This document shows positions 1 to 64,000 of a DNA stretch of 64,000 nt, piece after piece; within the stretch, counting starts at the first letter, position 1, and the number at the start of each line of letters is the position of its first letter. Source of the stretch: Pseudomonadota bacterium (lineage in GTDB: Bacteria; Desulfobacterota; Syntrophorhabdia; Syntrophorhabdales; Syntrophorhabdaceae). The translations under genes and the position numbers were made by a program. The stretch lies in NCBI GenBank assembly GCA_026388275.1, contig JAPLKB010000012.1, positions 1 to 64,000 on the forward strand. The letters run 5' to 3'. The notes beneath the pieces are model-generated. The model saw nothing but the letters and a program-made list of their open reading frames with translations, did no database searches and was not told the DNA's origin.

Positions 1-29
1 CCCGCTCCTCTTTCAACGATTATATCCAT
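1..29 (-). CDS. 5' end of a gene leaving the window, possibly IS110-family transposase
   Basis: An ATG with a strong Shine-Dalgarno (GGAGGGG, a few bases upstream) opens a frame reading MDIIVERGA before the window edge. IS110-family transposases commonly begin with a very similar VERxAGLDVH stretch, so a transposase is my best guess, but only nine residues are visible. The preceding 120 bases contain a 7-bp inverted repeat. Treat the identity as a hint only. Confidence 0.35.
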
Positions 30-111
30 GTGACCCCTCCTTATTGGAATGACTACATGGATATTCTTACTATAAAAAGGAGGCATCTGGCGACATTTTC
101 ATTCCTTTTTG

Positions 112-127
112 TGCCGACAAGTCGGCA
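112..127. repeat. Perfect 7-bp inverted repeat
   Basis: TGCCGAC, a 2-base spacer, then GTCGGCA lies between the acyltransferase stop codon and the putative transposase start. No U-tract follows on either strand, so it is not a typical intrinsic terminator. It could be an operator or, if the neighbour is an IS110-type element, part of the structured non-coding end of that element. Confidence 0.5.
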
Positions 128-151
128 TGTGTGTTTGATTTGGAGATGGAA

Positions 152-1036
152 TTATTTACGCCTGCGCTCCCATCTCCTGTGCACCCAGAACCATTCATCA
201 GGATGTTTCAGGATTATGGTCTCTAAAAACGCATTGATTTTTCTTGTGTTCAGGTAGATCATATCTTCTATGTTGCCCCCTCTTTCCATCTCAATGGGCT
301 CGTTCCAGACAACCCTGTATCTTAAGAAGCCTTCCCTCACAAAATACATAGGAATGACAGGCGCACCCGTTTTCATTCCTATTGCTGCAATGCCTTTTGT
401 TGTAGGGACTTTTTCACCGAAAAGCTCGACAAAGACCCCACGGGATCTCTTTTCTCTCTGATCTGCAAGAATACCGATGATTTTGTTTGCCTTGAGATGT
501 CTCATCACATCTCTCGCCGTATCAGCATTGGGAATAATTTGAAGTCCTGTTGAGTTTCTAAGCTTGTTCAAAAAGTTATTGATATATTTGTGTTTTTTTA
601 GAGGGCGGGCAAGAACAACAATATCGCTTGCAAGTGAGTTTGACGCAACACCCATGATTTCCCAGTTTGTATAATGAAAAATCAGGACGATAACCCCTTT
701 ATTCTGCTTTGAGGCATCGTCTATATAATGCCGGTTTTCCATTGTAAACCGGCTGCTGTATTCATGCTTTGGCACATACGGGATCATGAGCATTTCTACA
801 AAATTAATACCCAGTTTTTCAAAGTTTTGTTTTGCAATACCGGCTGCTTCGCTGTCGTTTATGCTGTTAAAAGCCCTTTTAATATTTGATATGGCAACTT
901 TCTTTCTGCCTTTTAAAACAAAAAACGCTATTTTCCCGAAAAACACACCTGTTGAGCGTTGTAGATGTTCCGGGAGAATGCGGATAATTTGCTGGAGGGT
1001 TTTAACAATAAATATAAGAAGGAAATCTATAAACAC
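152..1036 (-). CDS. Lipid A biosynthesis acyltransferase (LpxL/HtrB family)
   Basis: Inner-membrane acyltransferase expected to move an acyl chain from acyl-ACP to the lipid A precursor. The 294-residue length fits the family. A hydrophobic N-terminus is followed by the catalytic HX4E motif (HYTNWE, H121/E126) and the ADQ segment near residue 191, and the protein ends in the usual basic WFWVHRRW-type tail. The start is a GTG; the nearby ATG is out of frame and stops at once. It lies 10 bp downstream of a Trm112-like gene, so they are probably co-transcribed. Which acyl position it modifies cannot be told from sequence. Confidence 0.9.
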   Translation of the reverse strand: MFIDFLLIFIVKTLQQIIRILPEHLQRSTGVFFGKIAFFVLKGRKKVAISNIKRAFNSINDSEAAGIAKQNFEKLGINFVEMLMIPYVPKHEYSSRFTMENRHYIDDASKQNKGVIVLIFHYTNWEIMGVASNSLASDIVVLARPLKKHKYINNFLNKLRNSTGLQIIPNADTARDVMRHLKANKIIGILADQREKRSRGVFVELFGEKVPTTKGIAAIGMKTGAPVIPMYFVREGFLRYRVVWNEPIEMERGGNIEDMIYLNTRKINAFLETIILKHPDEWFWVHRRWERRRK

Positions 1037-1046
1037 ATGGCTCTGC

Positions 1047-1220
1047 TTAAACGGTAATATTTACAGCTTCGTCAACGAGCATTATTGGAATGTCGTCTTT
1101 AATAGGATACATAAGTTTGCATGCATCGCATATGAGTCCATCTTCTGACTTATTCAGTCTTATATCCCCTTTACACTTAGGGCAACAGAGTATGTCAAGG
1201 AGATCCTTATTGATAGGCAT
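1047..1220 (-). CDS. Trm112-like small zinc-binding protein (UPF0434/YcaR type)
   Basis: A 57-residue protein beginning MPINKDLLDILCCPKCKGD. Two Cys pairs (CPKC near the N-terminus and CDAC around residues 31-34) form a zinc ribbon, followed by YPIKDDIPIML, the hallmark of the Trm112/YcaR family. Bacterial members are small proteins of uncertain role; eukaryotic Trm112 activates methyltransferases. It sits between rpsA and the lipid A acyltransferase; YcaR-type genes are often found beside lipid A genes such as lpxK. Too short for many gene finders, but the family match is clear over the whole length. Confidence 0.88.
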   Translation of the reverse strand: MPINKDLLDILCCPKCKGDIRLNKSEDGLICDACKLMYPIKDDIPIMLVDEAVNITV

Positions 1221-1237
1221 TGCCCCTCCGCTTTATT

Positions 1238-2953
1238 TCAGGAAATTTCATTGTTTTCCTTATTTGTCGCAGGTTCAAGTATGTCCGCAAGAGATGAAAA
1301 ATAGTTTTCCTCATTTTTAACGGGTTCCGGTGCCTTCTTTTCTTCAACAACCTTATTGATTGCCTTTATGCTCAGTCCGATTCTTTTATCTTTTGCATCA
1401 ATATTCAGAATTAACGCCTTTACTTTATCGTCTATGTTGAATATTTCGGATGGGTGCTTCCCTTTTGCTTCATCCATCTCTGACAGATGTATAAGCCCCT
1501 CTATGCCTTCCTCAATTTCCACAAAAGCACCGAAGTCTGTAATGCTTGTCACATAGCCTTCTACAATTTCCCCTACCTGATATCGCGACATAATCCCTTT
1601 CCATGGACTTTCCTTCAATTGTTTCAGGCTCAGGGAAAACTTTTTCTGCGCTTTATCAACATTGATTACAAGAGCTTCGACCACTGTCCCCTTTTTAAAT
1701 GTTTCTGTAACAATATTTTTCCTTCTCGACCATGATACCTCGGACATATGTACTAACCCGTCTATACCGTTGCCTATGCCCACAAACATACCAAAGTCTG
1801 TGATATTTTTAATCCTGCCCTTTACTACAGCACCAGCAGGATACTGAGCAACAAGTTCTTCCCATGGATCCGGCAATAATTGTTTTAAGCCAAGAGAAAC
1901 CCTGTTTTTTTCTTTGTCAACAACAAGTACAATTAGATCGATCCAGTCGCCTTTTTTAACAATCTTGTTAGGGTTTTTCAGTCTCTTATCCCAGCTCATC
2001 TCGCTGATATGGAGGAGCCCTTCAATACCTTGTTCGAGTTCAACAAAAACTCCATAATCAACAATTCCGGCGACCTTCCCTCTTACCTTTGTTCCTGCAC
2101 CATATTTTTCATCAATCTTAAGCCACGGATCCTGTTTAAGTTGTTTTATGCTGACAGATACCCTCTCTTTTTCAACATCTACATCAATTACTTTTACCTT
2201 AATTTCATCTCCAACCCTCAAATACTCCTTCGGGTGGGTTATTCTGCCCCATGTTATCTCATTGAGATACAGAAGTCCATCAACTCCGCCCATATCTATA
2301 AATGCACCATAATCGGTAATATTCCTGACAATACCATAAACAACCTGATCTGTTTTTACATTTTTCCAGAACTCTTTCTTCTTCCTGTCCCGTTCCTCTT
2401 CCATAAACATTCTTCTTGATATTATTACATTCCCTTTACGCTGGTTTACCTTGATGACCTTGAATTTCAGATGCCTCCCTACAAAGGAGGAAGGATTCTT
2501 CACAGGCTTAATATCCACCTGAGATATAGGGAGAAAGGCATTTACCCCGATATCCGCTAAAAAACCGCCCTTAACTTCCGATGTAATGTCTCCATCCATG
2601 GGCGTGCCATCTTCAGCCGCTTTGTTTACTTTTTCCCATATTCTGATAATATCTGCTCTCTGTTTTGAAAGCAGAAGCAGACCAAACCCCATTTCTCTGC
2701 CTACTATTATTACCTCAACTTCATCGCCTATATTGACATTCTGTTCCCCGGACTTGTTCGTAAACTCAGAGATAGATAGTTTCCCTTCGGATTTCAAGCC
2801 GACATCGACAATCACCGAATCAGCGTTTATGTTAATAACCCTGCCCTTAATGATATTACCAGCCTGCAGGGTTTTCATTGAGTTTTCATAAAGCTCCTTC
2901 ATTTCTTCTGGTGTTTTTTCTTTTTGTGCTATGGTGTCACCGGTATCTGGCAT
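1238..2953 (-). CDS. rpsA: 30S ribosomal protein S1
   Basis: Ribosomal protein S1 binds mRNA and helps initiation on structured or weak-SD messages. The 571 residues contain six S1/OB repeats; the last four are the best conserved, each with the G.V..I.dyGaFV/gmFV...iDGL.H.SE pattern (for example GIVRNITDYGAF, GKVAGIVDYGVF, GRIKNITDFGMF, GYVTSITDFGAF). The C-terminus is a short acidic tail. The start ATG follows a GGGGG Shine-Dalgarno. It lies just downstream of ispH, an arrangement common in deltaproteobacteria and some other phyla. Confidence 0.97.
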   Translation of the reverse strand: MPDTGDTIAQKEKTPEEMKELYENSMKTLQAGNIIKGRVININADSVIVDVGLKSEGKLSISEFTNKSGEQNVNIGDEVEVIIVGREMGFGLLLLSKQRADIIRIWEKVNKAAEDGTPMDGDITSEVKGGFLADIGVNAFLPISQVDIKPVKNPSSFVGRHLKFKVIKVNQRKGNVIISRRMFMEEERDRKKKEFWKNVKTDQVVYGIVRNITDYGAFIDMGGVDGLLYLNEITWGRITHPKEYLRVGDEIKVKVIDVDVEKERVSVSIKQLKQDPWLKIDEKYGAGTKVRGKVAGIVDYGVFVELEQGIEGLLHISEMSWDKRLKNPNKIVKKGDWIDLIVLVVDKEKNRVSLGLKQLLPDPWEELVAQYPAGAVVKGRIKNITDFGMFVGIGNGIDGLVHMSEVSWSRRKNIVTETFKKGTVVEALVINVDKAQKKFSLSLKQLKESPWKGIMSRYQVGEIVEGYVTSITDFGAFVEIEEGIEGLIHLSEMDEAKGKHPSEIFNIDDKVKALILNIDAKDKRIGLSIKAINKVVEEKKAPEPVKNEENYFSSLADILEPATNKENNEIS

Positions 2954-2962
2954 GATTCCCCC

Positions 2963-3787
2963 CTAAAGTTTTTTTACATACCTTTCCACAATATCTAATA
3001 TGTCATCAGGGGTAGATGCACCTCCTGTTATTCCAATCTTATTAAGCCCTGAAAACCATTCAGGCTTAATATCTGTTTCTGTTTCTATGTGGTGTGTATT
3101 CGGCTGTATATTTTTTGCTATATTGAAAAGTTTTGTGGTATTTGAACTGTTCTTTCCACCCACTATCAGCATGGCATCGACCATCGACGAAAGCAGGGCA
3201 ACTTCCCTCTGCCTGATTCCGGTACTCTCGCAAATTGTATTATAAACCCTCAACTCTTCAACTCCCTCTATAAGCCCACAAACTATATTAAAAAAGGTGT
3301 CTTTATCCTGTGTTGTCTGACTTACCACTCCAACCTTTTTTGCGGTTATATGGGTTGGTTTTTGTAACACAATACCATCATTATGCAAATAACTCAATAC
3401 ACTTTTAACTTCAGGGTGGTTTTTATCTCCTACAATTACTACCTTATAACCGTTTTTTTCAAGAAAAATGGCTTTTTTTCTTACCCTCTTTACAAAAGGA
3501 CAGGTTGCATCTATAGATTTCAATCCTTTCAGTTTGATATCTTCCTCTTCTTCTTCTTTGATTCCATGCGTGCGGAAAACAACAGTTCCATAATTTATCT
3601 CGGAGATATTGTCTACAGGAATAATTCCTCTATGCCTGAGCATTTCTACCATCTGCGGGTTATGGATAATCGGGCCCAAAGTGAATATTTTGCCTTTAGC
3701 CTTTTCTTTTTCCTGTAAAACAATATCTATTGCACGTCGTACCCCGAAACAAAAACCCGGGTGGTCTGTCTTCAAGACTTCCATCAT
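2963..3787 (-). CDS. ispH: 4-hydroxy-3-methylbut-2-enyl diphosphate reductase (IspH/LytB)
   Basis: Last enzyme of the MEP isoprenoid pathway, an iron-sulfur reductase that makes IPP and DMAPP from HMBPP. The 274 residues show the three cluster cysteines: GFCFGV (C13), DATCPFV and NTICESTGIRQ, plus the THG motif (FRTHGI) and the HPEVKS segment. Two tandem ATGs overlap the cmk stop codon, so translation is probably coupled to cmk; either ATG could be used. Confidence 0.97.
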   Translation of the reverse strand: MMEVLKTDHPGFCFGVRRAIDIVLQEKEKAKGKIFTLGPIIHNPQMVEMLRHRGIIPVDNISEINYGTVVFRTHGIKEEEEEDIKLKGLKSIDATCPFVKRVRKKAIFLEKNGYKVVIVGDKNHPEVKSVLSYLHNDGIVLQKPTHITAKKVGVVSQTTQDKDTFFNIVCGLIEGVEELRVYNTICESTGIRQREVALLSSMVDAMLIVGGKNSSNTTKLFNIAKNIQPNTHHIETETDIKPEWFSGLNKIGITGGASTPDDILDIVERYVKKL

Positions 3788-4467
3788 TCCTCCGACTCGA
3801 AGATAACATTCAATATGCTATCAACAACTCCGCGTGCATCCAGTTCGCTTGTATCAATATATATGGCATGTTCCGGTATAACAAGGGGAGCAATCTTCCT
3901 TTCCGAATCATCCTTGTCTCTCTTTTGCATCTCATCTTTAACAACTGACTGCAATGATTGTATGCCTTTTGAAGATAACTCAAGGTGTCTTCTCTTTGCC
4001 CTTTCGTCCTGGTTGGCATCAAGGTAGAACTTTAAATGTGCATCCGGAAACACCACGCTGCCCATATCTCTGCCTTCAAGCACAACACCGCCATTTTTAC
4101 CTGCTTCCTTCTGCAGGACAGTAAGGTATTCTCTCACGCTTCTTTCCTGGGAAAGTTTCGACGCGAGAAGAGATATTTCAGGATCACGGATTTTTTCGGA
4201 AATGTCTTCAACTTCCAGAAAGACCCTTGCCTCATTTTCAAACTCAAACCTTATAGGAAGGTTTCTCAGAAATTGTTCCATATTGTCGGAATCCTTACGC
4301 ACATCACATAATATTTTATAGGCATAGGCTACTCCACGGTACATGGCGCCGGTATCAATATACCTGTACCCGAGTGCAAGTGCGACCATCCTGGCAACTG
4401 TACTTTTACCTGCCCCACTGGGACCATCAATTGTAATAATCAGGTTTTTATTTGGTTTTTCAGCCAT
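3784..4467 (-). CDS. cmk: Cytidylate kinase
   Basis: Phosphorylates CMP and dCMP with ATP. The P-loop GPSGAGKST and the following RYIDTGAMYRGVA and VLEGRDMGSVVFPDA segments are characteristic of Cmk. I place the start at the second in-frame ATG (MAEKPNK), because GGAG lies six bases upstream of it; an ATG 18 bases further upstream would add six residues. The 3' end overlaps ispH. The cmk-ispH-rpsA order is a recurrent bacterial arrangement. Confidence 0.96.
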   Translation of the reverse strand: MAEKPNKNLIITIDGPSGAGKSTVARMVALALGYRYIDTGAMYRGVAYAYKILCDVRKDSDNMEQFLRNLPIRFEFENEARVFLEVEDISEKIRDPEISLLASKLSQERSVREYLTVLQKEAGKNGGVVLEGRDMGSVVFPDAHLKFYLDANQDERAKRRHLELSSKGIQSLQSVVKDEMQKRDKDDSERKIAPLVIPEHAIYIDTSELDARGVVDSILNVIFESEE

Positions 4468-4580
4468 TTTTCTCCTGTCAGCCATCTGTGATTATTTGAG
4501 AATGTCCGGAAAACAACTATTTTTCAGTAAGTAGTATTTTTTATAGCTGATTTTTGTGCTTCGGCTGCAGCATGCAAAAG

Positions 4581-5666
4581 CTACAGTATTTTCCTCAGTG
4601 TTTCTATAAACCTTTTATTTTCCTCCATTTTTCCGATTGATACCCTGATGTAATCAGGCAGCCCATATGGACCCATCCATCTTACCAGGATTTTGTCTTC
4701 AAAAAGCCTTTTCATTAATGCTTCAGCCCCTTCCCCATATTTAAAAAGTATGAAATTTGACTCTGTCAAAACATACTCTACAGATAGCTCATTGAAGGCA
4801 TTATAGAAAAATTTCTTGCCCTTTCTGTTATTCTCCATAACCTTCTCAAAATAAGCGGTGTCTTCCATGGCTGCTTTTGCACCTGCAAGCGCAATTGAAT
4901 TCACGCTGAAGGGCTGTCGTGTTCTCTCGATAAAGGACATCAGGGATGCTTCACCGATACCATATCCGACCCTTAAGCCTGCAAGGGCATAGGCCTTTGA
5001 GAATGTCCTTAAAATAAGGACCGGATAATCATTGATATATTGAAAAGTATCAGGGAAAGCCCTGCTTTCGGAAAACTCTGCGTAGGCTTCATCGGCAACT
5101 ACAAGTATATCCGGCGGCAACAATTGTAAAAAGGCTTTAAATGCATCATCTTCAAAAATCGTACCGGTTGGGTTTAAAGGGTTGTTTAAGAATATCACCC
5201 GTGTCCTGTCATCAATAGCTTCTTTTATACGGTCAAGGTTGACTTTCATATTTGTAACGGGAACCTTGCAAGTTTCGTATCCATATATCTTTGATGCAAT
5301 GGAATAAAATGCAAATGAGGGCTCTGAGATAATGACCTTGTTTTTTACCTGGTGTTTCATTGCCTTTAAAGCCAGCTCTATAAGCTCGTCAGAGCCGTCT
5401 CCAAGCACAACCTGCTCCGGCTTTACATTGTATTTATCGGAGATTGTTGTCTTTAATTCAAATCCATTACCGGGATATCTGTTTATGGAAGAAAGCGCAT
5501 CACGCATACTGGAAAGTACTTTTTTTGATGGAGGAAACGGATTTTCATTTGAGGCTAATCTTACCCATTCGTCATCAAGGCCGTATTTCATGGCCATTGG
5601 ATAAAAAGGTATCTCCTGTATGTTTTCATCAATTGAGAGTTTCATTTTGCTCACAGTTTTGTCCAC
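4581..5666 (-). CDS. hisC: Histidinol-phosphate aminotransferase
   Basis: PLP-dependent fold-type I aminotransferase converting imidazole-acetol phosphate to histidinol phosphate; HisC-type enzymes in such loci may also act on aromatic precursors. The sequence shows LASNENPFPPS near residue 38, NNPLNPTG, VVADEAYAEF and the Schiff-base lysine in RTFSKAYALAG (K224). The longest frame starts at a GTG; an ATG seven codons in is an alternative with a weaker upstream site. It precedes cmk by about 110 bp. In related genomes hisC lies in an aromatic amino acid cluster here, so its substrate is somewhat open. Confidence 0.9.
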   Translation of the reverse strand: MDKTVSKMKLSIDENIQEIPFYPMAMKYGLDDEWVRLASNENPFPPSKKVLSSMRDALSSINRYPGNGFELKTTISDKYNVKPEQVVLGDGSDELIELALKAMKHQVKNKVIISEPSFAFYSIASKIYGYETCKVPVTNMKVNLDRIKEAIDDRTRVIFLNNPLNPTGTIFEDDAFKAFLQLLPPDILVVADEAYAEFSESRAFPDTFQYINDYPVLILRTFSKAYALAGLRVGYGIGEASLMSFIERTRQPFSVNSIALAGAKAAMEDTAYFEKVMENNRKGKKFFYNAFNELSVEYVLTESNFILFKYGEGAEALMKRLFEDKILVRWMGPYGLPDYIRVSIGKMEENKRFIETLRKIL

Positions 5667-5688
5667 TTTATGCCTTTTATTTGGTTCT

Positions 5689-6342
5689 TTATCGTTTCAG
5701 TGCTCTTTTTACAAGTTCTTCTGCATTCTTCTGCATTATATAAAAATCTTCCTCATAAAGCCCTGCACCCATGGCTATCCTTTTAGCATCATATTCGGTT
5801 GCCAGATCCGAAGGACTGTGGGAATCCGTATTGAATACAAGTTTTGCTCCTGTTTTTTTTGCCATCATAGCTACATACCCATTTGTAAGGGAATGCTCCT
5901 TTCTGCTGCTGATTTCAAGAAGAACTCCTTTTTCTTGTGCAAATGCTGCATCTGTCTCTTTAATAAGCCCGGGGTGTGCTATTATATCGGCCCCGCCTTC
6001 AATTGCTGCCCTGTTTGTCCCTTCTTCTACCGGCTCTGCGATGGTTTCCCCGTGAACAACCACATAGAATATGCCCAGTTCCCGGGCAAACACGATCAGT
6101 TCCTTAATAAGTCCTTTGGGAACATGGGTGATCTCTATTCCGGGGAGAATCGTTATACCTTCATGATAGGTTGTTTTTTCACTCAGCTTCAGTATGGAAC
6201 GTGCAACCGTTTCTATATTGGTATGGTCAACATGGTCGGATATCCCTATGGTTTTATAACCTATGACCCTTGCCCTTCTCGCAAGTTCTGCAGGGAGTAG
6301 TTCGCCATCGCTTAATAATGAGTGAGTATGCAAATCTATCAT
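5689..6342 (-). CDS. PHP-domain phosphoesterase
   Basis: A 217-residue PHP hydrolase. It starts MIDLHTHSLLSDG, giving the HxH metal ligands, followed by GISDHVDH, the conserved E of PGIEIT, VVHGE, IAHPG and NTDSHSP near the C-terminus, which complete the trinuclear metal site. Members hydrolyse phosphate esters such as histidinol phosphate or nucleotides; being next to hisC is suggestive but not proof of a histidinol phosphatase. It is shorter than dedicated HisK phosphatases. Confidence 0.85.
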   Translation of the reverse strand: MIDLHTHSLLSDGELLPAELARRARVIGYKTIGISDHVDHTNIETVARSILKLSEKTTYHEGITILPGIEITHVPKGLIKELIVFARELGIFYVVVHGETIAEPVEEGTNRAAIEGGADIIAHPGLIKETDAAFAQEKGVLLEISSRKEHSLTNGYVAMMAKKTGAKLVFNTDSHSPSDLATEYDAKRIAMGAGLYEEDFYIMQKNAEELVKRALKR

Positions 6343-6409
6343 TTATCTTCTACCTTTTCTTATTCTTTTAAATTGCAAAGCAGTTAAGCAAAAAACCGGA
6401 TAACCATAT

Positions 6410-6907
6410 TTACATCTTATATTTACCGAAATCATCGGGCGAAAGGCTTTCAAGAATGTCTTCCCACTCGGCTGCATCGGTCACTATCTTGTCACCCTTT
6501 CCGGAAAGGTCAATTTTTGCTGATTTTTTTATAACAGCCTCTTCAACAAATATCGGCGCCCCCGTTCTTAACGCAATTGCTATTGCGTCACTCGGTCTTG
6601 AATCAACAACAAGTCTTTTATTATCCACATCGAGATGCAATAACGCATAATACGTGTTGTCCTTAAGATCATTCACCTCTATTTTGACAACCTTTACACC
6701 CAGATTGTCGAGTATATTTTTCAGGAGGTCATGTGTCATCGGCCTTGGTGTACTAATATTTTCCAATGCTGTTGCAATGCTTGAAGCCTCAAGCAGACCA
6801 ATCCAGATAGGGAGAACATCCTTTTCTTCTATGTCTTTAAGCAGCACAATCGGAGTATTGGTAAAGGGGTCTACAGTAATACCTGCAACCTTCATTTCTT
6901 TGAGCAT
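6410..6907 (-). CDS. Bifunctional nuclease-domain protein (DUF151)
   Basis: A 165-residue protein of the BFN/DUF151 family, whose plant and bacterial members show DNase/RNase activity. Diagnostic stretches are LPIWIGLLEASSIA, RPMTHDLLKNIL and VDSRPSDAIAIALR. The ATG is preceded by GGAGGT at ideal spacing. It follows miaB on the same strand with a 55-bp gap, a neighbour pair seen in many deltaproteobacteria. The cellular role is not established. Confidence 0.9.
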   Translation of the reverse strand: MLKEMKVAGITVDPFTNTPIVLLKDIEEKDVLPIWIGLLEASSIATALENISTPRPMTHDLLKNILDNLGVKVVKIEVNDLKDNTYYALLHLDVDNKRLVVDSRPSDAIAIALRTGAPIFVEEAVIKKSAKIDLSGKGDKIVTDAAEWEDILESLSPDDFGKYKM

Positions 6908-6962
6908 TTGTACCTCCGTAGTTCAACAGGCAAAAGGGTTCAAAGGTGCTGTTCCCTATTTC

Positions 6963-8279
6963 CTATTTTTTCAGTTCACCCTTCAGGGAATTTGCATAAC
7001 CTTTTACAATTTCCACATGTATCAGCTTGCCGACCATACCCTCATCACCTGCAAAATTGATAATCTTGTTTGTTCGTGTCCTGCCTGTAACGTCTTTGCC
7101 TGAATTCCTGCTTAGGCCTTCGACCAATACCTCTGCAATACTGCCTTCCATTGCCCTGTTCTTTTTCAATGTTATTGCCTTTTGAGTTTCCTGTAAGTGC
7201 TTCAGCCTTTTTAGTGCTGTATCACGGGGCACTTCATCCGGCAGGGTTGAGGCAGCAGTATATTTCCTCGGAGAATAAACAAAGGAGAATAAATTGTCAA
7301 ATTCAATATCTTTTATCAATTGCATGGTTTCTTCGAAAGCCTTTTCATCTTCACCCGGGAAGCCAACAATACAATCTCCCGTAACAGCGATATCGTGACA
7401 CCTGTTTCTCAACCTACGTATTTTTTCTCTGTATTCATAGGCTGTGTAACCTCTGTTCATTAACTTTAAGAGCTTGTCTGACCCTGACTGAAAGGGCAGA
7501 TGAATCTGCTCGCATAATTTTTCAACACTTCCAAGGCAGCCGATAAGCTCGTCAGACAAATCTTTCGGGTGAGAAGTAACAAACCTGATTCTCTCAATTC
7601 CTTTTATCCTGTTTATTGAATGCAGCAGTTCAGGAAAAGAGACATCATCCGTTCCAATATTGTAAGAGTTAACGTTCTGTCCGAGAAGCGTAACATCCTT
7701 AATGCCATTTTTTGCCAGCTCATCTATTTCTTCGAGGATACCGGCACTGTCCCTGCTTGCCTCTCTGCCCCTAACATATGGTACTATACAGTAACTGCAA
7801 AAATTATTACATCCTTTCATAATAGTAACAAATCTTTTAACCCCTCTGCTTACACTTTCCGCTTTTACAAACAGTGAGTGGACACATCCATTCTCGGAAA
7901 AGTCAAAGTACGGGTTTTTTTTTGACGCATGTTCAATGGCTTCCTGAACTTTATGAATATTAGAAGGCCCCAGAGAAAAATCTATGAAAGGAAGTCTGTC
8001 TGAGATAGATTCTTTTTCCATCTGGGCAATACAACCGGTTACCCCCAGAATTGTCCCGTTCACAGTTTTCATCCTCTTCAGCCTGCCCATAAGACTATAA
8101 AACTTCTGCTCTGCCTTCTCCCGGACACAGCATGTATTCACGATAACGATATCCGCCCCCTGAGCATTATCGATGTGCTCGTAATCGGCCATACGGAGAA
8201 GATGTATCATTTTCTGCGTATCGTGTTCATTCATCTGACAGCCTAATGTTTCAATATAAAATTTCACAGCCGGACTCAT
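6963..8279 (-). CDS. miaB: tRNA-2-methylthio-N6-dimethylallyladenosine synthase
   Basis: Radical SAM methylthiotransferase modifying i6A37 of tRNAs reading UNN codons. The N-terminal domain has cysteines C14, C50 and C83 for the auxiliary cluster; the radical SAM motif is CNNFCSYC (C157, C161, C164); a C-terminal TRAM domain follows (GRTRTNKIINF, residues about 375-437). At 438 residues it has the family's normal length. The motif TLGCQMNEHD at the start is typical of MiaB rather than RimO or MtaB. Confidence 0.96.
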   Translation of the reverse strand: MSPAVKFYIETLGCQMNEHDTQKMIHLLRMADYEHIDNAQGADIVIVNTCCVREKAEQKFYSLMGRLKRMKTVNGTILGVTGCIAQMEKESISDRLPFIDFSLGPSNIHKVQEAIEHASKKNPYFDFSENGCVHSLFVKAESVSRGVKRFVTIMKGCNNFCSYCIVPYVRGREASRDSAGILEEIDELAKNGIKDVTLLGQNVNSYNIGTDDVSFPELLHSINRIKGIERIRFVTSHPKDLSDELIGCLGSVEKLCEQIHLPFQSGSDKLLKLMNRGYTAYEYREKIRRLRNRCHDIAVTGDCIVGFPGEDEKAFEETMQLIKDIEFDNLFSFVYSPRKYTAASTLPDEVPRDTALKRLKHLQETQKAITLKKNRAMEGSIAEVLVEGLSRNSGKDVTGRTRTNKIINFAGDEGMVGKLIHVEIVKGYANSLKGELKK

Positions 8280-8303
8280 TCCTTGGTTAATTTTCTATAA
8301 ATA

Positions 8304-8450
8304 TTATGTTCTTACCTTAAATTTTCCTTGAAGTTTTTCCATTTTCTTTACTATTCCACCATATTCCAACTTAAACAAAGGCGCACCGGGTTTAAGACGA
8401 CCACCGAGACTGCCAATATCAGCCTTGATAATAGATAATGTGGTTTTCAT
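8304..8450 (-). pseudogene. Remnant resembling the start of fructose-1,6-bisphosphate aldolase/phosphatase
   Basis: A 48-codon frame whose ATG overlaps the surE stop (ATGA). Its first 17 residues, MKTTLSIIKADIGSLGG, match the N-terminal signature of the archaeal-type bifunctional FBP aldolase/phosphatase, where the early Asp binds metal. After about residue 20 the resemblance stops and the frame ends in a short basic tail. The full enzyme (about 370 residues) cannot fit before miaB, so this is best read as a deletion remnant. Alternatively it is a small unrelated protein. Confidence 0.5.
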
Positions 8451-9202
8451 AAGCTCCTCTTTTTCAAAAGCTGTCTTAATATATTGATTGAGCTATTATT
8501 GCCCGTTGCATCCAAATCCAACGGCGTAACAGATGTATAACCATTCTCTACTGCATAAAAATCCGTGCCTTCTATCAAATCAAAACCGGGGCTGTTCCCG
8601 CCTATCCAGTAATATTTCCCGCCCCTCGGGTCTATTCTTTCAACTACAGCATCATTATAAAACCTTTTTCCGAGTCTTGTCACCATAAAATCTTTTATAT
8701 TTTCATAGGGTATATTAGGAATGTTAATATTTAAAAATGTCCTGGCAGGGCAGGTATTGCCCTGCAGCATTCCGATAATATCTTCGGTAATTCTTACTGC
8801 ATCAGCAAAACGATAATCTTCCCTCGCATTGATTGAAACAGCCAGAGAAGGTATACCCATAAAAGCCCCTTCTTTTGCAGCGGCAACAGTTCCGGAATAA
8901 TTTATATCCTGACCCATATTGGGCCCCTTGTTAATTCCGGAGATAATAAAATCCGGAGGTTGAGAGAGCAGCACCTTGAGTCCAAGCAAAATACAATCAA
9001 CAGGCGTTCCGTTTGAAGCAAACAGCCTGTCCCCTAATTCCTTCACCCTTAAAGGTTTATGTATGGTAATCGCATGTCCTACACATGTTCTTTCTCTTTC
9101 AGGCGCCACAACATATACATCATGCTGCTTCAGCAGGCGTTCCCTGAGCAACATGAGCCCCTCTGAGTAAATACCGTCATCGTTTGTTAAAAGAATTTGC
9201 AA
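8447..9202 (-). CDS. surE: 5'-nucleotidase SurE
   Basis: Metal-dependent survival protein SurE, a nucleoside monophosphatase. The N-terminus MQILLTNDDGI supplies the DD metal ligands; SNGTPVDC, SGINKGPNMGQDINYSGTVAAA and PSLAVS are further family blocks. The start is TTG, with AAGGTG upstream at suitable spacing; no in-frame ATG exists near the conserved N-terminus. Its stop overlaps the start of a small remnant frame. At 251 residues its length is typical. Confidence 0.95.
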   Translation of the reverse strand: MQILLTNDDGIYSEGLMLLRERLLKQHDVYVVAPERERTCVGHAITIHKPLRVKELGDRLFASNGTPVDCILLGLKVLLSQPPDFIISGINKGPNMGQDINYSGTVAAAKEGAFMGIPSLAVSINAREDYRFADAVRITEDIIGMLQGNTCPARTFLNINIPNIPYENIKDFMVTRLGKRFYNDAVVERIDPRGGKYYWIGGNSPGFDLIEGTDFYAVENGYTSVTPLDLDATGNNSSINILRQLLKKRSL

Positions 9203-9224
9203 GAGACACCTTAAAGAAATAGAA

Positions 9225-9300
9225 TCGGGGCGACGGGATTTGAACCTGCGGCCTCCTGCACCCCAAGCAGGTGCGCTAAACCATGCTGCGCTACGCCCCG
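9225..9300 (-). tRNA. tRNA-Pro (anticodon GGG)
   Basis: Acceptor stem CGGGGCG pairs with CGCCCCG and discriminator A; D-arm GCGC...GCGC; anticodon stem CCTGC/GCAGG around loop TTGGGGT, giving anticodon GGG; T-arm contains GGTTCAAATCC. CCA is not encoded. It sits just upstream of surE on the same strand. Confidence 0.95.
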
Positions 9301-9430
9301 ATGCGTTAAATATTGCAGATATTTCTTAAAAAGTCCACTTAAAAAGATAACCGGTAGTCATTGATGAGGAATACAAAAACCGTACTTTAAGTAAATCCCG
9401 GATATCTTAACTCGTTACGTTTTGATTAAT

Positions 9431-9485
9431 TTTGTTGACAGTCAATGCCGGAGTTTCAGGCAACAGGTTGTTAATTTGTTGACAG
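9431..9485 (+). promoter_or_regulatory. Direct repeat TTTGTTGACAG x2 in a divergent promoter region
   Basis: The 11-mer TTTGTTGACAG occurs twice, 44 bp apart, in the 212-bp space between tRNA-Pro (minus) and the GT9 gene (plus). Each copy contains the consensus -35 hexamer TTGACA. A TATAAA lies 10 bp after the second copy, too close for a normal sigma-70 pair, so which -10 belongs to which -35 is unclear. The repeat could be an operator or tandem promoters. Confidence 0.4.
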
Positions 9486-9512
9486 CAGACAGATTATAAA
9501 ATACGTTTTAAC

Positions 9513-10415
9513 ATGGATGCGAATCAGGACAAAGACAAAATTCTCCTTATTCATCTCGGCGGACTCGGAGATATGTGCCTTTCCGAGTCAACATTCCTAT
9601 CCTTATCAAGACACTTTGAAGGAAATATCGAAGCACTGGGATACACAAGATTTCTCAAGCTGTTTAATGAATATTTTATAAAAATTCACAGAATTGAATC
9701 AATAAAATGGCTTCACCTTTTTTCAGACCGTTGTCCGGACATCATTTATAAACAGATCATATTTATCGGGAAGGACAGGGTGGGTAATTTAAGGCAAAGA
9801 TGGAAGGGCTTTTCGAGGGAGCCGCTTATATTTATAGAAATGTATCCGGAAGATCAGTCAATGCTTCACAGTTCAACGTTCACAGGTAAAACTAACAAAA
9901 AACATGCCGCCAATACTGTTCATGTTGAAGATTACCAGTTGGCACAGCTTGAACAATATGGCATCAGGGCAATCAAAAAAGAAATAAAACCTAAGCCTTT
10001 ATACCGGACGATACTCTACCCTGAAAAAGGCTTTCAAAAGAATAAATGGCCTCTCGAAAACTTTATGCAGCTTTACAAGTCTTTGAAATTAAAAGCCATG
10101 GATGTGCGTATCCTTGAATCTCTGGGCACAAGCATAGATATCAAGGATAAAATATCTTTCCAGGAACTTTCCGATATCAAGGAATTTTTTCTGGAGGGCG
10201 GCATATTTGTTTCTAACGATTCCGGTATGGCTCATCTCGCAGGCATGTGCGGTCTTTTTTCTATTACAATTTTTATTGATTTCAACCCGCTTATATGGCA
10301 TCCAAGAGGGCGTTTCCTGACATTCAGACAGGATACGGATATAATAGATATATCCTTAATTGAAAACAAGATCATTGAACTTACTGCTAAGGATTTACAG
10401 CAAGTCATTCAATAA
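9513..10415 (+). CDS. Glycosyltransferase family 9 (heptosyltransferase-like)
   Basis: A 300-residue GT-B protein related to ADP-heptose:LPS heptosyltransferases. The N-terminal nucleotide-fold loop is HLGGLGD (residues 14-20). The C-terminal domain carries SNDSGMAHLAG (234-244), the family's donor-binding signature, followed by a P..WHPRG segment. It is likely to act in LPS core assembly at the cytoplasmic face. It is slightly shorter than WaaC/WaaF (about 320-350), and the acceptor cannot be assigned. It is divergent from surE and followed by the MgtE_N/CBS gene. Confidence 0.85.
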   Translation: MDANQDKDKILLIHLGGLGDMCLSESTFLSLSRHFEGNIEALGYTRFLKLFNEYFIKIHRIESIKWLHLFSDRCPDIIYKQIIFIGKDRVGNLRQRWKGFSREPLIFIEMYPEDQSMLHSSTFTGKTNKKHAANTVHVEDYQLAQLEQYGIRAIKKEIKPKPLYRTILYPEKGFQKNKWPLENFMQLYKSLKLKAMDVRILESLGTSIDIKDKISFQELSDIKEFFLEGGIFVSNDSGMAHLAGMCGLFSITIFIDFNPLIWHPRGRFLTFRQDTDIIDISLIENKIIELTAKDLQQVIQ

Positions 10416-10453
10416 ATCATTGTCATATACAATGTCTGATGATAAAATGAAAC

Positions 10454-11722
10454 ATGACCTATATAACAGACGTTTATCTGAGCGAAGTACTGAAAAAAGA
10501 TGTTATTGACCAGCATGGAAAAAGAGTAGGCGCACTTTGGGACCTTGTGATTGTTCCCGGAGCCAGATTCCCCGGGGTTATTAAGCTGGTGCTGAAGAAC
10601 AGGAAACAGTTACTTGAGGTTTCCGTTACAGACATCCATCTATTTAACAAATTTGTCATCACACTTAACCTGTCAGAAAAACCCCTTGCCAATTACAGGC
10701 ATCAGGAAGGAGATATATTAATAAAGAGGCATATCCTCGACAAGCAGATACTCGACGTAAATGGCGCAAAGGTCGTAAGAGTGAACGATTTAAAACTCGG
10801 TGAGAGTGACGGCATCATCTGCATAGTAGGAATTGATGTAGGGCTCAACGGGATACTCCGGAGAATAGACGGCGGGCGGACAATTCAAAAGACCCTTGAA
10901 CTTTTTAAAAAACCCATTAAAGAACACATTATCGATTGGAATTTTTTACAGACTATTGACCCTCATTTGAGGAATTTAACCTTAAATGTTGCAAGAAAAC
11001 AGCTTGGCGAACTTCATCCGTCAGACCTGGCCCAGATTCTGAGCGAGATTCCACCGGAAGAGGGAACGTTACTGCTGTCGTCTGTTGATGAAGAACTGGC
11101 AGGGGAAGCGCTCCACGAAGTCTCAACAGAAGTAAGAGAAAAGATTTTCAATGAGATGGATAAAGAGATGATATCGGACATCCTTGAAGAGATGCCTCCG
11201 GATGAGGCTGCAGATATACTGGGCGATATGCCTGAAGAGGCCTCTGAGGAGCTGCTTGCACTTATGGAAAGCGAAGAAGCAACAGAGGTGAAGGATCTGT
11301 TGAGTTACGAGGAAGATACGGCGGGCGGCTTAATGACAAGCGAATTTCTTGATTTTCCACCGGATATGACAATTGATGAAGTACTTGCAAATATCAGGCT
11401 GCTTGCACCTGACGTTGAATTTATATACTACATTTATATAGTAGATGACGACGACCATCTGCTTGGCGTCCTTACATTAAAAAAACTTCTTACAAGTCCC
11501 CTGTATGCAAAATTGGAAGATATAATGACGCAGAATGTAAAATTTGTAAGCATCGAGGCTGAGCGAAAAGATATAGCGGAAATCATATCAAAATACGACT
11601 TCATTGCAATCCCCGTTATTGGTGAAGACGGGAGGATAAAGGGTGTCATCACGGTAGATGACATTATCGACCTGCTCGTGCCAAACCCTATAAGAAAAAA
11701 GAAGAGAAGAGCATTCCAGTAA
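10454..11722 (+). CDS. Soluble PRC-barrel / MgtE_N / CBS protein
   Basis: A 422-residue multidomain protein. The first about 165 residues resemble two PRC-barrel units (DQHGKRVGALWDLV; DVNGAKVVRVNDLK). A MgtE intracellular N-domain of alpha-superhelical repeats follows (LHPSDLAQILSEIPPEEG, MPPDEAADILGDMPEEA), then paired CBS modules (DTAGGLMTSEF; GVLTLKKLL; IPVIGEDGRIKGVITVDD). No transmembrane segment follows, so it is not a magnesium channel by itself. Such proteins often sit near NRAMP-type transporters and may sense Mg2+ or nucleotides; none is adjacent here. It ends in a basic tail. Confidence 0.85.
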   Translation: MTYITDVYLSEVLKKDVIDQHGKRVGALWDLVIVPGARFPGVIKLVLKNRKQLLEVSVTDIHLFNKFVITLNLSEKPLANYRHQEGDILIKRHILDKQILDVNGAKVVRVNDLKLGESDGIICIVGIDVGLNGILRRIDGGRTIQKTLELFKKPIKEHIIDWNFLQTIDPHLRNLTLNVARKQLGELHPSDLAQILSEIPPEEGTLLLSSVDEELAGEALHEVSTEVREKIFNEMDKEMISDILEEMPPDEAADILGDMPEEASEELLALMESEEATEVKDLLSYEEDTAGGLMTSEFLDFPPDMTIDEVLANIRLLAPDVEFIYYIYIVDDDDHLLGVLTLKKLLTSPLYAKLEDIMTQNVKFVSIEAERKDIAEIISKYDFIAIPVIGEDGRIKGVITVDDIIDLLVPNPIRKKKRRAFQ

Positions 11723-11760
11723 GACCGGCTCATTATCCTCAGTTGACAACAAACATTCTA

Positions 11761-11888
11761 ATTCCAATTCTAAATCAAGGCGCTATCATCGTTGGCTTCG
11801 TCATCTGCTCCTCCGACGTACTATTATCGTACGCCTACGTCGCCTCTTCCTTGCCGCCTTGATTTCATCCTTGATTTAGAATTGGAAT
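11761..11888. repeat. 128-bp palindromic (MITE-like) element between convergent genes
   Basis: Perfect 20-bp terminal inverted repeats (ATTCCAATTCTAAATCAAGG at the left end, its complement at the right) enclose an 88-bp core. Inside, CGACGTA (11814) pairs with TACGTCG (11836), and a second copy of CGCCTTG repeats the inner edge of the left arm. It fills the space between the MgtE_N/CBS gene and dctM, which converge. A non-autonomous mobile element or large hairpin terminator are the main readings. Confidence 0.75.
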
Positions 11889-11921
11889 AAGTTCTTTTAG
11901 CTACGGCACATGAGCCGGCAG

Positions 11922-13205
11922 CTATTTCAGTCCGAACAAAGCCGGCAGGTATGTTGACAAAGATGGGAAAAGCATTGTTACAAGCAGTGCAACAAGCATG
12001 GTGGCAACAAAAGGAATGATCGACCGGGAGACTTTCTCAAGGCTGAGATCTGCTATATTCGCGATAACATACAAGTTTACAGCCACCGGAGGAGTTATCT
12101 GGCCAATGGCAAGATTCAGGGTCATGACAACACCGAACCAGACAGGGTCCCAGCTGAAATGATGCATGATCGGGATTAGAATGGGCAGAAAAATGTAATA
12201 AATAGAGATTGCATCCATAAGCATGCCGGCTATGAAAAGTATTGCATTTATAAGAAAAAGTATTATGAAAGGGTCGGAAGACAGTGAAAGCAGAGATGCT
12301 GAAGTTTTATCCATTACACCGAGAGTAGAACCGGTCCATGAAAAAAGACCTGCAAAAGCCACAATAAACATAACAACCGCCGAGGAAAGCACTGCATCCC
12401 TGAATATTCCGTAAAGGATTTGCATGTTAAGACTCCGATATACGGCAAATCCTATAAATAGTCCATAAAAGATAGCCATTACCGCTGCTTCTGTTGCAGT
12501 AAAAATACCGCCATATATCCCGCTTAAAATAAAAACAGGGGCGAGCAACCCCCAGACAGCTTCTTTTAAAGCCTGTTTTATCTCCTTCGACGATCCCCAT
12601 TTTTCGCCTTTCCATCCATATTTCCGGGCAATAAAATATGATGGTATGATGAGGAAAAGTGCGGTAATAACCCCCGGAATCACTCCTGCTGCAAAAAGGG
12701 CGGGGACAGAGGTTGCTGTTATGACCCCGTAGATGATAAAGGCAATGCTTGGCGGTATTACAATAGCAAGCGATCCGGTGCTCGCAATCAGTGCTGATGT
12801 ATAACCCTTGTCATATCCCATTGCAATCATGGCTGGGAAAAGCACAACACCAAGAGCTGCAGTATCTGCCGGACCTGATCCGGAAATTCCAGCAAAGATC
12901 ACGCCGACAATGATAGTTACAATTGCAAGCCCGCCTGGTATCGGGCCGACAAGCAGGCTTACCAGGCGAATAAGCCTTTTAGAAATTCCGCACCGGTCTA
13001 AAATAAGACCGGCAAGGATAAAGAAAGGCAATGCAAGAAGCTGAATTTTTGCCACACTTGCATAGAAAACCGGAGCAATAGCCGCAATTCCCAGACTGTA
13101 TTTCCAGATAAGAACAATAGAAGTAAAGCCGAGAGAAATCGCAATTGGTATGCCGAGGGCAAGAAGTACGAGAAAAATAAGAAAAAATATTATTACCTGT
13201 TCCAT
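11922..13205 (-). CDS. dctM: TRAP transporter large permease (DctM)
   Basis: Large membrane subunit of a TRAP transporter, which takes up organic acids with a Na+ or H+ gradient. The 427-residue hydrophobic protein has about a dozen membrane segments and the family blocks FILAGLILDRCGISKR, GPIPGGLAIV, ISGSGPADTAALG and TGSLAIVIPPSI. It is the last gene of a dctP-dctQ-dctM set, starting 6 bp after dctQ. The likely substrate class (C4-dicarboxylate, keto acid, aromatic acid) cannot be deduced from DctM. Confidence 0.95.
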   Translation of the reverse strand: MEQVIIFFLIFLVLLALGIPIAISLGFTSIVLIWKYSLGIAAIAPVFYASVAKIQLLALPFFILAGLILDRCGISKRLIRLVSLLVGPIPGGLAIVTIIVGVIFAGISGSGPADTAALGVVLFPAMIAMGYDKGYTSALIASTGSLAIVIPPSIAFIIYGVITATSVPALFAAGVIPGVITALFLIIPSYFIARKYGWKGEKWGSSKEIKQALKEAVWGLLAPVFILSGIYGGIFTATEAAVMAIFYGLFIGFAVYRSLNMQILYGIFRDAVLSSAVVMFIVAFAGLFSWTGSTLGVMDKTSASLLSLSSDPFIILFLINAILFIAGMLMDAISIYYIFLPILIPIMHHFSWDPVWFGVVMTLNLAIGQITPPVAVNLYVIANIADLSLEKVSRSIIPFVATMLVALLVTMLFPSLSTYLPALFGLK

Positions 13206-13211
13206 ATCAGA

Positions 13212-13682
13212 TCATAGTTGTTCTTTGCTGAAATTTACATATAATGCTTCTGCTATACGAAAAAGTATTAAAATACCGCCTGCGGGTATGGCGATTGTAT
13301 ACCACCATTGCGGGATGCCCAGAGCTTCCGTACTTATTGCAAGCATCATCTCATCTCTTATCTGAAGAAGGCTGACCCAGACAAGAACACAGATTGCAAT
13401 CATAGTTAAAATAGATGAAAAAGGAAAAAGAATCTTCTTGTTCAGGTCAGGGAAGCGAAGCTCAAGCAAGTTAAATCCCAGATGAATCCCCCTCCTGAAT
13501 CCGGCAGCAGTTCCCAGCATGGTCAGCCAGACAAGGCCGGCAACTTCAATCTCTTCTGTTGAGGCAAAAGAGTAATGGATAAAATAGCGGGTAATTACGT
13601 TTAAAAAAGCAAATGCTGCCATAATAGCAAGGAGTAAGGCACCTGCCGCTTCTTCAAGGTTTTCATATATTTTCCTGAACAT
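13212..13682 (-). CDS. dctQ: TRAP transporter small permease (DctQ)
   Basis: A 156-residue four-helix membrane protein between dctP and dctM. It contains the family's EEIEVAGLVWLTMLGTAAGFR segment, with a charged pair after the second helix, and HLGFNLLELRFPD. Together with DctM it forms the TRAP membrane complex. The gene lies 3 bp downstream of dctP and 6 bp upstream of dctM, so the three are translated from one message. Confidence 0.9.
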   Translation of the reverse strand: MFRKIYENLEEAAGALLLAIMAAFAFLNVITRYFIHYSFASTEEIEVAGLVWLTMLGTAAGFRRGIHLGFNLLELRFPDLNKKILFPFSSILTMIAICVLVWVSLLQIRDEMMLAISTEALGIPQWWYTIAIPAGGILILFRIAEALYVNFSKEQL

Positions 13683-13685
13683 TGT

Positions 13686-14717
13686 TTATTTTGCCTTTGC
13701 TGTCTTCCGGATATCCTTTTCGGCAGCTTTTACAAGCTCTATGCCTATTTCCTTTGCCCATTTGTCATAAACCGGTTTAGTCATATCTTTAAAGACTTTT
13801 ATATGTGCAGATGTCAGTATTGTTACCTCCATCCCGTTTTTTCTTAAAAAATCAAGGGCAGCCGTACTATTTTCCAGCCCTTCTCTTGCACCTTTTTTCT
13901 GCCATCTTGCTGTTTCTGCTGCAACTGTTTTAATTGCATCCCTGTCCTTTTGATCGAAGCTATCCCAGACCTGTTTGCTCACACCAAGGATGATAGGGTC
14001 TATGGCATAATTCCATACAGTTATATACTTATGAACCTGCCACAACTTATTGGGAATAGTGACAGATACTATCGGGTTTTCCTGTCCGTCTACCGTTCCC
14101 TGCTGAAATGCACTCAGAGCTTCACCCCAGTTCATTGATACAGGATTTGCTCCTATTGCTTTAAAAGTATCAATAAATATAGGTGAACTAACCACCCTTA
14201 TTTTAAGACCTTTGAGGTCCTCAGGTTTTTTTATGCTTCTCTTATTGTTCGTAAGATCTCTGAAACCATTTTCACACCACCCAAGCCCAACTACACCTTT
14301 TTCTTCGATGAGCTTAAAAAGCTGCCTGCCCACCTCACCATTTTCAACAACATCAAGAGACTTGTAATCATGGAAAAGGAAGGGGAGCGAAAAGATATTC
14401 AGTTCCTTCGCAGTCGGGGACCAGTTTATGGTAGAACCAAGGGCAAAGTCTATAACACCCTGTTTCATAAGAAGGAATTCGTTTGTCTGTTTTCCTGCAA
14501 AGAGCTGTCCGTTATAGTAAGGTTTTATGTTGATTCTCCCGTTTGTGGCCTTTCTTACCCCCTCAGCGAAATGTGCAGCAGATTCCCCCCATGGACCTGT
14601 CGGACCAACTATTATACTCATTTTATACTCAGGCTTATAGTTTGCCGATAATCCTGCACAGGAAAAACCGAAAGCAAACACAAAAACTGACAATAATCCG
14701 AAACATTTCTTTAACAT
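13686..14717 (-). CDS. dctP: TRAP transporter substrate-binding protein (DctP)
   Basis: Periplasmic solute-binding protein of the TRAP system. An N-terminal signal (MLKKCFGLLSVFVFAFGFSC, then AGLSA) precedes a 320-residue DctP domain. Recognisable blocks include GPWGESAAHFAEGVRKAT, GLKIRVVSSPIFIDTFKAIG and AFQQGTVDGQENP; the Arg in KIRV is the usual carboxylate-binding residue, which fits an organic acid ligand. It is separated from the upstream M48 protease gene by only 12 bp, so the TRAP genes may be read through from that gene. Confidence 0.93.
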   Translation of the reverse strand: MLKKCFGLLSVFVFAFGFSCAGLSANYKPEYKMSIIVGPTGPWGESAAHFAEGVRKATNGRINIKPYYNGQLFAGKQTNEFLLMKQGVIDFALGSTINWSPTAKELNIFSLPFLFHDYKSLDVVENGEVGRQLFKLIEEKGVVGLGWCENGFRDLTNNKRSIKKPEDLKGLKIRVVSSPIFIDTFKAIGANPVSMNWGEALSAFQQGTVDGQENPIVSVTIPNKLWQVHKYITVWNYAIDPIILGVSKQVWDSFDQKDRDAIKTVAAETARWQKKGAREGLENSTAALDFLRKNGMEVTILTSAHIKVFKDMTKPVYDKWAKEIGIELVKAAEKDIRKTAKAK

Positions 14718-14729
14718 AGTATTACAGGG

Positions 14730-16043
14730 TTATTTCTTTAATGTGTCGAGGAGTTTTAATATGTTCTTAGCTTCTTGTGAATTAATTCCATACTTTGTTA
14801 TGGCTTTTTCAAGATTGCTTCTTGCAAGGTGCTGCTTACCTGTTTCCAGATAATACCGACCAAGATATTCATATCCCTTAGCCTGGTTGCCACTTCTTCC
14901 TATCAGCATACCGTACCGGTAATATATTTCCGGACAGGTTTTACCATACTGCAATAATTCATTTAAAACGCTCAGTGACGTCCCTATGTCTCCGTTGCCT
15001 TCATAAGCCTTTGCAAGAAAAAAACGGGATATTGGAGAAGCTTCGTCCCTTAAAATACCAATGGCATCCCCAAATTGATGGGAATTTACCATGATTTCCC
15101 CGAGGAGCAGACTTCTGTAAGGTGAGTTTATACTTTTTGCAATACGGACGGAATCATTTGTATTGCTTGTAAGTGAGTACATAAGAGATATCCCATATGC
15201 CGTTAACGGATCATTAACATTTTTTGTATATTTATTTACCCATGTATCTCTCACTTCTTCCGTAAGATGACCGTGAAGCACCTTGACTCTTACCAGTAAA
15301 TAAGGGAAAAAAGCACCGTCTATCCGCGACTTGCTTCCTGCCCACGCTCTTTCAATTTTGAGAATTCTTTCTTCATGATAGGGGTGTGTCAAAAGATATT
15401 GCGGCAGGATTTTATCGCCGCCTGCTGATCTCAATTTTCTTAAAAAATCAGCCGTGCCAAGCCCGCTATATCCTGCTTTATCTGCAATTGATGCACCAAC
15501 CTTGTCGGCTTCATCTTCGTCTTCCCGGGAATACTTAAGAGACAATGCCATTGCAGAAGCGCTTCCGGTAACAAGCGCCACTTCTTTCGCTTTCGGGTCA
15601 GGAATCAATATTCCTGCAATTAGTGTAGCTAACATGCCTATATTAATATATTTTTCCTTCTCCAAACGCTTGGCAATATGCCTTTTTGCATTATGGGCAA
15701 ACTCGTGGGCAAGCACTCCGGCTACCTCTTCCTCCTTATCACACATCCCGATAAGTCCGGTTGTCAAGTATACGTAACCGCCGGGTGTGGTAAAAGCATC
15801 GGCTGCAGTTGACTCTATAACGGTAAGCACTATAGGAAATGGCAGATTTGCTGCGTTTTCAAGATTGTCTTTTATGTTTCTTAAATATATGGAGATATAC
15901 GGATCGTTATTAATAGTTGCGGAATTGGCTATCTCAAGGTATATTTCCTGTCCGTATTTCCTTTCTTCCTCAAGGGTCAGACCATATAGCTGTATTGGAA
16001 GGAATAATATGAGAAATATTATTACAGAATTCTTGAATTTCAT
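14730..16043 (-). CDS. Periplasmic M48 metalloprotease with TPR-like C-terminus (BepA-like)
   Basis: A 437-residue protein with an N-terminal signal peptide, an M48 domain with zinc motif HEFAH (H113, E114, H117), the third ligand in SREDEDEADKVG (E178), and a C-terminal half of TPR-like helices ending in NLEKAITKYG. The architecture matches BepA/YfgC, which supports assembly or degradation of outer-membrane proteins such as LptD. The stop of the upstream carboxypeptidase overlaps its start, so they are co-translated. Substrates are unknown. Confidence 0.9.
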   Translation of the reverse strand: MKFKNSVIIFLILFLPIQLYGLTLEEERKYGQEIYLEIANSATINNDPYISIYLRNIKDNLENAANLPFPIVLTVIESTAADAFTTPGGYVYLTTGLIGMCDKEEEVAGVLAHEFAHNAKRHIAKRLEKEKYINIGMLATLIAGILIPDPKAKEVALVTGSASAMALSLKYSREDEDEADKVGASIADKAGYSGLGTADFLRKLRSAGGDKILPQYLLTHPYHEERILKIERAWAGSKSRIDGAFFPYLLVRVKVLHGHLTEEVRDTWVNKYTKNVNDPLTAYGISLMYSLTSNTNDSVRIAKSINSPYRSLLLGEIMVNSHQFGDAIGILRDEASPISRFFLAKAYEGNGDIGTSLSVLNELLQYGKTCPEIYYRYGMLIGRSGNQAKGYEYLGRYYLETGKQHLARSNLEKAITKYGINSQEAKNILKLLDTLKK

Positions 16044-16966
16044 TAAACTCTTTTGGCTATGTTCTTATGTTTTTTATGGCTTTTGAACTTTTTCTTTGCT
16101 GCCTGTTTTGCATGTTTGTTTGCATGTTTTTCTTTATAAGAGGCAAGAATAACCGGGCACGCTTTTGCCTGTTTTATTTCTTTATCGGAAGGCAGTTCAT
16201 TGTAAAGGTTTTTCAATATTAATAGCACATCGCCCCAGAGGTTATTACTGCCAAGCATTGACAGTATGTATGTTTTACCATCCTTTTCAAAGGCACCGAC
16301 ATAACAATGTCTTGAGAGCCTTGTAAAGCCTGTCTTGCCTGCAATGGTAGGTTCAAAACAAAAGAGAAGCCGGTTGTGATTCTTATATTTTATATTTTTG
16401 TTATCCTTGTTAAAAAAGAAATATTTTGTTGCAGAGGTTTCCTTGAATGTTTCATTAGACAGGGCATACCGGAAAATCAATGCAAGATCATAGCAGGTTG
16501 TATACTGACCATCAGCAAAAAGACCTGAAGCATTTCTAAATTGCGTGTTCTGTGCTCCAATCTCTTCTGCCTTTTCGGTCATCGTCTGCGCAAAGCGGCT
16601 TTCTGTACCGCCAATATGCACAGCAAGCGCATAGGCCGCATCATTGGCAGATTTAACCAGCGCACCTTTTATCAGATCCATTGCCCTGTATTTTTTGTCC
16701 GGCACAAGGTTCAGTTTTGATGCAGGGATTGAGCTCACATTTCTGTCAGGCACTATCTGCTCTTCCCCTGTAAGCTTCTCAATAGCTATTATAGCCGTCA
16801 TTACTTTGGTTGTACTTGCAGGCGCCATTTTTGCGTGAAAATCCTTACCGGATATGACCTGAAAAGTTTCTTTTTCAACAAGCAGATATGATGCGGCAGT
16901 GATGTCGTTGTTAGCTATCAGTAGTTGCGGAAAAAGTAGAAAAACAGCGAACAGCAGATATATCAT
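16043..16966 (-). CDS. D-alanyl-D-alanine carboxypeptidase (PBP5/DacF family)
   Basis: Low-molecular-mass penicillin-binding protein that trims peptidoglycan pentapeptides. It has a signal peptide, then the three active-site motifs STTK (S51, K54), SAN (106-108) and KTG (211-213). After the catalytic domain the usual beta-rich domain and amphipathic membrane anchor are missing. Instead there is a short Lys/His-rich tail (about 30 residues containing KHANKHAKQAAKKK), which may hold the protein to the cell wall or anionic lipids. The 1-base junction with the protease gene indicates an operon. Confidence 0.9.
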   Translation of the reverse strand: MIYLLFAVFLLFPQLLIANNDITAASYLLVEKETFQVISGKDFHAKMAPASTTKVMTAIIAIEKLTGEEQIVPDRNVSSIPASKLNLVPDKKYRAMDLIKGALVKSANDAAYALAVHIGGTESRFAQTMTEKAEEIGAQNTQFRNASGLFADGQYTTCYDLALIFRYALSNETFKETSATKYFFFNKDNKNIKYKNHNRLLFCFEPTIAGKTGFTRLSRHCYVGAFEKDGKTYILSMLGSNNLWGDVLLILKNLYNELPSDKEIKQAKACPVILASYKEKHANKHAKQAAKKKFKSHKKHKNIAKRV

Positions 16967-17155
16967 GTTAGTTTATATAACATGTAATCGCATTTAACAA
17001 CAAGTTTTTAGGGTTTTCGAGGAACAGATCGAGGCAGGATATAATTCTGAAGAAAAGTTTTTGAGAGGATATATGGAAGAATTAATGGAAAGAATATTAA
17101 GATTCGACAATGAAGGTTTATATATAAAATCAGCTAATTCTTAGAAGCAAGGATA

Positions 17156-17191
17156 ATCAGATATTTCCGGGGTATCAGATATTTCCGGGGT
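17156..17191 (+). repeat. Tandem 18-bp repeat (two copies)
   Basis: ATCAGATATTTCCGGGGT occurs twice head to tail. A related sequence, TTGACAATTTTCGGGGTAAT, continuing into CAGC, lies at 17993-18016 in the same orientation. The rest of the 253-bp gap after the carboxypeptidase holds a 40-codon plus-strand coding-like fragment ending at about 17144, with no recognisable product. Multiple short repeats of this kind are typical of IS21-family ends. Confidence 0.6.
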
Positions 17192-17219
17192 AAAAGAACT
17201 GAAATCTCTTTTTTCAACA

Positions 17220-17852
17220 TTAATCTCTTTTTTCCTTGTTCGCTGAACGATATGCTTCAATAAATATGTCGGTCATCTTTCCTACATTATTCCGGATTGA
17301 ATTTAGCGTGCCGATATTTGCTATTCCTGTCATATTAGTCGACCAGGTAATTGCTATTGTCTTAATAGAAGGGTTTGCCTCAAGAAAAACAACTTGTTGA
17401 AATTCCAATTTAATATCATAGGCATACAAGTATTTTTCAAATTCGTGAGTATTTACATTTATATAAAGCATAGGTCTGCCCGGAGCGCTAAGCCATTCGT
17501 TCATTGCAAATACTTTAATTCCTGTTGATTTTAACTTTATCTCAACATCTTTCTGTATCTGTTCCCTCGTAAGGCCTACTTTCTGAGCATATTTCACAAT
17601 ATTTGGTTGAAGCTCCTCCACTACGATACTTACACCCTTCAGACCGCTCATTGTACGCCGGGTAATCTCGTTATCAATTGCATAAGCAATCTGCGTCGAC
17701 ATTAAAAACAACAAGCCTGCTAAAAACAAAACATAAAACATGTACTTGTTGAATTTCACATGGAAATTCTCCAAACCTGTTTTTGTTAAATGAGGGCGGG
17801 GGGAAATTATTTTTGTTGTTTTTTGCATTAAGTTTTGAAATATAAGTTTCAT
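17220..17852 (-). CDS. Secreted or membrane-anchored protein of unknown function
   Basis: About 210 residues. A basic leader of about 35 residues precedes a hydrophobic stretch ending in AYA (MFYVLFLAGLLFLMSTQIAYA), a likely signal peptide or anchor. The mature part has a mixed alpha/beta look with no family I recognise (segments GLKGVSIVVEELQPN, AMNEWLSAPGRPMLYINVN). I place the start at the second ATG, because AGAGG lies nine bases before it; the upstream ATG is too close to that site. It lies downstream of the WbpM-like gene, separated by about 160 bp, and may be independent. Confidence 0.6.
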   Translation of the reverse strand: MKLIFQNLMQKTTKIISPRPHLTKTGLENFHVKFNKYMFYVLFLAGLLFLMSTQIAYAIDNEITRRTMSGLKGVSIVVEELQPNIVKYAQKVGLTREQIQKDVEIKLKSTGIKVFAMNEWLSAPGRPMLYINVNTHEFEKYLYAYDIKLEFQQVVFLEANPSIKTIAITWSTNMTGIANIGTLNSIRNNVGKMTDIFIEAYRSANKEKRD

Positions 17853-18015
17853 TTTCATACCTCTATTTTGATTAGTTGCTGTAAATGTTTTTTTCGTGAA
17901 TAATTTGGGTGGAATCTTTTACGATTCGGGTAAATATCCCGGATTGCGTGTTGTTTGTTCCCCCTATTGTTAAACGAGGTAAGTAAGTAGTGTTGACAAT
18001 TTTCGGGGTAATCAG

Positions 18016-19983
18016 CTATGAGCTTACGTCTTCGTAATGCTTTACATATTTTTTAAGTATTCCCTTCACTTTACCATCATTCCTGATTGAAGGTTCGGCG
18101 AGCAATGTTTGAAATTCCTGAAGGATTTGCTCCATTTCAGATAGTGAATATATTTCACTATTGTTTGCGATAAAGACCTTTTCGTGTTTGCTCGCTATAG
18201 TACCTTCTTCGGCTGTAAGTATCTCTTCAAAGAGTTTTTCTCCCGATCTTAAACCGGTAAATATTATATCTATATCCTTATATGGTTCCAGTCCGTGGAT
18301 TCTTATCAATTCCTCTGCAATATCAGTAATGTTAACAGGTTCACCCATATCGAGGACGAAAACCTCTCCTCCTTCACCCATAGTAGACGCCTGCAACACA
18401 AGCGACACTGCCTCAGGAATGGTCATAAAATATCTTTTCATGTCCTTATGCGTTACCGTAAGCGGTCCGCCATGTTTCAACTGTTCAAGAAAAAGTGGTA
18501 ATACACTACCTCTGCTCCCGAGCACATTTCCGAACCTGACAGAAATGAACTTAGTGTAAGAGCATCTCATATCTGATTGCTCAAAGCCATTGATAGATAA
18601 TGATTCACTTAAAGATGAGTCCTGAGTTATGAGGCGTAAATTTTTATTAAATGCCTTACATACATATTCGGCAACTCTCTTTGTTGCACCCATGATGCTT
18701 GTGGGCCTCACAGCTTTATCTGTTGAGATCATGATAAACTTTTCCACTCCATGGTCAACAGCAGTTCTGGCAAGGTTATATGTCCCCAGGATGTTAACCT
18801 TAACTGCTTCTTTAGGATTATATTCCATCATCGGCACATGTTTGTATGCAGCAGCGTGAAAAACAATCTGCGGTTTATATTCTTCAAAAACTTCACTCAA
18901 TCTTGTTTCGTCCCTTACATCACCGGTTATGTAATATACCTGTCCGGACAGATGAGGGAAAAGTCTTTGGAGTTTAAGGCCCAAATTATGCAATTCAGTC
19001 TCATCAATATCAAAGAGAATCACTTCTTCAGGATGAAAAGCACATACCTGGCTGACAATCTCAGTCCCTATCGACCCCCCCGCACCAGTTACAATTACCG
19101 ATTTGCCTTTTAAAAAATTTCCTATTTCTTCGTAATCAATAGTAACAGATTGACGGCCTACAAGGTCTTCTATACTGATATCCTCAAGACCTTTCAGGTT
19201 TATGTCCGGTTTATCAAAGTTATAAATATGCGGGACTATTTTTATTGTACCTACATTTAATTCATTGGCTGAATTGTATACTTCCTTAAGAATTTTATGG
19301 TTTAAAGAAGGTATCGCTACAATTATCGCATCGGCGCTGTGTTTTAAAATGATGTCTTTAAGTTTATCTGTTGTTTCAAGCACTTTTACTCCATGAATAT
19401 ATGTCCCTACCTTGGTTTTGTCATCATCGAGAAATCCGACAGGATAAAATTCATTAAAGTTGTTACGTGCCATATCCCTTATAAGCATCTCGCCGGTGTT
19501 GCCGGCACCAAGAATGATAGTCTTTTTACTTTGTTTGGCAGGCTTTTGTTTACGTATAACCTCCAAATAGATTCTTTTAGATATTCGTAATCCGGATATG
19601 AGAAAAACAGAAACAATACTATCCTCAAGAATAATTCTTTTGGGAAAGCCCTCTATAGATAAGTTTAAATGCAAAAATGACATGGGAAGACTTAGTATCA
19701 TTAACACAATTGCTGAAAAAACAAGTGCAAACAGAATATTTACAAGTTCAAATATACCCACGTATCTCCATATCATTCGGTATATTTTGAATATAATGAA
19801 TGAAATGAATTTAATTACTATAAAAAATGGCAGCACCCCCAATATCAGGCTTATATAAGGAACATTGTATTCAAAATCAAAGTGGAACAGAAAAGAAAGA
19901 AAAAGAGACAAAGTAATTAATGCATTATCAAAAAAAAGAAAGAATAAAAAACGCTTGGTATGCGAAGGTTTTGTTAAATTCAT
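18016..19983 (-). CDS. WbpM/CapD-like nucleotide-sugar 4,6-dehydratase
   Basis: Membrane-bound UDP-GlcNAc-type 4,6-dehydratase. Four N-terminal membrane helices (to about residue 135) are followed by an inactive Rossmann domain (GAGNTGE, 159-165) and a catalytic SDR domain (GAGGSIGTE, 300-308). The catalytic triad is Ser-Met-Lys (S420, M431, K435 in STDKAVRPTSIMGATK), as described for WbpM, rather than Ser-Tyr-Lys. It should make UDP-4-keto-6-deoxy-GlcNAc, reduced by the WbpV-like enzyme upstream to QuiNAc or FucNAc. It is the last gene of the long polysaccharide operon. Confidence 0.93.
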   Translation of the reverse strand: MNLTKPSHTKRFLFFLFFDNALITLSLFLSFLFHFDFEYNVPYISLILGVLPFFIVIKFISFIIFKIYRMIWRYVGIFELVNILFALVFSAIVLMILSLPMSFLHLNLSIEGFPKRIILEDSIVSVFLISGLRISKRIYLEVIRKQKPAKQSKKTIILGAGNTGEMLIRDMARNNFNEFYPVGFLDDDKTKVGTYIHGVKVLETTDKLKDIILKHSADAIIVAIPSLNHKILKEVYNSANELNVGTIKIVPHIYNFDKPDINLKGLEDISIEDLVGRQSVTIDYEEIGNFLKGKSVIVTGAGGSIGTEIVSQVCAFHPEEVILFDIDETELHNLGLKLQRLFPHLSGQVYYITGDVRDETRLSEVFEEYKPQIVFHAAAYKHVPMMEYNPKEAVKVNILGTYNLARTAVDHGVEKFIMISTDKAVRPTSIMGATKRVAEYVCKAFNKNLRLITQDSSLSESLSINGFEQSDMRCSYTKFISVRFGNVLGSRGSVLPLFLEQLKHGGPLTVTHKDMKRYFMTIPEAVSLVLQASTMGEGGEVFVLDMGEPVNITDIAEELIRIHGLEPYKDIDIIFTGLRSGEKLFEEILTAEEGTIASKHEKVFIANNSEIYSLSEMEQILQEFQTLLAEPSIRNDGKVKGILKKYVKHYEDVSS

Positions 19984-19987
19984 ATGT

Positions 19988-20548
19988 TTAGTGATTAACC
20001 CCTTCTGTTTTTATAACTTTATAAAGTGTCAGCCATATTATTTTAAGATCAAAATAAAAGGATTGATTCTTAAGATAATACTCATCATATCCTACTTTTA
20101 TTGGAATAGGCAATTCATCTCTTCCATTAATTTGCGCCCATCCGGTAATACCTGGTACAAGTTTATGAACACCCTTTTTAGTTCTTAATTCAACAAGGTC
20201 ATCCTGGTTATATAAGGCAGGTCGTGGTCCCACAAAACTCATATCTCCGATAAGTACACTCCATAACTGTGGAAATTCATCCAGACTTAACTTTCGCAGA
20301 AAAGGCCCGATAGGTGTAAGATATTTATCAGGATTCTCCAGAAGATGTGTAGCAACATCCGGTGTATCTATCCGCATAGTCCTGAATTTCGGCATCTTAA
20401 AGATGCTGTTATCGCGCCCTACGCGGTCTGACCAGTATAGTACAGGTCCTTTTGAAGTTAGTTTGATCAACACTGCGATGAAGACCGCAGGCAGGCACAG
20501 GACAAAATGCAGAGTGAACGCAATTACAGCATCAAAGTACCGTTTCAT
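19988..20548 (-). CDS. Initiating sugar-1-phosphate transferase (monotopic phosphoglycosyl transferase)
   Basis: A 186-residue enzyme that starts the repeat unit by moving a sugar phosphate to undecaprenyl phosphate. It has one N-terminal re-entrant hydrophobic segment, then the family core: GPVLYWSDRVGRD, FKMPKFRTM, LSLDEFPQLWSVL (the catalytic DE dyad), MSFVGPRPAL and PGITGWAQINGRD. It overlaps the upstream reductase gene by 4 bp. Flanked by WbpM-like and WbpV-like genes, it probably transfers QuiNAc-1-P or FucNAc-1-P; PglC-like in size rather than the long WcaJ form. Confidence 0.93.
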   Translation of the reverse strand: MKRYFDAVIAFTLHFVLCLPAVFIAVLIKLTSKGPVLYWSDRVGRDNSIFKMPKFRTMRIDTPDVATHLLENPDKYLTPIGPFLRKLSLDEFPQLWSVLIGDMSFVGPRPALYNQDDLVELRTKKGVHKLVPGITGWAQINGRDELPIPIKVGYDEYYLKNQSFYFDLKIIWLTLYKVIKTEGVNH

Positions 20549-21546
20549 TTTATGCCGTTTTCATCACTATGCGCACCGTACGCCTTTAGTAATCCATCGG
20601 AGAGGGTGTATCGAGGCTCGTAGTTCAAAATTCTTCTGGCTTTAGAAATGTCAAAAATGGTGTTAGTGACAAGTTTTTTCAGCGATGAAATACTAAGAAA
20701 AACTTTCTTGCCAAAAATCCTCGTTATTCTATTAAACAACTTTAATGCTAGGATTACTGCACCGATTGGAAAACGTATAGACACAACTCTCTTGCCCATT
20801 GCGCCTTCAATGGCTTTAATGGTTTGATTCATCGAATATGGTTCGCTGTCGCTTAAGATAAAAGTCTGATTGTATGACATCTCATTACAAATAACTTTTA
20901 AGATTCCTTCGGCTAAATTGTCAACATATACAAAACTTTTTAAATTATTTCCATTGCCGAAGATTGGTACAAAGCCTCTTTTCGCAACGCTGACCAGTTT
21001 ATTGATGTTCCCTCTGTCGTATTTTCCGTAAACCGTAGTGGGCTGAATAATCGTGTATTTTGTTGTGCAATCATGACTATTTTTTATATATTCTTCAGCT
21101 TTAAGCTTCGAAACAGCATAAGGAGTCCGCGGATCAACCAAAGAACCTTCATCCAGAACACTTTCTACCTCCTCCCCATATACCGCAACGCTGCTTACAA
21201 AAATGAATTGTTCTGTGCCATAACTCTGCGAAAGATCAAATAAATCACAAGTAGCTCTGCAATTCACTTCCATGCACTCTTCAAGAGTCGCTTCAGGATT
21301 ATGGACAATCCCGGCCAGATGAACCACTATATTAAAATTGGCGGCAGCAAATATTTCCTCCATGCTCTTTCTGTCACAAATATCTCCAAATACAATTTTT
21401 AAATTTTCAATGTTTTTAATCTTGTCTGTATCGCTTTTATCCAATGCCAATGCTGTAACTTCGTAACTGGAATTCACTAAAATTCTTACTAATACGTTGC
21501 CTATACAACCGTTAGCTCCAGTCACGAGAACATTATTCATAGACAT
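20545..21546 (-). CDS. NAD-dependent epimerase/reductase (WbpV-like)
   Basis: A 333-residue extended SDR. It has the NAD loop GANGCIG near residue 10, the catalytic Ser in FVSSVAVYGE, and YAVSK with catalytic Tyr and Lys. The order WbpM-like dehydratase, initiating transferase, SDR is the classic end of many O-antigen clusters, where the SDR reduces UDP-4-keto-QuiNAc to QuiNAc or FucNAc. That role is inferred from context. The start codon follows closely on the GT2 gene's stop. Confidence 0.85.
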   Translation of the reverse strand: MSMNNVLVTGANGCIGNVLVRILVNSSYEVTALALDKSDTDKIKNIENLKIVFGDICDRKSMEEIFAAANFNIVVHLAGIVHNPEATLEECMEVNCRATCDLFDLSQSYGTEQFIFVSSVAVYGEEVESVLDEGSLVDPRTPYAVSKLKAEEYIKNSHDCTTKYTIIQPTTVYGKYDRGNINKLVSVAKRGFVPIFGNGNNLKSFVYVDNLAEGILKVICNEMSYNQTFILSDSEPYSMNQTIKAIEGAMGKRVVSIRFPIGAVILALKLFNRITRIFGKKVFLSISSLKKLVTNTIFDISKARRILNYEPRYTLSDGLLKAYGAHSDENGIK

Positions 21547-21551
21547 TGTAT

Positions 21552-22304
21552 CTATTTGGAAAAAAACTGCTTTGTGCGAGATAAAAGCTTAGTGGTACAA
21601 AACAACGTAAGCGATAAGGTAATATTATTCTTTTTGTATGAATTAAGAATTTCAATATTCTGCTTTACAATATTAGTGATGGATTGATTTGTCACACCAC
21701 CTACACGCATTCTAACAGTTATCTTGGGCAGATATACTGCCTTAATTTTATGACAACCAAGAAATCTTGCCATCAACTCGAAGTCTGCTGCCAGCGGATA
21801 ATTTAAATCAAAGGCTCCATATTTATCATATATCGACTTGCGTACATAGAAAGTTGGATGCGGCGGTATCCAGCCCTTTTTCAAAAGTCCATCCGTAAAA
21901 ACACAAGATCGCCAATATCGAATTACTTTCTGCAAATCGTATTTATCAACGTATACGAGGTCCGAATAACAAGCATCAACCGATTGGTCTTCCATGACTT
22001 TGGTAACGTTTTCAAGAACCAATGGATCATAATAAACATCATCGGCGTTGAGAAAACCAACGATATCACCGGTAGCCATCCCGATTCCCTTATTCATGGC
22101 ATCATATATTCCCTTATCAGGTTCGCTGATCCATTGGGAGATTTCCCGTTCATGTTCCTTAATAATTTCTATCGTTCCGTCTCTTGAACCGCCATCAACA
22201 ATAACATATTCAGTATCCTTATAGGTCTGGTTTAAAACGCTTTTAATGCAATCATCAATACATTCTCGGTTATTTAATACAACGGTAATTACAGAAATCT
22301 TCAT
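21552..22304 (-). CDS. Glycosyltransferase family 2
   Basis: A 250-residue GT-A enzyme. It opens with ISVITVVLNNRECIDDCIKS, followed by SVLNQTYKDTEYVIVDGGS, the DKGIYDAMNKGI acceptor/donor loop and FLNADDVY (the DxD-type metal site). The pattern is that of WcaA/WfgS-like transferases working at the cytoplasmic membrane on the growing lipid-linked repeat. The donor sugar cannot be assigned. Confidence 0.9.
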   Translation of the reverse strand: MKISVITVVLNNRECIDDCIKSVLNQTYKDTEYVIVDGGSRDGTIEIIKEHEREISQWISEPDKGIYDAMNKGIGMATGDIVGFLNADDVYYDPLVLENVTKVMEDQSVDACYSDLVYVDKYDLQKVIRYWRSCVFTDGLLKKGWIPPHPTFYVRKSIYDKYGAFDLNYPLAADFELMARFLGCHKIKAVYLPKITVRMRVGGVTNQSITNIVKQNIEILNSYKKNNITLSLTLFCTTKLLSRTKQFFSK

Positions 22305-22366
22305 ACTTTATCAATAACCCGTGTAATGTACATATTTCTAAGAATCATAACATTCACGGCCTATCA

Positions 22367-23566
22367 CTAGATGTCAGATATCTCTTTGAGAAACAGTTTG
22401 AGTTTAGGCATCACCTGTTTGTAATCTGCTCGTTTGTGTATAATTTCTAAATTCTGTTCTTGTGCTTGCTGCCGAAGCACAACATTGTCTATTGCCACTT
22501 TTAAACAATTAGTTAAATCTTGTGGCTGTGTTGGATCAAACAATAGACCATTTTCACCATGTCTAATCCACTCCCGGATAGATTCAAGATCGCTAATAAC
22601 AGGAAAGGCACCGCATGCCATGGCCTCTAACATGCTGTTTGGTGTACCATCGGTAAGCGAAGGCGATACTATAACTGCAGATTTCTGCAGGAAAGCCGCA
22701 AATTTATTTTGAGATGTGAAGGGTAGAATTTCTATTTTGTTCATATTGAGTCGCTGTCGATGAACCATGGACTCAACTTTAGGAATAACTGCGGTTGTAA
22801 CAAACAGCTTATAGCGGATATCTGAGTAATCAGGTTCTTTCTGTAACATCAAAATACTTTGTAGCAAAGTGTCAAGGCGTATGAAGGGTGCCAAACCACG
22901 TGGATAGACTACCCAGCGTTCACGTTGACTGGCTGCGACACCTGGTTGATAAATCGAAAGGTCAACTCCCCCATTACCCGGTAATAAGAGTGAAGGGTTA
23001 TTCTTTGAAAAACCATATTGCTTTGCCAAATCGATATCACGTTGACAATCTGTCATCAATGCATCCGCGCGTTGAGCCGTAATGCTGGTCAGCCAAGCAT
23101 GCAATCGATGGCGATTCGCCATGTAAATAAAATCTGACCCCTGGGTAAACAAGACCCATGGATGAATTCCGGTCAGCGCTGCAACGTATCCTTCGTTCTG
23201 GGTACGGAAAGCCACCACAATATCAGGTTTAAAACTGCGGAGAATACGGCGCGCCACAAGCATCTGTGGCAACATATTAATTGTCTTGACGATATTCCAT
23301 AGCGGAAAGAGCCGCTGACCCAACTCGCTCAACAGCAACCGTCGACCAAAGCATACTTGCCATTCGACCTGATCCTGCATGTCAGATTGCTTGACAAGTG
23401 CATTGTTGGCTCGCACAATCCCTGGCAGCGTGTACACCTGGGCTCCCTCCAATGCTCCGCAAGGATACGTACTGAGCACATAAACCGTGTCGTCCTGTTT
23501 GGCAAAGTGTTGCACCAAACGGCGGAAATTTTCTGCTCGCCCATCAGCGATAAATGCAATTCGCAA
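22367..23566 (-). CDS. Glycosyltransferase family 4
   Basis: A 399-residue GT-B enzyme. The N-terminal half includes the FTQGSDFIY stretch; the C-terminal half has YPRGLAPFIRLDTLL and the retaining GT4 signature VSPSLTDGTPNSMLEAMACGAFPVI, where the E..E spacing holds the donor. Codon use looks richer in GC than in neighbouring genes, as for the methyltransferase upstream, so these two may have entered the cluster together. Confidence 0.88.
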   Translation of the reverse strand: MRIAFIADGRAENFRRLVQHFAKQDDTVYVLSTYPCGALEGAQVYTLPGIVRANNALVKQSDMQDQVEWQVCFGRRLLLSELGQRLFPLWNIVKTINMLPQMLVARRILRSFKPDIVVAFRTQNEGYVAALTGIHPWVLFTQGSDFIYMANRHRLHAWLTSITAQRADALMTDCQRDIDLAKQYGFSKNNPSLLLPGNGGVDLSIYQPGVAASQRERWVVYPRGLAPFIRLDTLLQSILMLQKEPDYSDIRYKLFVTTAVIPKVESMVHRQRLNMNKIEILPFTSQNKFAAFLQKSAVIVSPSLTDGTPNSMLEAMACGAFPVISDLESIREWIRHGENGLLFDPTQPQDLTNCLKVAIDNVVLRQQAQEQNLEIIHKRADYKQVMPKLKLFLKEISDI

Positions 23567-23633
23567 AGCTATCTATACTCCTCAACCGTCAGTACGAATA
23601 TTTTAAGAGATAATGTCGAGTATCATGTCTATT

Positions 23634-24353
23634 TCAAGACAATGGTTTTGCAAGTACCAACAGAGTTTCACCACCCAACAGCCGTACCCCAAAATCTTTA
23701 TTCACCGCATAAGCTATTCGGCGGGGCAAGGCCGCCAATCGTGTTTTTAAAGATCGATTCGGCGAATTCAGTGAAGAACCGGTATATCGCCAATCAAGGA
23801 TTTCGTATCCAGTATCGAGGAGTGTCGACAGGGCCAAGTCCTTGGTATAATAGTGGAGATGCCCTGCCTTTTTGCGAACCTTGATCAATGGGTAACCTCT
23901 AAAAATAGCGCTGGCACTCAGATCAAGTGGGACATGGAAAACAAAGTGAGTGGCATGTCGCCTGGAATTCTCAAGGAAACTGAACGGATCGCGGATATGC
24001 TCAAAAACATCCAGCATTAGCAAGACATCGTACTTGATTTGGTTAATTTCAAGGAAATCACCAAGTTGAAATTCTACACCCTCCCCTGCTTCGTTATGCT
24101 GTTCCCAGAACTGAGCCGCCTGTGGTGATATGTCATAGCCTGTCATTTTCACAGACGGCAGGGCTTTTTGAAGCTGCACCAAGACATCGCCGGAACCACA
24201 GCCAACCTCGCACACCGTATATGGTTCGATCTTATTGTCAAAGAGTATAGACGCAACTTGAACTGCTTTCCATGGTGCATCCTTGCGATCCCAGTCAGGA
24301 TTTTCGGTGAGGTAGGTGCCGTCGTAATATCTATCTTCTACATTGCTTATCAA
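23634..24353 (-). CDS. Class I SAM-dependent methyltransferase
   Basis: A 239-residue Rossmann methyltransferase. Motif I is CEVGCGSGDVLVQL, then MTGYDISPQAAQFW (motif II acidic residue), YDVLLMLDVFEHI (motif IV/V) and HFVFHVPLD. It resembles UbiG-like methyltransferases found in O-antigen loci. The target (sugar hydroxyl, amino group or lipid-linked oligosaccharide terminus) is not apparent. It lies between a GT4 gene and the Wzy-like gene. Confidence 0.85.
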   Translation of the reverse strand: MISNVEDRYYDGTYLTENPDWDRKDAPWKAVQVASILFDNKIEPYTVCEVGCGSGDVLVQLQKALPSVKMTGYDISPQAAQFWEQHNEAGEGVEFQLGDFLEINQIKYDVLLMLDVFEHIRDPFSFLENSRRHATHFVFHVPLDLSASAIFRGYPLIKVRKKAGHLHYYTKDLALSTLLDTGYEILDWRYTGSSLNSPNRSLKTRLAALPRRIAYAVNKDFGVRLLGGETLLVLAKPLS

Positions 24354-24412
24354 TATTTCTCCAGTTTTTTAATAGTCAAATCGCCATTCAACTTTTTTGC
24401 TAATGAACTCGT

Positions 24413-25831
24413 TTAATGTATAATTCCTCTTGTTGCGGGCCGCAATATCTGAACGATGAATATATAAGTAAAGTACAACAGCATACAAACTAGAAAGGCC
24501 CGGAAAAATGCAAATGTCTGGTACCAGGTGCCGCGAAGGAAAATGGTGAGAAATGAAAACAGCAGAAAATAACTAAACATTGACTGCCGATAAAATGCGT
24601 AATAGTACGATTTAGCGATTAAAAATGAGACTATACCGGGGACAATCAGCGCACCAAGGAGGCCAAAATTCATATAGACCTCGGCCAGTTCAAAAAAACC
24701 ACCTCCCGCGGTAAGGCCGTATTCCGAAAATAGCCAAGCGTAATCTGCCGGGCGATTTGGGTACAATGCCTCAGGCGGTATCCTTAAAATCCATTCCCAG
24801 TAAGACTGCCCCAATGAATAACCAATAATATTGTTCTCTATCATCCATACCGTATTGGAAAAGGTAGTTGCGATGGGACTGATCGTACCCATGCGGACTA
24901 CATCTGTAGCCCCACCAATGTTCAAAAATGTTGAGGTTACTATAGAAGTGATCGGTGCACCCTCTGCGAGCATGGTTCTTGCAACTCCCCAAACTTCAAA
25001 GAAGATAAAGGAGACGACTATAATAGGAATATAGGAAAGCTTCAACCCGATTTCTCTTCTGTTGACAACACCGTATAATATTACTAGGCCAAACAAGGTA
25101 GACATTGCATCTTGCCGCACACCCATGAGTATTTGCGAGAAAACAATATATATAAAACTAGTAATAAATAATATTATTTTCCAGCTTTTTATATATCCCT
25201 TGCTTCCCGATATAAATAATGAAAAGATCCCAACCCCACCTAGCACACATATACTGCCATATGGTAAGCCTGCACCGCCTCGCTCAGGGTCGCTATATCC
25301 AACGAAAATAACAGGTATGCCATAACCACGGATGTACATGTAGGATGCATAAATGGCCAACATAAACCCGATTAAAGCAGCAATCCACCAGTATGGTCGT
25401 ATTTGCCTATCTTTTTCCGGGCTCCGGGTGATAGGCGCAAGATTAGTATTTGAACAAACAAGATTTCTTTTTTTAGCAAGAGCTAAACCGATTTGATTGC
25501 TCAGTAATGCATATGATGTGATCACATACATCAATAAAACAATATCAAAACCCTGTGTTGTTCCCTCAAATCCACTAAAAAGTGCATCCTTACCAATAAT
25601 CACCTTGATAATCATGGGGAAGTATCCAATGAAGCCAAGGATAAATGTCCTGGCTTGAAACAATAAATTGCTTGATTCCAAAAAACAAATAATGGCGAAA
25701 AGAAGGAATGAGAATATTGATAGTATCCGCACCGCAACATAAGTCTCATTAACCAATAGCGCAAATGAAGAAACCAACGCATTAGATAGCGCAAAAACAA
25801 TCGCAAAATACTTTTTTTCACTGTTTGACAT
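24413..25831 (-). CDS. O-antigen polymerase-like multispanning membrane protein (Wzy candidate)
   Basis: About 470 residues with roughly a dozen hydrophobic helices and a long periplasmic loop around the IGYSLGQSYWEWILRIPPE and GGGFFELAEVYMNFGLLGA segments, the latter typical of O-antigen polymerases. It is expected to link lipid-linked repeats in the periplasm. I use the inner ATG (MSNSEKKY), which leaves a 14-bp overlap with the upstream GT gene; the longer frame would overlap by 68 bp. Wzy proteins diverge strongly, so the call rests on topology, the loop and the locus. Confidence 0.82.
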   Translation of the reverse strand: MSNSEKKYFAIVFALSNALVSSFALLVNETYVAVRILSIFSFLLFAIICFLESSNLLFQARTFILGFIGYFPMIIKVIIGKDALFSGFEGTTQGFDIVLLMYVITSYALLSNQIGLALAKKRNLVCSNTNLAPITRSPEKDRQIRPYWWIAALIGFMLAIYASYMYIRGYGIPVIFVGYSDPERGGAGLPYGSICVLGGVGIFSLFISGSKGYIKSWKIILFITSFIYIVFSQILMGVRQDAMSTLFGLVILYGVVNRREIGLKLSYIPIIVVSFIFFEVWGVARTMLAEGAPITSIVTSTFLNIGGATDVVRMGTISPIATTFSNTVWMIENNIIGYSLGQSYWEWILRIPPEALYPNRPADYAWLFSEYGLTAGGGFFELAEVYMNFGLLGALIVPGIVSFLIAKSYYYAFYRQSMFSYFLLFSFLTIFLRGTWYQTFAFFRAFLVCMLLYFTYIFIVQILRPATRGIIH

Positions 25832-27119
25832 TACGAAGGATCGCCTCAAAGCTCTCGGAAAAATCTGGCATTTCGACGCGGACATTACGTTTACGGAAAT
25901 TTGTGAGATCGTGTAGTGCGTTTAATAGAAATTCTGCTAACCTATCTATCTCGATAGATTCAAAAGAATGATATTCAATATAACCGATTCTCTTTGCGAA
26001 TAGGTTTAAATCCCCACCTGGTGGACCTATATTAATAATAGGCTTTCCAGATAAAAAATAGTCAAACACTTTAGTGGTCATGGTCCCATAGACGGGTGCT
26101 TGCTTAGTTTTTGATCTGCCGAAGACTAACGAAAGTAAAAGATCAGCTTTTTTAACCGCATTAATAGCTTCCGATTTATTAACGAAACCATGGTCAATCA
26201 AGTTGTCTAACATACCCTGATTTTGGAAATCATGTTTAACGATTTTACTTGTTGAACCATAGTAATGAAGCTTTATCTGACCACGCCATTCCTTTGGCAT
26301 TAATTGTATTGCTTGTACTAACACCCTGCAAGTACATTCACGGTAAACGCTACCAGCGAGTACGATATTGAGTACATTTTGATTAAATTCGGACGACACA
26401 GGGTATAATGTTGGATTGCTATAGTTCTCTTTATAAGATTTATCAGGATAATTAGGCAGTATTTCCACCCGCGCCATCGATTGAACTTCAAAGATACTCT
26501 TCGCACACCCTTCGGAAACTGTCGTAATCATAGTAGCTCGCTTGTTGACATATTTTTCAAGTGTATGCCGTACGAGGAACCTTGCAAGTCTTGGATATGG
26601 GGCGCGCGGGTTTTGGCTCCATAGGTCTCGATAGTCAATAATGCTTGGGATATTGTTTTTCCTCGCAAGCTTTGTTACAATATAAAATGGAACAAAAGGC
26701 CCGCCGGTTGTTACAACCAGCTTAACGTCCGCTTTAGCAATTATATACAACAAAGCGTCTTTTAATGAAGATATCCAATCGATACCCGAACTACACAGTG
26801 TTCTTGTTAAAAGAGCCCCGATAAACCTATGGGAAAATTTTGTTTTATTAGTAAAGCCGTATCCAGTCAGAATCGGCGACACTGTAACCATCTGAAGTCT
26901 CGGGTCATTTACGAGTTCTTTCCCGAATTCAAGATCAAGGAATTCATCTGGTAACTCATGCGTTGGAAGTGTAACAACATAGACGATATCAAACTTATGT
27001 AAAAGGGTAACAGCCATACGCATCGCTCTTTGTGAAGCGACGGAATTGAAGGGTGGAAAATATTGACTGACCAGAATTGCAGCACCTTTTTGCATCGGTC
27101 TATCGCTAGCAGACCTCAT
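25818..27119 (-). CDS. Glycosyltransferase (GT4-like, GT-B fold)
   Basis: A 433-residue GT-B protein. VSQYFPPFNSVASQRAMRMA near the N-terminus is typical of WbuB-like GT4 enzymes, followed by PSIIDYRDLWSQNPRAP and, in the C-terminal domain, LNIVLAGSVYRECT and KVFDYFLSGKPIINIGPPGG. The donor is unknown; WbuB-like relatives often add N-acetylated 6-deoxy sugars such as FucNAc. Its 3' end overlaps the polymerase gene. Confidence 0.87.
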   Translation of the reverse strand: MRSASDRPMQKGAAILVSQYFPPFNSVASQRAMRMAVTLLHKFDIVYVVTLPTHELPDEFLDLEFGKELVNDPRLQMVTVSPILTGYGFTNKTKFSHRFIGALLTRTLCSSGIDWISSLKDALLYIIAKADVKLVVTTGGPFVPFYIVTKLARKNNIPSIIDYRDLWSQNPRAPYPRLARFLVRHTLEKYVNKRATMITTVSEGCAKSIFEVQSMARVEILPNYPDKSYKENYSNPTLYPVSSEFNQNVLNIVLAGSVYRECTCRVLVQAIQLMPKEWRGQIKLHYYGSTSKIVKHDFQNQGMLDNLIDHGFVNKSEAINAVKKADLLLSLVFGRSKTKQAPVYGTMTTKVFDYFLSGKPIINIGPPGGDLNLFAKRIGYIEYHSFESIEIDRLAEFLLNALHDLTNFRKRNVRVEMPDFSESFEAILRNVKQ

Positions 27120-27132
27120 TTTCTGTTCCCGA

Positions 27133-27726
27133 TTACAATTTTCTAATAAGCTTTGCCGGATTACCTGCTAAAATAACTCCGGCTTCAACATCTTTGACAA
27201 CGACGCTACCCGCTCCGATTAATGAATTTTCTCCTATTACCAAGCCTGGCAGAATAGTTACATTTGCACCTATCTTTGCATTTTTTTTAACCAGTACACC
27301 TTTAAGTTCTTTTTTTGTGTTTGGAGAATTCGGATACTTCGCATTGGTCAATACTACATTCGGACCTATCCAACAGCCATTTTCAAGAACAGTATGTTCA
27401 GGGATAAAAGCCTGTGAATGAATGCGAACATTGTCTTCTATTGTTATGTGGTGCTCTATAACCGAGAGCGTTCCGATACTCACATTGTTTCCAATGATGT
27501 TAAATTCGCGTATGTTGGCCTTGTTTCCGGTCTGAAAATTGTTACCAATATGATTGCCCGCATAAATAACTGTGTGGGAGCGGATAATTGCATTATCTCC
27601 TATAATTGTCTCTTCGCCGGTGTAACCTTGAAAAGGTGCTCCAATAACACAGAAATCTTCAATTTCCACGTTTTCACCGAGCCTGACATTAGGATAAATC
27701 CTCACAGTTTGAGCTATTTCAGTCAT
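27133..27726 (-). CDS. Left-handed beta-helix N-acetyltransferase (WbpD/WlbB-like)
   Basis: A hexapeptide-repeat acetyltransferase of about 197 residues, starting [19 protein letters not shown]. Repeated [LIV]G-x4 turns run from residue 10 to 185, with the catalytic His probably in IEHHITIEDNVRIHSQAFI, and it ends GAGSVVVKDV..GNPAKLI. I use the inner start, which overlaps the oxidoreductase stop by 8 bp; the longer frame would overlap it by 125 bp. With the neighbouring oxidoreductase and aminotransferase it matches the WbpB-E-D trio that installs a 3-acetamido group on a UDP-GlcNAc-uronate. Confidence 0.88.
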   Translation of the reverse strand: MTEIAQTVRIYPNVRLGENVEIEDFCVIGAPFQGYTGEETIIGDNAIIRSHTVIYAGNHIGNNFQTGNKANIREFNIIGNNVSIGTLSVIEHHITIEDNVRIHSQAFIPEHTVLENGCWIGPNVVLTNAKYPNSPNTKKELKGVLVKKNAKIGANVTILPGLVIGENSLIGAGSVVVKDVEAGVILAGNPAKLIRKL

Positions 27727-28786
27727 TAATCCTGCCCAGTTTGCATTTTTCAGGCTTAAACCGAAGGAATACATCTTTGCCTGTTTCAATAGATTCATAG
27801 ATTGCCATAATAAGCTCCAACGATTTGCGACCTTCAAGTCCATCTACCAAAGCAGGTCTTCCATTAACCAGCGCGTCAACAACATGCTCCAGATAGGCTT
27901 TGTGACCAAATCCATAAACATCGGGTGGATTTTGTCTGTATTTTTCAAGGACTATATCGTCCTCAGGTATTTTATCCGCAAAATTCCACACTTTCATTTC
28001 ATTAACCGCAAAACCACCGATTTCAACAGAACCTTTTTCTCCCATTATTGAGATGGAACCTTCGAGATCTTTTGGTCTTACAGCGGTGGTTGCCTCTACA
28101 ACTCCAAGAGCACCGTTTTTGAATCTAATAATTGCTATGCCGGTGTCTTCTGTTTCAATATCGACTAAAGCAGTGGTTGCCTTGGCAAACACGGATTCGG
28201 GTTCTCCCATCATCCATTCCAATAGATCTATATGATGACTCGCCTGGTTTGTAAACACTCCACCATCCATGCTCCAGGTGCCCCTCCACGCATCCTGGTT
28301 ATAGTACTCCTGCGTTCGACACCACCTCACTCTTACAGTTCCTAAAACCAATTTGCCGAAACGCTTCTTTTCAATAGCTTCGCGTAGTTTCAGCACAGGT
28401 AAGTTGTAACGATTTTGTTTTACTACAAAGAGTTTTACACCGGCTTCGTCGCATTGGCGGATCATTGCATCGGCATCTTCAAGGGTCAATGCCATTGGCT
28501 TTTCCACAACAATATGTTTTCTATACTCAGCAAGCCTTATAACATTTTCTGCATGTAAACCGCTTGGCGTCAGGACAGAAACGACATTTATATCTCTCTC
28601 CTTCTGCATCATTTCATTCAGGTTTACATAAAAAGGTACATTATATTTCTCGCCAAAAGATTTGGCTCTATCCGGGACAATATCACACACGGCAGTAAGT
28701 ATACCATCCTTGATCTGACCAGATCCTAAAAGATCGGCATGCCTTTTTGCGATTCTCCCACAACCTACTAATGCAAATTTAATCAT
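27719..28786 (-). CDS. Gfo/Idh/MocA oxidoreductase (WbpB/WlbA-like)
   Basis: A 355-residue NAD(P)-dependent sugar oxidoreductase. It has an N-terminal Rossmann fold starting [17 protein letters not shown], the VEKPMALT signature of the family, and [21 protein letters not shown] with the catalytic His. By position with the DegT aminotransferase and the acetyltransferase it should oxidise C3 of UDP-GlcNAcA, the first step to a 2,3-diacetamido uronate. A UDP-GlcNAc 6-dehydrogenase (WbpA), needed to supply the substrate, is not in this window. Confidence 0.88.
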
Positions 28787-29892
28787 TTTTCACTCCTAAT
28801 AGCTGCCGTCAAATGCTCACATATATATTCTATCTGAGTCTCTGTTAATTCCGGGTATATGGGGAGACTGAGTATCTCTTGCGAACACAAAGTTGCAACC
28901 GGGAAATCTTGAGGATTATAATCAAGATAGCGATATGCGCCAAGGTTCGGCAGGGCTATCGGGTAATGTATGCCAGTTTCTATCCCTTTCTCATCCATAT
29001 AGACCCGAACAGCATCCCGGTTTTTTGTCCTGATTACAAATAAGTGGTAGACATGACGGAATCCAGACAGCTCTACGGGAAGAATTATCTCTGTATCTTT
29101 CAATTTCTGCTTATATATCTCGGCTTTATTCCGCCTTTTCTCTGTCCAATCTTCGATATATTTTAATTTAACACTCAATATTGCGGCCTGAATTCCATCT
29201 AAACGACTATTCACACCTTCAAAATCGTGATCATATTTTTTAATTCGACCATGATTGGCAATCATTCGACATTTCGTTGCAAGCTCTTCATCATTGGTAA
29301 CAATTGCTCCTCCATCGCCATAGGCCCCCAGGTTCTTGCCAGGATAAAAACTGAAGCATGCTGCATGACCTAGGCGCCCGGATTTTACCCTGCCCACCTT
29401 CGCTCCGTGCGCCTGAGCTGCATCCTCTATCACGTAAAGGCCATGCTTATGGGCAATCTCATTTATCATTCCCATTTCTGCCGGATGTCCATAGAGGTGA
29501 ACTGGCAGTATAGCTTTGGTCCTTTTGGTTATAGCCCCCTCTATCTTTGCTGCGTCAATATTATATGTCTCAGGATCACAATCAACAAATACTACCCGTG
29601 CCCCGGTCATGGTTATAGCTTCTGAAGTGGCAATAAATGAATTAGCTACAGTAACAACTTCATCTCCAGGACTTATGCCGAGTGCACGTAATACGATGTA
29701 AATGGCGTCTGTCCCATTTCCAACACCTACACAATATTTTGCACCGCAATAAACTGCAAATCCCGATTCAAATTGTTGAACATATTGACCACCAATGAAT
29801 GCGGATGACTTGATGACGCCTTCTATCGCATTATCAATTTCGCTTTTTATAGATTGGTATTGCGCCCAAAGATCAACAAAAGGAACTTTCAT
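28783..29892 (-). CDS. DegT/DnrJ/EryC1 aminotransferase (WbpE-like)
   Basis: A 369-residue PLP-dependent sugar aminotransferase. It begins [14 protein letters not shown], has [16 protein letters not shown] for the phosphate contact, EDAAQAHGA with the PLP-binding Asp, and [15 protein letters not shown] with the Schiff-base Lys. It probably aminates the 3-keto sugar made by the adjacent Gfo/Idh enzyme. The gene overlaps that oxidoreductase by 4 bp. About 120 bp of sequence without features separates it from the fucose synthase-like gene upstream. Confidence 0.93.
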
Positions 29893-30015
29893 CTTTATAA
29901 GAACACCTCCCTAAGTAGGTTTTAAATAGAGCCGGGCTCAAAATCAAAGCCATAAATACCACTTATTGCCTCTTGTATCGACCTTTCCATAGATTTCCGA
30001 GTTTGATAAACGAAC

Positions 30016-31083
30016 TTAACAAGATAATGTTGAATTGTTTTCTTTATAAAATTGAAACGTCCTTCTAATGCCGTCAGCTAATTTGGTTTTGGGTTGCCAA
30101 CCTATTTGAGTTAATTTGGTTATATCTAATAGTTTTCTTGGTGTGCCATCGGGTTTTGATTTATCCCATAAAATTTCACCCTTGAATCCGACAATTTCTT
30201 TTATTAATTGCGCTAAGTTATTAATTGTAATATCTTTACCTACCCCAACATTAATAGGTTTTGATTCATAATAATTATACATCAAAAAAATTAATGCTTC
30301 TGCGAGGTCATCTACATGTAAAAATTCTCTATAAACATTACCGCTTCCCCAAAAAATTACAATTGTTTTATTTTCTTTTTCAATTCCATATAGATTCAAT
30401 AAATTTTCAATCTCGCTGTTAGTCAAATCATTAGCATTAACATTGGTTATTGGTCTTTTTATTAAATCTTTTCTAATTAAGTTAAAGTTATCTTCATATA
30501 AATTCTTTGCTAAATAAAATTTACGTATCATAGAAGGTAGTACATGTGAATTTTCAAGATCAAAATTATCATTGATACCATATAGATTAGATGGCATAGC
30601 TGAAATAAAATCACAACCATATTGTTCGTTGTAAAATTCACACATTTTTAGCCCGCTAATTTTTGCTATAGAATATGGCTCGTTTGTAGGTTCCAATGAA
30701 TTTGTTAATAAATACTCTTCTTTTATTGGTTGAAGAGAATCTTTTGGGTAAACACAGGAACTTCCTAAAAACAATAATTTTTTTACACCATAAATATATG
30801 CATAGTGGATAATATTATTCTGAATTTGTAAATTTTCATATATAAATTGAGCTTTATATGTATTGCACGCATGAATACCGCCAACCTTCGCAGCAGCAAG
30901 AAAAACATATTCGGGACGTTCTTTTTGAAAGAAATTTTTTACAGAAGTTTGATTAATTAAATCAAGTTCAATATGAGAGCTTAGAATTAAGTTTTCATAA
31001 CCTTCAGACAATAAATAACGTACGATTGCTGAACCAACAAGCCCACGATGACCAGCGATATATATCTTACTATGTTTATCCAT
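30016..31083 (-). CDS. GDP-L-fucose synthase-like epimerase/reductase
   Basis: A 355-residue SDR. It has IAGHRGLVGSAIVRYL at the N-terminus, FLAAAKVGGI, the SSCVYP block with catalytic Ser, YSIAK with Tyr/Lys, and REFLHVDDLAEA. These are the signatures of Fcl/WcaG, which converts GDP-4-keto-6-deoxymannose to GDP-fucose. It is 35-40 residues longer than typical, owing to an extra segment around residues 190-235 (KRPITNVNANDLTNSE). The gene is markedly AT-rich, like the next gene upstream, suggesting separate acquisition. A 6-deoxyheptose or other GDP-sugar substrate is possible. Confidence 0.85.
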   Translation of the reverse strand: MDKHSKIYIAGHRGLVGSAIVRYLLSEGYENLILSSHIELDLINQTSVKNFFQKERPEYVFLAAAKVGGIHACNTYKAQFIYENLQIQNNIIHYAYIYGVKKLLFLGSSCVYPKDSLQPIKEEYLLTNSLEPTNEPYSIAKISGLKMCEFYNEQYGCDFISAMPSNLYGINDNFDLENSHVLPSMIRKFYLAKNLYEDNFNLIRKDLIKRPITNVNANDLTNSEIENLLNLYGIEKENKTIVIFWGSGNVYREFLHVDDLAEALIFLMYNYYESKPINVGVGKDITINNLAQLIKEIVGFKGEILWDKSKPDGTPRKLLDITKLTQIGWQPKTKLADGIRRTFQFYKENNSTLSC

Positions 31084-31119
31084 GGCGTCTCCGTTTTAAG
31101 ACCATTAGATACATTGTAT

Positions 31120-32373
31120 CTACGGCATTGAAATAATTTCAAATTTCGGACTTGGCACAATAAATTTCCCACCTCGTTTTAAATACTCAGCTTCTCTTTT
31201 TTTAAATTCACTTATATAATGCCAAGGTAAAACAACTAAATAATCAGGTTGTTTTTCTCGCATAATTTCTTCGGAATATATTGGAATATTAGTACCTACA
31301 GTTTTCAGCCCATATTTATAAGAACTTCTTTCAGCAATTGCATCTATTAATGTATTATCTAAGCCATACCACTGTAACAAAGTATTTCCTTTAGTGGAAG
31401 CACCGTATCCCCAAATTACTTTACCTCTATCTCTTTCTTTCTTTATAAAATTTACAATTTGTTCTCGTAGTTCACATATTTTATTGTAGAATGATTTATA
31501 TACATCAGCTCTATTAAAATTCATTTTCTTTTCATATTCTAAGATTGAGTTGATTTTATAATTAGCAACATCTCTATACGGTGAAGTTCTAAATTTCGCC
31601 TGGTCCGCATTTTTTTTTCTTATATAAACTCTAAAACTGCCACCATTAACATCATTCAGCTGTAAATCAACAATATCTAATTCTTTTTGATCTAATAGAT
31701 ATTTTAATGAAAACAAAGAATAATAACAAACATGTTCATGGCATATATTGTCAAATGCTAATTGAATAATCATTAAAGGCGTATAACTCAACTGCATAAC
31801 GAATAGTCCTTCATCATCTAATACTTCAATTAAATCATCTAAAAATGAAAGAGGATCATCTAAATCATAAAACATTGCAATTGCAGTTATAATTTTAGCT
31901 TTTTTATCACCAAATTTAGTATTTTTATAATTTTCAAATGTAAAGTAATCTTGAACTATTTCGTCAGCATATCTCATAGATTCCTTTTTATAAGAATCAT
32001 CAGCAGGGTCAATACCAATTCTTCTGAGATTCTTAGGAACATAACTTAGAAGCGTTCCATCATTACAAGCAATATCTAAAAACACATCACCATCGTTAAC
32101 TTCAATTGATTCTAAACATGAGTTTGCTACACTCCTTAGCTCATCCTTCATTGTATTATTTATGCCTGATCTATACCAATATTTACCATACATTACATCT
32201 ACAGGTGTTGTTTTCTCTAATTGCACCAAGCCTGATTCTTCATTTAACATCATTTTTAACTCATGTTTATCACCACGAGGGTTTTCATCATCTCTAATAA
32301 AGTCTGACACATATAAGCTACCTAAATTAAATAATTCGGTTAATGGTTTATTTGATATCCTACATTTTTGCAT
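31120..32373 (-). CDS. Sugar C-methyltransferase family protein (three-domain)
   Basis: About 417 residues, starting at MQKCRISNKPLTELFNLG; GGAGG seven bases upstream favours this ATG over an earlier frame start. The layout is a short N-terminal putative zinc-binding domain, a SAM fold (LDIACNDGTLLSYV; motif II RIGIDPADD; EHVCYYSLFSLKYLL) and a C-terminal domain with VIWGYGASTKGNTLLQW and the final FIVPSP block. This is the architecture of the NDP-keto-sugar C-methyltransferases (TylC3/NovU type), although the N-terminal domain keeps fewer cysteines than usual. It suggests a branched-chain sugar. It is AT-rich like the adjacent fucose synthase-like gene. Confidence 0.87.
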   Translation of the reverse strand: MQKCRISNKPLTELFNLGSLYVSDFIRDDENPRGDKHELKMMLNEESGLVQLEKTTPVDVMYGKYWYRSGINNTMKDELRSVANSCLESIEVNDGDVFLDIACNDGTLLSYVPKNLRRIGIDPADDSYKKESMRYADEIVQDYFTFENYKNTKFGDKKAKIITAIAMFYDLDDPLSFLDDLIEVLDDEGLFVMQLSYTPLMIIQLAFDNICHEHVCYYSLFSLKYLLDQKELDIVDLQLNDVNGGSFRVYIRKKNADQAKFRTSPYRDVANYKINSILEYEKKMNFNRADVYKSFYNKICELREQIVNFIKKERDRGKVIWGYGASTKGNTLLQWYGLDNTLIDAIAERSSYKYGLKTVGTNIPIYSEEIMREKQPDYLVVLPWHYISEFKKREAEYLKRGGKFIVPSPKFEIISMP

Positions 32374-32505
32374 TCTAATTCCTCCAGTTTGAGCCAATTT
32401 AAGACTCTGATAGCCCTGCCATCGGGACGGTTTTGCGTGTCGCTTTCAATCGATCAACCCAAGAAAACAATACCCTAAAGTGGCCAAGTTATTTTTGCGC
32501 GATCA

Positions 32506-33027
32506 CTAAGAGTTATTGTAGAAAATATAATTACCAGATACCGCCCATGCTGGCCTTACACCCGTATCAAAATAGTCTTGAATTTCTGACCTCAAGATGC
32601 TTCTGTCGGTTCCGACACTCCTGCAATGATATCCGAGATCGAAAAAAGAATCAAAAGTTCTAAGATAGTTTGAGTTGACTGAACAACTAAGATGTTCAGT
32701 TAGCGTAACCTCAACGAGCCATATCGGAGAAGGTTTGCTTCTTAAAACATGAAAAGCGCCTCTGATTACTTGATATTCAGCCTCCTCAACATCTACCTTT
32801 ATTAACGGTCGAGAATTTGTAAGCCGGCAAAATAAAAGTGTATCTAATGTCGATAAAGCTATTGTTATAGAGAAATGTTTCAATACCCCTGCCCATTCTT
32901 CCTTTAAAGATGCACCAGTACCTCCGCAATAAAATTTTGCTACACCGATTTTATCGGAAACACCCAGGGGCAAGACCTCAATTAGATTGTCATAGTTGTT
33001 TACTAAGATATTTGCATACAGAAAGCC
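32506..33027 (-). pseudogene. FkbM-family methyltransferase, C-terminal fragment
   Basis: The frame reads from GFLYANILVNNYDN through LPLGVSDKIG, IKVDVEEAEYQVIRGA (the FkbM motif) and a normal C-terminus ending SGNYIFYNNS. There is no proper start; an in-frame TGA stands right before the first homologous codon, where the IS21 remnant ends. The central SAM-binding GANIG region is missing, so this half cannot be an active methyltransferase by itself. Its N-terminal partner lies on the other side of the insertion. Confidence 0.8.
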
Positions 33028-33241
33028 TCAAAGTCAACAAGAATTCCATACCTTTCGGCAGAGAAAATTCCATACCTTAGCCAAAAAATTATTCAGCAGT
33101 ATCACCTCCTCCTTTCTTTGAGTTTTTTGTCCTGTAGCTTTGACCGTTTATCTTGATAAGCGTACAATGATGCATTACCCTGTCTATGATTGCAGAGGAG
33201 AGGGTCATATCGGCAAATATATCTCCCCATTGCATCATGGC
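33028..33241 (-). mobile_element. IS21-family remnant inserted in fkbM
   Basis: About 210 bp. The inner part encodes the last about 50 residues of an IstB-like ATPase (MQWGDIFADMTLSSAIIDRV...INGQSYR, stop at 33089). The outer part carries two copies of AATTCCATACCTT, 21 bp apart, and ends GTCAACAAG, the repeated terminal structure expected of an IS21 right end. The transposase gene istA, most of istB and the left end are gone. The insertion, with loss of neighbouring host sequence, splits the methyltransferase gene. Confidence 0.75.
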
Positions 33242-33386
33242 CAGCAAACATGAATCCATGTGGATTGCGAACAAACCGCGCAAGTCGAAACTTGTACTCA
33301 TCGCGCACGTTGCGATAAACAGGGCCGAGCAGTGTGTGTTCAATAAGTGACCTCAATCTATCTTTGATATACATTAGCCGACTCAT
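33239..33386 (-). pseudogene. FkbM-family methyltransferase, N-terminal fragment
   Basis: Starts at an ATG overlapping the upstream glycosyltransferase stop (TGATG), reads MSRLMYIKDRLRSLIEHTLL through RNPHGFMFAG, then runs into istB sequence in a different frame. About 49 residues remain. With the C-terminal fragment it shows the gene was an ordinary member of the operon before the IS21 event; an internal stretch of around 80-100 codons covering the SAM site has been lost. Confidence 0.7.
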
Positions 33387-34579
33387 CAAATCAATCCCTC
33401 AAAGATCTTTTCAAACTCATGTGATTGACATTCGCCACCAATTACTTTTAAATGTTCGATAGCCTTAGCACGATATATTGACATCTTATTATTATCAGTT
33501 AACCTGTCTTTTAACTCATGGGAATCGCGATATGCAAAACCAATCTGATGCTTCTGAACGTATGCTTCAACTGCAGCAAACATGCCTGCCCTAACTACAA
33601 TTGGAATTCCTGCTGTTAAGGCAGTAATAAATCTAGTCGGGAGTGTTGTACGAAATCTTTCTCTTTTATCTTCTATCCCATAAGTAATAAGTGCTGCATC
33701 AAAGGCGTGGGCATAATTTGCAAGGTCGCCTTTAAAGACCTCATCATCTGTGAAATACGGATATTTAAAACCATAGCCGGTTTCAATCACTTCTTTGGAG
33801 ATTCCACCAGAATAAATGTTAATTTTTTCATGAGCCAGATCAAGAAACTGCGAATCTAAGTTATCAATAGCCGTTCCCCAGCGTTCAGGTGCGCCAAGAA
33901 ATATGATGCTAGGGCTGTCATTACGAATATTATTTATAATCGAGTCCGTTTTTACATGCAGCGATCTTGGCAGGTAGTCGGGCAAGATCGATACTTTGTT
34001 TTTTGGAATATTAAATCTATTCTGGGCAAAGTCAGACATTTCCGTTGAGGCATATATATAATAATCAAGTTTGTTTAACCACTTATTATAGTCAACAAAC
34101 TCATTTATGAAGCTTCTCCTAAGTAGTCGCTGAAATTTGTTCTTTCTCTCGAGCGTAACTGGGATGGCATTATGAATGATTATTACCGGTACCTTAGGAA
34201 ATAGTCTTTTTATTATCCTGGCGAAGTGCATGGCGGTCGCACCATAATACACTACAACTACCGTTGGCTTTACTTCGTTCATCACTTCCCGTATTCTATC
34301 CGATATTTTCTTGCTCTCCGGCAAAATCCCTCTACTTATTAGGGTGTCCCTGATTATTGCCAAATAGCTTACGATATCCCGATATAGTGGATCATTTGAA
34401 CGCACATTCAGATCAAAATAGCCCTTTATGAGGGAAAAAGGATATTGATCAAGTCGATGTCTAAGCGGGCGTGTGCTTATATCTGCAACGTATAGCCCAT
34501 AGGTGGTACTCCCAATTGCAGCCACCCTCCCAGCAGTAGCATGACTCACCAAAGGCGCGATGAGAAGGCATTTTTTCAT
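33386..34579 (-). CDS. GT-B glycosyltransferase-like protein
   Basis: A 397-residue protein with a two-domain Rossmann-like layout: KPTVVVVYYGATAMHFARII and VPVIIIHNAIPVTLERKNK in the first half, IIFLGAPERWGTAIDNL and LPTRFITALTAGIPIVVRAGMFAA in the second. The last block resembles the donor-binding region of GT4-type enzymes, but the EX7E motif is not clear. It probably adds a sugar in repeat-unit assembly. It overlaps the amidotransferase gene upstream by 4 bp. Confidence 0.7.
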   Translation of the reverse strand: MKKCLLIAPLVSHATAGRVAAIGSTTYGLYVADISTRPLRHRLDQYPFSLIKGYFDLNVRSNDPLYRDIVSYLAIIRDTLISRGILPESKKISDRIREVMNEVKPTVVVVYYGATAMHFARIIKRLFPKVPVIIIHNAIPVTLERKNKFQRLLRRSFINEFVDYNKWLNKLDYYIYASTEMSDFAQNRFNIPKNKVSILPDYLPRSLHVKTDSIINNIRNDSPSIIFLGAPERWGTAIDNLDSQFLDLAHEKINIYSGGISKEVIETGYGFKYPYFTDDEVFKGDLANYAHAFDAALITYGIEDKRERFRTTLPTRFITALTAGIPIVVRAGMFAAVEAYVQKHQIGFAYRDSHELKDRLTDNNKMSIYRAKAIEHLKVIGGECQSHEFEKIFEGLI

Positions 34580-35697
34580 GACTGTCTTTTAAAGGCCTTG
34601 TATATACGGCTTAAAATTTTTAACATATTCATTTCTGAAGGGTAATTCTGATGGGGCACAGGCGGCAGAAGCATGTAATCACAGAATTCGTCTTTGGTCA
34701 TTCCGAGTTTTTTAAGAACATATATTTGATCATCCGCTGCTTCACCAGATTCAATGTAGGGATTTCCTTTTAAATCATCCAGCGCACTCGATCGGGTCAT
34801 TTGTCCTGTACAGATAAGTGTTGAATGGTGAACCCTTCGCTTATCGACGCCAAATTTCTCCGGAAGTATGTAATTTTGATAAAACCTCGTAAAAACGGAT
34901 TCGCCGTGTTTATATCGATAAGGCACATACTGAAATTTGTTTTTTAGAATTTCTATTGCTTCAGCTTTATTATATATAAAATAGTCTAAATAGTTATGCC
35001 ACATTACTTTTCTTATATATTCAAAATAAATCCAGTCCAAAGTGCTCATCAAAGGGTGCGTTTTAATCTTTTCTCTACCAAATTTATTCTGTATCGCCCG
35101 GATGTTTTTTACATCAAATTTGTAATGTGTCCAGCCCGGTGCTTGAGGCATTCCTTCGGTGCGAGTATTTGTTCCAGATAGAATATCTTTCAGCCCGTAT
35201 TTCAAAGCCTGTTTATAATTTGTAGCAGCCTGGGCATTATCCATAATCATTTCGATATCAATCACTCCTGACTTGAATAAGGCACACTGCATGTCTCTGT
35301 TCTCCGGCCAGTCAATAACATGCGTGTGCAAATCTACACCCAAGCCGCGCACTAGATTTTCAATGTTGCTTTGCGAATATTCAGAATCCCACCCGTTATC
35401 AAGATGCACAGCGAGGGGTCGCAGGCCATTCTGAACGGCAAGGTATAATGCGTAAGAACTGTCAACCCCCCCGGACACTCCAACTATACAGTCATAGGGT
35501 TTCCCATTTCCATGGGCTTTTACCATCGCATGAAATTCGTGTCGACTCTTTTCTAATTCCTCTGCACTTACTTCAATTTCTGACAGCATTTTCAAATAAC
35601 TGGTACAATAGTTACACACTCCCTGCTCATCAAAAGTAATGTCTGCCGCGCTTGTGTCCATGACGCAACGAGAACAGACCTGATAGTTTTTTTTCAT
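34576..35697 (-). CDS. N-acetyl sugar amidotransferase (WbuX/WbpG/PseA family)
   Basis: A 373-residue PP-loop ATPase. Cysteine pairs CSRC (C8, C11) and CNYC (C28, C31) make a zinc site, then GVSGGVDSSY (73-82) is the ATP pyrophosphatase loop. With the adjacent HisF- and HisH-like proteins it is expected to use ammonia to turn an N-acetyl group into an acetamidino group on a sugar, as reported for WbpG in P. aeruginosa and the PseA branch in Campylobacter. The target could be the diamino uronate or a nonulosonate made in this locus. Confidence 0.92.
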   Translation of the reverse strand: MKKNYQVCSRCVMDTSAADITFDEQGVCNYCTSYLKMLSEIEVSAEELEKSRHEFHAMVKAHGNGKPYDCIVGVSGGVDSSYALYLAVQNGLRPLAVHLDNGWDSEYSQSNIENLVRGLGVDLHTHVIDWPENRDMQCALFKSGVIDIEMIMDNAQAATNYKQALKYGLKDILSGTNTRTEGMPQAPGWTHYKFDVKNIRAIQNKFGREKIKTHPLMSTLDWIYFEYIRKVMWHNYLDYFIYNKAEAIEILKNKFQYVPYRYKHGESVFTRFYQNYILPEKFGVDKRRVHHSTLICTGQMTRSSALDDLKGNPYIESGEAADDQIYVLKKLGMTKDEFCDYMLLPPVPHQNYPSEMNMLKILSRIYKAFKRQS

Positions 35698-36467
35698 CAG
35701 CTAATCTCCAATAATTGCTCTAATTCGTCGTAATGGGGATAGCTTATCAGCACTGCCCGATGTGGCCCCTGAAACACGAACATGCTCCCCGCACCCGCTG
35801 CGGATGCGCCACCTTGCTTGATCACCGCACCAAGATCATGCACCGTACGCGAGCCGCCACATGCAACTACCGGAATGTTTACAGCAGCAGCCACGCGACT
35901 GATCAAGTCGATGTCATACCCTTTCATGGTACCGTCCCTGTCAATTGAACATAAGATCAGCTCGCCAGCACCTTCATTTTCCATCCTTACAGCTAATTCA
36001 ACCGGGTCCATCCCCGTTGTTTTTGTGCCTCTGTGAGTACGTACCTCATATGCACCAAAGATGCCTTTCTTGACATCGATAGATACTACGGTGCTTTGGC
36101 TACCAGCAAAATTGGCAACATTGCTGATAAATGATGGATTTTCAACAGCGTAGCTGTTGATGACGACCTTCTCAATCCCTAAACCAAGAATTGTTTTGAC
36201 GTCTTCCAGACTTCTGATGCCGCCGCCGTATCCTACAGGCATAAAGGCTTCGCTGGCCACTTGTTCCAGAAGTTCAAAGGGCGGGTGTTTGCCTTCAACT
36301 GTTGCCGTGATATCGAGGAACACCAGTTCATCAACTTCTTTGTCATTGAAAATTTTGACGATATTAATGGGATCACCGAGATATTTGGGATCTTTAAACT
36401 TGACTGTCTTGACCAGGCCAGCATTTTGAAGCAACAGACATGGGATGACTCGCGGTATCAGCATCAA
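35697..36467 (-). CDS. HisF-like amidation protein (WbuZ family)
   Basis: A 256-residue TIM barrel related to the HisF cyclase. The first catalytic Asp of HisF (in IPCLDVKDG) is replaced by Leu here (IPCLLLQNAG), whereas the second (VVSIDVKKG) is kept. This and the KDPKYLGDPINIVKIFNDKEVDEL stretch (in two parts) mark the polysaccharide paralogue, thought to channel ammonia from the HisH-like glutaminase to the WbuX enzyme. It touches both partner genes, overlapping the HisH-like gene by 4 bp. Confidence 0.93.
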   Translation of the reverse strand: MMLIPRVIPCLLLQNAGLVKTVKFKDPKYLGDPINIVKIFNDKEVDELVFLDITATVEGKHPPFELLEQVASEAFMPVGYGGGIRSLEDVKTILGLGIEKVVINSYAVENPSFISNVANFAGSQSTVVSIDVKKGIFGAYEVRTHRGTKTTGMDPVELAVRMENEGAGELILCSIDRDGTMKGYDIDLISRVAAAVNIPVVACGGSRTVHDLGAVIKQGGASAAGAGSMFVFQGPHRAVLISYPHYDELEQLLEIS

Positions 36468-37081
36468 ACCAACGCCACAAAGTTCTTTAACAGATGCATT
36501 CCAAACTTATGGCTCTTTTCCGGGTGAAACTGCACACCCATAATATTATCTTTTACTATGGCCGAGGTGAAATCAAATCCGTAAGATGTTGTTGCAAGTA
36601 CGTTATCCGGGTTTGCACATACGACGTGATATGAATGCACAAAATAAAAACGATTCACTGCTTCAAGATCAGCAAAAAGCGGATGGGCCTGACGAACAGA
36701 AAGCTGGTTCCAGCCCATATGCGGAATCTTCAAATTGGCATTGGCACCCTGAAACTTGAAACGGATCGTTTCCGCATCCAACCAACCCAAACCGTGCAGT
36801 CGACCTTCCTCGCTCCTCATACCTAATAACTGCATACCCAAACAAACACCTAGAATAGGTATTTTGTCTTCCAGCACCAGTTTATTTAGCATCGGTATCA
36901 AGCCACGCTCTTCCAGGTTATTCATGCCCCTGTCAAAAGCACCAACACCGGGGAGAATTAGCTTATCTGTTTTCTCGATATCTTTAATATTTGACGAAAT
37001 AGCTGCATTTACACCTATCTTATTAAGCATATTTAATATCGACCCTAAATTGCCCATTCCGTAGTCTATTATAAGGATCAT
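36464..37081 (-). CDS. HisH-like glutaminase subunit (WbuY type)
   Basis: A 205-residue class I glutamine amidotransferase. It begins ILIIDYGMGNLGSI, has the nucleophile in ILGVCLGMQLL (C80) and the His-Glu pair in VQFHPEKSH (H186, E188). All catalytic residues are intact. It should release ammonia for the WbuX reaction through the HisF-like barrel. It is the paralogue dedicated to polysaccharide modification rather than histidine synthesis, judging by its partners; no other his genes are next to it. Confidence 0.93.
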   Translation of the reverse strand: MILIIDYGMGNLGSILNMLNKIGVNAAISSNIKDIEKTDKLILPGVGAFDRGMNNLEERGLIPMLNKLVLEDKIPILGVCLGMQLLGMRSEEGRLHGLGWLDAETIRFKFQGANANLKIPHMGWNQLSVRQAHPLFADLEAVNRFYFVHSYHVVCANPDNVLATTSYGFDFTSAIVKDNIMGVQFHPEKSHKFGMHLLKNFVALV

Positions 37082-38646
37082 GCTGATAATCCGGTTAGTG
37101 TTCTTTTTTCTTTATTATTTTCTTTGATTAACTTTAGTAAATGTGCGATCGCCTTTTCAGTGTTGCACATATTTTGGGATATTTTATTTTCTTTCAAAAA
37201 ATTTTTTTTGCCTATTTGATGCTCTATGGCGCTGATAATTTCATTGGTTGTCTTAGCTGGTATTGCCCAGCCCGATAAAAATTGCTCTGGGAAAAACATG
37301 GGACCATACTTATGCATGACTACCGATGGAACACCAAATAGTTCTGCTTCAATTACTGTAGAAGAAAAATATGTTAGATGAACATCGATATGTCTTAGTA
37401 CAGCAAATAAAGGAAAGTCAGTGGCCGCATCAAGTTCATAACTGATAATTTTATTATCCCTTAATATTGCATTTATTTTATGTTTCTGATTTAAATAATT
37501 CGGGTGCAAACGAAACCACCAATGAAACGACTTTTCTGTGTTTTTTGCAATTTCGATGATTTTATTGAGTTCATCATATTCTTCATCCCCCCCAATGGTG
37601 TAGAGGACATGTTTTAGATCTAAACAACAATTTTTAATCTTAATAATTTTATCATCGTAATAATTTATAATATCATCATCATTCTCTGGTTGCCACAAAT
37701 GTAAAAACGGGTTTCCACCAACTAAAGGTTCATGCCATTTCAAATGATTTTTATTCCATCCATTAATGGTTGTTGCTTCATAATTACTCCAACACCAAAA
37801 TATTTTTGGTAATAATTCATAACCTTTGTCCGGCACTCTGTTCCATCGTCCATATGCTGGATGAAAATCGCCCTGAAAACCATGCTGAATATCAACCGAA
37901 GGGATTTTCAATACTCGACAAGCAAGATTTAAAGCAAAACCTTCATTCCCATAATAACCCACCGAAAAACAAATTGATGGTTTTGTTTTTCTAAACATTT
38001 TAATATAAAATCTTGCAATATTTATTATTTGATGTGCTTGCATTTTTATTTTTTTTAAATCTGATAAGTTTGTATATAATTTATTTACTTTTAGATAATC
38101 GACAAAATCATCAAATTTATCTAATTTATCATCCTCTGGACTATGAATTTTAAAATAAAGCGCGTTTTTAATTTTAATATAATCAATATATGGTTGTATA
38201 AACATCGATGGACTGTTTCTAGGTATAAAATATTTATTGAAGGGTGTCATAAGGAAATACGATAGTTTATTTACATTAAATAAACTAGCCAGTGGGTCAC
38301 AATATTTTTCATACCAAGTATCTTTTAATTTTATATAAGAAATACCGTCACTTAAAAAAACTGCATCGGCCTGTGAATTTGGTTTACTATTTTTACGGAA
38401 GTCTTTAAGATACGAATATCCAAATCTCAAACCACCCGTTAGAATGCTGATTACTCGGATTATAGAGGCAAAGACTTCTCTGTTTGCTTCTTTAGATTTT
38501 TTATTTATTTTAAATTCATCTGCGTTTTGAAAATAAAGGCTCAGACGAATTATTGGCCATATATGGATGTCATTAATTATCCATTTCTCAACAGGATACT
38601 GCTCCTCGGCTTTGTTAACTGTATCCATAAAGTCCTGTCTATTCAT
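37078..38646 (-). CDS. Putative surface-carbohydrate GT-B-like protein
   Basis: A 522-residue AT-rich gene. I do not recognise a defined family, but IPSVDIQHGFQGDFHPAYGRW, placed here in two parts as PSVDIQHGF and GDFHPAYGRW, and the later STVIEAELFGVPSVVMHKYGP region resemble capsule-type and CDP-glycerol transferase-like GT-B proteins, in which a QHG motif precedes the second domain. WWFRLHPN supports the same fold. The N-terminal 150 residues look unrelated to anything I know. It overlaps the HisH-like gene, so it is co-translated with the amidation cassette. Confidence 0.6.
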   Translation of the reverse strand: MNRQDFMDTVNKAEEQYPVEKWIINDIHIWPIIRLSLYFQNADEFKINKKSKEANREVFASIIRVISILTGGLRFGYSYLKDFRKNSKPNSQADAVFLSDGISYIKLKDTWYEKYCDPLASLFNVNKLSYFLMTPFNKYFIPRNSPSMFIQPYIDYIKIKNALYFKIHSPEDDKLDKFDDFVDYLKVNKLYTNLSDLKKIKMQAHQIINIARFYIKMFRKTKPSICFSVGYYGNEGFALNLACRVLKIPSVDIQHGFQGDFHPAYGRWNRVPDKGYELLPKIFWCWSNYEATTINGWNKNHLKWHEPLVGGNPFLHLWQPENDDDIINYYDDKIIKIKNCCLDLKHVLYTIGGDEEYDELNKIIEIAKNTEKSFHWWFRLHPNYLNQKHKINAILRDNKIISYELDAATDFPLFAVLRHIDVHLTYFSSTVIEAELFGVPSVVMHKYGPMFFPEQFLSGWAIPAKTTNEIISAIEHQIGKKNFLKENKISQNMCNTEKAIAHLLKLIKENNKEKRTLTGLSA

Positions 38647-38676
38647 TTGCCCCTCTAATCATTAATCAACGAGTCG

Positions 38677-39477
38677 CTACAACCCTGTCGGTACTCCCCA
38701 GAAATCACAATTACTGCATAGAGGGATTTTGTTCCTGTTTCCCTCTACATGATGTTTAATCCATTCTTTTCTTTTCGAGCCGTTCCATATGTCCAACAAA
38801 GGTGTAGAAGCAGCATCTCCAATGACCCCGAATCTCTTCGGATCAAATCTCACGCAGATAGAGACTTCGCCGAGTCTGTTAATAGCCATATGATTTAATA
38901 TTTCCAGACAAATCCCTACTTCAGGTACGGTGGGGTTTTTCTGATATTTAAAGCTTCCCAGGGGATTATGTAATATCCTGGTAGCTACGATACCATCTAA
39001 TTCTTCCCATCTTTCAGTATCCACCTTCCCCAGACATCTATAAATCATATGAGGCTTTCTCTTGCCTTTGATCTCCAGAAACTTTTTAACCAGTTCATTC
39101 TGTTCATCCCCATCAGGATCGTTTTCTATGACAGATATAGTAATAGAATCCAGGTTATCTATAATATCGTCTGCTTTTTCTACTATCAATTTAGCATTTG
39201 TATCTACACATTTTATCTGATTCTTAAACAATCTGACTGCTTCACCAAATCTGGGATAAAGAAGTGGCTCACCATTATTGTGAAATTGAACAACAATTCC
39301 ATCCGGTAATTGCTCGGCAATTCTCTTAACCAGCTCAAAGTCCATCTCGCCATAATTCATGGCTATTTCCGGATATTCTCTGTCTATCTTTCTTCTGCCG
39401 CACATCCAGCAGTCCTTGTTGCATCTGCTGGTCAATTCCAGATGAATGCAGTATAATCCGTTAAAATATTTAGCCAT
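38677..39477 (-). CDS. Radical SAM/SPASM-like protein
   Basis: A 266-residue radical SAM enzyme. The cluster motif is CNKDCWMC (C19, C23, C26), followed by FHNNGEPLLYPRF (the GEP element) and a compact C-terminal region with further cysteines (VGICLEIL, VSICVRF, PLCSNCDF) that could bind an auxiliary cluster. Radical SAM enzymes in polysaccharide loci are known to deoxygenate or dehydrogenate sugars, but the substrate cannot be read from sequence. It lies between the carbohydrate gene and a class IV aminotransferase. Confidence 0.82.
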   Translation of the reverse strand: MAKYFNGLYCIHLELTSRCNKDCWMCGRRKIDREYPEIAMNYGEMDFELVKRIAEQLPDGIVVQFHNNGEPLLYPRFGEAVRLFKNQIKCVDTNAKLIVEKADDIIDNLDSITISVIENDPDGDEQNELVKKFLEIKGKRKPHMIYRCLGKVDTERWEELDGIVATRILHNPLGSFKYQKNPTVPEVGICLEILNHMAINRLGEVSICVRFDPKRFGVIGDAASTPLLDIWNGSKRKEWIKHHVEGNRNKIPLCSNCDFWGVPTGL

Positions 39478-39561
39478 TATGCCCTCGTTCTAATGGTATA
39501 ATAAAGCGATATGACGTGTGATGAAATCCGCTAATTCTGTTGAACCACTTGGCGTAGACAT

Positions 39562-40551
39562 CTACCTCTTGGATTTAAAGGAATAAGGCGACGGACCCGA
39601 CGTTGCTTGTGTGTCGCGCTCAGAATCCCATTTTTTTATCTGTTCAATTATATTAACTCCAACTTCACTACTCCACATATCAAGCAGTTGACGTGTAATA
39701 TTTCCCATTGGTTCATTTCCAATTGAAATATTGTTTAGAGATGATACGGGCAATATACAGAACGGGGTGCCCGTCATAAATGCCTCGTCCGCGGTAATAA
39801 CATCATAAGGTTCGATATTCTTTTCGATACAAGGCAGGCCCAGCTTCTTAGCCAATTCAAAAATATATGCACGACTGATTCCTCTGAGTATATTTCTTGG
39901 TTCAGGTGTAATAATCATATTATTTTTGACAATAAAGAAATTGTCCCCGGTTCCCTCTGCAACGAATCCATCCGGATCGAGCAAAAGTGCCCAGTTGTTT
40001 TCGCCTTCGTAATTTGATGCCTCAATGTTGGCCATCAGATAGTGTATGCGGCTTCTGTTTTTTACTTTAGGTTCAAGTAATTGAGCAGGGATAGCCCGTT
40101 GCGAAGTAATGACTGCATTAATACCGGTATCGAACAATTTGCCCATTCCGGCGACAGTCCAGCGCAATGGGAAATCCGCAATAACAACATTCGGGCCTTT
40201 ATGCGTACCTACAATCCCCTGATAAATGGAAAGGATACCTCTGGACACATCAATCAACAATCTATGCTCATCATCCAGTTGAAAACAGGGGTCATTTGCT
40301 TCGATGGTTTCGTGGCAGTGTTTTTCCATTTCATCCATACTCATCTCCAGAGGAATGCGAACATATTTGATAGAGGCATACAAACGCTCCAGATGTTCCC
40401 TGAGTTTGAACTGCACTTTATTGAATGATCTTGTCATTTCAAAGACCATATCACCGAACATCAGGGCTGAATCGTAGATGGATATTCTTGCTTCCGACTC
40501 CGGGACAAACTCTCCGTTAAACCAAACAACTCGGCTTTTTTTCGTATTCAT
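39562..40551 (-). CDS. Class IV aminotransferase
   Basis: A 329-residue PLP enzyme of fold type IV (IlvE, D-amino acid aminotransferase and ADC lyase share it). VWFNGEFVPESEARISIYD at the N-terminus, VKNRSRIHYLMANIEASNYEG with the PLP-binding Lys, FVAEGTGDNFFIV and ITADEAFMTGTPFCILPV are the conserved blocks. In a polysaccharide operon it may make an amino-acid or amino-sugar precursor. A branched-chain aminotransferase role is an alternative. Confidence 0.87.
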   Translation of the reverse strand: MNTKKSRVVWFNGEFVPESEARISIYDSALMFGDMVFEMTRSFNKVQFKLREHLERLYASIKYVRIPLEMSMDEMEKHCHETIEANDPCFQLDDEHRLLIDVSRGILSIYQGIVGTHKGPNVVIADFPLRWTVAGMGKLFDTGINAVITSQRAIPAQLLEPKVKNRSRIHYLMANIEASNYEGENNWALLLDPDGFVAEGTGDNFFIVKNNMIITPEPRNILRGISRAYIFELAKKLGLPCIEKNIEPYDVITADEAFMTGTPFCILPVSSLNNISIGNEPMGNITRQLLDMWSSEVGVNIIEQIKKWDSERDTQATSGPSPYSFKSKR

Positions 40552-40586
40552 ATCTTCACGACCTTTCGATTATGAGAAACTTGTTA

Positions 40587-41279
40587 TTATTTATTCAGCA
40601 AAAATGCTTCCATCAAGGCTTCACACATCTTTAAATCTTCCATCGAGTCAATCTCAAACATTTTCCAGAAATCCATTTTTGTGATGCCTATTTTACCGCC
40701 AAATCTATTATTGTGCTGCTTAAGAACCTCCGGTTTAAACATGTAAAAAGATCCATTCTCAATATATTGTTTTGGAATATCCTGGCGGCGACTTCTATTT
40801 TTGTAATCATAGTTTACGCTTCTTAATGTCCCGTCCGGCATTTTCTCCCAAAAAAATAAGTCTTCCGCCACACTGCAGGAAAACATTGAATCGCAATTTT
40901 GTTCTTGGAAGTCAGTTATCCCACGTTCTATATCCTGAGATTCTCGCAAAGGCGAAGTTACTTGAGGAGCAATAACAATATCAACCTTTCCCATTTTATT
41001 TTCTATGATTTCAAGAGCATGGAGCCAGCCTGTTTCGGAAGTAGCCAAATCTCCAGATAATTTGACAGGTCTGTGTATGATTTCAGTACCACAAGCTTGG
41101 CTTACAGCAAGGATCTCTTCGCTGTCTGAACTGACCCAAATTGAATTGATTCCAGTCGAATGTTGTAGCTGTTCAATTGTCCAGACAATTAAGGGCTTCC
41201 CGCAAAAATCTATAATATTCTTCTTTGGGATTCCTTTTGAGCCGCCTCTTGCTAAAATAATTGCAACTATATTTTTCAT
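40587..41279 (-). CDS. CMP-nonulosonate (acylneuraminate) cytidylyltransferase, NeuA-like
   Basis: A 230-residue nucleotidyltransferase. VAIILARGGSKGIPKKNI is the CTP-binding start of CMP-sialic acid synthetases, followed by WVSSDSEEIL, QVTSPLRES, YIENGSFYMF and FEIDSMEDL, the last giving the metal-binding Asp. It activates a sialic acid-like nine-carbon (or related 2-keto) sugar to its CMP form. It lies 6 bp downstream of the NeuB-like gene. Confidence 0.9.
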   Translation of the reverse strand: MKNIVAIILARGGSKGIPKKNIIDFCGKPLIVWTIEQLQHSTGINSIWVSSDSEEILAVSQACGTEIIHRPVKLSGDLATSETGWLHALEIIENKMGKVDIVIAPQVTSPLRESQDIERGITDFQEQNCDSMFSCSVAEDLFFWEKMPDGTLRSVNYDYKNRSRRQDIPKQYIENGSFYMFKPEVLKQHNNRFGGKIGITKMDFWKMFEIDSMEDLKMCEALMEAFLLNK

Positions 41280-41285
41280 AAATGT

Positions 41286-42134
41286 CTACCGATTAGATTC
41301 AAATGGAATGTGTGCCCTTAGTTTTTCTGCAATTTTAATTTCTTTATGATTCATAGAAATATTGCCATTCCCCATTGCCTTTTCAATCTTTCTTACAGCA
41401 CCTGTAAGTTGACGGAATCCGGACGGTTCAACTGAAGCGGCCTGATCAGAACCATACATGGCACGATCAAGAGTAATATGACGTTCCAGCGATGTAATAC
41501 CAAGAGCCGCAGCAGCATATGACACTGCCAGGCCAACTTCATGCCCGCTGTATCCTACATCGCATTTATAGCGATCCCTGAGTGTCTTAATACAATTCAA
41601 ATTTGCATCCTCATCTTCCATGGGATAGGTAGAAACACAATGCATAAGCTCAAACGGACAACCTGCGTTTTTGAATATCTCAATAGCACGGTCAATATGT
41701 TTTATTTCGGTCATGCCCGTAGAAATAAATGTATGCTTCTTCTCCGAAGCAACCTCTTTTAATAAATCTTCATATATGATCATCGCGGAGGCTATTTTGT
41801 TATATTTCAGATTAAATTGCCGTAAAAATCTCTGGCTCTCAATATCCCAAGCCGACGCAAACCACTCAATCCCTTTTTGTTTGCAGTATGCATCAATCTC
41901 TTTATACTCGCTAAGACCGAACTCAAGACCCTCTTTCTGTGCACGCTGTGTGGTTCCCCAAGGACTTTCCCGTGGTGAATCCAAAAGTTCTTTTGTATAT
42001 ACAAGATCAATCGTTCTTTTCTGGAACTTGACCGCGTCAGTGCCTGCATCCTTAGCAACATCAATCAACTGTTTTGCAATACTTACGTCTCCATTATGGT
42101 TAATACCTATTTCAGCAATAATGAATATTGACAT
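41286..42134 (-). CDS. NeuB-like N-acetylneuraminate synthase lacking the SAF domain
   Basis: A 282-residue PEP-condensing TIM barrel. It has IAEIGINHNGDVSIAKQLID, DAVKFQKRT, FASAWDIESQRF, KIASAMI, ISTGMTEIKHID, VGYSGHEVG and LERHITLDRAM, all typical of sialic acid synthases. The normal C-terminal antifreeze-like SAF domain (about 60 residues) that caps the neighbouring subunit's active site is absent; the gene stops right after the barrel. It probably makes a nonulosonic acid, but the product is uncertain, since no UDP-GlcNAc epimerase for its substrate is visible. Confidence 0.88.
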   Translation of the reverse strand: MSIFIIAEIGINHNGDVSIAKQLIDVAKDAGTDAVKFQKRTIDLVYTKELLDSPRESPWGTTQRAQKEGLEFGLSEYKEIDAYCKQKGIEWFASAWDIESQRFLRQFNLKYNKIASAMIIYEDLLKEVASEKKHTFISTGMTEIKHIDRAIEIFKNAGCPFELMHCVSTYPMEDEDANLNCIKTLRDRYKCDVGYSGHEVGLAVSYAAAALGITSLERHITLDRAMYGSDQAASVEPSGFRQLTGAVRKIEKAMGNGNISMNHKEIKIAEKLRAHIPFESNR

Positions 42135-42282
42135 ACGCCCTCCAGTTTTAACTTGATTATCCCCTAAAGTTTGCTGCAGGGTAAGGCAGGGTTCCTATGA
42201 TTTCTCTGATACCCTGCCGCTTGCAACGGGGACATATATTGATTCTGACAAAATACTTTTGCTAAGCCTTATTATTGTACAA

Positions 42283-43671
42283 TCAAACAGGCCGAAACCC
42301 TCTGAACGAAGAATCTTTTTCGCAATAAAGTTTGCGAGCGTTTTCTAAGGATTTACTTAGTAAAGCTGAATAATAACTTTCAAGTAACTTTGTATTTGCC
42401 TCATAAAGGACCGCATGAAATTCTTCATCACTTAAATTTGTAAAATTAACGGATAGTAAATCAGAATTAACGTGTTTATTTTGATAAAAATCTTCGCAAT
42501 CCTTTAAAAGACCATTCTTAATAGCGTAATAATACAAGGGAGAACCCGGATATGGAGTAACAGGCCTTATTGTTCTTAATTGTGCATGATCATCGTATTT
42601 TAATAAGAAATCAACGCCAAGCTTTAGTGATTCTGCTGTTTCACCTATATTCCCAAAAATTATATTAAACCCCGGGCTTATACCGGCCTCTAAGGTGTTT
42701 ATTATACCAGCATGAATCTGTTTAACTGTAAGCGCCTTGTTCATCACTTTTAGGATTTTCTGGTCTAATGATTCAATCCCATAATTGATAAAGACGCATC
42801 CAGCTTCTTTCATCAATTTTAATACTTCAGGTTTTGCATAATTTAAACGCCCGCTGCACCTCCATCGTATGTTTAATTTTGCTTTTATAAAACTATTGCA
42901 CAATTCAACTGTTCTTTGCTTTGAAACCATAAATAATTCATCCATGAAATCGATATAAGTAATATTGTAATCTTTCTTGAGAATCCGTATTTCTTCGATG
43001 ATACTCTCGGGAGATCTCCCTCTAAATCCTGGATCCATTCTGTAGCAAAAATTACATTTAAAAATACATCCTCTGCCCGATAAAACTGCAAAAAAGCGGT
43101 CTGTATTTCTGATGTTTTCTTCCCTTAGTAAGACGTAATGATCCATAGGGAATAAGTCCCATGCAGGATAAGGGATTTCATCAATATCTTCAATAAGTTC
43201 TCGTCTTATTGTCTGAACACATTTTCCCTGTTCCATAAAAGCAATGCCTTTTACATCAGATAATTTGCCTTTGTTTTCCAAAACACTCAGGAGCTCTACA
43301 ATGGTGTTTTCCCCTTCGCCTATGATTATAGCGTCTGCAGACGTTTTTTTGAGAAAGTACTCAGGTTCAGGTGATGGCCCATGGCCACCTATTATATAAA
43401 AAGGTCTTTTTTTTGTCCTATTGATTGCTTCTGAAATCTTTAATAATTTTCGATATTGATAATATCCGCCTACTACTCCAACACCAACTATGTCAAACTG
43501 CTCTCTTTTCAATAACTCCACCAAGTGCAATTCTGTCCAATGATATACGTCCTGATTATAAATTGTTACATCATGGCCCGCTTTTCTACAAGCTGATGCT
43601 ATGTATGCCAAACCTAACGGAAATACAGAAATATGTGAATCATTATCATAGGCGATCAATAGAATTCTCAT
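42283..43671 (-). CDS. B12-binding-domain-type radical SAM protein
   Basis: A 462-residue enzyme. An N-terminal Rossmann-like region (MRILLIAYDNDSHISVFPLG to IIGEGENTIVELL) resembles the cobalamin-binding domain but has no DxHxxG motif. The radical SAM motif GCIFKCNFCYR places C202, C206 and C209. The C-terminal domain has RTIRPVTPYPGSPLYYYAIKNG, split here as RPVTPYPGSPLYYYA. Relatives include P-methyltransferases and hopanoid or sugar-modifying enzymes. A 148-bp gap containing an 8-bp inverted repeat (42176/42210) separates it from the NeuB gene. Confidence 0.85.
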   Translation of the reverse strand: MRILLIAYDNDSHISVFPLGLAYIASACRKAGHDVTIYNQDVYHWTELHLVELLKREQFDIVGVGVVGGYYQYRKLLKISEAINRTKKRPFYIIGGHGPSPEPEYFLKKTSADAIIIGEGENTIVELLSVLENKGKLSDVKGIAFMEQGKCVQTIRRELIEDIDEIPYPAWDLFPMDHYVLLREENIRNTDRFFAVLSGRGCIFKCNFCYRMDPGFRGRSPESIIEEIRILKKDYNITYIDFMDELFMVSKQRTVELCNSFIKAKLNIRWRCSGRLNYAKPEVLKLMKEAGCVFINYGIESLDQKILKVMNKALTVKQIHAGIINTLEAGISPGFNIIFGNIGETAESLKLGVDFLLKYDDHAQLRTIRPVTPYPGSPLYYYAIKNGLLKDCEDFYQNKHVNSDLLSVNFTNLSDEEFHAVLYEANTKLLESYYSALLSKSLENARKLYCEKDSSFRGFRPV

Positions 43672-43775
43672 TACTACGCCCTCCTCTCCTTGTTGTTCTC
43701 AAAGCTTTCATCACGCTCTAAACAATATCAAAGTTCTAATCCCAGATAAGAGCAGTAAAATGCTTGGATGCACTC

Positions 43776-44876
43776 TTAAAACCTAACATCATATGGAAGA
43801 CCTGCGTTTCCCTTTTTAAAGTTTTGTTTGTCAGTTGCCCAAGGGGTCAATTTTCCTTTTCTCCATTCACTTTCATTACCCTCATAATCTATGTTTGCAA
43901 TAAATCCATAAGGGGTTTTTGAGTAAAGAACACACGCACCGATTCCACCGCCTCTGAGTTGGAAGTAATAATCCCCTCCTAGAATTAGGGCAGCATCACC
44001 CATAAACGTTGCCGAAAAGTCTTTTGAGAATAAAAGCCTCACATTATGTTTATTTGATAAGCTTTTGAAATATTCACATCCAAGTCGATCAGATACCAAC
44101 ATTACTGAATGTTCCGGATACAACTTCTTTAACGATTCATATATCTCAATAAATTCCTTTTCGCTACAATTTCGGTTTGTGGACCACTTATCGGAATACC
44201 TGGCGTTCCAAGTGATATAAGGCTTTTCTGGAATAGAAATGTTGCATTTTTCGACAATATCCTTATGGTATATGAGGAAGCGGTCAATAAATTTTATATC
44301 CTCAAGTGAAACTAAGCGATTAATAATATTAAATATACATGGATAAAACCATTTTCTCTTTTCAACTCTTTTTTGAAAAGGAAATAAAGCGGTCTTCTTT
44401 TTTTCAACATAGACAGTGAATTCTCTCCACGACATTAAGTGGATATCAACCATTGCTCCATCAGCAAGCAATACTTTTGGGAGTTCTAAAAAACTTTCTA
44501 TTAAATATACTTTTTCCGCTTCATTCAAAACTGCCCAGTCATCCCTAAATTCCGAATCTATAATAACGAAATTTATTTTCTTCCTTCGCATCAAAAAATA
44601 TTTTGCAAACATTGCCATATAAAACACCACCCCATAATTTTGAGGCGAAACTAACAAATCATATACAATAACAACTTCTGAAAAATCATCCGCGCGCAGT
44701 CTTTTTAACAAATATTTGGTTTCTTTCTCTTCATCCGCCCATTTTTTTAAACGATACAATAATGACTGTGAACGCCTAATGCGTTCGTAGATTAAACTCG
44801 CCATTGGAAGCAGGACGGATTCTCCTAAAGGCATATTTTGAATGTGCCTCTTCAAGGCTTTCTTATATCGGCTCAT
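43776..44876 (-). CDS. Uncharacterised protein of the polysaccharide locus (GT-like)
   Basis: About 366 residues with an inner ATG start (MSRYKKALKRHI) that leaves a 14-bp overlap with the flippase gene. I do not recognise a family. It looks like two Rossmann-like halves: VVIVYDLLVSPQNYGVVFYM and ...HSVMLVSDRLGCEYFKSL, then FMGDAALILGGDYYFQLRGGG and TPYGFIANIDYEGNE. The glycine-rich third segment occupies the place where GT-B enzymes bind their donor, so a transferase role is possible but unproved. Confidence 0.55.
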   Translation of the reverse strand: MSRYKKALKRHIQNMPLGESVLLPMASLIYERIRRSQSLLYRLKKWADEEKETKYLLKRLRADDFSEVVIVYDLLVSPQNYGVVFYMAMFAKYFLMRRKKINFVIIDSEFRDDWAVLNEAEKVYLIESFLELPKVLLADGAMVDIHLMSWREFTVYVEKKKTALFPFQKRVEKRKWFYPCIFNIINRLVSLEDIKFIDRFLIYHKDIVEKCNISIPEKPYITWNARYSDKWSTNRNCSEKEFIEIYESLKKLYPEHSVMLVSDRLGCEYFKSLSNKHNVRLLFSKDFSATFMGDAALILGGDYYFQLRGGGIGACVLYSKTPYGFIANIDYEGNESEWRKGKLTPWATDKQNFKKGNAGLPYDVRF

Positions 44877-46242
44877 TACAGCTATGCCACTCAATCCGGC
44901 GCCGATACCAGATTAAGAAAATAAAAGGGATTATTACTATATGTACTATCAGGTAACCAAACGCCATCCCAGTCGCTGAATAATATTTACCCAATATTAC
45001 TGTAGACAAACCTACCATTATTGCAGCCAGAACAGACAATGCCATTATTGGCTCTTGCTTGTGCGCGCGCATATATGAAGAAAAAGGAATTGATGAAATC
45101 ATTAATACCTGGGTTATCAATAGTAAGCCTGTTGGCAAAGGAGGCAGGAGGCGCAATGCAAATCGTGAAGCCAACGGATAATTTATGTTATTTAATATAT
45201 AGATAAATGACCAGATTGCAAGAGCCATGATGACAGTTATAACCATTATTATCTTCGTTACCTTCCAGAATAAAAGGTCAAGCTCATCATATTTTTTTCT
45301 TGCTACCAGCATAGCTAACTGTGGAATTTTTGGCGACAGCCAGGAGCTCGATACAATGCTCAATACGCCAACTACACTCCATGTCATGCCAAACTGTCCG
45401 GCTATTGCTGGTCCATGATATCTAAAAAGAACTGGAACAAAAAGAGAATAAATAAAAAACCCGCTTGCCCATGAAACTGCTATTCGCCATTGCATGGGAA
45501 GCATATTTTTACACCAGCTTATTTTTGGACCAGAAATCCGATAAAAAAATACAGTTTTTGAGAAAATCCAGTATCTTCTCTTAATAAACACCAAAGCACA
45601 AATAAGTGCAGTTACACTTGAGATTGACAATGCCCACAAATTAGCACCAAATAGCATGGCAATCCAAACAGAAATGCTCGTTACTATCCCTTGAATAAAT
45701 CTGAATGTATACAGACTTGACACCTGATTGCAACCTTCAAGGAGCGACCAAATTGGTACGAGCAAAACACTAATCCCGGTTAATAAACTCAATAAGAACA
45801 ATGGACCATCCCAGACTACATACGATTTTGGTGAATTTGAAAAGAAAATATATCCACCTATGCTTAGCCCCAATGTAATAATAATAGCCCCAATGGCATA
45901 CCACTTTGCGGCAATGGTTGCAATGCTGGTCAGCCTTGAAAGCGACTCTTGATCACCAATGATACATCCAGCGTTATCTATACTTAATTGCGACCATTCA
46001 TGACTTGCAAATTGAGAGATAACAGTCCCGAGCCCCAACTCTACAAACATTTGGAGAGTTAAAACCGTTCCGAAAGCATAATAATATCCCTGAATCTCTG
46101 GGCTAAAATTGATTACAATAAGAATTGAGGTAACAGGCCCTGCACAAAGTCCCCATATTCTTGAAAGAAAACTAAATAATACAGCACGGTCAACTTCAAA
46201 GTTACGGAATACTGCTCTAATTTTTGTTACTATTGATATAAT
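44863..46242 (-). CDS. Wzx-like flippase, non-canonical or damaged 5' end
   Basis: Multispanning exporter of lipid-linked repeats. Beyond the first ATG (46050) the frame continues upstream as coherent homologous sequence: KIRAVFRNFEVDRAVLFSF, then IWGLCAGPVTSILIV and PEIQGYYYAFGTVLTLQ, matching the first helix of relatives. No ATG, GTG or TTG occurs in that extension; the frame opens after a TGA at 46258. A Shine-Dalgarno AAAGGAAG precedes an in-frame ATT at 46242, which I take as a tentative start. A one-base frameshift from an out-of-frame ATG at 46265 is the alternative. Ten or more helices follow. Confidence 0.75.
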   Translation of the reverse strand: MISIVTKIRAVFRNFEVDRAVLFSFLSRIWGLCAGPVTSILIVINFSPEIQGYYYAFGTVLTLQMFVELGLGTVISQFASHEWSQLSIDNAGCIIGDQESLSRLTSIATIAAKWYAIGAIIITLGLSIGGYIFFSNSPKSYVVWDGPLFLLSLLTGISVLLVPIWSLLEGCNQVSSLYTFRFIQGIVTSISVWIAMLFGANLWALSISSVTALICALVFIKRRYWIFSKTVFFYRISGPKISWCKNMLPMQWRIAVSWASGFFIYSLFVPVLFRYHGPAIAGQFGMTWSVVGVLSIVSSSWLSPKIPQLAMLVARKKYDELDLLFWKVTKIIMVITVIMALAIWSFIYILNNINYPLASRFALRLLPPLPTGLLLITQVLMISSIPFSSYMRAHKQEPIMALSVLAAIMVGLSTVILGKYYSATGMAFGYLIVHIVIIPFIFLIWYRRRIEWHSCNEPI

Positions 46243-46295
46243 TAGAGTATCTTCCTTTCATTCATTGTGCATGCATTGGCTGTCGCAGTTTATCG

Positions 46296-47171
46296 CTAAT
46301 ACTTAGCGATTAGTTTTAAGTTAAATTTGGGTATTCTTTTTTGGGTAATTTTAAAATATAATGATCGTAATATATGATGTAACCACTCTGGGAGTCTGTT
46401 TGCAAAATTTTTCAAAAGAAGTTTAACAGGTCCGTGAGAAATTTTATCTTTTTTAGCATTCTCCCATGTCTTTATATAAGAACCTTGCTGGACAGCTGCA
46501 TTAAAGGTAGAATTGATTGTTTTTCGAAAGATAAAAAAAATTCCATACATTCCTTTGAGACCCCCAAAAGAAAAATCATCTAAACAACCTGGTGTATATT
46601 TATAGATTTTCCATAATTTTGTATCATGTTGCCGATAGTATTTAAAGAAAACAGATTCTATTACATCCCATTTATTAGCCAAATAGTAGTCATAAAATAC
46701 AGTTGGCGAAAACATGTAAAATCCATGATCAACATGATTTGAAGATGGTAGACCATGGATTATCCTTCCCCCAACCTTTAGCATTTTATTATAATTCTCC
46801 AAAACTTTTGGGAAATTAAAAATATGCTCTGAAGTTCCGCTATCAAGTATTAAATCATATTTATTATGTAATTCGTTTGGAACATCTTTATTTAAATCAT
46901 GTATAATTGTACATTGTTCATAATCATTATAATCCATACTGCCGATGCTCTCAAAACCAAGCGAAAGAAATAAATCATTATCTGTTATTAAGCCTTTCAT
47001 AGAAATGTCTATATCTCTTTTTAATTGAAAATCCATTTCGGATGCCCATTTTTTGAGATTACGGCTTGTTGCATATACATCCTGTCTACCCATAGTTAGT
47101 AGATTTCCAAAATAGTTTTCTCTTTTACCTTCCCTCATGAGCAATTTAATCACAGCACGAGCAATGCCCAT
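46296..47171 (-). CDS. SAM methyltransferase-like protein
   Basis: A 291-residue AT-rich gene. The core KYDLILDSGTSEHIFNFPKVLENYNKMLK, shown here as DLILDSGTSEHIF and VLENYNKMLKVGGRIIHG, and PSSNHVDHGFYMFSPTVFYDYY are typical of class I methyltransferases acting on glycans, although the classical glycine-rich motif I is weak (SLGFESIGSMDYND region). It may methylate a sugar or a terminal phosphate. A long basic C-terminus follows, whose function is not evident. Confidence 0.7.
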   Translation of the reverse strand: MGIARAVIKLLMREGKRENYFGNLLTMGRQDVYATSRNLKKWASEMDFQLKRDIDISMKGLITDNDLFLSLGFESIGSMDYNDYEQCTIIHDLNKDVPNELHNKYDLILDSGTSEHIFNFPKVLENYNKMLKVGGRIIHGLPSSNHVDHGFYMFSPTVFYDYYLANKWDVIESVFFKYYRQHDTKLWKIYKYTPGCLDDFSFGGLKGMYGIFFIFRKTINSTFNAAVQQGSYIKTWENAKKDKISHGPVKLLLKNFANRLPEWLHHILRSLYFKITQKRIPKFNLKLIAKY

Positions 47172-47202
47172 AATTCATCCTCTTTTGTCTAAATATACTC
47201 TA

Positions 47203-48240
47203 TCAACACAATTCAATCAAAGCTCTTATAATTTCGCTACGTTCCAAATCATCAAGTGCTTGGTTGATTTGATTAAGTTTGTATTTCTGGCTTAACAGTT
47301 CTTCGAGGGGGAGTTTGCCTTTCCGATATAACGCTGCAAATTTAGGTATATCTTCGTCAGGGTTGCTTGATCCTCCCCAGCTTCCTTCTATCCTTTTCCC
47401 ACAAATTAAATCATACGGATCAAGCTTAATTTTATCACCGAATTCAGGGTGAGACGCGAAGACACAAAGCCCCCCAAACTTTCTTACAGATTGAAAGGCA
47501 GTTTCAATAGAACTCGCAAGTCCTGAAGTCTCAACACTATAATCAACGCCCTTCCCTTGGGTTATATTGTCAATTTCTTCCAAAACATCCTGTTTAGCAG
47601 CATTAATTAAATGTGAAGCACCAAACTTACGGGCAAGTTGCAGTTTTTGTTCTACAATATCAATGGCAATTACCACGGAACAGTTAAATAAATTCATGGC
47701 AATCAACGAACTGAGACCTACGCCTCCAAGTCCAAAAATTGCAACTGATGATCCTTGGTTTGGTTTAACCTGATTTATTACCATACCCGCACCAGTAGGG
47801 ATTGCGCAACCGAACAATACCGCGCAGTCCATAGGAATACCATCGGGAAGCTTAATGCATCTATTTTCTGAAACCACCGAATAGTTGCTGAAAGTGGTCA
47901 CCCCGCCGGCGTTAATAGTCATCCCGTCCTTCGTGTATTTTGTGCCCGGTACATCCATCCCGATGCCTTTGATCCAGCCAAGTATCACTTTATCGCCTGG
48001 TTTTACTTTTTTAACGCCCTTACCAACTTCAACAACCTCTCCAGATCCTTCATGACCAAGCATGTGAGGTAGATAAAAATCAACACCCCGTTTCCCTCTT
48101 GCTTCCATTAATTGACTGTGGCACACACCACTGTAAGCTATTTTGACAAGTACCTGACCGGGTAATAGTTCGGGGATATCGACTTCAATGATTCTCAGCG
48201 GTTTGTTAAGTTCAAATAAAACTGCGGCACAGGTTTTCAC
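47203..48240 (-). CDS. Zinc-dependent alcohol dehydrogenase family protein
   Basis: A 345-residue MDR enzyme. The catalytic zinc ligands are GVCHSQ, GHEGSGEVVEVG and the Cys in LFGCAIPTGAG; the NAD fold is FGLGGVGLSSLIAM. The structural-zinc lobe with its four cysteines is gone: the segment between GDKVILGW and TFSNYSVV contains none. It therefore belongs to a one-zinc subgroup. In this locus it may oxidise or reduce a sugar or aldehyde intermediate. It lies upstream of a methyltransferase-like gene and next to another on its other side. Confidence 0.87.
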   Translation of the reverse strand: MKTCAAVLFELNKPLRIIEVDIPELLPGQVLVKIAYSGVCHSQLMEARGKRGVDFYLPHMLGHEGSGEVVEVGKGVKKVKPGDKVILGWIKGIGMDVPGTKYTKDGMTINAGGVTTFSNYSVVSENRCIKLPDGIPMDCAVLFGCAIPTGAGMVINQVKPNQGSSVAIFGLGGVGLSSLIAMNLFNCSVVIAIDIVEQKLQLARKFGASHLINAAKQDVLEEIDNITQGKGVDYSVETSGLASSIETAFQSVRKFGGLCVFASHPEFGDKIKLDPYDLICGKRIEGSWGGSSNPDEDIPKFAALYRKGKLPLEELLSQKYKLNQINQALDDLERSEIIRALIELC

Positions 48241-48252
48241 GCTAATGTCTCC

Positions 48253-48909
48253 TCAATCCGCTATAAACCACCAGTAATCACCGGTATAACCCACTTCTTC
48301 GAAAAGTTTTTTCCAGTCATCCACATGGAGCATAGTTTCTGCAGTGAGAACCCACTTATAAAGGTTTACTCTTTCTTCTTCGTTACGCCAGGCATCAACT
48401 GTAACATAACTATGGCCCCGGGAAACACGTTCCACCTCACGAAGGGCAGTTTTAAGCCTTTCGATAGGGAGGTTATGGATCGAGTTGATCGAAATTACAA
48501 GATCAAAACTTTTATCTGGATAGGGAAGTTTCTCTGCACTTGCAATTTTCAAGAAAGGTTTTACCGACTCCATACCATTTTCGATGGCATATTCGCTCAC
48601 ATCAATTCCTGCAACAGTACAATGCGGCATCAATTCCTTGAAGTCATGAAGCAAGAAACCTTTTGCACATCCAATATCTAAGATCGCACAATCTTCAGCT
48701 AACCGGTAATGATCCTTCATCTTGTTAGCCACAGCCCTCCAGCGGCCGTCATACTTGTAACCCCCGTAGCCGCATTTACGATCCCCATCAAAGAATTCCT
48801 TCGCGAATTCTTTTGCTATACGAATAATTTCCGGGGTTTTTTCCTGGACTCGTTTGTCGTAATCTCGATTTGCTTTGGGGTGTGTTGCTATAAGATTTAT
48901 TTCAGACAT
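48253..48909 (-). CDS. Class I SAM-dependent methyltransferase
   Basis: A 218-residue methyltransferase. Motif I is CAILDIGCAKGFLLHDF, then VAGIDVSEYAIEN, FDLVISINSIHNLPIERL and SYVTVDAWRNEEERVNLYKW, shown in two parts. The N-terminal segment KCGYGGYKYDGRWRAVANKM is characteristic of a subgroup found in polysaccharide clusters, where the protein methylates a sugar or a hydroxyl of a modified intermediate. It lies between the alcohol dehydrogenase gene and the putative sugar O-methyltransferase gene. Confidence 0.85.
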   Translation of the reverse strand: MSEINLIATHPKANRDYDKRVQEKTPEIIRIAKEFAKEFFDGDRKCGYGGYKYDGRWRAVANKMKDHYRLAEDCAILDIGCAKGFLLHDFKELMPHCTVAGIDVSEYAIENGMESVKPFLKIASAEKLPYPDKSFDLVISINSIHNLPIERLKTALREVERVSRGHSYVTVDAWRNEEERVNLYKWVLTAETMLHVDDWKKLFEEVGYTGDYWWFIAD

Positions 48910-48915
48910 ATTTTT

Positions 48916-49923
48916 TCAATGCTCCTTTCTTATCGATAGTCCACACAATTTTGATGGATCAATCATTTCCAACGAAATATTTTTACTACAAAAATAAATG
49001 TATTTACAGTTATGTTTACTGTATTCTTTTTGATATATTTTATCGTAAAAGTCCGTGGAAGGCGTTAAAATATATCTTTTTGACAATGCTGAATTTAGAC
49101 TCTGCAACTCATTATTCATAAATTGCCTGTCGCGGTTATTTGAATACAATACATTGAATTTAATATTATTGTTATCAAGATAAAAATCAACCTGTTCCTG
49201 AGTCATCTCACAGAAGGAATTTTCATTAATAGCTAAGTCGACTTCAAGTTTTAAATTATCAATTAAGAAAGGTGGAATAAAAATGACATCTGCATCCTCA
49301 ATTTCGTTATTATTGTTTCCATTAAATAATAATATTTTTTTTTCGGGTGAGACGAGGCCTGTCCACAGAATACTCCAATACAGCGTTTCGGGGAAATCAA
49401 CGATAAAGTACTTCTTGACGTGAAAAAGTTTTAAAAGTTGATTTGCCAATGACCCATAGCCTGCACCTATCTCTAAGCAAGATGAAAATGTGTCTCTAAT
49501 CTGAAACAAGTTTGACACAGTAGATTGTGCACGTAAAATATCTTCAGTAATATATTTATCTCCGTAATGAATGGATATGGACTCATTGTTATAATCCAGT
49601 TCCGAACAGTGGAATGCCACTGGGACGTTTTCTGTTAATTTTTTATAATCTTTAATAAATCTTGAGCTATCTATTTCTTTTATACCCCTTGATATCTCTT
49701 GTGCTTCGTAGTAGCATGTGGACCAAGATGATCCAAGATAGAATCCAAAACCGGTATGGAGCCTTATATTCCTCAGGTTTGCTTCAGAAAAATCAAAAAT
49801 AAATGAAAGTTTTTGTAGTACATCTTTCCAAAATTTACTCGGTGATGTAATGTGATGGGAATATTTTGCTTCTTGTAATTCGATAAGGGAGAGAATATTT
49901 TGCTTAATCTCTAGAATATCCAA
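48916..49923 (-). CDS. Putative sugar O-methyltransferase
   Basis: A 335-residue AT-rich protein. SPSKFWKDVLQKLSF and NIRLHTGFGFYLGSSW at the N-terminus, then LEIGAGYGSLANQLLKL (SAM motif I), KKYFIVDFPETLYWSILW and NENSFCEMTQEQVDFY look like the NanM-type putative sugar O-methyltransferase family. It is the third of three consecutive methyltransferase-type genes around the alcohol dehydrogenase. The preceding ThDP enzyme gene ends about 50 bp upstream. Confidence 0.8.
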   Translation of the reverse strand: MDILEIKQNILSLIELQEAKYSHHITSPSKFWKDVLQKLSFIFDFSEANLRNIRLHTGFGFYLGSSWSTCYYEAQEISRGIKEIDSSRFIKDYKKLTENVPVAFHCSELDYNNESISIHYGDKYITEDILRAQSTVSNLFQIRDTFSSCLEIGAGYGSLANQLLKLFHVKKYFIVDFPETLYWSILWTGLVSPEKKILLFNGNNNNEIEDADVIFIPPFLIDNLKLEVDLAINENSFCEMTQEQVDFYLDNNNIKFNVLYSNNRDRQFMNNELQSLNSALSKRYILTPSTDFYDKIYQKEYSKHNCKYIYFCSKNISLEMIDPSKLCGLSIRKEH

Positions 49924-49975
49924 AATACCAACCTCCTTTTTGAATCAAACCGTTATACATAATCAATATCTCCTT

Positions 49976-51766
49976 TTATTCATGATCATAAAACACGTTC
50001 GATACGACCCTCATATTCTCTTCAAATTCTTCTCTCTCCAACAAAGGCTCCATGTCCTCATTTGGCCTTCCATATTTCACCTGTGGTACAACCCTGTGCT
50101 CCGGAGAAATCTCTACATTACAAAAAAACGCCTCGTTGCTTTCGAGAACCTCTCTCACGCCTTTGGCCAATTCATTGTTGCGATTTAAAGTAATTGTTTT
50201 ATATCCGTAGGCCTGGGCAATCTTAACAAAATCGGGAAACGCTAACCCGCTTTCAGTGGTAGATGCTTCATAGCCAGAATCGAACCACTGATCCTGCGTT
50301 TGCCGAATCATACTGTACCCTTTATTGTTTACCAGGAAAATCTTAATGGGCAGCTGGTGATAAATAATTGTTGATAATTCCTGGATATTCATCTGCAGGC
50401 TCCCATCGCCAATCACACAGATTACCTGGCGTTGCTCACTTGCAAAACATGCTCCGATACTAGCCGGCAATGCCCATCCCATAGCTGTATTATTCCAATC
50501 GTGATAGACTCTCTGATTACTTTTAAAATCAAAGGCCTGCATCGTCCAAGCCAGAGTGCAACCTGTATCAACCACGATGATACTGTCCTTATCACAGCAA
50601 TTTGAAAGTGTTTTGATAAAAACATAAGGATTTATTTCCTCTTCTGCGTAGTATTTACTGGTGCAAATGGGGTATTTCTGTTTCCATATTTTGATCTGCT
50701 CTAACCAGTTAGAAATTTGTCTACCTCTACTGCTTTTTTCAATATCCTTTTTAAGGTTGAGCATACCAAGAAACTTCTTAGCATCAGAATGAATAAGAAG
50801 TGTAGTTTTCATCTTAAATTTTTGAAATTTTGACAATTCAGAGCGGTCTATGTCCAAAATAATTTTTTTAGCTGCCCTTGCAAAACTTGTCATTGGACTT
50901 CCCGTTGCTTTGGTGTCTAACCGGGAGCCTATCGAGAATATTAAATCAGCATTCTGTACCGCAAAATTAGCATATCTTGTTCCATGAGTTCCGAAAGTAC
51001 CAACCGACAATGGATGGTATATTGGCAATAAATCAGCAACAGCCCAAGTTGTAACAACGGGAAAACCAAGATTACTTATCAATTCTTCTGTCTCTTTTTC
51101 TGCTTTTGCAAGTCGGATTCCCCAACCTAAAACAATTATTGGCCTTTTGGCATTGTGTAGTAGCCGAACGCACAAATCTACTTGCTTCTTTATATAATCG
51201 CTATCGTCTAATGCTTGTTCGGGGATAAAACTTACTAATTTGTTTGGGTCGACCTGTTCCCTTTGAACATCGTCAGGGATGTCTATCAATACAGGCCCGG
51301 GCCTTCCAGACTTCGCCAAATAACATGCCTTCTCCAATTCGTACCTAATATTGGTCGGATCCTTTATGCAGACAGCATATTTCGTAACATGTCTAAAAAT
51401 ATCGACTGTATCTGTTTCTTGAAACCCGATCTGGCGAACACCCAGGTTCCCTTTCATTCTAAATCTTGCAACTTGACCGGTAATGTAAATTACGGGCACG
51501 GAATCATAATAAGCACCACAAACACCGGTTAACATATTTGTGGCGCCTGGTCCACTGGTTGCAATTGCAGCGCCCAAATTACCAGTAACTCTTGAGTAAG
51601 CATCTGCTGCCATAGCACCTGCTTGCTCATGCTGTGCACATATATAATTCATGCCATCTTTTTTTGCAATAGAATCAATCAAGTGCGCAGATGCGCCGCC
51701 ATTTACTACAAATACGTGTTTGATGCCTTGTTTAAATAGAAACTTCGCTATGTAGTCTGATACTTT
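49976..51766 (-). CDS. Thiamine-diphosphate enzyme of acetolactate synthase type
   Basis: About 596 residues from the inner ATG (MKVSDYIAKFLF). It has the three-domain ThDP layout: VVNGGASAHL and AQHEQAGAMAADAYSR with the catalytic Glu at the N-terminus, a central FAD-type domain with IIVLGWGIRLAKAEKE, and a C-terminal GDGSLQMNIQE...LVNNKGY metal-ThDP motif. It lies near an E1 alpha/beta pair and an SDR, so it may add a two-carbon unit from pyruvate to a keto sugar, as YerE does in yersiniose synthesis, rather than make branched-chain amino acids. No regulatory subunit gene is present. Confidence 0.88.
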   Translation of the reverse strand, partial: KVSDYIAKFLFKQGIKHVFVVNGGASAHLIDSIAKKDGMNYICAQHEQAGAMAADAYSRVTGNLGAAIATSGPGATNMLTGVCGAYYDSVPVIYITGQVARFRMKGNLGVRQIGFQETDTVDIFRHVTKYAVCIKDPTNIRYELEKACYLAKSGRPGPVLIDIPDDVQREQVDPNKLVSFIPEQALDDSDYIKKQVDLCVRLLHNAKRPIIVLGWGIRLAKAEKETEELISNLGFPVVTTWAVADLLPIYHPLSVGTFGTHGTRYANFAVQNADLIFSIGSRLDTKATGSPMTSFARAAKKIILDIDRSELSKFQKFKMKTTLLIHSDAKKFLGMLNLKKDIEKSSRGRQISNWLEQIKIWKQKYPICTSKYYAEEEINPYVFIKTLSNCCDKDSIIVVDTGCTLAWTMQAFDFKSNQRVYHDWNNTAMGWALPASIGACFASEQRQVICVIGDGSLQMNIQELSTIIYHQLPIKIFLVNNKGYSMIRQTQDQWFDSGYEASTTESGLAFPDFVKIAQAYGYKTITLNRNNELAKGVREVLESNEAFFCNVEISPEHRVVPQVKYGRPNEDMEPLLEREEFEENMRVVSNVFYDHE

Positions 51767-51832
51767 CATCAATGATTTTAAAATTCCCGACGAACTCAAA
51801 CACCTAACAACCAAATACAATGACACATATTG

Positions 51833-51967
51833 CTAAATCCTGTGAAAAAGCTCCGTCAACCTTGATGTCCAGGGACCCAACGTTGCCTCAGGAGTTTCAA
51901 ACTGATAATCAGTGCCCTCCCGATAACATTTTTTTGCTGATTTAGTATCGATCTTATTTGCTGCCAT
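51833..51967 (-). pseudogene. Truncated N-terminus of a polysaccharide-locus methyltransferase
   Basis: A 44-codon frame: its middle part, CYREGTDYQFETPEATLGPW, resembles the N-terminal start of class I methyltransferases found in O-antigen clusters, where it is followed by a DPKH.CFVL.RYKF block. Here the sequence runs on into an unrelated 10-residue tail and stops just before the ThDP gene. The rest of the gene is missing. A small genuine protein is the alternative. Confidence 0.45.
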
Positions 51968-52001
51968 ATGCGCTCTTTTTCTCAGAATTACCTGAATTTT
52001 T

Positions 52002-52814
52002 TCAATCGCTGTTTCTAAACCGTCTTAGCTTGAATGCATTATAATCATCCCTGAGTTTGCAGATAAGTTCCTTACCACCGTTTCTCCATGCGTCATGTAC
52101 GATAGAGAAATTCCGACCACCAACAGTTTCTTTCCCTTGCTGAATACACCAGTTGACAAAATCATAGATTTCTCGTACGGAAGTTTCCTGTTGTGTTGAA
52201 CTGAGAAAGGAAAGCGTTTTTTCATAATTTTCTTGTGCTCCAGAAGGATTATTGATTGTTTGTTCATGGATTTTTGTCCTTACCCATCCAGGACCGATAA
52301 TGAATATATTTAAATCAGGGTTTTCGTCATCCAGAAGTTCACACATTTTTATGAGAAAAATTTTAGATGCACAGTAAGCCGAGTAGTTCCGAAATGGACC
52401 ATTGGTTCCACCACCGGCAAAAAAAACAATATTAGACATTCTGCTGGTTTCTCTCAAGGGATAGAACGAATGAAGGACACGAAGCTGAGCAGTGGTATTG
52501 CTTATCGCGGATGCTTCCCACATATCAAAGTCAGACTTAAAAAAACTACCGATGGGTTCCATATTCCCTATGCAAGAGATAAAAATCTCCCATGGTTTCA
52601 AAAATGCTTGATATTGCATAGTCATAGTGGCAACTTCCTGTTTCTTGCTAATATCACAAGGAAATAGGTGAATATGATCTCTTGTAAATAAGTGCTTTAC
52701 ATGATCTATGTTGCGGTAGGTGCCAAACACATTATACCCATCGTCTACATAGTATTCCACAAGTGCTTTGCCAATATCGCTACTTGCGCCAAGGATAAAA
52801 ACGGTTTTGCTCAT
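52002..52814 (-). CDS. Short-chain dehydrogenase/reductase
   Basis: A 270-residue classical SDR. It has the NAD(P) loop FILGASSDIGKALVEYY, the NAG-like FISCIGN stretch and YCASK (Tyr and Lys of the catalytic triad) after IVFFAGGG. It is followed by GPGWVRTKIHEQTINNP, with PGWV in the usual place. In the YerE/YerF precedent a reductase follows the ThDP enzyme, so this SDR could reduce the branched intermediate. Its substrate is not determined. Confidence 0.87.
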   Translation of the reverse strand: MSKTVFILGASSDIGKALVEYYVDDGYNVFGTYRNIDHVKHLFTRDHIHLFPCDISKKQEVATMTMQYQAFLKPWEIFISCIGNMEPIGSFFKSDFDMWEASAISNTTAQLRVLHSFYPLRETSRMSNIVFFAGGGTNGPFRNYSAYCASKIFLIKMCELLDDENPDLNIFIIGPGWVRTKIHEQTINNPSGAQENYEKTLSFLSSTQQETSVREIYDFVNWCIQQGKETVGGRNFSIVHDAWRNGGKELICKLRDDYNAFKLRRFRNSD

Positions 52815-52907
52815 TGATTAGATTTCCAGAAAGTTACTTAAAATAGAATTCAAATAAATCTGGTTATATTTACAGCTTATAATTCAGATCCTTTTCATTG
52901 GAACAGT

Positions 52908-53966
52908 TTAGAAAGGCCCGGTGAATGACAGATCAGGGACGTCAAGAGGAGCTTGGTGGCATATTCCTGCCTCTTCCTCAGTTACCTCCGACATTTTCAG
53001 CATCTTCCTTGCAGTATTCACAATATCAATAGCCCGTGGGTAATAGTGGTTGGTTAAAGCAAAGCTGGTAGGTGTGGGGACATCAGCAAAAGCAATACGC
53101 TTGGGCGCACATTTTAAAGAATCGAATGCCTTCTCTGAAACCATTGCCATTATCTCCGCAGACACCCCAAAACTCTGCCATGCACCGTCTACAACCAGCA
53201 AACGGCCTGTTTTATCGATTGAATCGAGGACCGTCTTTTCGTCGAGTGGCTTTATGGTCCGCAAGTCAACCAATTCTACCTCTATTCCTTGCTCTGAAAG
53301 CACATTCGCTGCCTTGAGTGCCTCGAGCGTCATGAGAGATGATGAGACGATTGTCAGATCCGTCCCTACTCGCATCAATCTCGCCCCCATGGTACTCGCA
53401 TATTTCTCCTCAGGAACATAGCCGAATGTTCCGTGAAGCCATCTATGCTCTATGTAGATTACCGGATTATCATCTTCCACCGCTGCTACCATCAGCCCTT
53501 TCGCATCATATGGCGTTGCAGGCATTACAACCTTAAGCCCTGGGATGTGGGCAAACAACGCTTGCAGACTTTGAGAATGCTGCGGTCCCTGCCCCCAGCC
53601 ACGGCCAACAAGGAGGCGTATCGTAAGCGGCACTTTCATTTTCCCGCCGAACATATAATGCCATTTTGCTGCATTGTTGATAATCTGGTCAAGCGAAAGA
53701 AGCATGAAGTCTACACGTTGATGTGTCATTATAGGCCTCATACCTACAATGGCCGAACCAATTGCCACACCTGTCATACCATTCTCAGATACAGGCATGT
53801 CACACACTCTGTTATCCCCAAATTTCTCCTTGAGACCAAGGGTTGTACCAAAAATTCCTTTTGGATCAGGCACCCCAAGCCCCATGATGTAAACTGACGA
53901 ATCTGCTGCCATACATTGTTCGGTAGCTTCTAAAATAGCTTGTGCATATGTGATTATTCTATCCAA
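52908..53966 (-). CDS. E1 beta-like (transketolase-type) ThDP enzyme subunit
   Basis: A 352-residue protein related to PdhB/AcoB. It shows TYAQAILEATEQCMAADSS, VYIMGLGVPDPKGIFGTT, VCDMPVSENGMTGVAIGSA with the ThDP-activating Glu, LLVGRGWGQGPQHSQSLQAL and VELVDLRTIKPLDEKTVLDS. It pairs with the E1 alpha-like gene immediately upstream. No E2 acyltransferase or E3 gene accompanies them, so the pair may work as an acetaldehyde- or glycolaldehyde-transfer enzyme for a surface sugar rather than as a dehydrogenase. Confidence 0.9.
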   Translation of the reverse strand: MDRIITYAQAILEATEQCMAADSSVYIMGLGVPDPKGIFGTTLGLKEKFGDNRVCDMPVSENGMTGVAIGSAIVGMRPIMTHQRVDFMLLSLDQIINNAAKWHYMFGGKMKVPLTIRLLVGRGWGQGPQHSQSLQALFAHIPGLKVVMPATPYDAKGLMVAAVEDDNPVIYIEHRWLHGTFGYVPEEKYASTMGARLMRVGTDLTIVSSSLMTLEALKAANVLSEQGIEVELVDLRTIKPLDEKTVLDSIDKTGRLLVVDGAWQSFGVSAEIMAMVSEKAFDSLKCAPKRIAFADVPTPTSFALTNHYYPRAIDIVNTARKMLKMSEVTEEEAGICHQAPLDVPDLSFTGPF

Positions 53967-54000
53967 ATTAAATCACTCTTATTCATTTCGCATTTCTCCT

Positions 54001-54960
54001 TTAAGCATATACTTCTGCAAATGCGCTTTTAGGGTCTGGAAAGGGGCTGGATTTGGCAAAGTCAAAAGCTTCACTGATTTCTTCATGAATTCTTTTCACC
54101 ATTTCCTTTACTTCAGAGTCAGAGATAATTCCTTCATTTTTAAGAGATTCTTCAATATGTTTTATCGGGCAACGGCCTTGCCATGTGGTAAACTCATCCT
54201 CTGCCCGGTATCCAAGATCATTGTCATAATTGGGACCGCAATGTTCACGCCACCGATATGTGTCAAACTGAAGATAATATGGCCCCAATCCCTGATTTAT
54301 GTGTGCGATTGCCCTCTGTGCGAGAGTATAGACGTCAAGAACATCATTGCCGTCACCTTTCTCTCCTGCTACACCATAGGCTCTTACAATGGATAAATTA
54401 TCTCTCTCAGGCGGTTGGCGAACGAAAAGCGGGGAATAGACAGAATAGAAATTGTTTTCACAGATAAAAACTATTGGCAGCTTTTTCAATGATGCAAAAT
54501 TCAGACTCTCACAGAAGACTCCTTCTTCTGTGGCTGCATCACCGAAAAATACAGCAGTTATACTACGTTTTTCCTTTAAAATTGTGCCAAAGGCAAGGCC
54601 TACCGCAACAGGAATGCTGCTGCTTACTATCGGGGTGGCGCCAACAAAATTAGCTGAAAGATCGACAAGATGCATAGACCCGCCCTTGCCTTTTGAACAT
54701 CCCGTTGCTTTTCCATATATTTCTGCAAGCATGGCTTTCAAATTTCCGCCTTTCGCAAGGTAATGACCGTGTGAACGATGGTTGCTCATTACATAATCTT
54801 CTTTTGACAGATTAGCGCAAACGCCAACGGCAACAGCTTCCTGCCCGATGCATAAGTGAACAGGGCAACGCATTTCCTGTTCAGAGTAGTGTTTAGCAAT
54901 GGCTTCCTCGACCATTCTAATCCGCAGCATATCAAAATACATCTTTTTCTTTAATTCCAT
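54001..54960 (-). CDS. E1 alpha-like ThDP enzyme subunit
   Basis: About 319 residues from the inner ATG (MELKKKMYFDMLRIRMVEEA). MSNHRSHGHYLAKGG, KGKGGSMHLVDLSANFVGA and FFGDAATEEGVFCESLNF, with VFICENN 25 residues later, are the usual ThDP and Mg2+ contacts of PDH E1 alpha (GDA replaces the common GDG). The phosphorylation-loop region is YSVYSPLFVRQPPERDNL. The longer start would overlap the upstream epimerase gene. Function is tied to its beta partner. Confidence 0.9.
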   Translation of the reverse strand: MELKKKMYFDMLRIRMVEEAIAKHYSEQEMRCPVHLCIGQEAVAVGVCANLSKEDYVMSNHRSHGHYLAKGGNLKAMLAEIYGKATGCSKGKGGSMHLVDLSANFVGATPIVSSSIPVAVGLAFGTILKEKRSITAVFFGDAATEEGVFCESLNFASLKKLPIVFICENNFYSVYSPLFVRQPPERDNLSIVRAYGVAGEKGDGNDVLDVYTLAQRAIAHINQGLGPYYLQFDTYRWREHCGPNYDNDLGYRAEDEFTTWQGRCPIKHIEESLKNEGIISDSEVKEMVKRIHEEISEAFDFAKSSPFPDPKSAFAEVYA

Positions 54961-54976
54961 GTCTATAGGTTTACCT

Positions 54977-55921
54977 TTATTCCAGATTGTCAAGCTGTTT
55001 CATTGCTCTAATATTATACCAATTGTCTTCATCATGAAGTTTGCCGGAATTAAATGCATCAATAATTTCACGCATTGCATCAATAACTTTGTGTTTTGGT
55101 TTAAAACCGGTGCTCAATAGCTTGTCTGCATTGAGCCGGTATGAACGTGGATCGTTTGATTCACTCACGATGATTTCGGCGGGGATTAATTGTGCCGCCA
55201 TGTGGGCAATGTCCAAAATGGAAATATTTTCGAAACCGGCATTATATATACCCGTTGCTTTGTCGCCAAGATTGAGGAAATGAATGAATACGTCAGTAAT
55301 GTCCTGGATATGTATGTTTGGCCTCGTTTGATCTCCACCGAAAACTGTTATTCTTCCGTTTGCTAATGCTTGTATTGTGAGCATATTAACAGAGAGGTCA
55401 AGGCGCATCCTCGGGGAATAGCCGCATATGGTAGCAGGACGAACAATATGAATTGCAATTTTATCTTTATAACTCAATAGCACCCGTTCGCTGATCATTT
55501 TGGTTTTGTTGTAATCGGAAATTGGCACCAAAGGAAGGTCTTCAGTTACCTGCGGATCATCCTTAACACCATATACGCTACCAGAACTTGATAGAACAAA
55601 TTGCTTCACGTTATGTGAAATAGCCTTTTCTACCAAACCCATCGTGGCTAAAACATTTACTTCCCATGAAAGCTTTGCATTTAAGTCTCCACAGGGATCA
55701 TTGGCTATATTGGCAAGGTGTATGATGCCGTCAATTCCCGACATCGGCACAGCGTCAATGTTTCGAATGTCGCCCCGGATAATTTTCAAATTTTTGTGTT
55801 CTTTCAGAAAATTCCCAAACCACATAATATCGTAAACAGTTACTTCATGCCCAAGATTAAGCAGCTTGGGAACCAACACCGATCCCACATAACCGCACCC
55901 ACCGGTCACAAGAATTTTCAT
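54977..55921 (-). CDS. NAD-dependent epimerase/dehydratase
   Basis: A 314-residue extended SDR. ILVTGGCGYVGSVLVPKLL is the NAD-binding start, HLANIANDPCGDLNAKL marks an N-terminal subgroup, VLSSSGSVYG holds the catalytic Ser and DYNKTK the Tyr-Lys pair. It may epimerise, reduce or decarboxylate a nucleotide sugar. It lies 14 bp from the GDP-mannose-dehydratase-like gene, so the two probably act in sequence on the same sugar. Confidence 0.85.
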   Translation of the reverse strand: MKILVTGGCGYVGSVLVPKLLNLGHEVTVYDIMWFGNFLKEHKNLKIIRGDIRNIDAVPMSGIDGIIHLANIANDPCGDLNAKLSWEVNVLATMGLVEKAISHNVKQFVLSSSGSVYGVKDDPQVTEDLPLVPISDYNKTKMISERVLLSYKDKIAIHIVRPATICGYSPRMRLDLSVNMLTIQALANGRITVFGGDQTRPNIHIQDITDVFIHFLNLGDKATGIYNAGFENISILDIAHMAAQLIPAEIIVSESNDPRSYRLNADKLLSTGFKPKHKVIDAMREIIDAFNSGKLHDEDNWYNIRAMKQLDNLE

Positions 55922-55935
55922 TTATTGCTCCTTAT

Positions 55936-56922
55936 TTATTGTTTATGAATATAATTAAATGCCTGCTGCTGTAAAACTTCCAGATTATCTCGAACCCAGG
56001 CAATCGTTTCTTCTATGCCTTGTTCAAGACTGATTTGATCCCTCCAGCCAAACAAAGTCCTGGCTTTTGTGCTATCAAGCAAATATGCCGCATCCTTGCC
56101 GAGGCGCTCCCCCACTACTTCGACATGATCGGCAAAAGACAAGCCAAGTTGGGTGGCAATTATCTCGACAAGAGACCTGATGGAGATGTTTCGAGTTGTA
56201 GAAAAATGAAAGATTTCTCCAGGTGAAGCTTGTCTCGTAACCCGGAGCGTGCCATCTGCCACGTCTCTTATGTGGATAAAGGAACGTATCGATTCTCCAC
56301 CGCCATGAAGCTGGAGTTTTTTACCAATTAAAAAAAACAGAATAGTCCTGGGGATAATCCTATATAATTGTTGTCCCGGACCATAGACGTTTGCTGCCCT
56401 TGTAAACACTACAGGAAAGTTATATGCCTTTTGAAAGCTCATTAGACTCATATCAGCGGCTGCGCGTGAAACAGCGTAAGGAGTACTTGGGGTATAATTT
56501 GTATTTTCCTTTACAACCCCTTCGCATGTTCCATAAACTTCAGGGGTGGAAATATGAACATATTTTTTAAGAAAACCACAGTGTCTTAATTTATCATGAA
56601 ATTTAATAGTGGCAACAACGTTGGTTTGAAACCAATGTTCGGGATTCTGCCAGCTTTCCGCAACCATACTCTGTGAGGCAAAATTGATAATATATTCGGG
56701 TTTGTTTTCCTCAATAATTTTCATAATACTGAGAAGATCGTGGTTGAGGTCCAATTGATAAAATTTAAATGAAGCATTTTGTCTTTTTTTATAGGGAAGA
56801 AAAACAGGGTGCAATTCAGGAGAACGACTTATACCGATAACTTCAACACCTTCTACAAGGGCAAAATCAACAAAATGAGAGCCTGAAAATGAGTTGCTGC
56901 CTATTACTACAATTTTTTCCAT
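55936..56922 (-). CDS. GDP-mannose 4,6-dehydratase-like SDR
   Basis: A 328-residue SDR with VVIGSNSFSGSHFVDFAL at the start, FYQLDLNHDLLSIMKII, and YIINFASQSMVAESWQNPEH, which is typical of GDP-mannose and dTDP-glucose dehydratases. The catalytic segment is TPEVYG then TPYAVSRAAADM: the usual YxxxK reads YxxxR here, so activity needs checking. With the heptose genes nearby it could act on GDP-manno-heptose to give a 6-deoxyheptose, as the DmhA/WcbK enzymes do, but that is inference. Confidence 0.82.
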   Translation of the reverse strand: MEKIVVIGSNSFSGSHFVDFALVEGVEVIGISRSPELHPVFLPYKKRQNASFKFYQLDLNHDLLSIMKIIEENKPEYIINFASQSMVAESWQNPEHWFQTNVVATIKFHDKLRHCGFLKKYVHISTPEVYGTCEGVVKENTNYTPSTPYAVSRAAADMSLMSFQKAYNFPVVFTRAANVYGPGQQLYRIIPRTILFFLIGKKLQLHGGGESIRSFIHIRDVADGTLRVTRQASPGEIFHFSTTRNISIRSLVEIIATQLGLSFADHVEVVGERLGKDAAYLLDSTKARTLFGWRDQISLEQGIEETIAWVRDNLEVLQQQAFNYIHKQ

Positions 56923-57510
56923 CTATTTTAGCCCTCTACTTGTTGTTTTTTTAAATAAGGTAACTCTGTCAATCCAGTGATGAAGGATTGCCGCATGACA
57001 GGTTTCAGCCATTCCGTATGTTGCAGCAGGCACATAGAAATTGAGATCACCTGTTTTGCGAAGAGGGTTATCAGCATCCATTGCCGATAACGTAATGACT
57101 TTACCGCCATATTGTTTCGTTATTTCAGCTGCACGTAAAATGTTCTGTGATTTGCCTGAACTACTGATCTCCACCAGAATATCTCCCTGAGCAAGACGTT
57201 TTTTTAATGGCTCAGCAAACACTTCATCAAAAGATATATCATTTGCTATGGCAGTTATAAGCGATAGATCGGTAAAAACTTCTGTATGAATATCGGCATT
57301 TTTCGCTAAGTCAGCAGCAATGTGACTGGCCATAGATGCGCTGGCGCCATTGCCGACAAGAAAAATTGTTTTTCGCTCATCTCTGGCTTGAATAGCCAAA
57401 TCAGTAAAGATATCAAACGCTTTATCAGCATCAATATTGTTAACGTTGCAGTCAGTTACAATAAGTGATCCCAAACACCTTCTAATTTCATCAATGTTGT
57501 TTAGCCACAT
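56923..57510 (-). CDS. SIS-domain sugar isomerase, second GmhA-like copy
   Basis: A 195-residue SIS protein: IFLVGNGASASMASHIAADLAKN, DISFDEVFAEPLKKRL, VEISSSGKSQNILRAAEI and a C-terminal ETCHAAILHHWIDRV. The pattern is that of phosphoheptose isomerases, but it has diverged from the gmhA gene at the operon start. It abuts the dehydratase gene. It may isomerise a different sugar phosphate, or duplicate the first step of heptose synthesis. Confidence 0.85.
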   Translation of the reverse strand: MWLNNIDEIRRCLGSLIVTDCNVNNIDADKAFDIFTDLAIQARDERKTIFLVGNGASASMASHIAADLAKNADIHTEVFTDLSLITAIANDISFDEVFAEPLKKRLAQGDILVEISSSGKSQNILRAAEITKQYGGKVITLSAMDADNPLRKTGDLNFYVPAATYGMAETCHAAILHHWIDRVTLFKKTTSRGLK

Positions 57511-57552
57511 TGGGCATTGCTCCTTTTTAAAAATAGAATCGGAATACGTAAT

Positions 57553-58614
57553 TCAATTGTCGTTGGAGTAGAGAGCTATACTTCTCAAGCCCGTTTTTTC
57601 GTATAATGTACGGGAAGAAAAATTAGTGGGAACTTTTTTAAAAAAAATAAGAATATTGGAAGTTAACAATTTTTCGTTTTCAATCATTCTGGTGACAGGC
57701 TCTAAATGCTTTCCAGCATCTGAACAATACATTATGCAGATCTTTGCTCTGTTAACTGATTTGTTCTTCTTGTTTTGTAACAACTTGTCTACGTCAACCA
57801 ATTCCGCATTCAAAGTGGACGAAAGGGCAGAAATAATTTTATCATCAAGTTTGTTTGAATTTCGTCTGCATATTAATGACCAGGCATTATTTGTTTCTTT
57901 AGAAGTTGCAGACTGTGGAAATTCTATCTGAGCAGCCAGATAACTACCCATATTCCCGATATCTCTGTGATAAATCTGATTATGGTACGTATAAACTTTA
58001 CCCGTTTCAACATAATGAGGAAGAACTTCAGTGCTGAAGTCAACTAATGGTTTATTCAAAGATGCAAGAAAATCTATCACAGCAGGTTCTATAATGTAAA
58101 CAGCGGCATTGGCAAGATTCCCGGGTGGGTCGGCAACTTTTTCGTGAAAGGCCCGAACTATGCCGGAATCATCAATCTCTACAATTCCACAAGTTTCCGG
58201 TGTAGGGGTATTGAACGTCATCATCGTTATCTCCGTTCCTTTGGGACGATTAGCGTGTGCGGCAATGTACCTCTGAATATCCGTCAAACAAAGGTTATCG
58301 GCATGAACAAGCATAACAGGTTCATTGCCCACAAAATCCCGGTTTCTTAAAAGGGTACCTCCTGTGCCAAGCAACTCTTCTTCATAAACCATTTTTATAT
58401 TGTGTGCATATTCGGTAAGCATTACCCATTCCCTCATAGCATCTGCAAGATAATGCAAATTCATCAGCATAGAAATGATTCCTGCATCTCTAAGCATAGA
58501 AAACCAATATTCCAAAAGAGGTCTGCCGTTAATAGGCAACAGGCATTTTGGTAAAACATTAGTTAAGGGTCTCAAACGGCTTCCAAAGCCTGCTGTTAGT
58601 AAGATACTTTTCAT
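57553..58614 (-). CDS. Sugar-1-phosphate nucleotidyltransferase with C-terminal extension
   Basis: A 353-residue protein. The first about 235 residues form the nucleotidyltransferase: ILLTAGFGSRLRPLTNVLPKC, GRPLLEYW, YEEELLGTGGTLL, MLVHADNL and the late HRDIGNMGSYLAAQ. It is like HddC/RmlA-type enzymes and probably makes a GDP- or dTDP-sugar (GDP-manno-heptose is favoured by the neighbours). Residues 236-353 form an extra domain with no recognised family, containing a possible second Rossmann strand set (AKICIMYCSDAGKHLEPV). Confidence 0.85.
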   Translation of the reverse strand: MKSILLTAGFGSRLRPLTNVLPKCLLPINGRPLLEYWFSMLRDAGIISMLMNLHYLADAMREWVMLTEYAHNIKMVYEEELLGTGGTLLRNRDFVGNEPVMLVHADNLCLTDIQRYIAAHANRPKGTEITMMTFNTPTPETCGIVEIDDSGIVRAFHEKVADPPGNLANAAVYIIEPAVIDFLASLNKPLVDFSTEVLPHYVETGKVYTYHNQIYHRDIGNMGSYLAAQIEFPQSATSKETNNAWSLICRRNSNKLDDKIISALSSTLNAELVDVDKLLQNKKNKSVNRAKICIMYCSDAGKHLEPVTRMIENEKLLTSNILIFFKKVPTNFSSRTLYEKTGLRSIALYSNDN

Positions 58615-58626
58615 TAAAATAATTAC

Positions 58627-60165
58627 TTATCGGAGTAGATGCGAAATATATTTTTGTGTACTCTGCCTATCAATGGACTTTTTATTACCAACAATCTCAA
58701 CAGCTAAAGAACCGACGGCATTTCCAATAAACCCTATTATTTCTGCTGGTGCAAGCTGAGCAGCAGCAAGAGAAGTAACCGCAAAAAAGGCATCTCCAGC
58801 CCCTACACGGTCAACGATGTTTTGTGCAAACGATGGAACTTCGATAAAATCACCCGTAGGATTCCTGACTAATGCACCTTCGCGGCCTCTTGTTACTACA
58901 AACTGTCTGCAACTTAGATTTTGAGCAATATGCTCTATCATTGGCTTCAAATCACCGTTAATGGTCCTTGTCTCAAGCCTTATTTCATGTTCAGCTATAC
59001 AGGCATAATCAGTACGAGGATATCGCGAAATTGTATGAAATCCCCTATTTCCGGCGTTTGCCTGGGTATTTACCGCAAGAAACGGGGAGTGGTCTGCAAG
59101 AGTTTTAACTAAATTTTCACTTATTGCACCATGTCCAAAATCGGCTGCGATAACAAGATCGTAATTTTGTGCCTGTTCCTGAACCCACATGCATAATTGA
59201 TTATCTTTTTCAGTATTAAGTCCGGAACTGTCCATTACATAAACTTCAAAAAGTTTATTAAGAGAATATCCTTCAATGAACCGCCGTTTGATTAAAGTAG
59301 GGGCGTTATCCTGCGTTACAAAATATGGATCGATATTCGACCGAAGCTGTGAACGAATAAAATCCTCGTGGCTGTCTTTTTCGCCTATTAAAGTGACAAG
59401 CTTTACTGACTTGGCAAAGTTCGCAACATGGTTGGCAACAGCAAGCACACCACCAGCAAAAAGATCATGCGATTGGTACTTAAGAGCAAGAACCGGGTCT
59501 TTTGACGACTTCCCTATGACTTCACAATACTGGTACTCATCGAGAATGGTATCGCCAACAACAAGAACCCTGAGGTCAACCATGTTGTTGATAGTTTGCA
59601 AAACTTGTTCCTTGCTATATCGTTGGCGAAAAACACTCAAATATTCTTCAACCTCATCCGATATAGTATTTAAGTAACGATTTATCAAATCAGTAGAGCT
59701 AAAATGCACATCATCGGTATATGCAAGGTTTCCCCCGACTTCTCGGATTGCCTCTTCTTCTTTTCTGCTATTTCCTGAATTATCAGGAGGACGATTCTTA
59801 AAATCAGCACCTCTTGCATAAATATCAGGTTTTAAAAGTCTAATAGTCTCAACCGCCGTTGGCCATTTATTAATTGCTACATAGTCTGCAAAGTGTAGCG
59901 AAGCAACCATTTCAGAACGTAGCAATTCGTTAAACACTGGTCTTCCGGGACCCCTGTTTACATAGCGGTCAGGGGTTATAGTAACAATTAAAATATCTCC
60001 CATCTTTTTTGCCTGTTCCAGATAACGAATATGGCCAATGTGTAGAATGTCAAAAATTCCATGACAGTGGACTATTCTTTTTCCTTCAGACTTTAAAGCC
60101 TGGATTCTATTTGCAAGTTCTTTAAGTTTAAGAAGTTTCAAATTATAATAACTCCCTTTCGACAT
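58627..60165 (-). CDS. Bifunctional HldE-like protein, domains in reversed order
   Basis: A 512-residue fusion. The first about 170 residues are a nucleotidyltransferase (VHCHGIFDILHIGHIRYL with the HxGH at 42-45). The C-terminal about 320 residues are a PfkB kinase (VLVVGDTILDEYQY, FAGGVLAVANHVA, RVGAGDAFFA with the catalytic Asp near 458). E. coli HldE has the kinase first, so this is the opposite order. It should phosphorylate and nucleotidylylate a heptose phosphate. It overlaps gmhB by 23 bp. Confidence 0.87.
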   Translation of the reverse strand: MSKGSYYNLKLLKLKELANRIQALKSEGKRIVHCHGIFDILHIGHIRYLEQAKKMGDILIVTITPDRYVNRGPGRPVFNELLRSEMVASLHFADYVAINKWPTAVETIRLLKPDIYARGADFKNRPPDNSGNSRKEEEAIREVGGNLAYTDDVHFSSTDLINRYLNTISDEVEEYLSVFRQRYSKEQVLQTINNMVDLRVLVVGDTILDEYQYCEVIGKSSKDPVLALKYQSHDLFAGGVLAVANHVANFAKSVKLVTLIGEKDSHEDFIRSQLRSNIDPYFVTQDNAPTLIKRRFIEGYSLNKLFEVYVMDSSGLNTEKDNQLCMWVQEQAQNYDLVIAADFGHGAISENLVKTLADHSPFLAVNTQANAGNRGFHTISRYPRTDYACIAEHEIRLETRTINGDLKPMIEHIAQNLSCRQFVVTRGREGALVRNPTGDFIEVPSFAQNIVDRVGAGDAFFAVTSLAAAQLAPAEIIGFIGNAVGSLAVEIVGNKKSIDRQSTQKYISHLLR

Positions 60166-60703
60166 TGTCAGGAGATTTACCCAAAATATATAACAATGCT
60201 TCTGACCAGTTTGAAGCTATAAAGTCCGGCATCGGAACAAAGTTATTTAAAACAGAATTATTTTCCAACAAAATAGTTCCACATCCAGCCCGCTTGCCAG
60301 CTTCAATATCACTTTCCTTATCACCGACCATAAAAGAATGGGTAACATCAATATCTAACGCTTTTGCAGCAAGTAAAAGCATTTCCGGTGATGGTTTGCG
60401 ACAAGAACACTGTTCTTCGGGGGCATGAGGGCAATAGTAAGTAGCATCGATTGATATTCCATTTTTCTCTAAAATAGAAACAATGTGCTCGTTTACCTGT
60501 TCCACCTCGTTAAGGGTCAATATACCCCTCCCTATACCGGACTGATTGCTGACTACAATTAATTTAAATCTGTGCTTCTTTAAGCTTTTTAAGGCTTCAA
60601 TAACTCCAGGAAGCAATTCAACTTGTTTCGGATCTTTCGGATAACCTACATCATGGATGATTGTCCCATCCCGATCTAAAAAGATAGCATTTATTTTACC
60701 CAA
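60143..60703 (-). CDS. gmhB: D-glycero-manno-heptose 1,7-bisphosphate phosphatase
   Basis: A 186-residue HAD phosphatase. FLDRDGTIIHDVGY supplies DxDGT, VVSNQSGIGRG is motif II, the CPHAPEEQCSCRKP zinc loop is characteristic of GmhB, and MVGDKESDIEAG is motif IV. It removes the 7-phosphate of heptose bisphosphate. It overlaps the gmhA gene by 8 bp and the HldE-like gene by 23 bp, so the three heptose steps are translated together. Confidence 0.93.
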   Translation of the reverse strand: MGKINAIFLDRDGTIIHDVGYPKDPKQVELLPGVIEALKSLKKHRFKLIVVSNQSGIGRGILTLNEVEQVNEHIVSILEKNGISIDATYYCPHAPEEQCSCRKPSPEMLLLAAKALDIDVTHSFMVGDKESDIEAGKRAGCGTILLENNSVLNNFVPMPDFIASNWSEALLYILGKSPDNVERELL

Positions 60704-61268
60704 AGATTTCTTTCTCTACTATTTTGCAAATGATATGCTCAATCACAAGGTGCATCTCCTGGATGCGAGGCGTGTCAGTTGATGGAGCTTTTATGACCAT
60801 ATCGCTGTGTGCTGCAATGGTATTTTCTATTTCGCCAGTTAGAAGTACGGTCTTTATTCCTATTAACCGGCCGGCCTTGAATGCTTCCAGGACATTGCCA
60901 GAACTGCCGCTTGTACTAATACCAAGCAGGACATCACCCGGTTTGCCAAGGGCTCTTACCTGACGGCTGAAAATTTGGTCATAGGAATAGTCGTTGGATA
61001 TAGCTGTAATTACCGATGTATCGGTTGTAAGGGCTATAGCAGGGAAGGGTTCCCTGTCATTATAAAACCTGCATACAAATTCACCTGCAATATGCTGAGC
61101 ATCTGCCGCACTTCCACCGTTGCCGCAAATCATGAGTTTGTTGCCAGATTTTATTGCACTGATTATTATCCGGGCAGTTTCATGAATTCGACTGACAGTG
61201 TCGTGGTCAGCAATTATTCTCTGTAAATTTTCTATTGTTGTCCGGATCGTATCTTTAATAATTTCCAT
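60696..61268 (-). CDS. gmhA: Phosphoheptose isomerase, first gene of the polysaccharide operon
   Basis: A 190-residue SIS isomerase converting sedoheptulose 7-phosphate to manno-heptose 7-phosphate. MICGNGGSAADAQHIAGEFV, LTTDTSVITAISNDYSYD, GISTSGSSGNVLEA and IQEMHLVIEHIICKIVE are typical GmhA blocks, including the zinc- and substrate-binding Glu and His. It starts the minus-strand operon, about 300 bp downstream of an ops element. Confidence 0.94.
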   Translation of the reverse strand: MEIIKDTIRTTIENLQRIIADHDTVSRIHETARIIISAIKSGNKLMICGNGGSAADAQHIAGEFVCRFYNDREPFPAIALTTDTSVITAISNDYSYDQIFSRQVRALGKPGDVLLGISTSGSSGNVLEAFKAGRLIGIKTVLLTGEIENTIAAHSDMVIKAPSTDTPRIQEMHLVIEHIICKIVEKEIFG

Positions 61269-61566
61269 GTTGATAAACTCTTTATCTGTAAAAAGATTTA
61301 TTAACCGCTTGTTGCGGACCTGCTTTTCCTGTATTTCAAACTTCCAAAATTGATAAGCTTGCAGGAATCCTAAAAATTACCATAAGATAAAACAATCTTG
61401 CTACTGTTAAGTGCGGATTGTTATATATATGGTCTGTCTTGCCGGCATTATAAGTTGCTTGCACATTGTACAAGACCGTATATACTTCGTATCTCTTTGA
61501 AAGATTAATGCATCCGCATATCTGATTAATTCTGACCGGTGATTAATGATATTGAGCTGAAAAGGT

Positions 61567-61577
61567 AAGCTACCGCC
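61567..61577 (-). promoter_or_regulatory. ops element (JUMPstart core) for RfaH-type antitermination
   Basis: The minus strand reads GGCGGTAGCTT, a full match to the ops consensus GGCGGTAGNNT, which pauses RNA polymerase and recruits RfaH in enterobacterial LPS and capsule operons. It lies about 300 nt before gmhA, in the untranslated leader of a 43-kb co-oriented sugar operon, exactly where it should act. No rfaH gene is in the window. Confidence 0.8.
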
Positions 61578-61634
61578 GTTATAAATTGTCATAACATAAT
61601 AATATTAAAGTAATTTTCGTATCGAGAGCCATCT

Positions 61635-61714
61635 CAATAAAAAAATAATTTAAAACAACCGGGGTTGAAAATCAATATTTTATAGCTGTTTTGTCCTACT
61701 TAAAAACCCCCGGT
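61635..61714 (-). terminator. Possible leader terminator/attenuator upstream of ops
   Basis: On the minus strand ACCGGGGGTT can pair with AACCCCGGT (one bulged base, 38-nt loop), followed by a T-rich stretch TGTTTTAAATTATTTTTTT. The large loop makes it a weak terminator candidate. If real it would stop transcription just before the ops site. Confidence 0.3.
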
Positions 61715-61722
61715 ATCTGTGC

Positions 61723-61768
61723 TATATATCACTTCCAGCCTTGTATTACAAGTGTTTTGTCGTGTCAA
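61723..61768 (-). promoter_or_regulatory. Candidate sigma-70 promoter of the polysaccharide operon
   Basis: TTGTAA, 17-bp spacer, TATATA on the minus strand (61751-61723) fits a sigma-70 promoter; a perfect TTGACA lies 12 bp further upstream (61768-61763) and could pair with TACAAG at 17 bp. Either would give a leader that includes the ops element. Confidence 0.4.
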
Positions 61769-61933
61769 GCCAGATGTACCTTTCCGCTTTATCTTGCGCA
61801 TCTTCTTCGTCTTCCATATCTTGTGGATTCTTAAAACATGTCCCGGTACTATATCCGCAAACAGTCAATTTCTGCTGATTTTTTCTTAATGCTTTGACAA
61901 TGTCGGCTATTGTACAATAAACTTATTGTTCTT

Positions 61934-63490
61934 ATGATGATTGAAAACTTAATTACCTACATCTCGCGGAAAAAAAATGCAGATTACCTGCAGTTTATCC
62001 CTTCAACCTCACTGGACATGCATCCGACGTCAGCTGATGCCCCGACCCTGCTCTACATGCATGTGCCTTTCTGTGAAGAACTCTGCCCATACTGCTCCTT
62101 TAATCGTGTAGTCTTCCAGGAGGGGCTTGCACGTGAATATTACCGTGCTTTACGCAAAGAAATTCTTATGTACAAGAAGCTGGGGTACGATTTCCGGGCT
62201 CTTTATGTAGGAGGGGGAACCCCCACTGTCCTTATTGATGAACTTGATGAAACTATCAATTTAATAAAGGAAAATTATCATATTTCTGAAATATCCGTTG
62301 AGACAAACCCTAACCACCTTACAAGTAATAATATTGAACATTTAAAGGGAATGGGGGTAAACAGACTTTCTGTGGGCGTACAAACCTTTGATAACGGCAT
62401 CCTGAAGGCACTGGAGCGTTATCATAAATACGGGAGCAGTGAGGAGATAGCTGACAGGTTGAAATATACACAGGGTATATTTAACACACTCAATGTAGAT
62501 ATGATATTCAATTTTCCCACACAGACGATGGAGATCCTTGAAAATGACCTGTCAACTCTCATCGGACTGGGTGTAGATCAGGTAACATACTACCCTTTGA
62601 TGGTCTCTTCTTATACAAAGGATGTAATGAGCAAAAAGCTGGGGGTTGTAAACTACGAAAAAGGCAACCAGCTCTATTTTAAAATAATTGAGATGCTCTC
62701 TGTCCACTATGTAGCAAGTACAGCATGGTGTTTTTCGAAAAAAGAAAGGATGCCGGGGGAGGCTCCAGTTCATCCGAGGGACGTAGGACGTACAGTCAAC
62801 ACCCACTTTTGTGGGTACCCGGCTCCTTCGGACGTAGGACGAGAAGGCATTTACGTCCAGGCGCAAGCGGACATCCCAGCGAACATAAGTGAACGGACAT
62901 CCCTCATGCATACGGAAAATAAGGAGGGGGCGACGCAAGCCAACACACAAAACGTCAGCGCGATAAATAGCTCACACGGTGAGCGGGAAGGGAAGGCTCC
63001 GACGGCTTTGCCAGTGGAGGGGGCGACGCAAGCCCCAGTAATTGACGAATACGTTGTCCACTACGAAGAATATGCAGGTATCGGAAGCGGCTCTATTGGT
63101 TATCTGGGGGGAGTTGCTTATGCAAATACCTTCGATATAAGAACCTATATCGATCAGGTGGACAGGGGTATGCTGCCCATTACCGGAAAAAGAGTTTTTT
63201 CCATTAAAGAGAGGTTATGTTATGACTTCCTGATGAAACTTTTTGGTCTGAGCCTTGATATTAAACAGTTAAGTATCAGGAATAAAGTAAATGCTAACCG
63301 ATATCTTTGGTCCGAAATCCTCTTCTTCAGATTTGTCGGCGGTTTAAAAAAGTCGGGTAATACTTTATTCCTGACCAAAAAAGGACAATATTACTGGGTT
63401 CTTATGATGCGCGAATTTTTTATCGGAGTAAACAACTTCAGAGACTTTTGCCGTGCTGAAATGGTTTCAAAAACAAAACAAGGGAGATAA
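61934..63490 (+). CDS. HemW/coproporphyrinogen-oxidase-like radical SAM protein with in-frame insertion
   Basis: About 518 residues from ATG 61934; a TTG eight codons upstream is an alternative. The radical SAM motif is PFCEELCPYCSF, then YVGGGTPTVLIDEL, ISVETNPNHL, RLSVGVQTF, NVDMIFNFPTQT and EYAGIGSGSIGYL. These are HemN/HemW-like, although true HemW is about 380 residues. A foreign, repeat-rich segment (residues about 278-368) interrupts the usual link between WCFSKKE and IDEYVVHYEEY. Catalytic regions lie outside it. Its role may be heme handling or another radical SAM reaction. Confidence 0.85.
   Translation: MMIENLITYISRKKNADYLQFIPSTSLDMHPTSADAPTLLYMHVPFCEELCPYCSFNRVVFQEGLAREYYRALRKEILMYKKLGYDFRALYVGGGTPTVLIDELDETINLIKENYHISEISVETNPNHLTSNNIEHLKGMGVNRLSVGVQTFDNGILKALERYHKYGSSEEIADRLKYTQGIFNTLNVDMIFNFPTQTMEILENDLSTLIGLGVDQVTYYPLMVSSYTKDVMSKKLGVVNYEKGNQLYFKIIEMLSVHYVASTAWCFSKKERMPGEAPVHPRDVGRTVNTHFCGYPAPSDVGREGIYVQAQADIPANISERTSLMHTENKEGATQANTQNVSAINSSHGEREGKAPTALPVEGATQAPVIDEYVVHYEEYAGIGSGSIGYLGGVAYANTFDIRTYIDQVDRGMLPITGKRVFSIKERLCYDFLMKLFGLSLDIKQLSIRNKVNANRYLWSEILFFRFVGGLKKSGNTLFLTKKGQYYWVLMMREFFIGVNNFRDFCRAEMVSKTKQGR
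62770..63039 (+). repeat. 270-bp repeat-rich in-frame insertion in the HemW-like gene
   Basis: Flanked by GCTCCAGT and GCCCCAGT, it adds exactly 90 codons. It contains a 19-bp direct repeat (GGAGGGGGCGACGCAAGCC at 62923 and 63016), a repeated GGACGTAGGACG, a repeated CGGACATCCC, and two hairpins: ACCCAC-TTTT-GTGGGT at 62801 and GCTCAC-ACG-GTGAGC at 62970. All three plus-strand codon phases stay open in the frame used. The composition (G+C-rich, low complexity) differs sharply from the gene around it. Confidence 0.8.
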
Positions 63491-63491
63491 A

Positions 63492-64000
63492 ATGAAAATA
63501 CGTTTTCTGGGCGCTATACGTAAGGTAACAGGGTCATGCTTTCACCTGCTGGTAAATGGCTTACAGATACTTGTCGATTGCGGAATGAATCAAGGGAAGA
63601 ATTCGGATGAACTTAACAGGATGGCCTTTGACTTTGAGCCTGACAAGATAGATTACCTCCTTCTCACCCATGCTCATCTTGACCATTCAGGACTCATACC
63701 GAAGTTTGTCGCAGCAGGATTCAAGGGGAAAATATTGACTACAGCGGCAACAGCAGAACTCCTGGAGATTATGCTTTATGATTCTGCCCATATTCAGGAA
63801 AAGGATGCGGAATGGCTTACAAAAAAATCCTTAAGGGCAGGCAGGGATGAAGTATTCGAGCCCCTCTACACAGAAGAAGACGTGAAACATGTAATCCCAT
63901 TTATCAACAAAGAGCAATATGGAAAAATAAATGAGCTGGGTAACGGTGTTAAATACAGGTTTGTCGATGCAGGGCATATACTGGGATCAGGTTCTCTTGA
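63492..64000 (+). CDS. MBL-fold/beta-CASP-type hydrolase, 3' end outside the window
   Basis: The first 169 residues of a metallo-beta-lactamase protein: IRFLGAIRKVTGSCFHLLV, VDCGMNQG, then the zinc motif LTHAHLDHSGLIPKF and FVDAGHILGSGS. TGSCF..L near the start and the spacing to AGHILGS are typical of the YSH1-like RNA-processing group (beta-CASP exonucleases). It starts one base after the HemW-like stop (TAA, A, ATG), so the two are co-translated. The beta-CASP and C-terminal parts are beyond the edge. Confidence 0.88.
   Translation, partial: MKIRFLGAIRKVTGSCFHLLVNGLQILVDCGMNQGKNSDELNRMAFDFEPDKIDYLLLTHAHLDHSGLIPKFVAAGFKGKILTTAATAELLEIMLYDSAHIQEKDAEWLTKKSLRAGRDEVFEPLYTEEDVKHVIPFINKEQYGKINELGNGVKYRFVDAGHILGSGSL

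Follow-up and report, generated by a model that had tools for sequence, protein, structure and literature searches.

In E. coli, the ops element acts as a consensus-type pause (PMC5995543, PMC7593976) at which RNA polymerase halts and a hairpin in the non-template strand offers G5 and T6 to residues K10, H20, R23 and R73 of RfaH, which displaces NusG and helps to bring in the ribosome (PMC5995543, PMC11001881, PMC7593976). JUMPstart leaders carry a conserved stem-loop (PMC2864571). The barrel-form RfaH homologues tested in PMC13015549 were active independently of ops, and for NusG paralogues besides E. coli RfaH, those encoded in cis included, the mode of recruitment has been called open (PMC7593976).

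The locus described here lies in a 64-kb stretch of DNA (the window) from a member, as judged by its named relatives, of the Syntrophorhabdaceae, within the Desulfobacterota and thus outside the enterobacteria, as an earlier note on this DNA had supposed. Like the RfaH-ops system of E. coli, it has the fixed bases of ops at a leader site before a long polysaccharide operon, and its genome encodes a single, unlinked NusG paralogue, apparently trans-acting, with the housekeeping NusG kept beside it; it differs in the host and in that ops here ends GC[CT]T[AG]. Given that the motif is present, conserved and suitably placed, that the genome has the paralogue and that ops is linked to such paralogues elsewhere, all of which was observed directly, we put at about 85% the probability that this is a working ops element, which would recruit the RfaH-like paralogue encoded on contig C8 and reduce Rho-dependent polarity over a gene run of ~43 kb.

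The ops element, its leader and the gene run behind it

A complete match to ops had been claimed on the minus strand, about 300 nt before gmhA in a 641-bp leader; GGCGGTAGCTT was read at the position given below, and both distances were recovered, with the gmhA ATG ~300 nt from the last base of ops. The features of the leader and of the genes that follow are these:

61647-61675, minus strand: candidate promoter TTGATT-17-TAAATT
61578-61595, minus strand: weak hairpin (-2.4 kcal/mol) directly preceding ops, the counterpart of a stem found at many other sites
61567-61577, minus strand: ops element reading GGCGGTAGCTT, an exact GGCGGTAGNNT match
61560-61908, minus strand: leader segment common to the congener G001, 76% identical over 349 nt (BLAST of the leader)
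61347-61543, minus strand: decayed 5' portion of a gmd gene (GDP-mannose 4,6-dehydratase), 197 nt, frameshifted and 69% identical to gmd of G001
60696-61268, minus strand: gmhA, which opens the run (SIS_2; phosphoheptose isomerases among NCBIfam models score best)
60143-60703, minus strand: gmhB-like HAD phosphatase gene
58627-60165, minus strand: hldE-like kinase/nucleotidyltransferase gene
18016-61268, minus strand: run of 41 co-directional ORFs, the presumed target operon

With its flanks the element reads ACGGCGGTAGCTTA (61566-61579, minus strand), and it is the sole exact GGCGGTAGNNT within the window. The intergenic gap (61269-61909) is bounded by gmhA, which ends at 61268, and by a divergent plus-strand ORF at 61910-63490; at 13 per 7.05 million strand-bases, the expectation for the leader's sense strand is some 0.001 GGCGGTAGNNT sites, an arithmetic done after the fact. 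Part of the leader described as gene-free is the decayed gmd fragment. Likewise "perfect ops" is accurate for the DNA, but the protein scores below the RfaH equivalog cut-off and lacks two of the four residues with which E. coli RfaH contacts ops.

Similarity to the leader of G001, in which ops occupies the same position, ends just past ops, and the sequence downstream diverges. A 42-nt BLAST match spanning ops was also found in G009, of another genus, and GGCGGTAGCTTA is intact in the leaders of both relatives. The reading frame next after ops in G001 is an intact gmd, where the window carries the gmd relic between ops and gmhA; as the similarity stops past ops and a relic is left behind, the operon downstream of ops was probably swapped while the leader and ops were kept. 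The hexamers and spacer length of TTGATT-17-TAAATT are identical in G001, and although it falls below the threshold of the promoter scan it is our preferred candidate for the leader promoter; a transcript begun there would reach ops after ~60-65 nt. The scan itself gave a sigma-70-like promoter (61625-61596), which was dropped because its transcript start would fall within the hairpin before ops.

The run behind the leader contains surface-polysaccharide genes (heptose, NeuB/NeuA, DegT, glycosyltransferase and Polysacc_synt_2). It has 11 gaps of at least 60 nt, the largest of 412 nt, and no intrinsic-terminator-like site was found on the coding strand in the run gaps scanned (17900-57790 and 60600-61950). 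The ~43-kb run may be a single transcript. The TPP-dependent enzymes encoded within the run, at 49976-54993 on the minus strand of the window, an E1_dh/transketolase pair and a three-domain TPP enzyme, are unusual in polysaccharide loci.

Ops sites in the genome and in the family

GGCGGTAGNNT occurs 13 times in the whole source genome and its reversed pattern 20 times, so there is no enrichment and the count alone was dropped as evidence. Sorted by a mechanical ORF rule, ten of the 13 lie within ORFs. These figures favour the view that an 11-mer with nine fixed bases fell in the leader by chance and means nothing there. The three gene-free sites, however, all share the sequence GGCGGTAGC[CT]TA and all head, or sit in, polysaccharide gene runs, these being the window site and two on contig C65:

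C65, 52073: gene-free ops preceding a response regulator gene, then galE, gmd and an fcl-like gene
C65, 46641: gene-free ops within the run, preceding a ParB-like gene, then a nucleotide-sugar dehydrogenase gene

The C65 run continues with genes for an epimerase, an aminotransferase, a flippase, glycosyltransferases and a Wzy-type ligase, and with its two ops sites forms a second large polysaccharide cluster at ~22-53 kb of that contig (minus strand; loci L336 and L339). An extended match, GCCCGTAGCTTACCTTTT, on contig C10 was judged to be a chance one; by eye, it appears to lie in a topoisomerase-like coding region with a DprA-like ORF adjoining.

Among 60 relatives, GGCGGTAGCTT and AYGGCGGTAGCVTR were searched and the surroundings of 30 sites each examined. 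Gene-free sites made up 15 of 30 for GGCGGTAGCTT and 20 of 30 for AYGGCGGTAGCVTR, compared with one of 30 for the reversed control. Of these gene-free sites, 12, 19 and 0 respectively had an ORF on their own strand no more than 500 nt away; distant genomes were more widely represented among the control loci, and the ORFs were called mechanically. Summed over the family, the sites of AYGGCGGTAGCVTR came to 61 and those of its control to 16. The first genes behind gene-free sites were mostly polysaccharide genes (wza, wzz, gmd, neuA, ugd and similar; families and genes Poly_export, Wzz, gmd, CTP_transf_3, UDPG_MGDP_dh, Polysacc_synt_2 and NTP_transferase); APS kinase and T2SSE were also seen, and the other classes included sulfate activation, type II/IV secretion and FecR. 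The idea that ops sites occur only before large sugar or secretion operons thus fits all three sites here, once the ORF-internal ones are set aside, and fits predominantly in the relatives. It is this context, of conservation in the leaders of two relatives and of gene-free sites in polysaccharide runs, that takes the motif beyond chance, and linkage to an rfaH-like gene across phyla (below) also speaks against a meaningless match, to which we give the very least credence. The AYGGCGGTAGCNTR form was not found in the family genomes G003, G013 and G020, all of which carry the paralogue. At two loci (L107:2024-2926 and L118:2033-2911) the gene directly behind ops encodes a MarR_EPS regulator fused to a GmhB-like heptose phosphatase, the MarR_EPS part being TIGR04176, which is over the cut-off in L107.

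The hairpin bears on another explanation, in which the leader works through RNA, as in antitermination of the LoaP or JUMPstart type, with the nascent hairpin before ops doing the recruiting and ops merely a part of it. At 27 of 81 non-redundant gene-free sites there was a stem of at least 4 pairs that left precisely 3 nt between its end and ops, compared with 8.7 +/- 2.6 in shuffled sequences (maximum 15 in 100 shuffles), and a stem-loop a little before ops in polysaccharide leaders is what JUMPstart (RF01707) has in the gammaproteobacteria. Here, however, stem sequences vary from site to site; although the stem is a feature of the 81-site set, no strong hairpin was found in the window leader, and for its G001 orthologue the stem was not predicted at all. 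Rfam searches, including the RF01707 covariance model, gave no relevant match in the window leader and 14 related loci. With the protein also falling far short of the LoaP model (below), recruitment by RNA is very unlikely.

The RfaH-like NusG paralogue

Searching the genome with PF02357 returned two NusG-domain genes, on contigs C6 and C8. The first is the housekeeping NusG gene, which adjoins ORFs resembling those for ribosomal proteins L11 and L1. The second confirms the earlier expectation of a NusG/RfaH paralogue in this genome, and is unlinked to the window:

Contig C8 of the source genome (G000:C8:56902-57396): RfaH-like NusG paralogue gene, 164 aa, on a contig other than the window's

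Orthologues with 52-91% identity are kept in most relatives of the order. The best NCBIfam model of the C8 paralogue is RfaH (TIGR01955), at 110.1 bits and under its cut-off of 144.5, and the UpxY model (NF033644) was missed at 76.1 bits (cut-off 100). LoaP, likewise a NusG paralogue serving long biosynthetic operons, uses an RNA element; none was recognised here, and the C8 paralogue reached 60.2 bits against the LoaP model (NF033641), whose cut-off is 125. E. coli RfaH is the nearest solved structure by sequence.

The C8 paralogue shares K10, R16 and R73 (R72 here) with E. coli RfaH. K10 and the TRG arginine (R73) are invariant in sets A1 and A2; R16 is invariant in A1 only, varying in the wider A2. 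In contrast, the E. coli ops pocket has H20 and R23, which are N20 and S23 here and are also lacking in the paralogues of relatives. By eye, the Rho-binding loop of NusG has been lost, the genome's own NusG having NIFGRTTPVELDF where the paralogue has DSVKYSATVEID, and counterparts of E48 and R138 are present. Best AF2 models for two relatives (L198 and L206), built on shallow alignments, have a beta-barrel KOW and not the autoinhibited helical form of E. coli RfaH, and Foldseek put RfaH fully recruited at ops in second place; the five models for L198 span 69 to 91 pLDDT, and with the shallow alignments this spread leaves room for a fold switch. If the barrel prediction is right, these paralogues would resemble the monomorphic RfaH of PMC13015549, and as ops is conserved it would still matter for them even in barrel form. 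Since defining features of RfaH were looked for and found wanting, the protein is not filed as an RfaH equivalog; it is best read as a protein that probably works like RfaH with ops.

Linkage of ops to RfaH-like genes in other lineages

Seventy loci were drawn by their RfaH-like protein alone, and 247 genomes of the phylum in a separate draw, neither chosen for ops. Both Nitrospirota and other families of Desulfobacterota were found to have ops on the strand of the RfaH-like gene and ~10-450 nt away from it; such linkage was seen at nine or more of the 70 loci. In Nitrospirota and neighbours, ops lies 45 nt before the RfaH-like gene at L200 and 112 to 160 nt behind the matched stretch at L199, L201, L205, L206, L207, L210 and L212. 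Nine genomes of the 247 also have the linkage (G055, G092, G161, G234, G244, G071, G107, G264 and G251); chance would yield well under one. Because ops played no part in selecting either loci or genomes, no other result ties the motif to the protein as strongly. An excess of ops counts over control was not found outside the order, where the support is one of location only. Literature searches, with most subscription journals outside their reach, found no reports of ops in Nitrospirota or Desulfobacterota.

The linkage also bears on how much weight to give to a motif that is simply a consensus RNA polymerase pause, aiding leader folding or ribosome loading, with the paralogue recruited otherwise or without regard to sequence. 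Such a role would suit the pausing nature of ops noted above and the paralogues of relatives, with their predicted barrel KOW and missing H20 and R23. A generic pause, however, needs no tie to an RfaH-like gene, and here the entire GGCGGTAGC core stands beside such a gene, or in trans to it, across large evolutionary distances, so that we regard a pause alone as unlikely.

For the preferred reading, that of a working ops element served by the C8 paralogue, we infer pausing, binding and antitermination at the window site. RNA polymerase heading through the leader to gmhA would pause at ops; the unlinked paralogue would read the non-template strand of the paused bubble, bind RNA polymerase in NusG's stead and travel along with it, lowering Rho-dependent polarity across the polysaccharide run and perhaps coupling ribosomes to the polymerase. 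The same protein would also serve the two C65 sites. The earlier interpretation, that an RfaH/NusG paralogue controls this locus, is supported on these sequence grounds.

The paralogues of Nitrospirota and some other Desulfobacterota adjoin their polysaccharide gene set, as does UpxY among the cis-encoded paralogues (UpxY of Bacteroides, TaA of Myxococcus). Different from these, ops adjoins the paralogue gene in Nitrospirota and some Desulfobacterota loci, and the gene in the window's genome is unlinked. The same DNA signal is thus tied to RfaH-like genes far from the enterobacteria, in cis and in trans. Tentatively, at somewhat under even odds, ops-directed recruitment may be both older and more widespread than the fold-switching gammaproteobacterial RfaH. 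The rfaH-like gene, ops and polysaccharide operon would have formed an ancestral cassette in cis that persists in Nitrospirota and several Desulfobacterota families; in the Syntrophorhabdaceae its parts would have come apart to give a trans regulon; and these proteins would read ops without an autoinhibited helical KOW, by a partly different base pocket. These protein-site pairs are candidates for asking whether the reading of ops preceded, or arose without, the RfaH fold switch, and they provide a usable ops consensus with which to predict the polysaccharide regulons of uncultured Desulfobacterota and Nitrospirota.

In five Nitrospirota loci (L202, L206, L210, L211 and L212) the interval from the rfaH-like gene to ops holds a shared promoter-like stretch containing the palindrome GTTCAGTGCCTGAAC, or one much like it, which may be an operator; an ORF resembling an EPS-associated MarR regulator follows ops at the same loci. 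At L219:4954-5331 the rfaH-like frame seems to terminate in the ops sequence with gmd next, as a truncated gene or an overlap, and at G251:C174:83978-85235 a short rfaH-like fragment is flanked by ops copies on either side.
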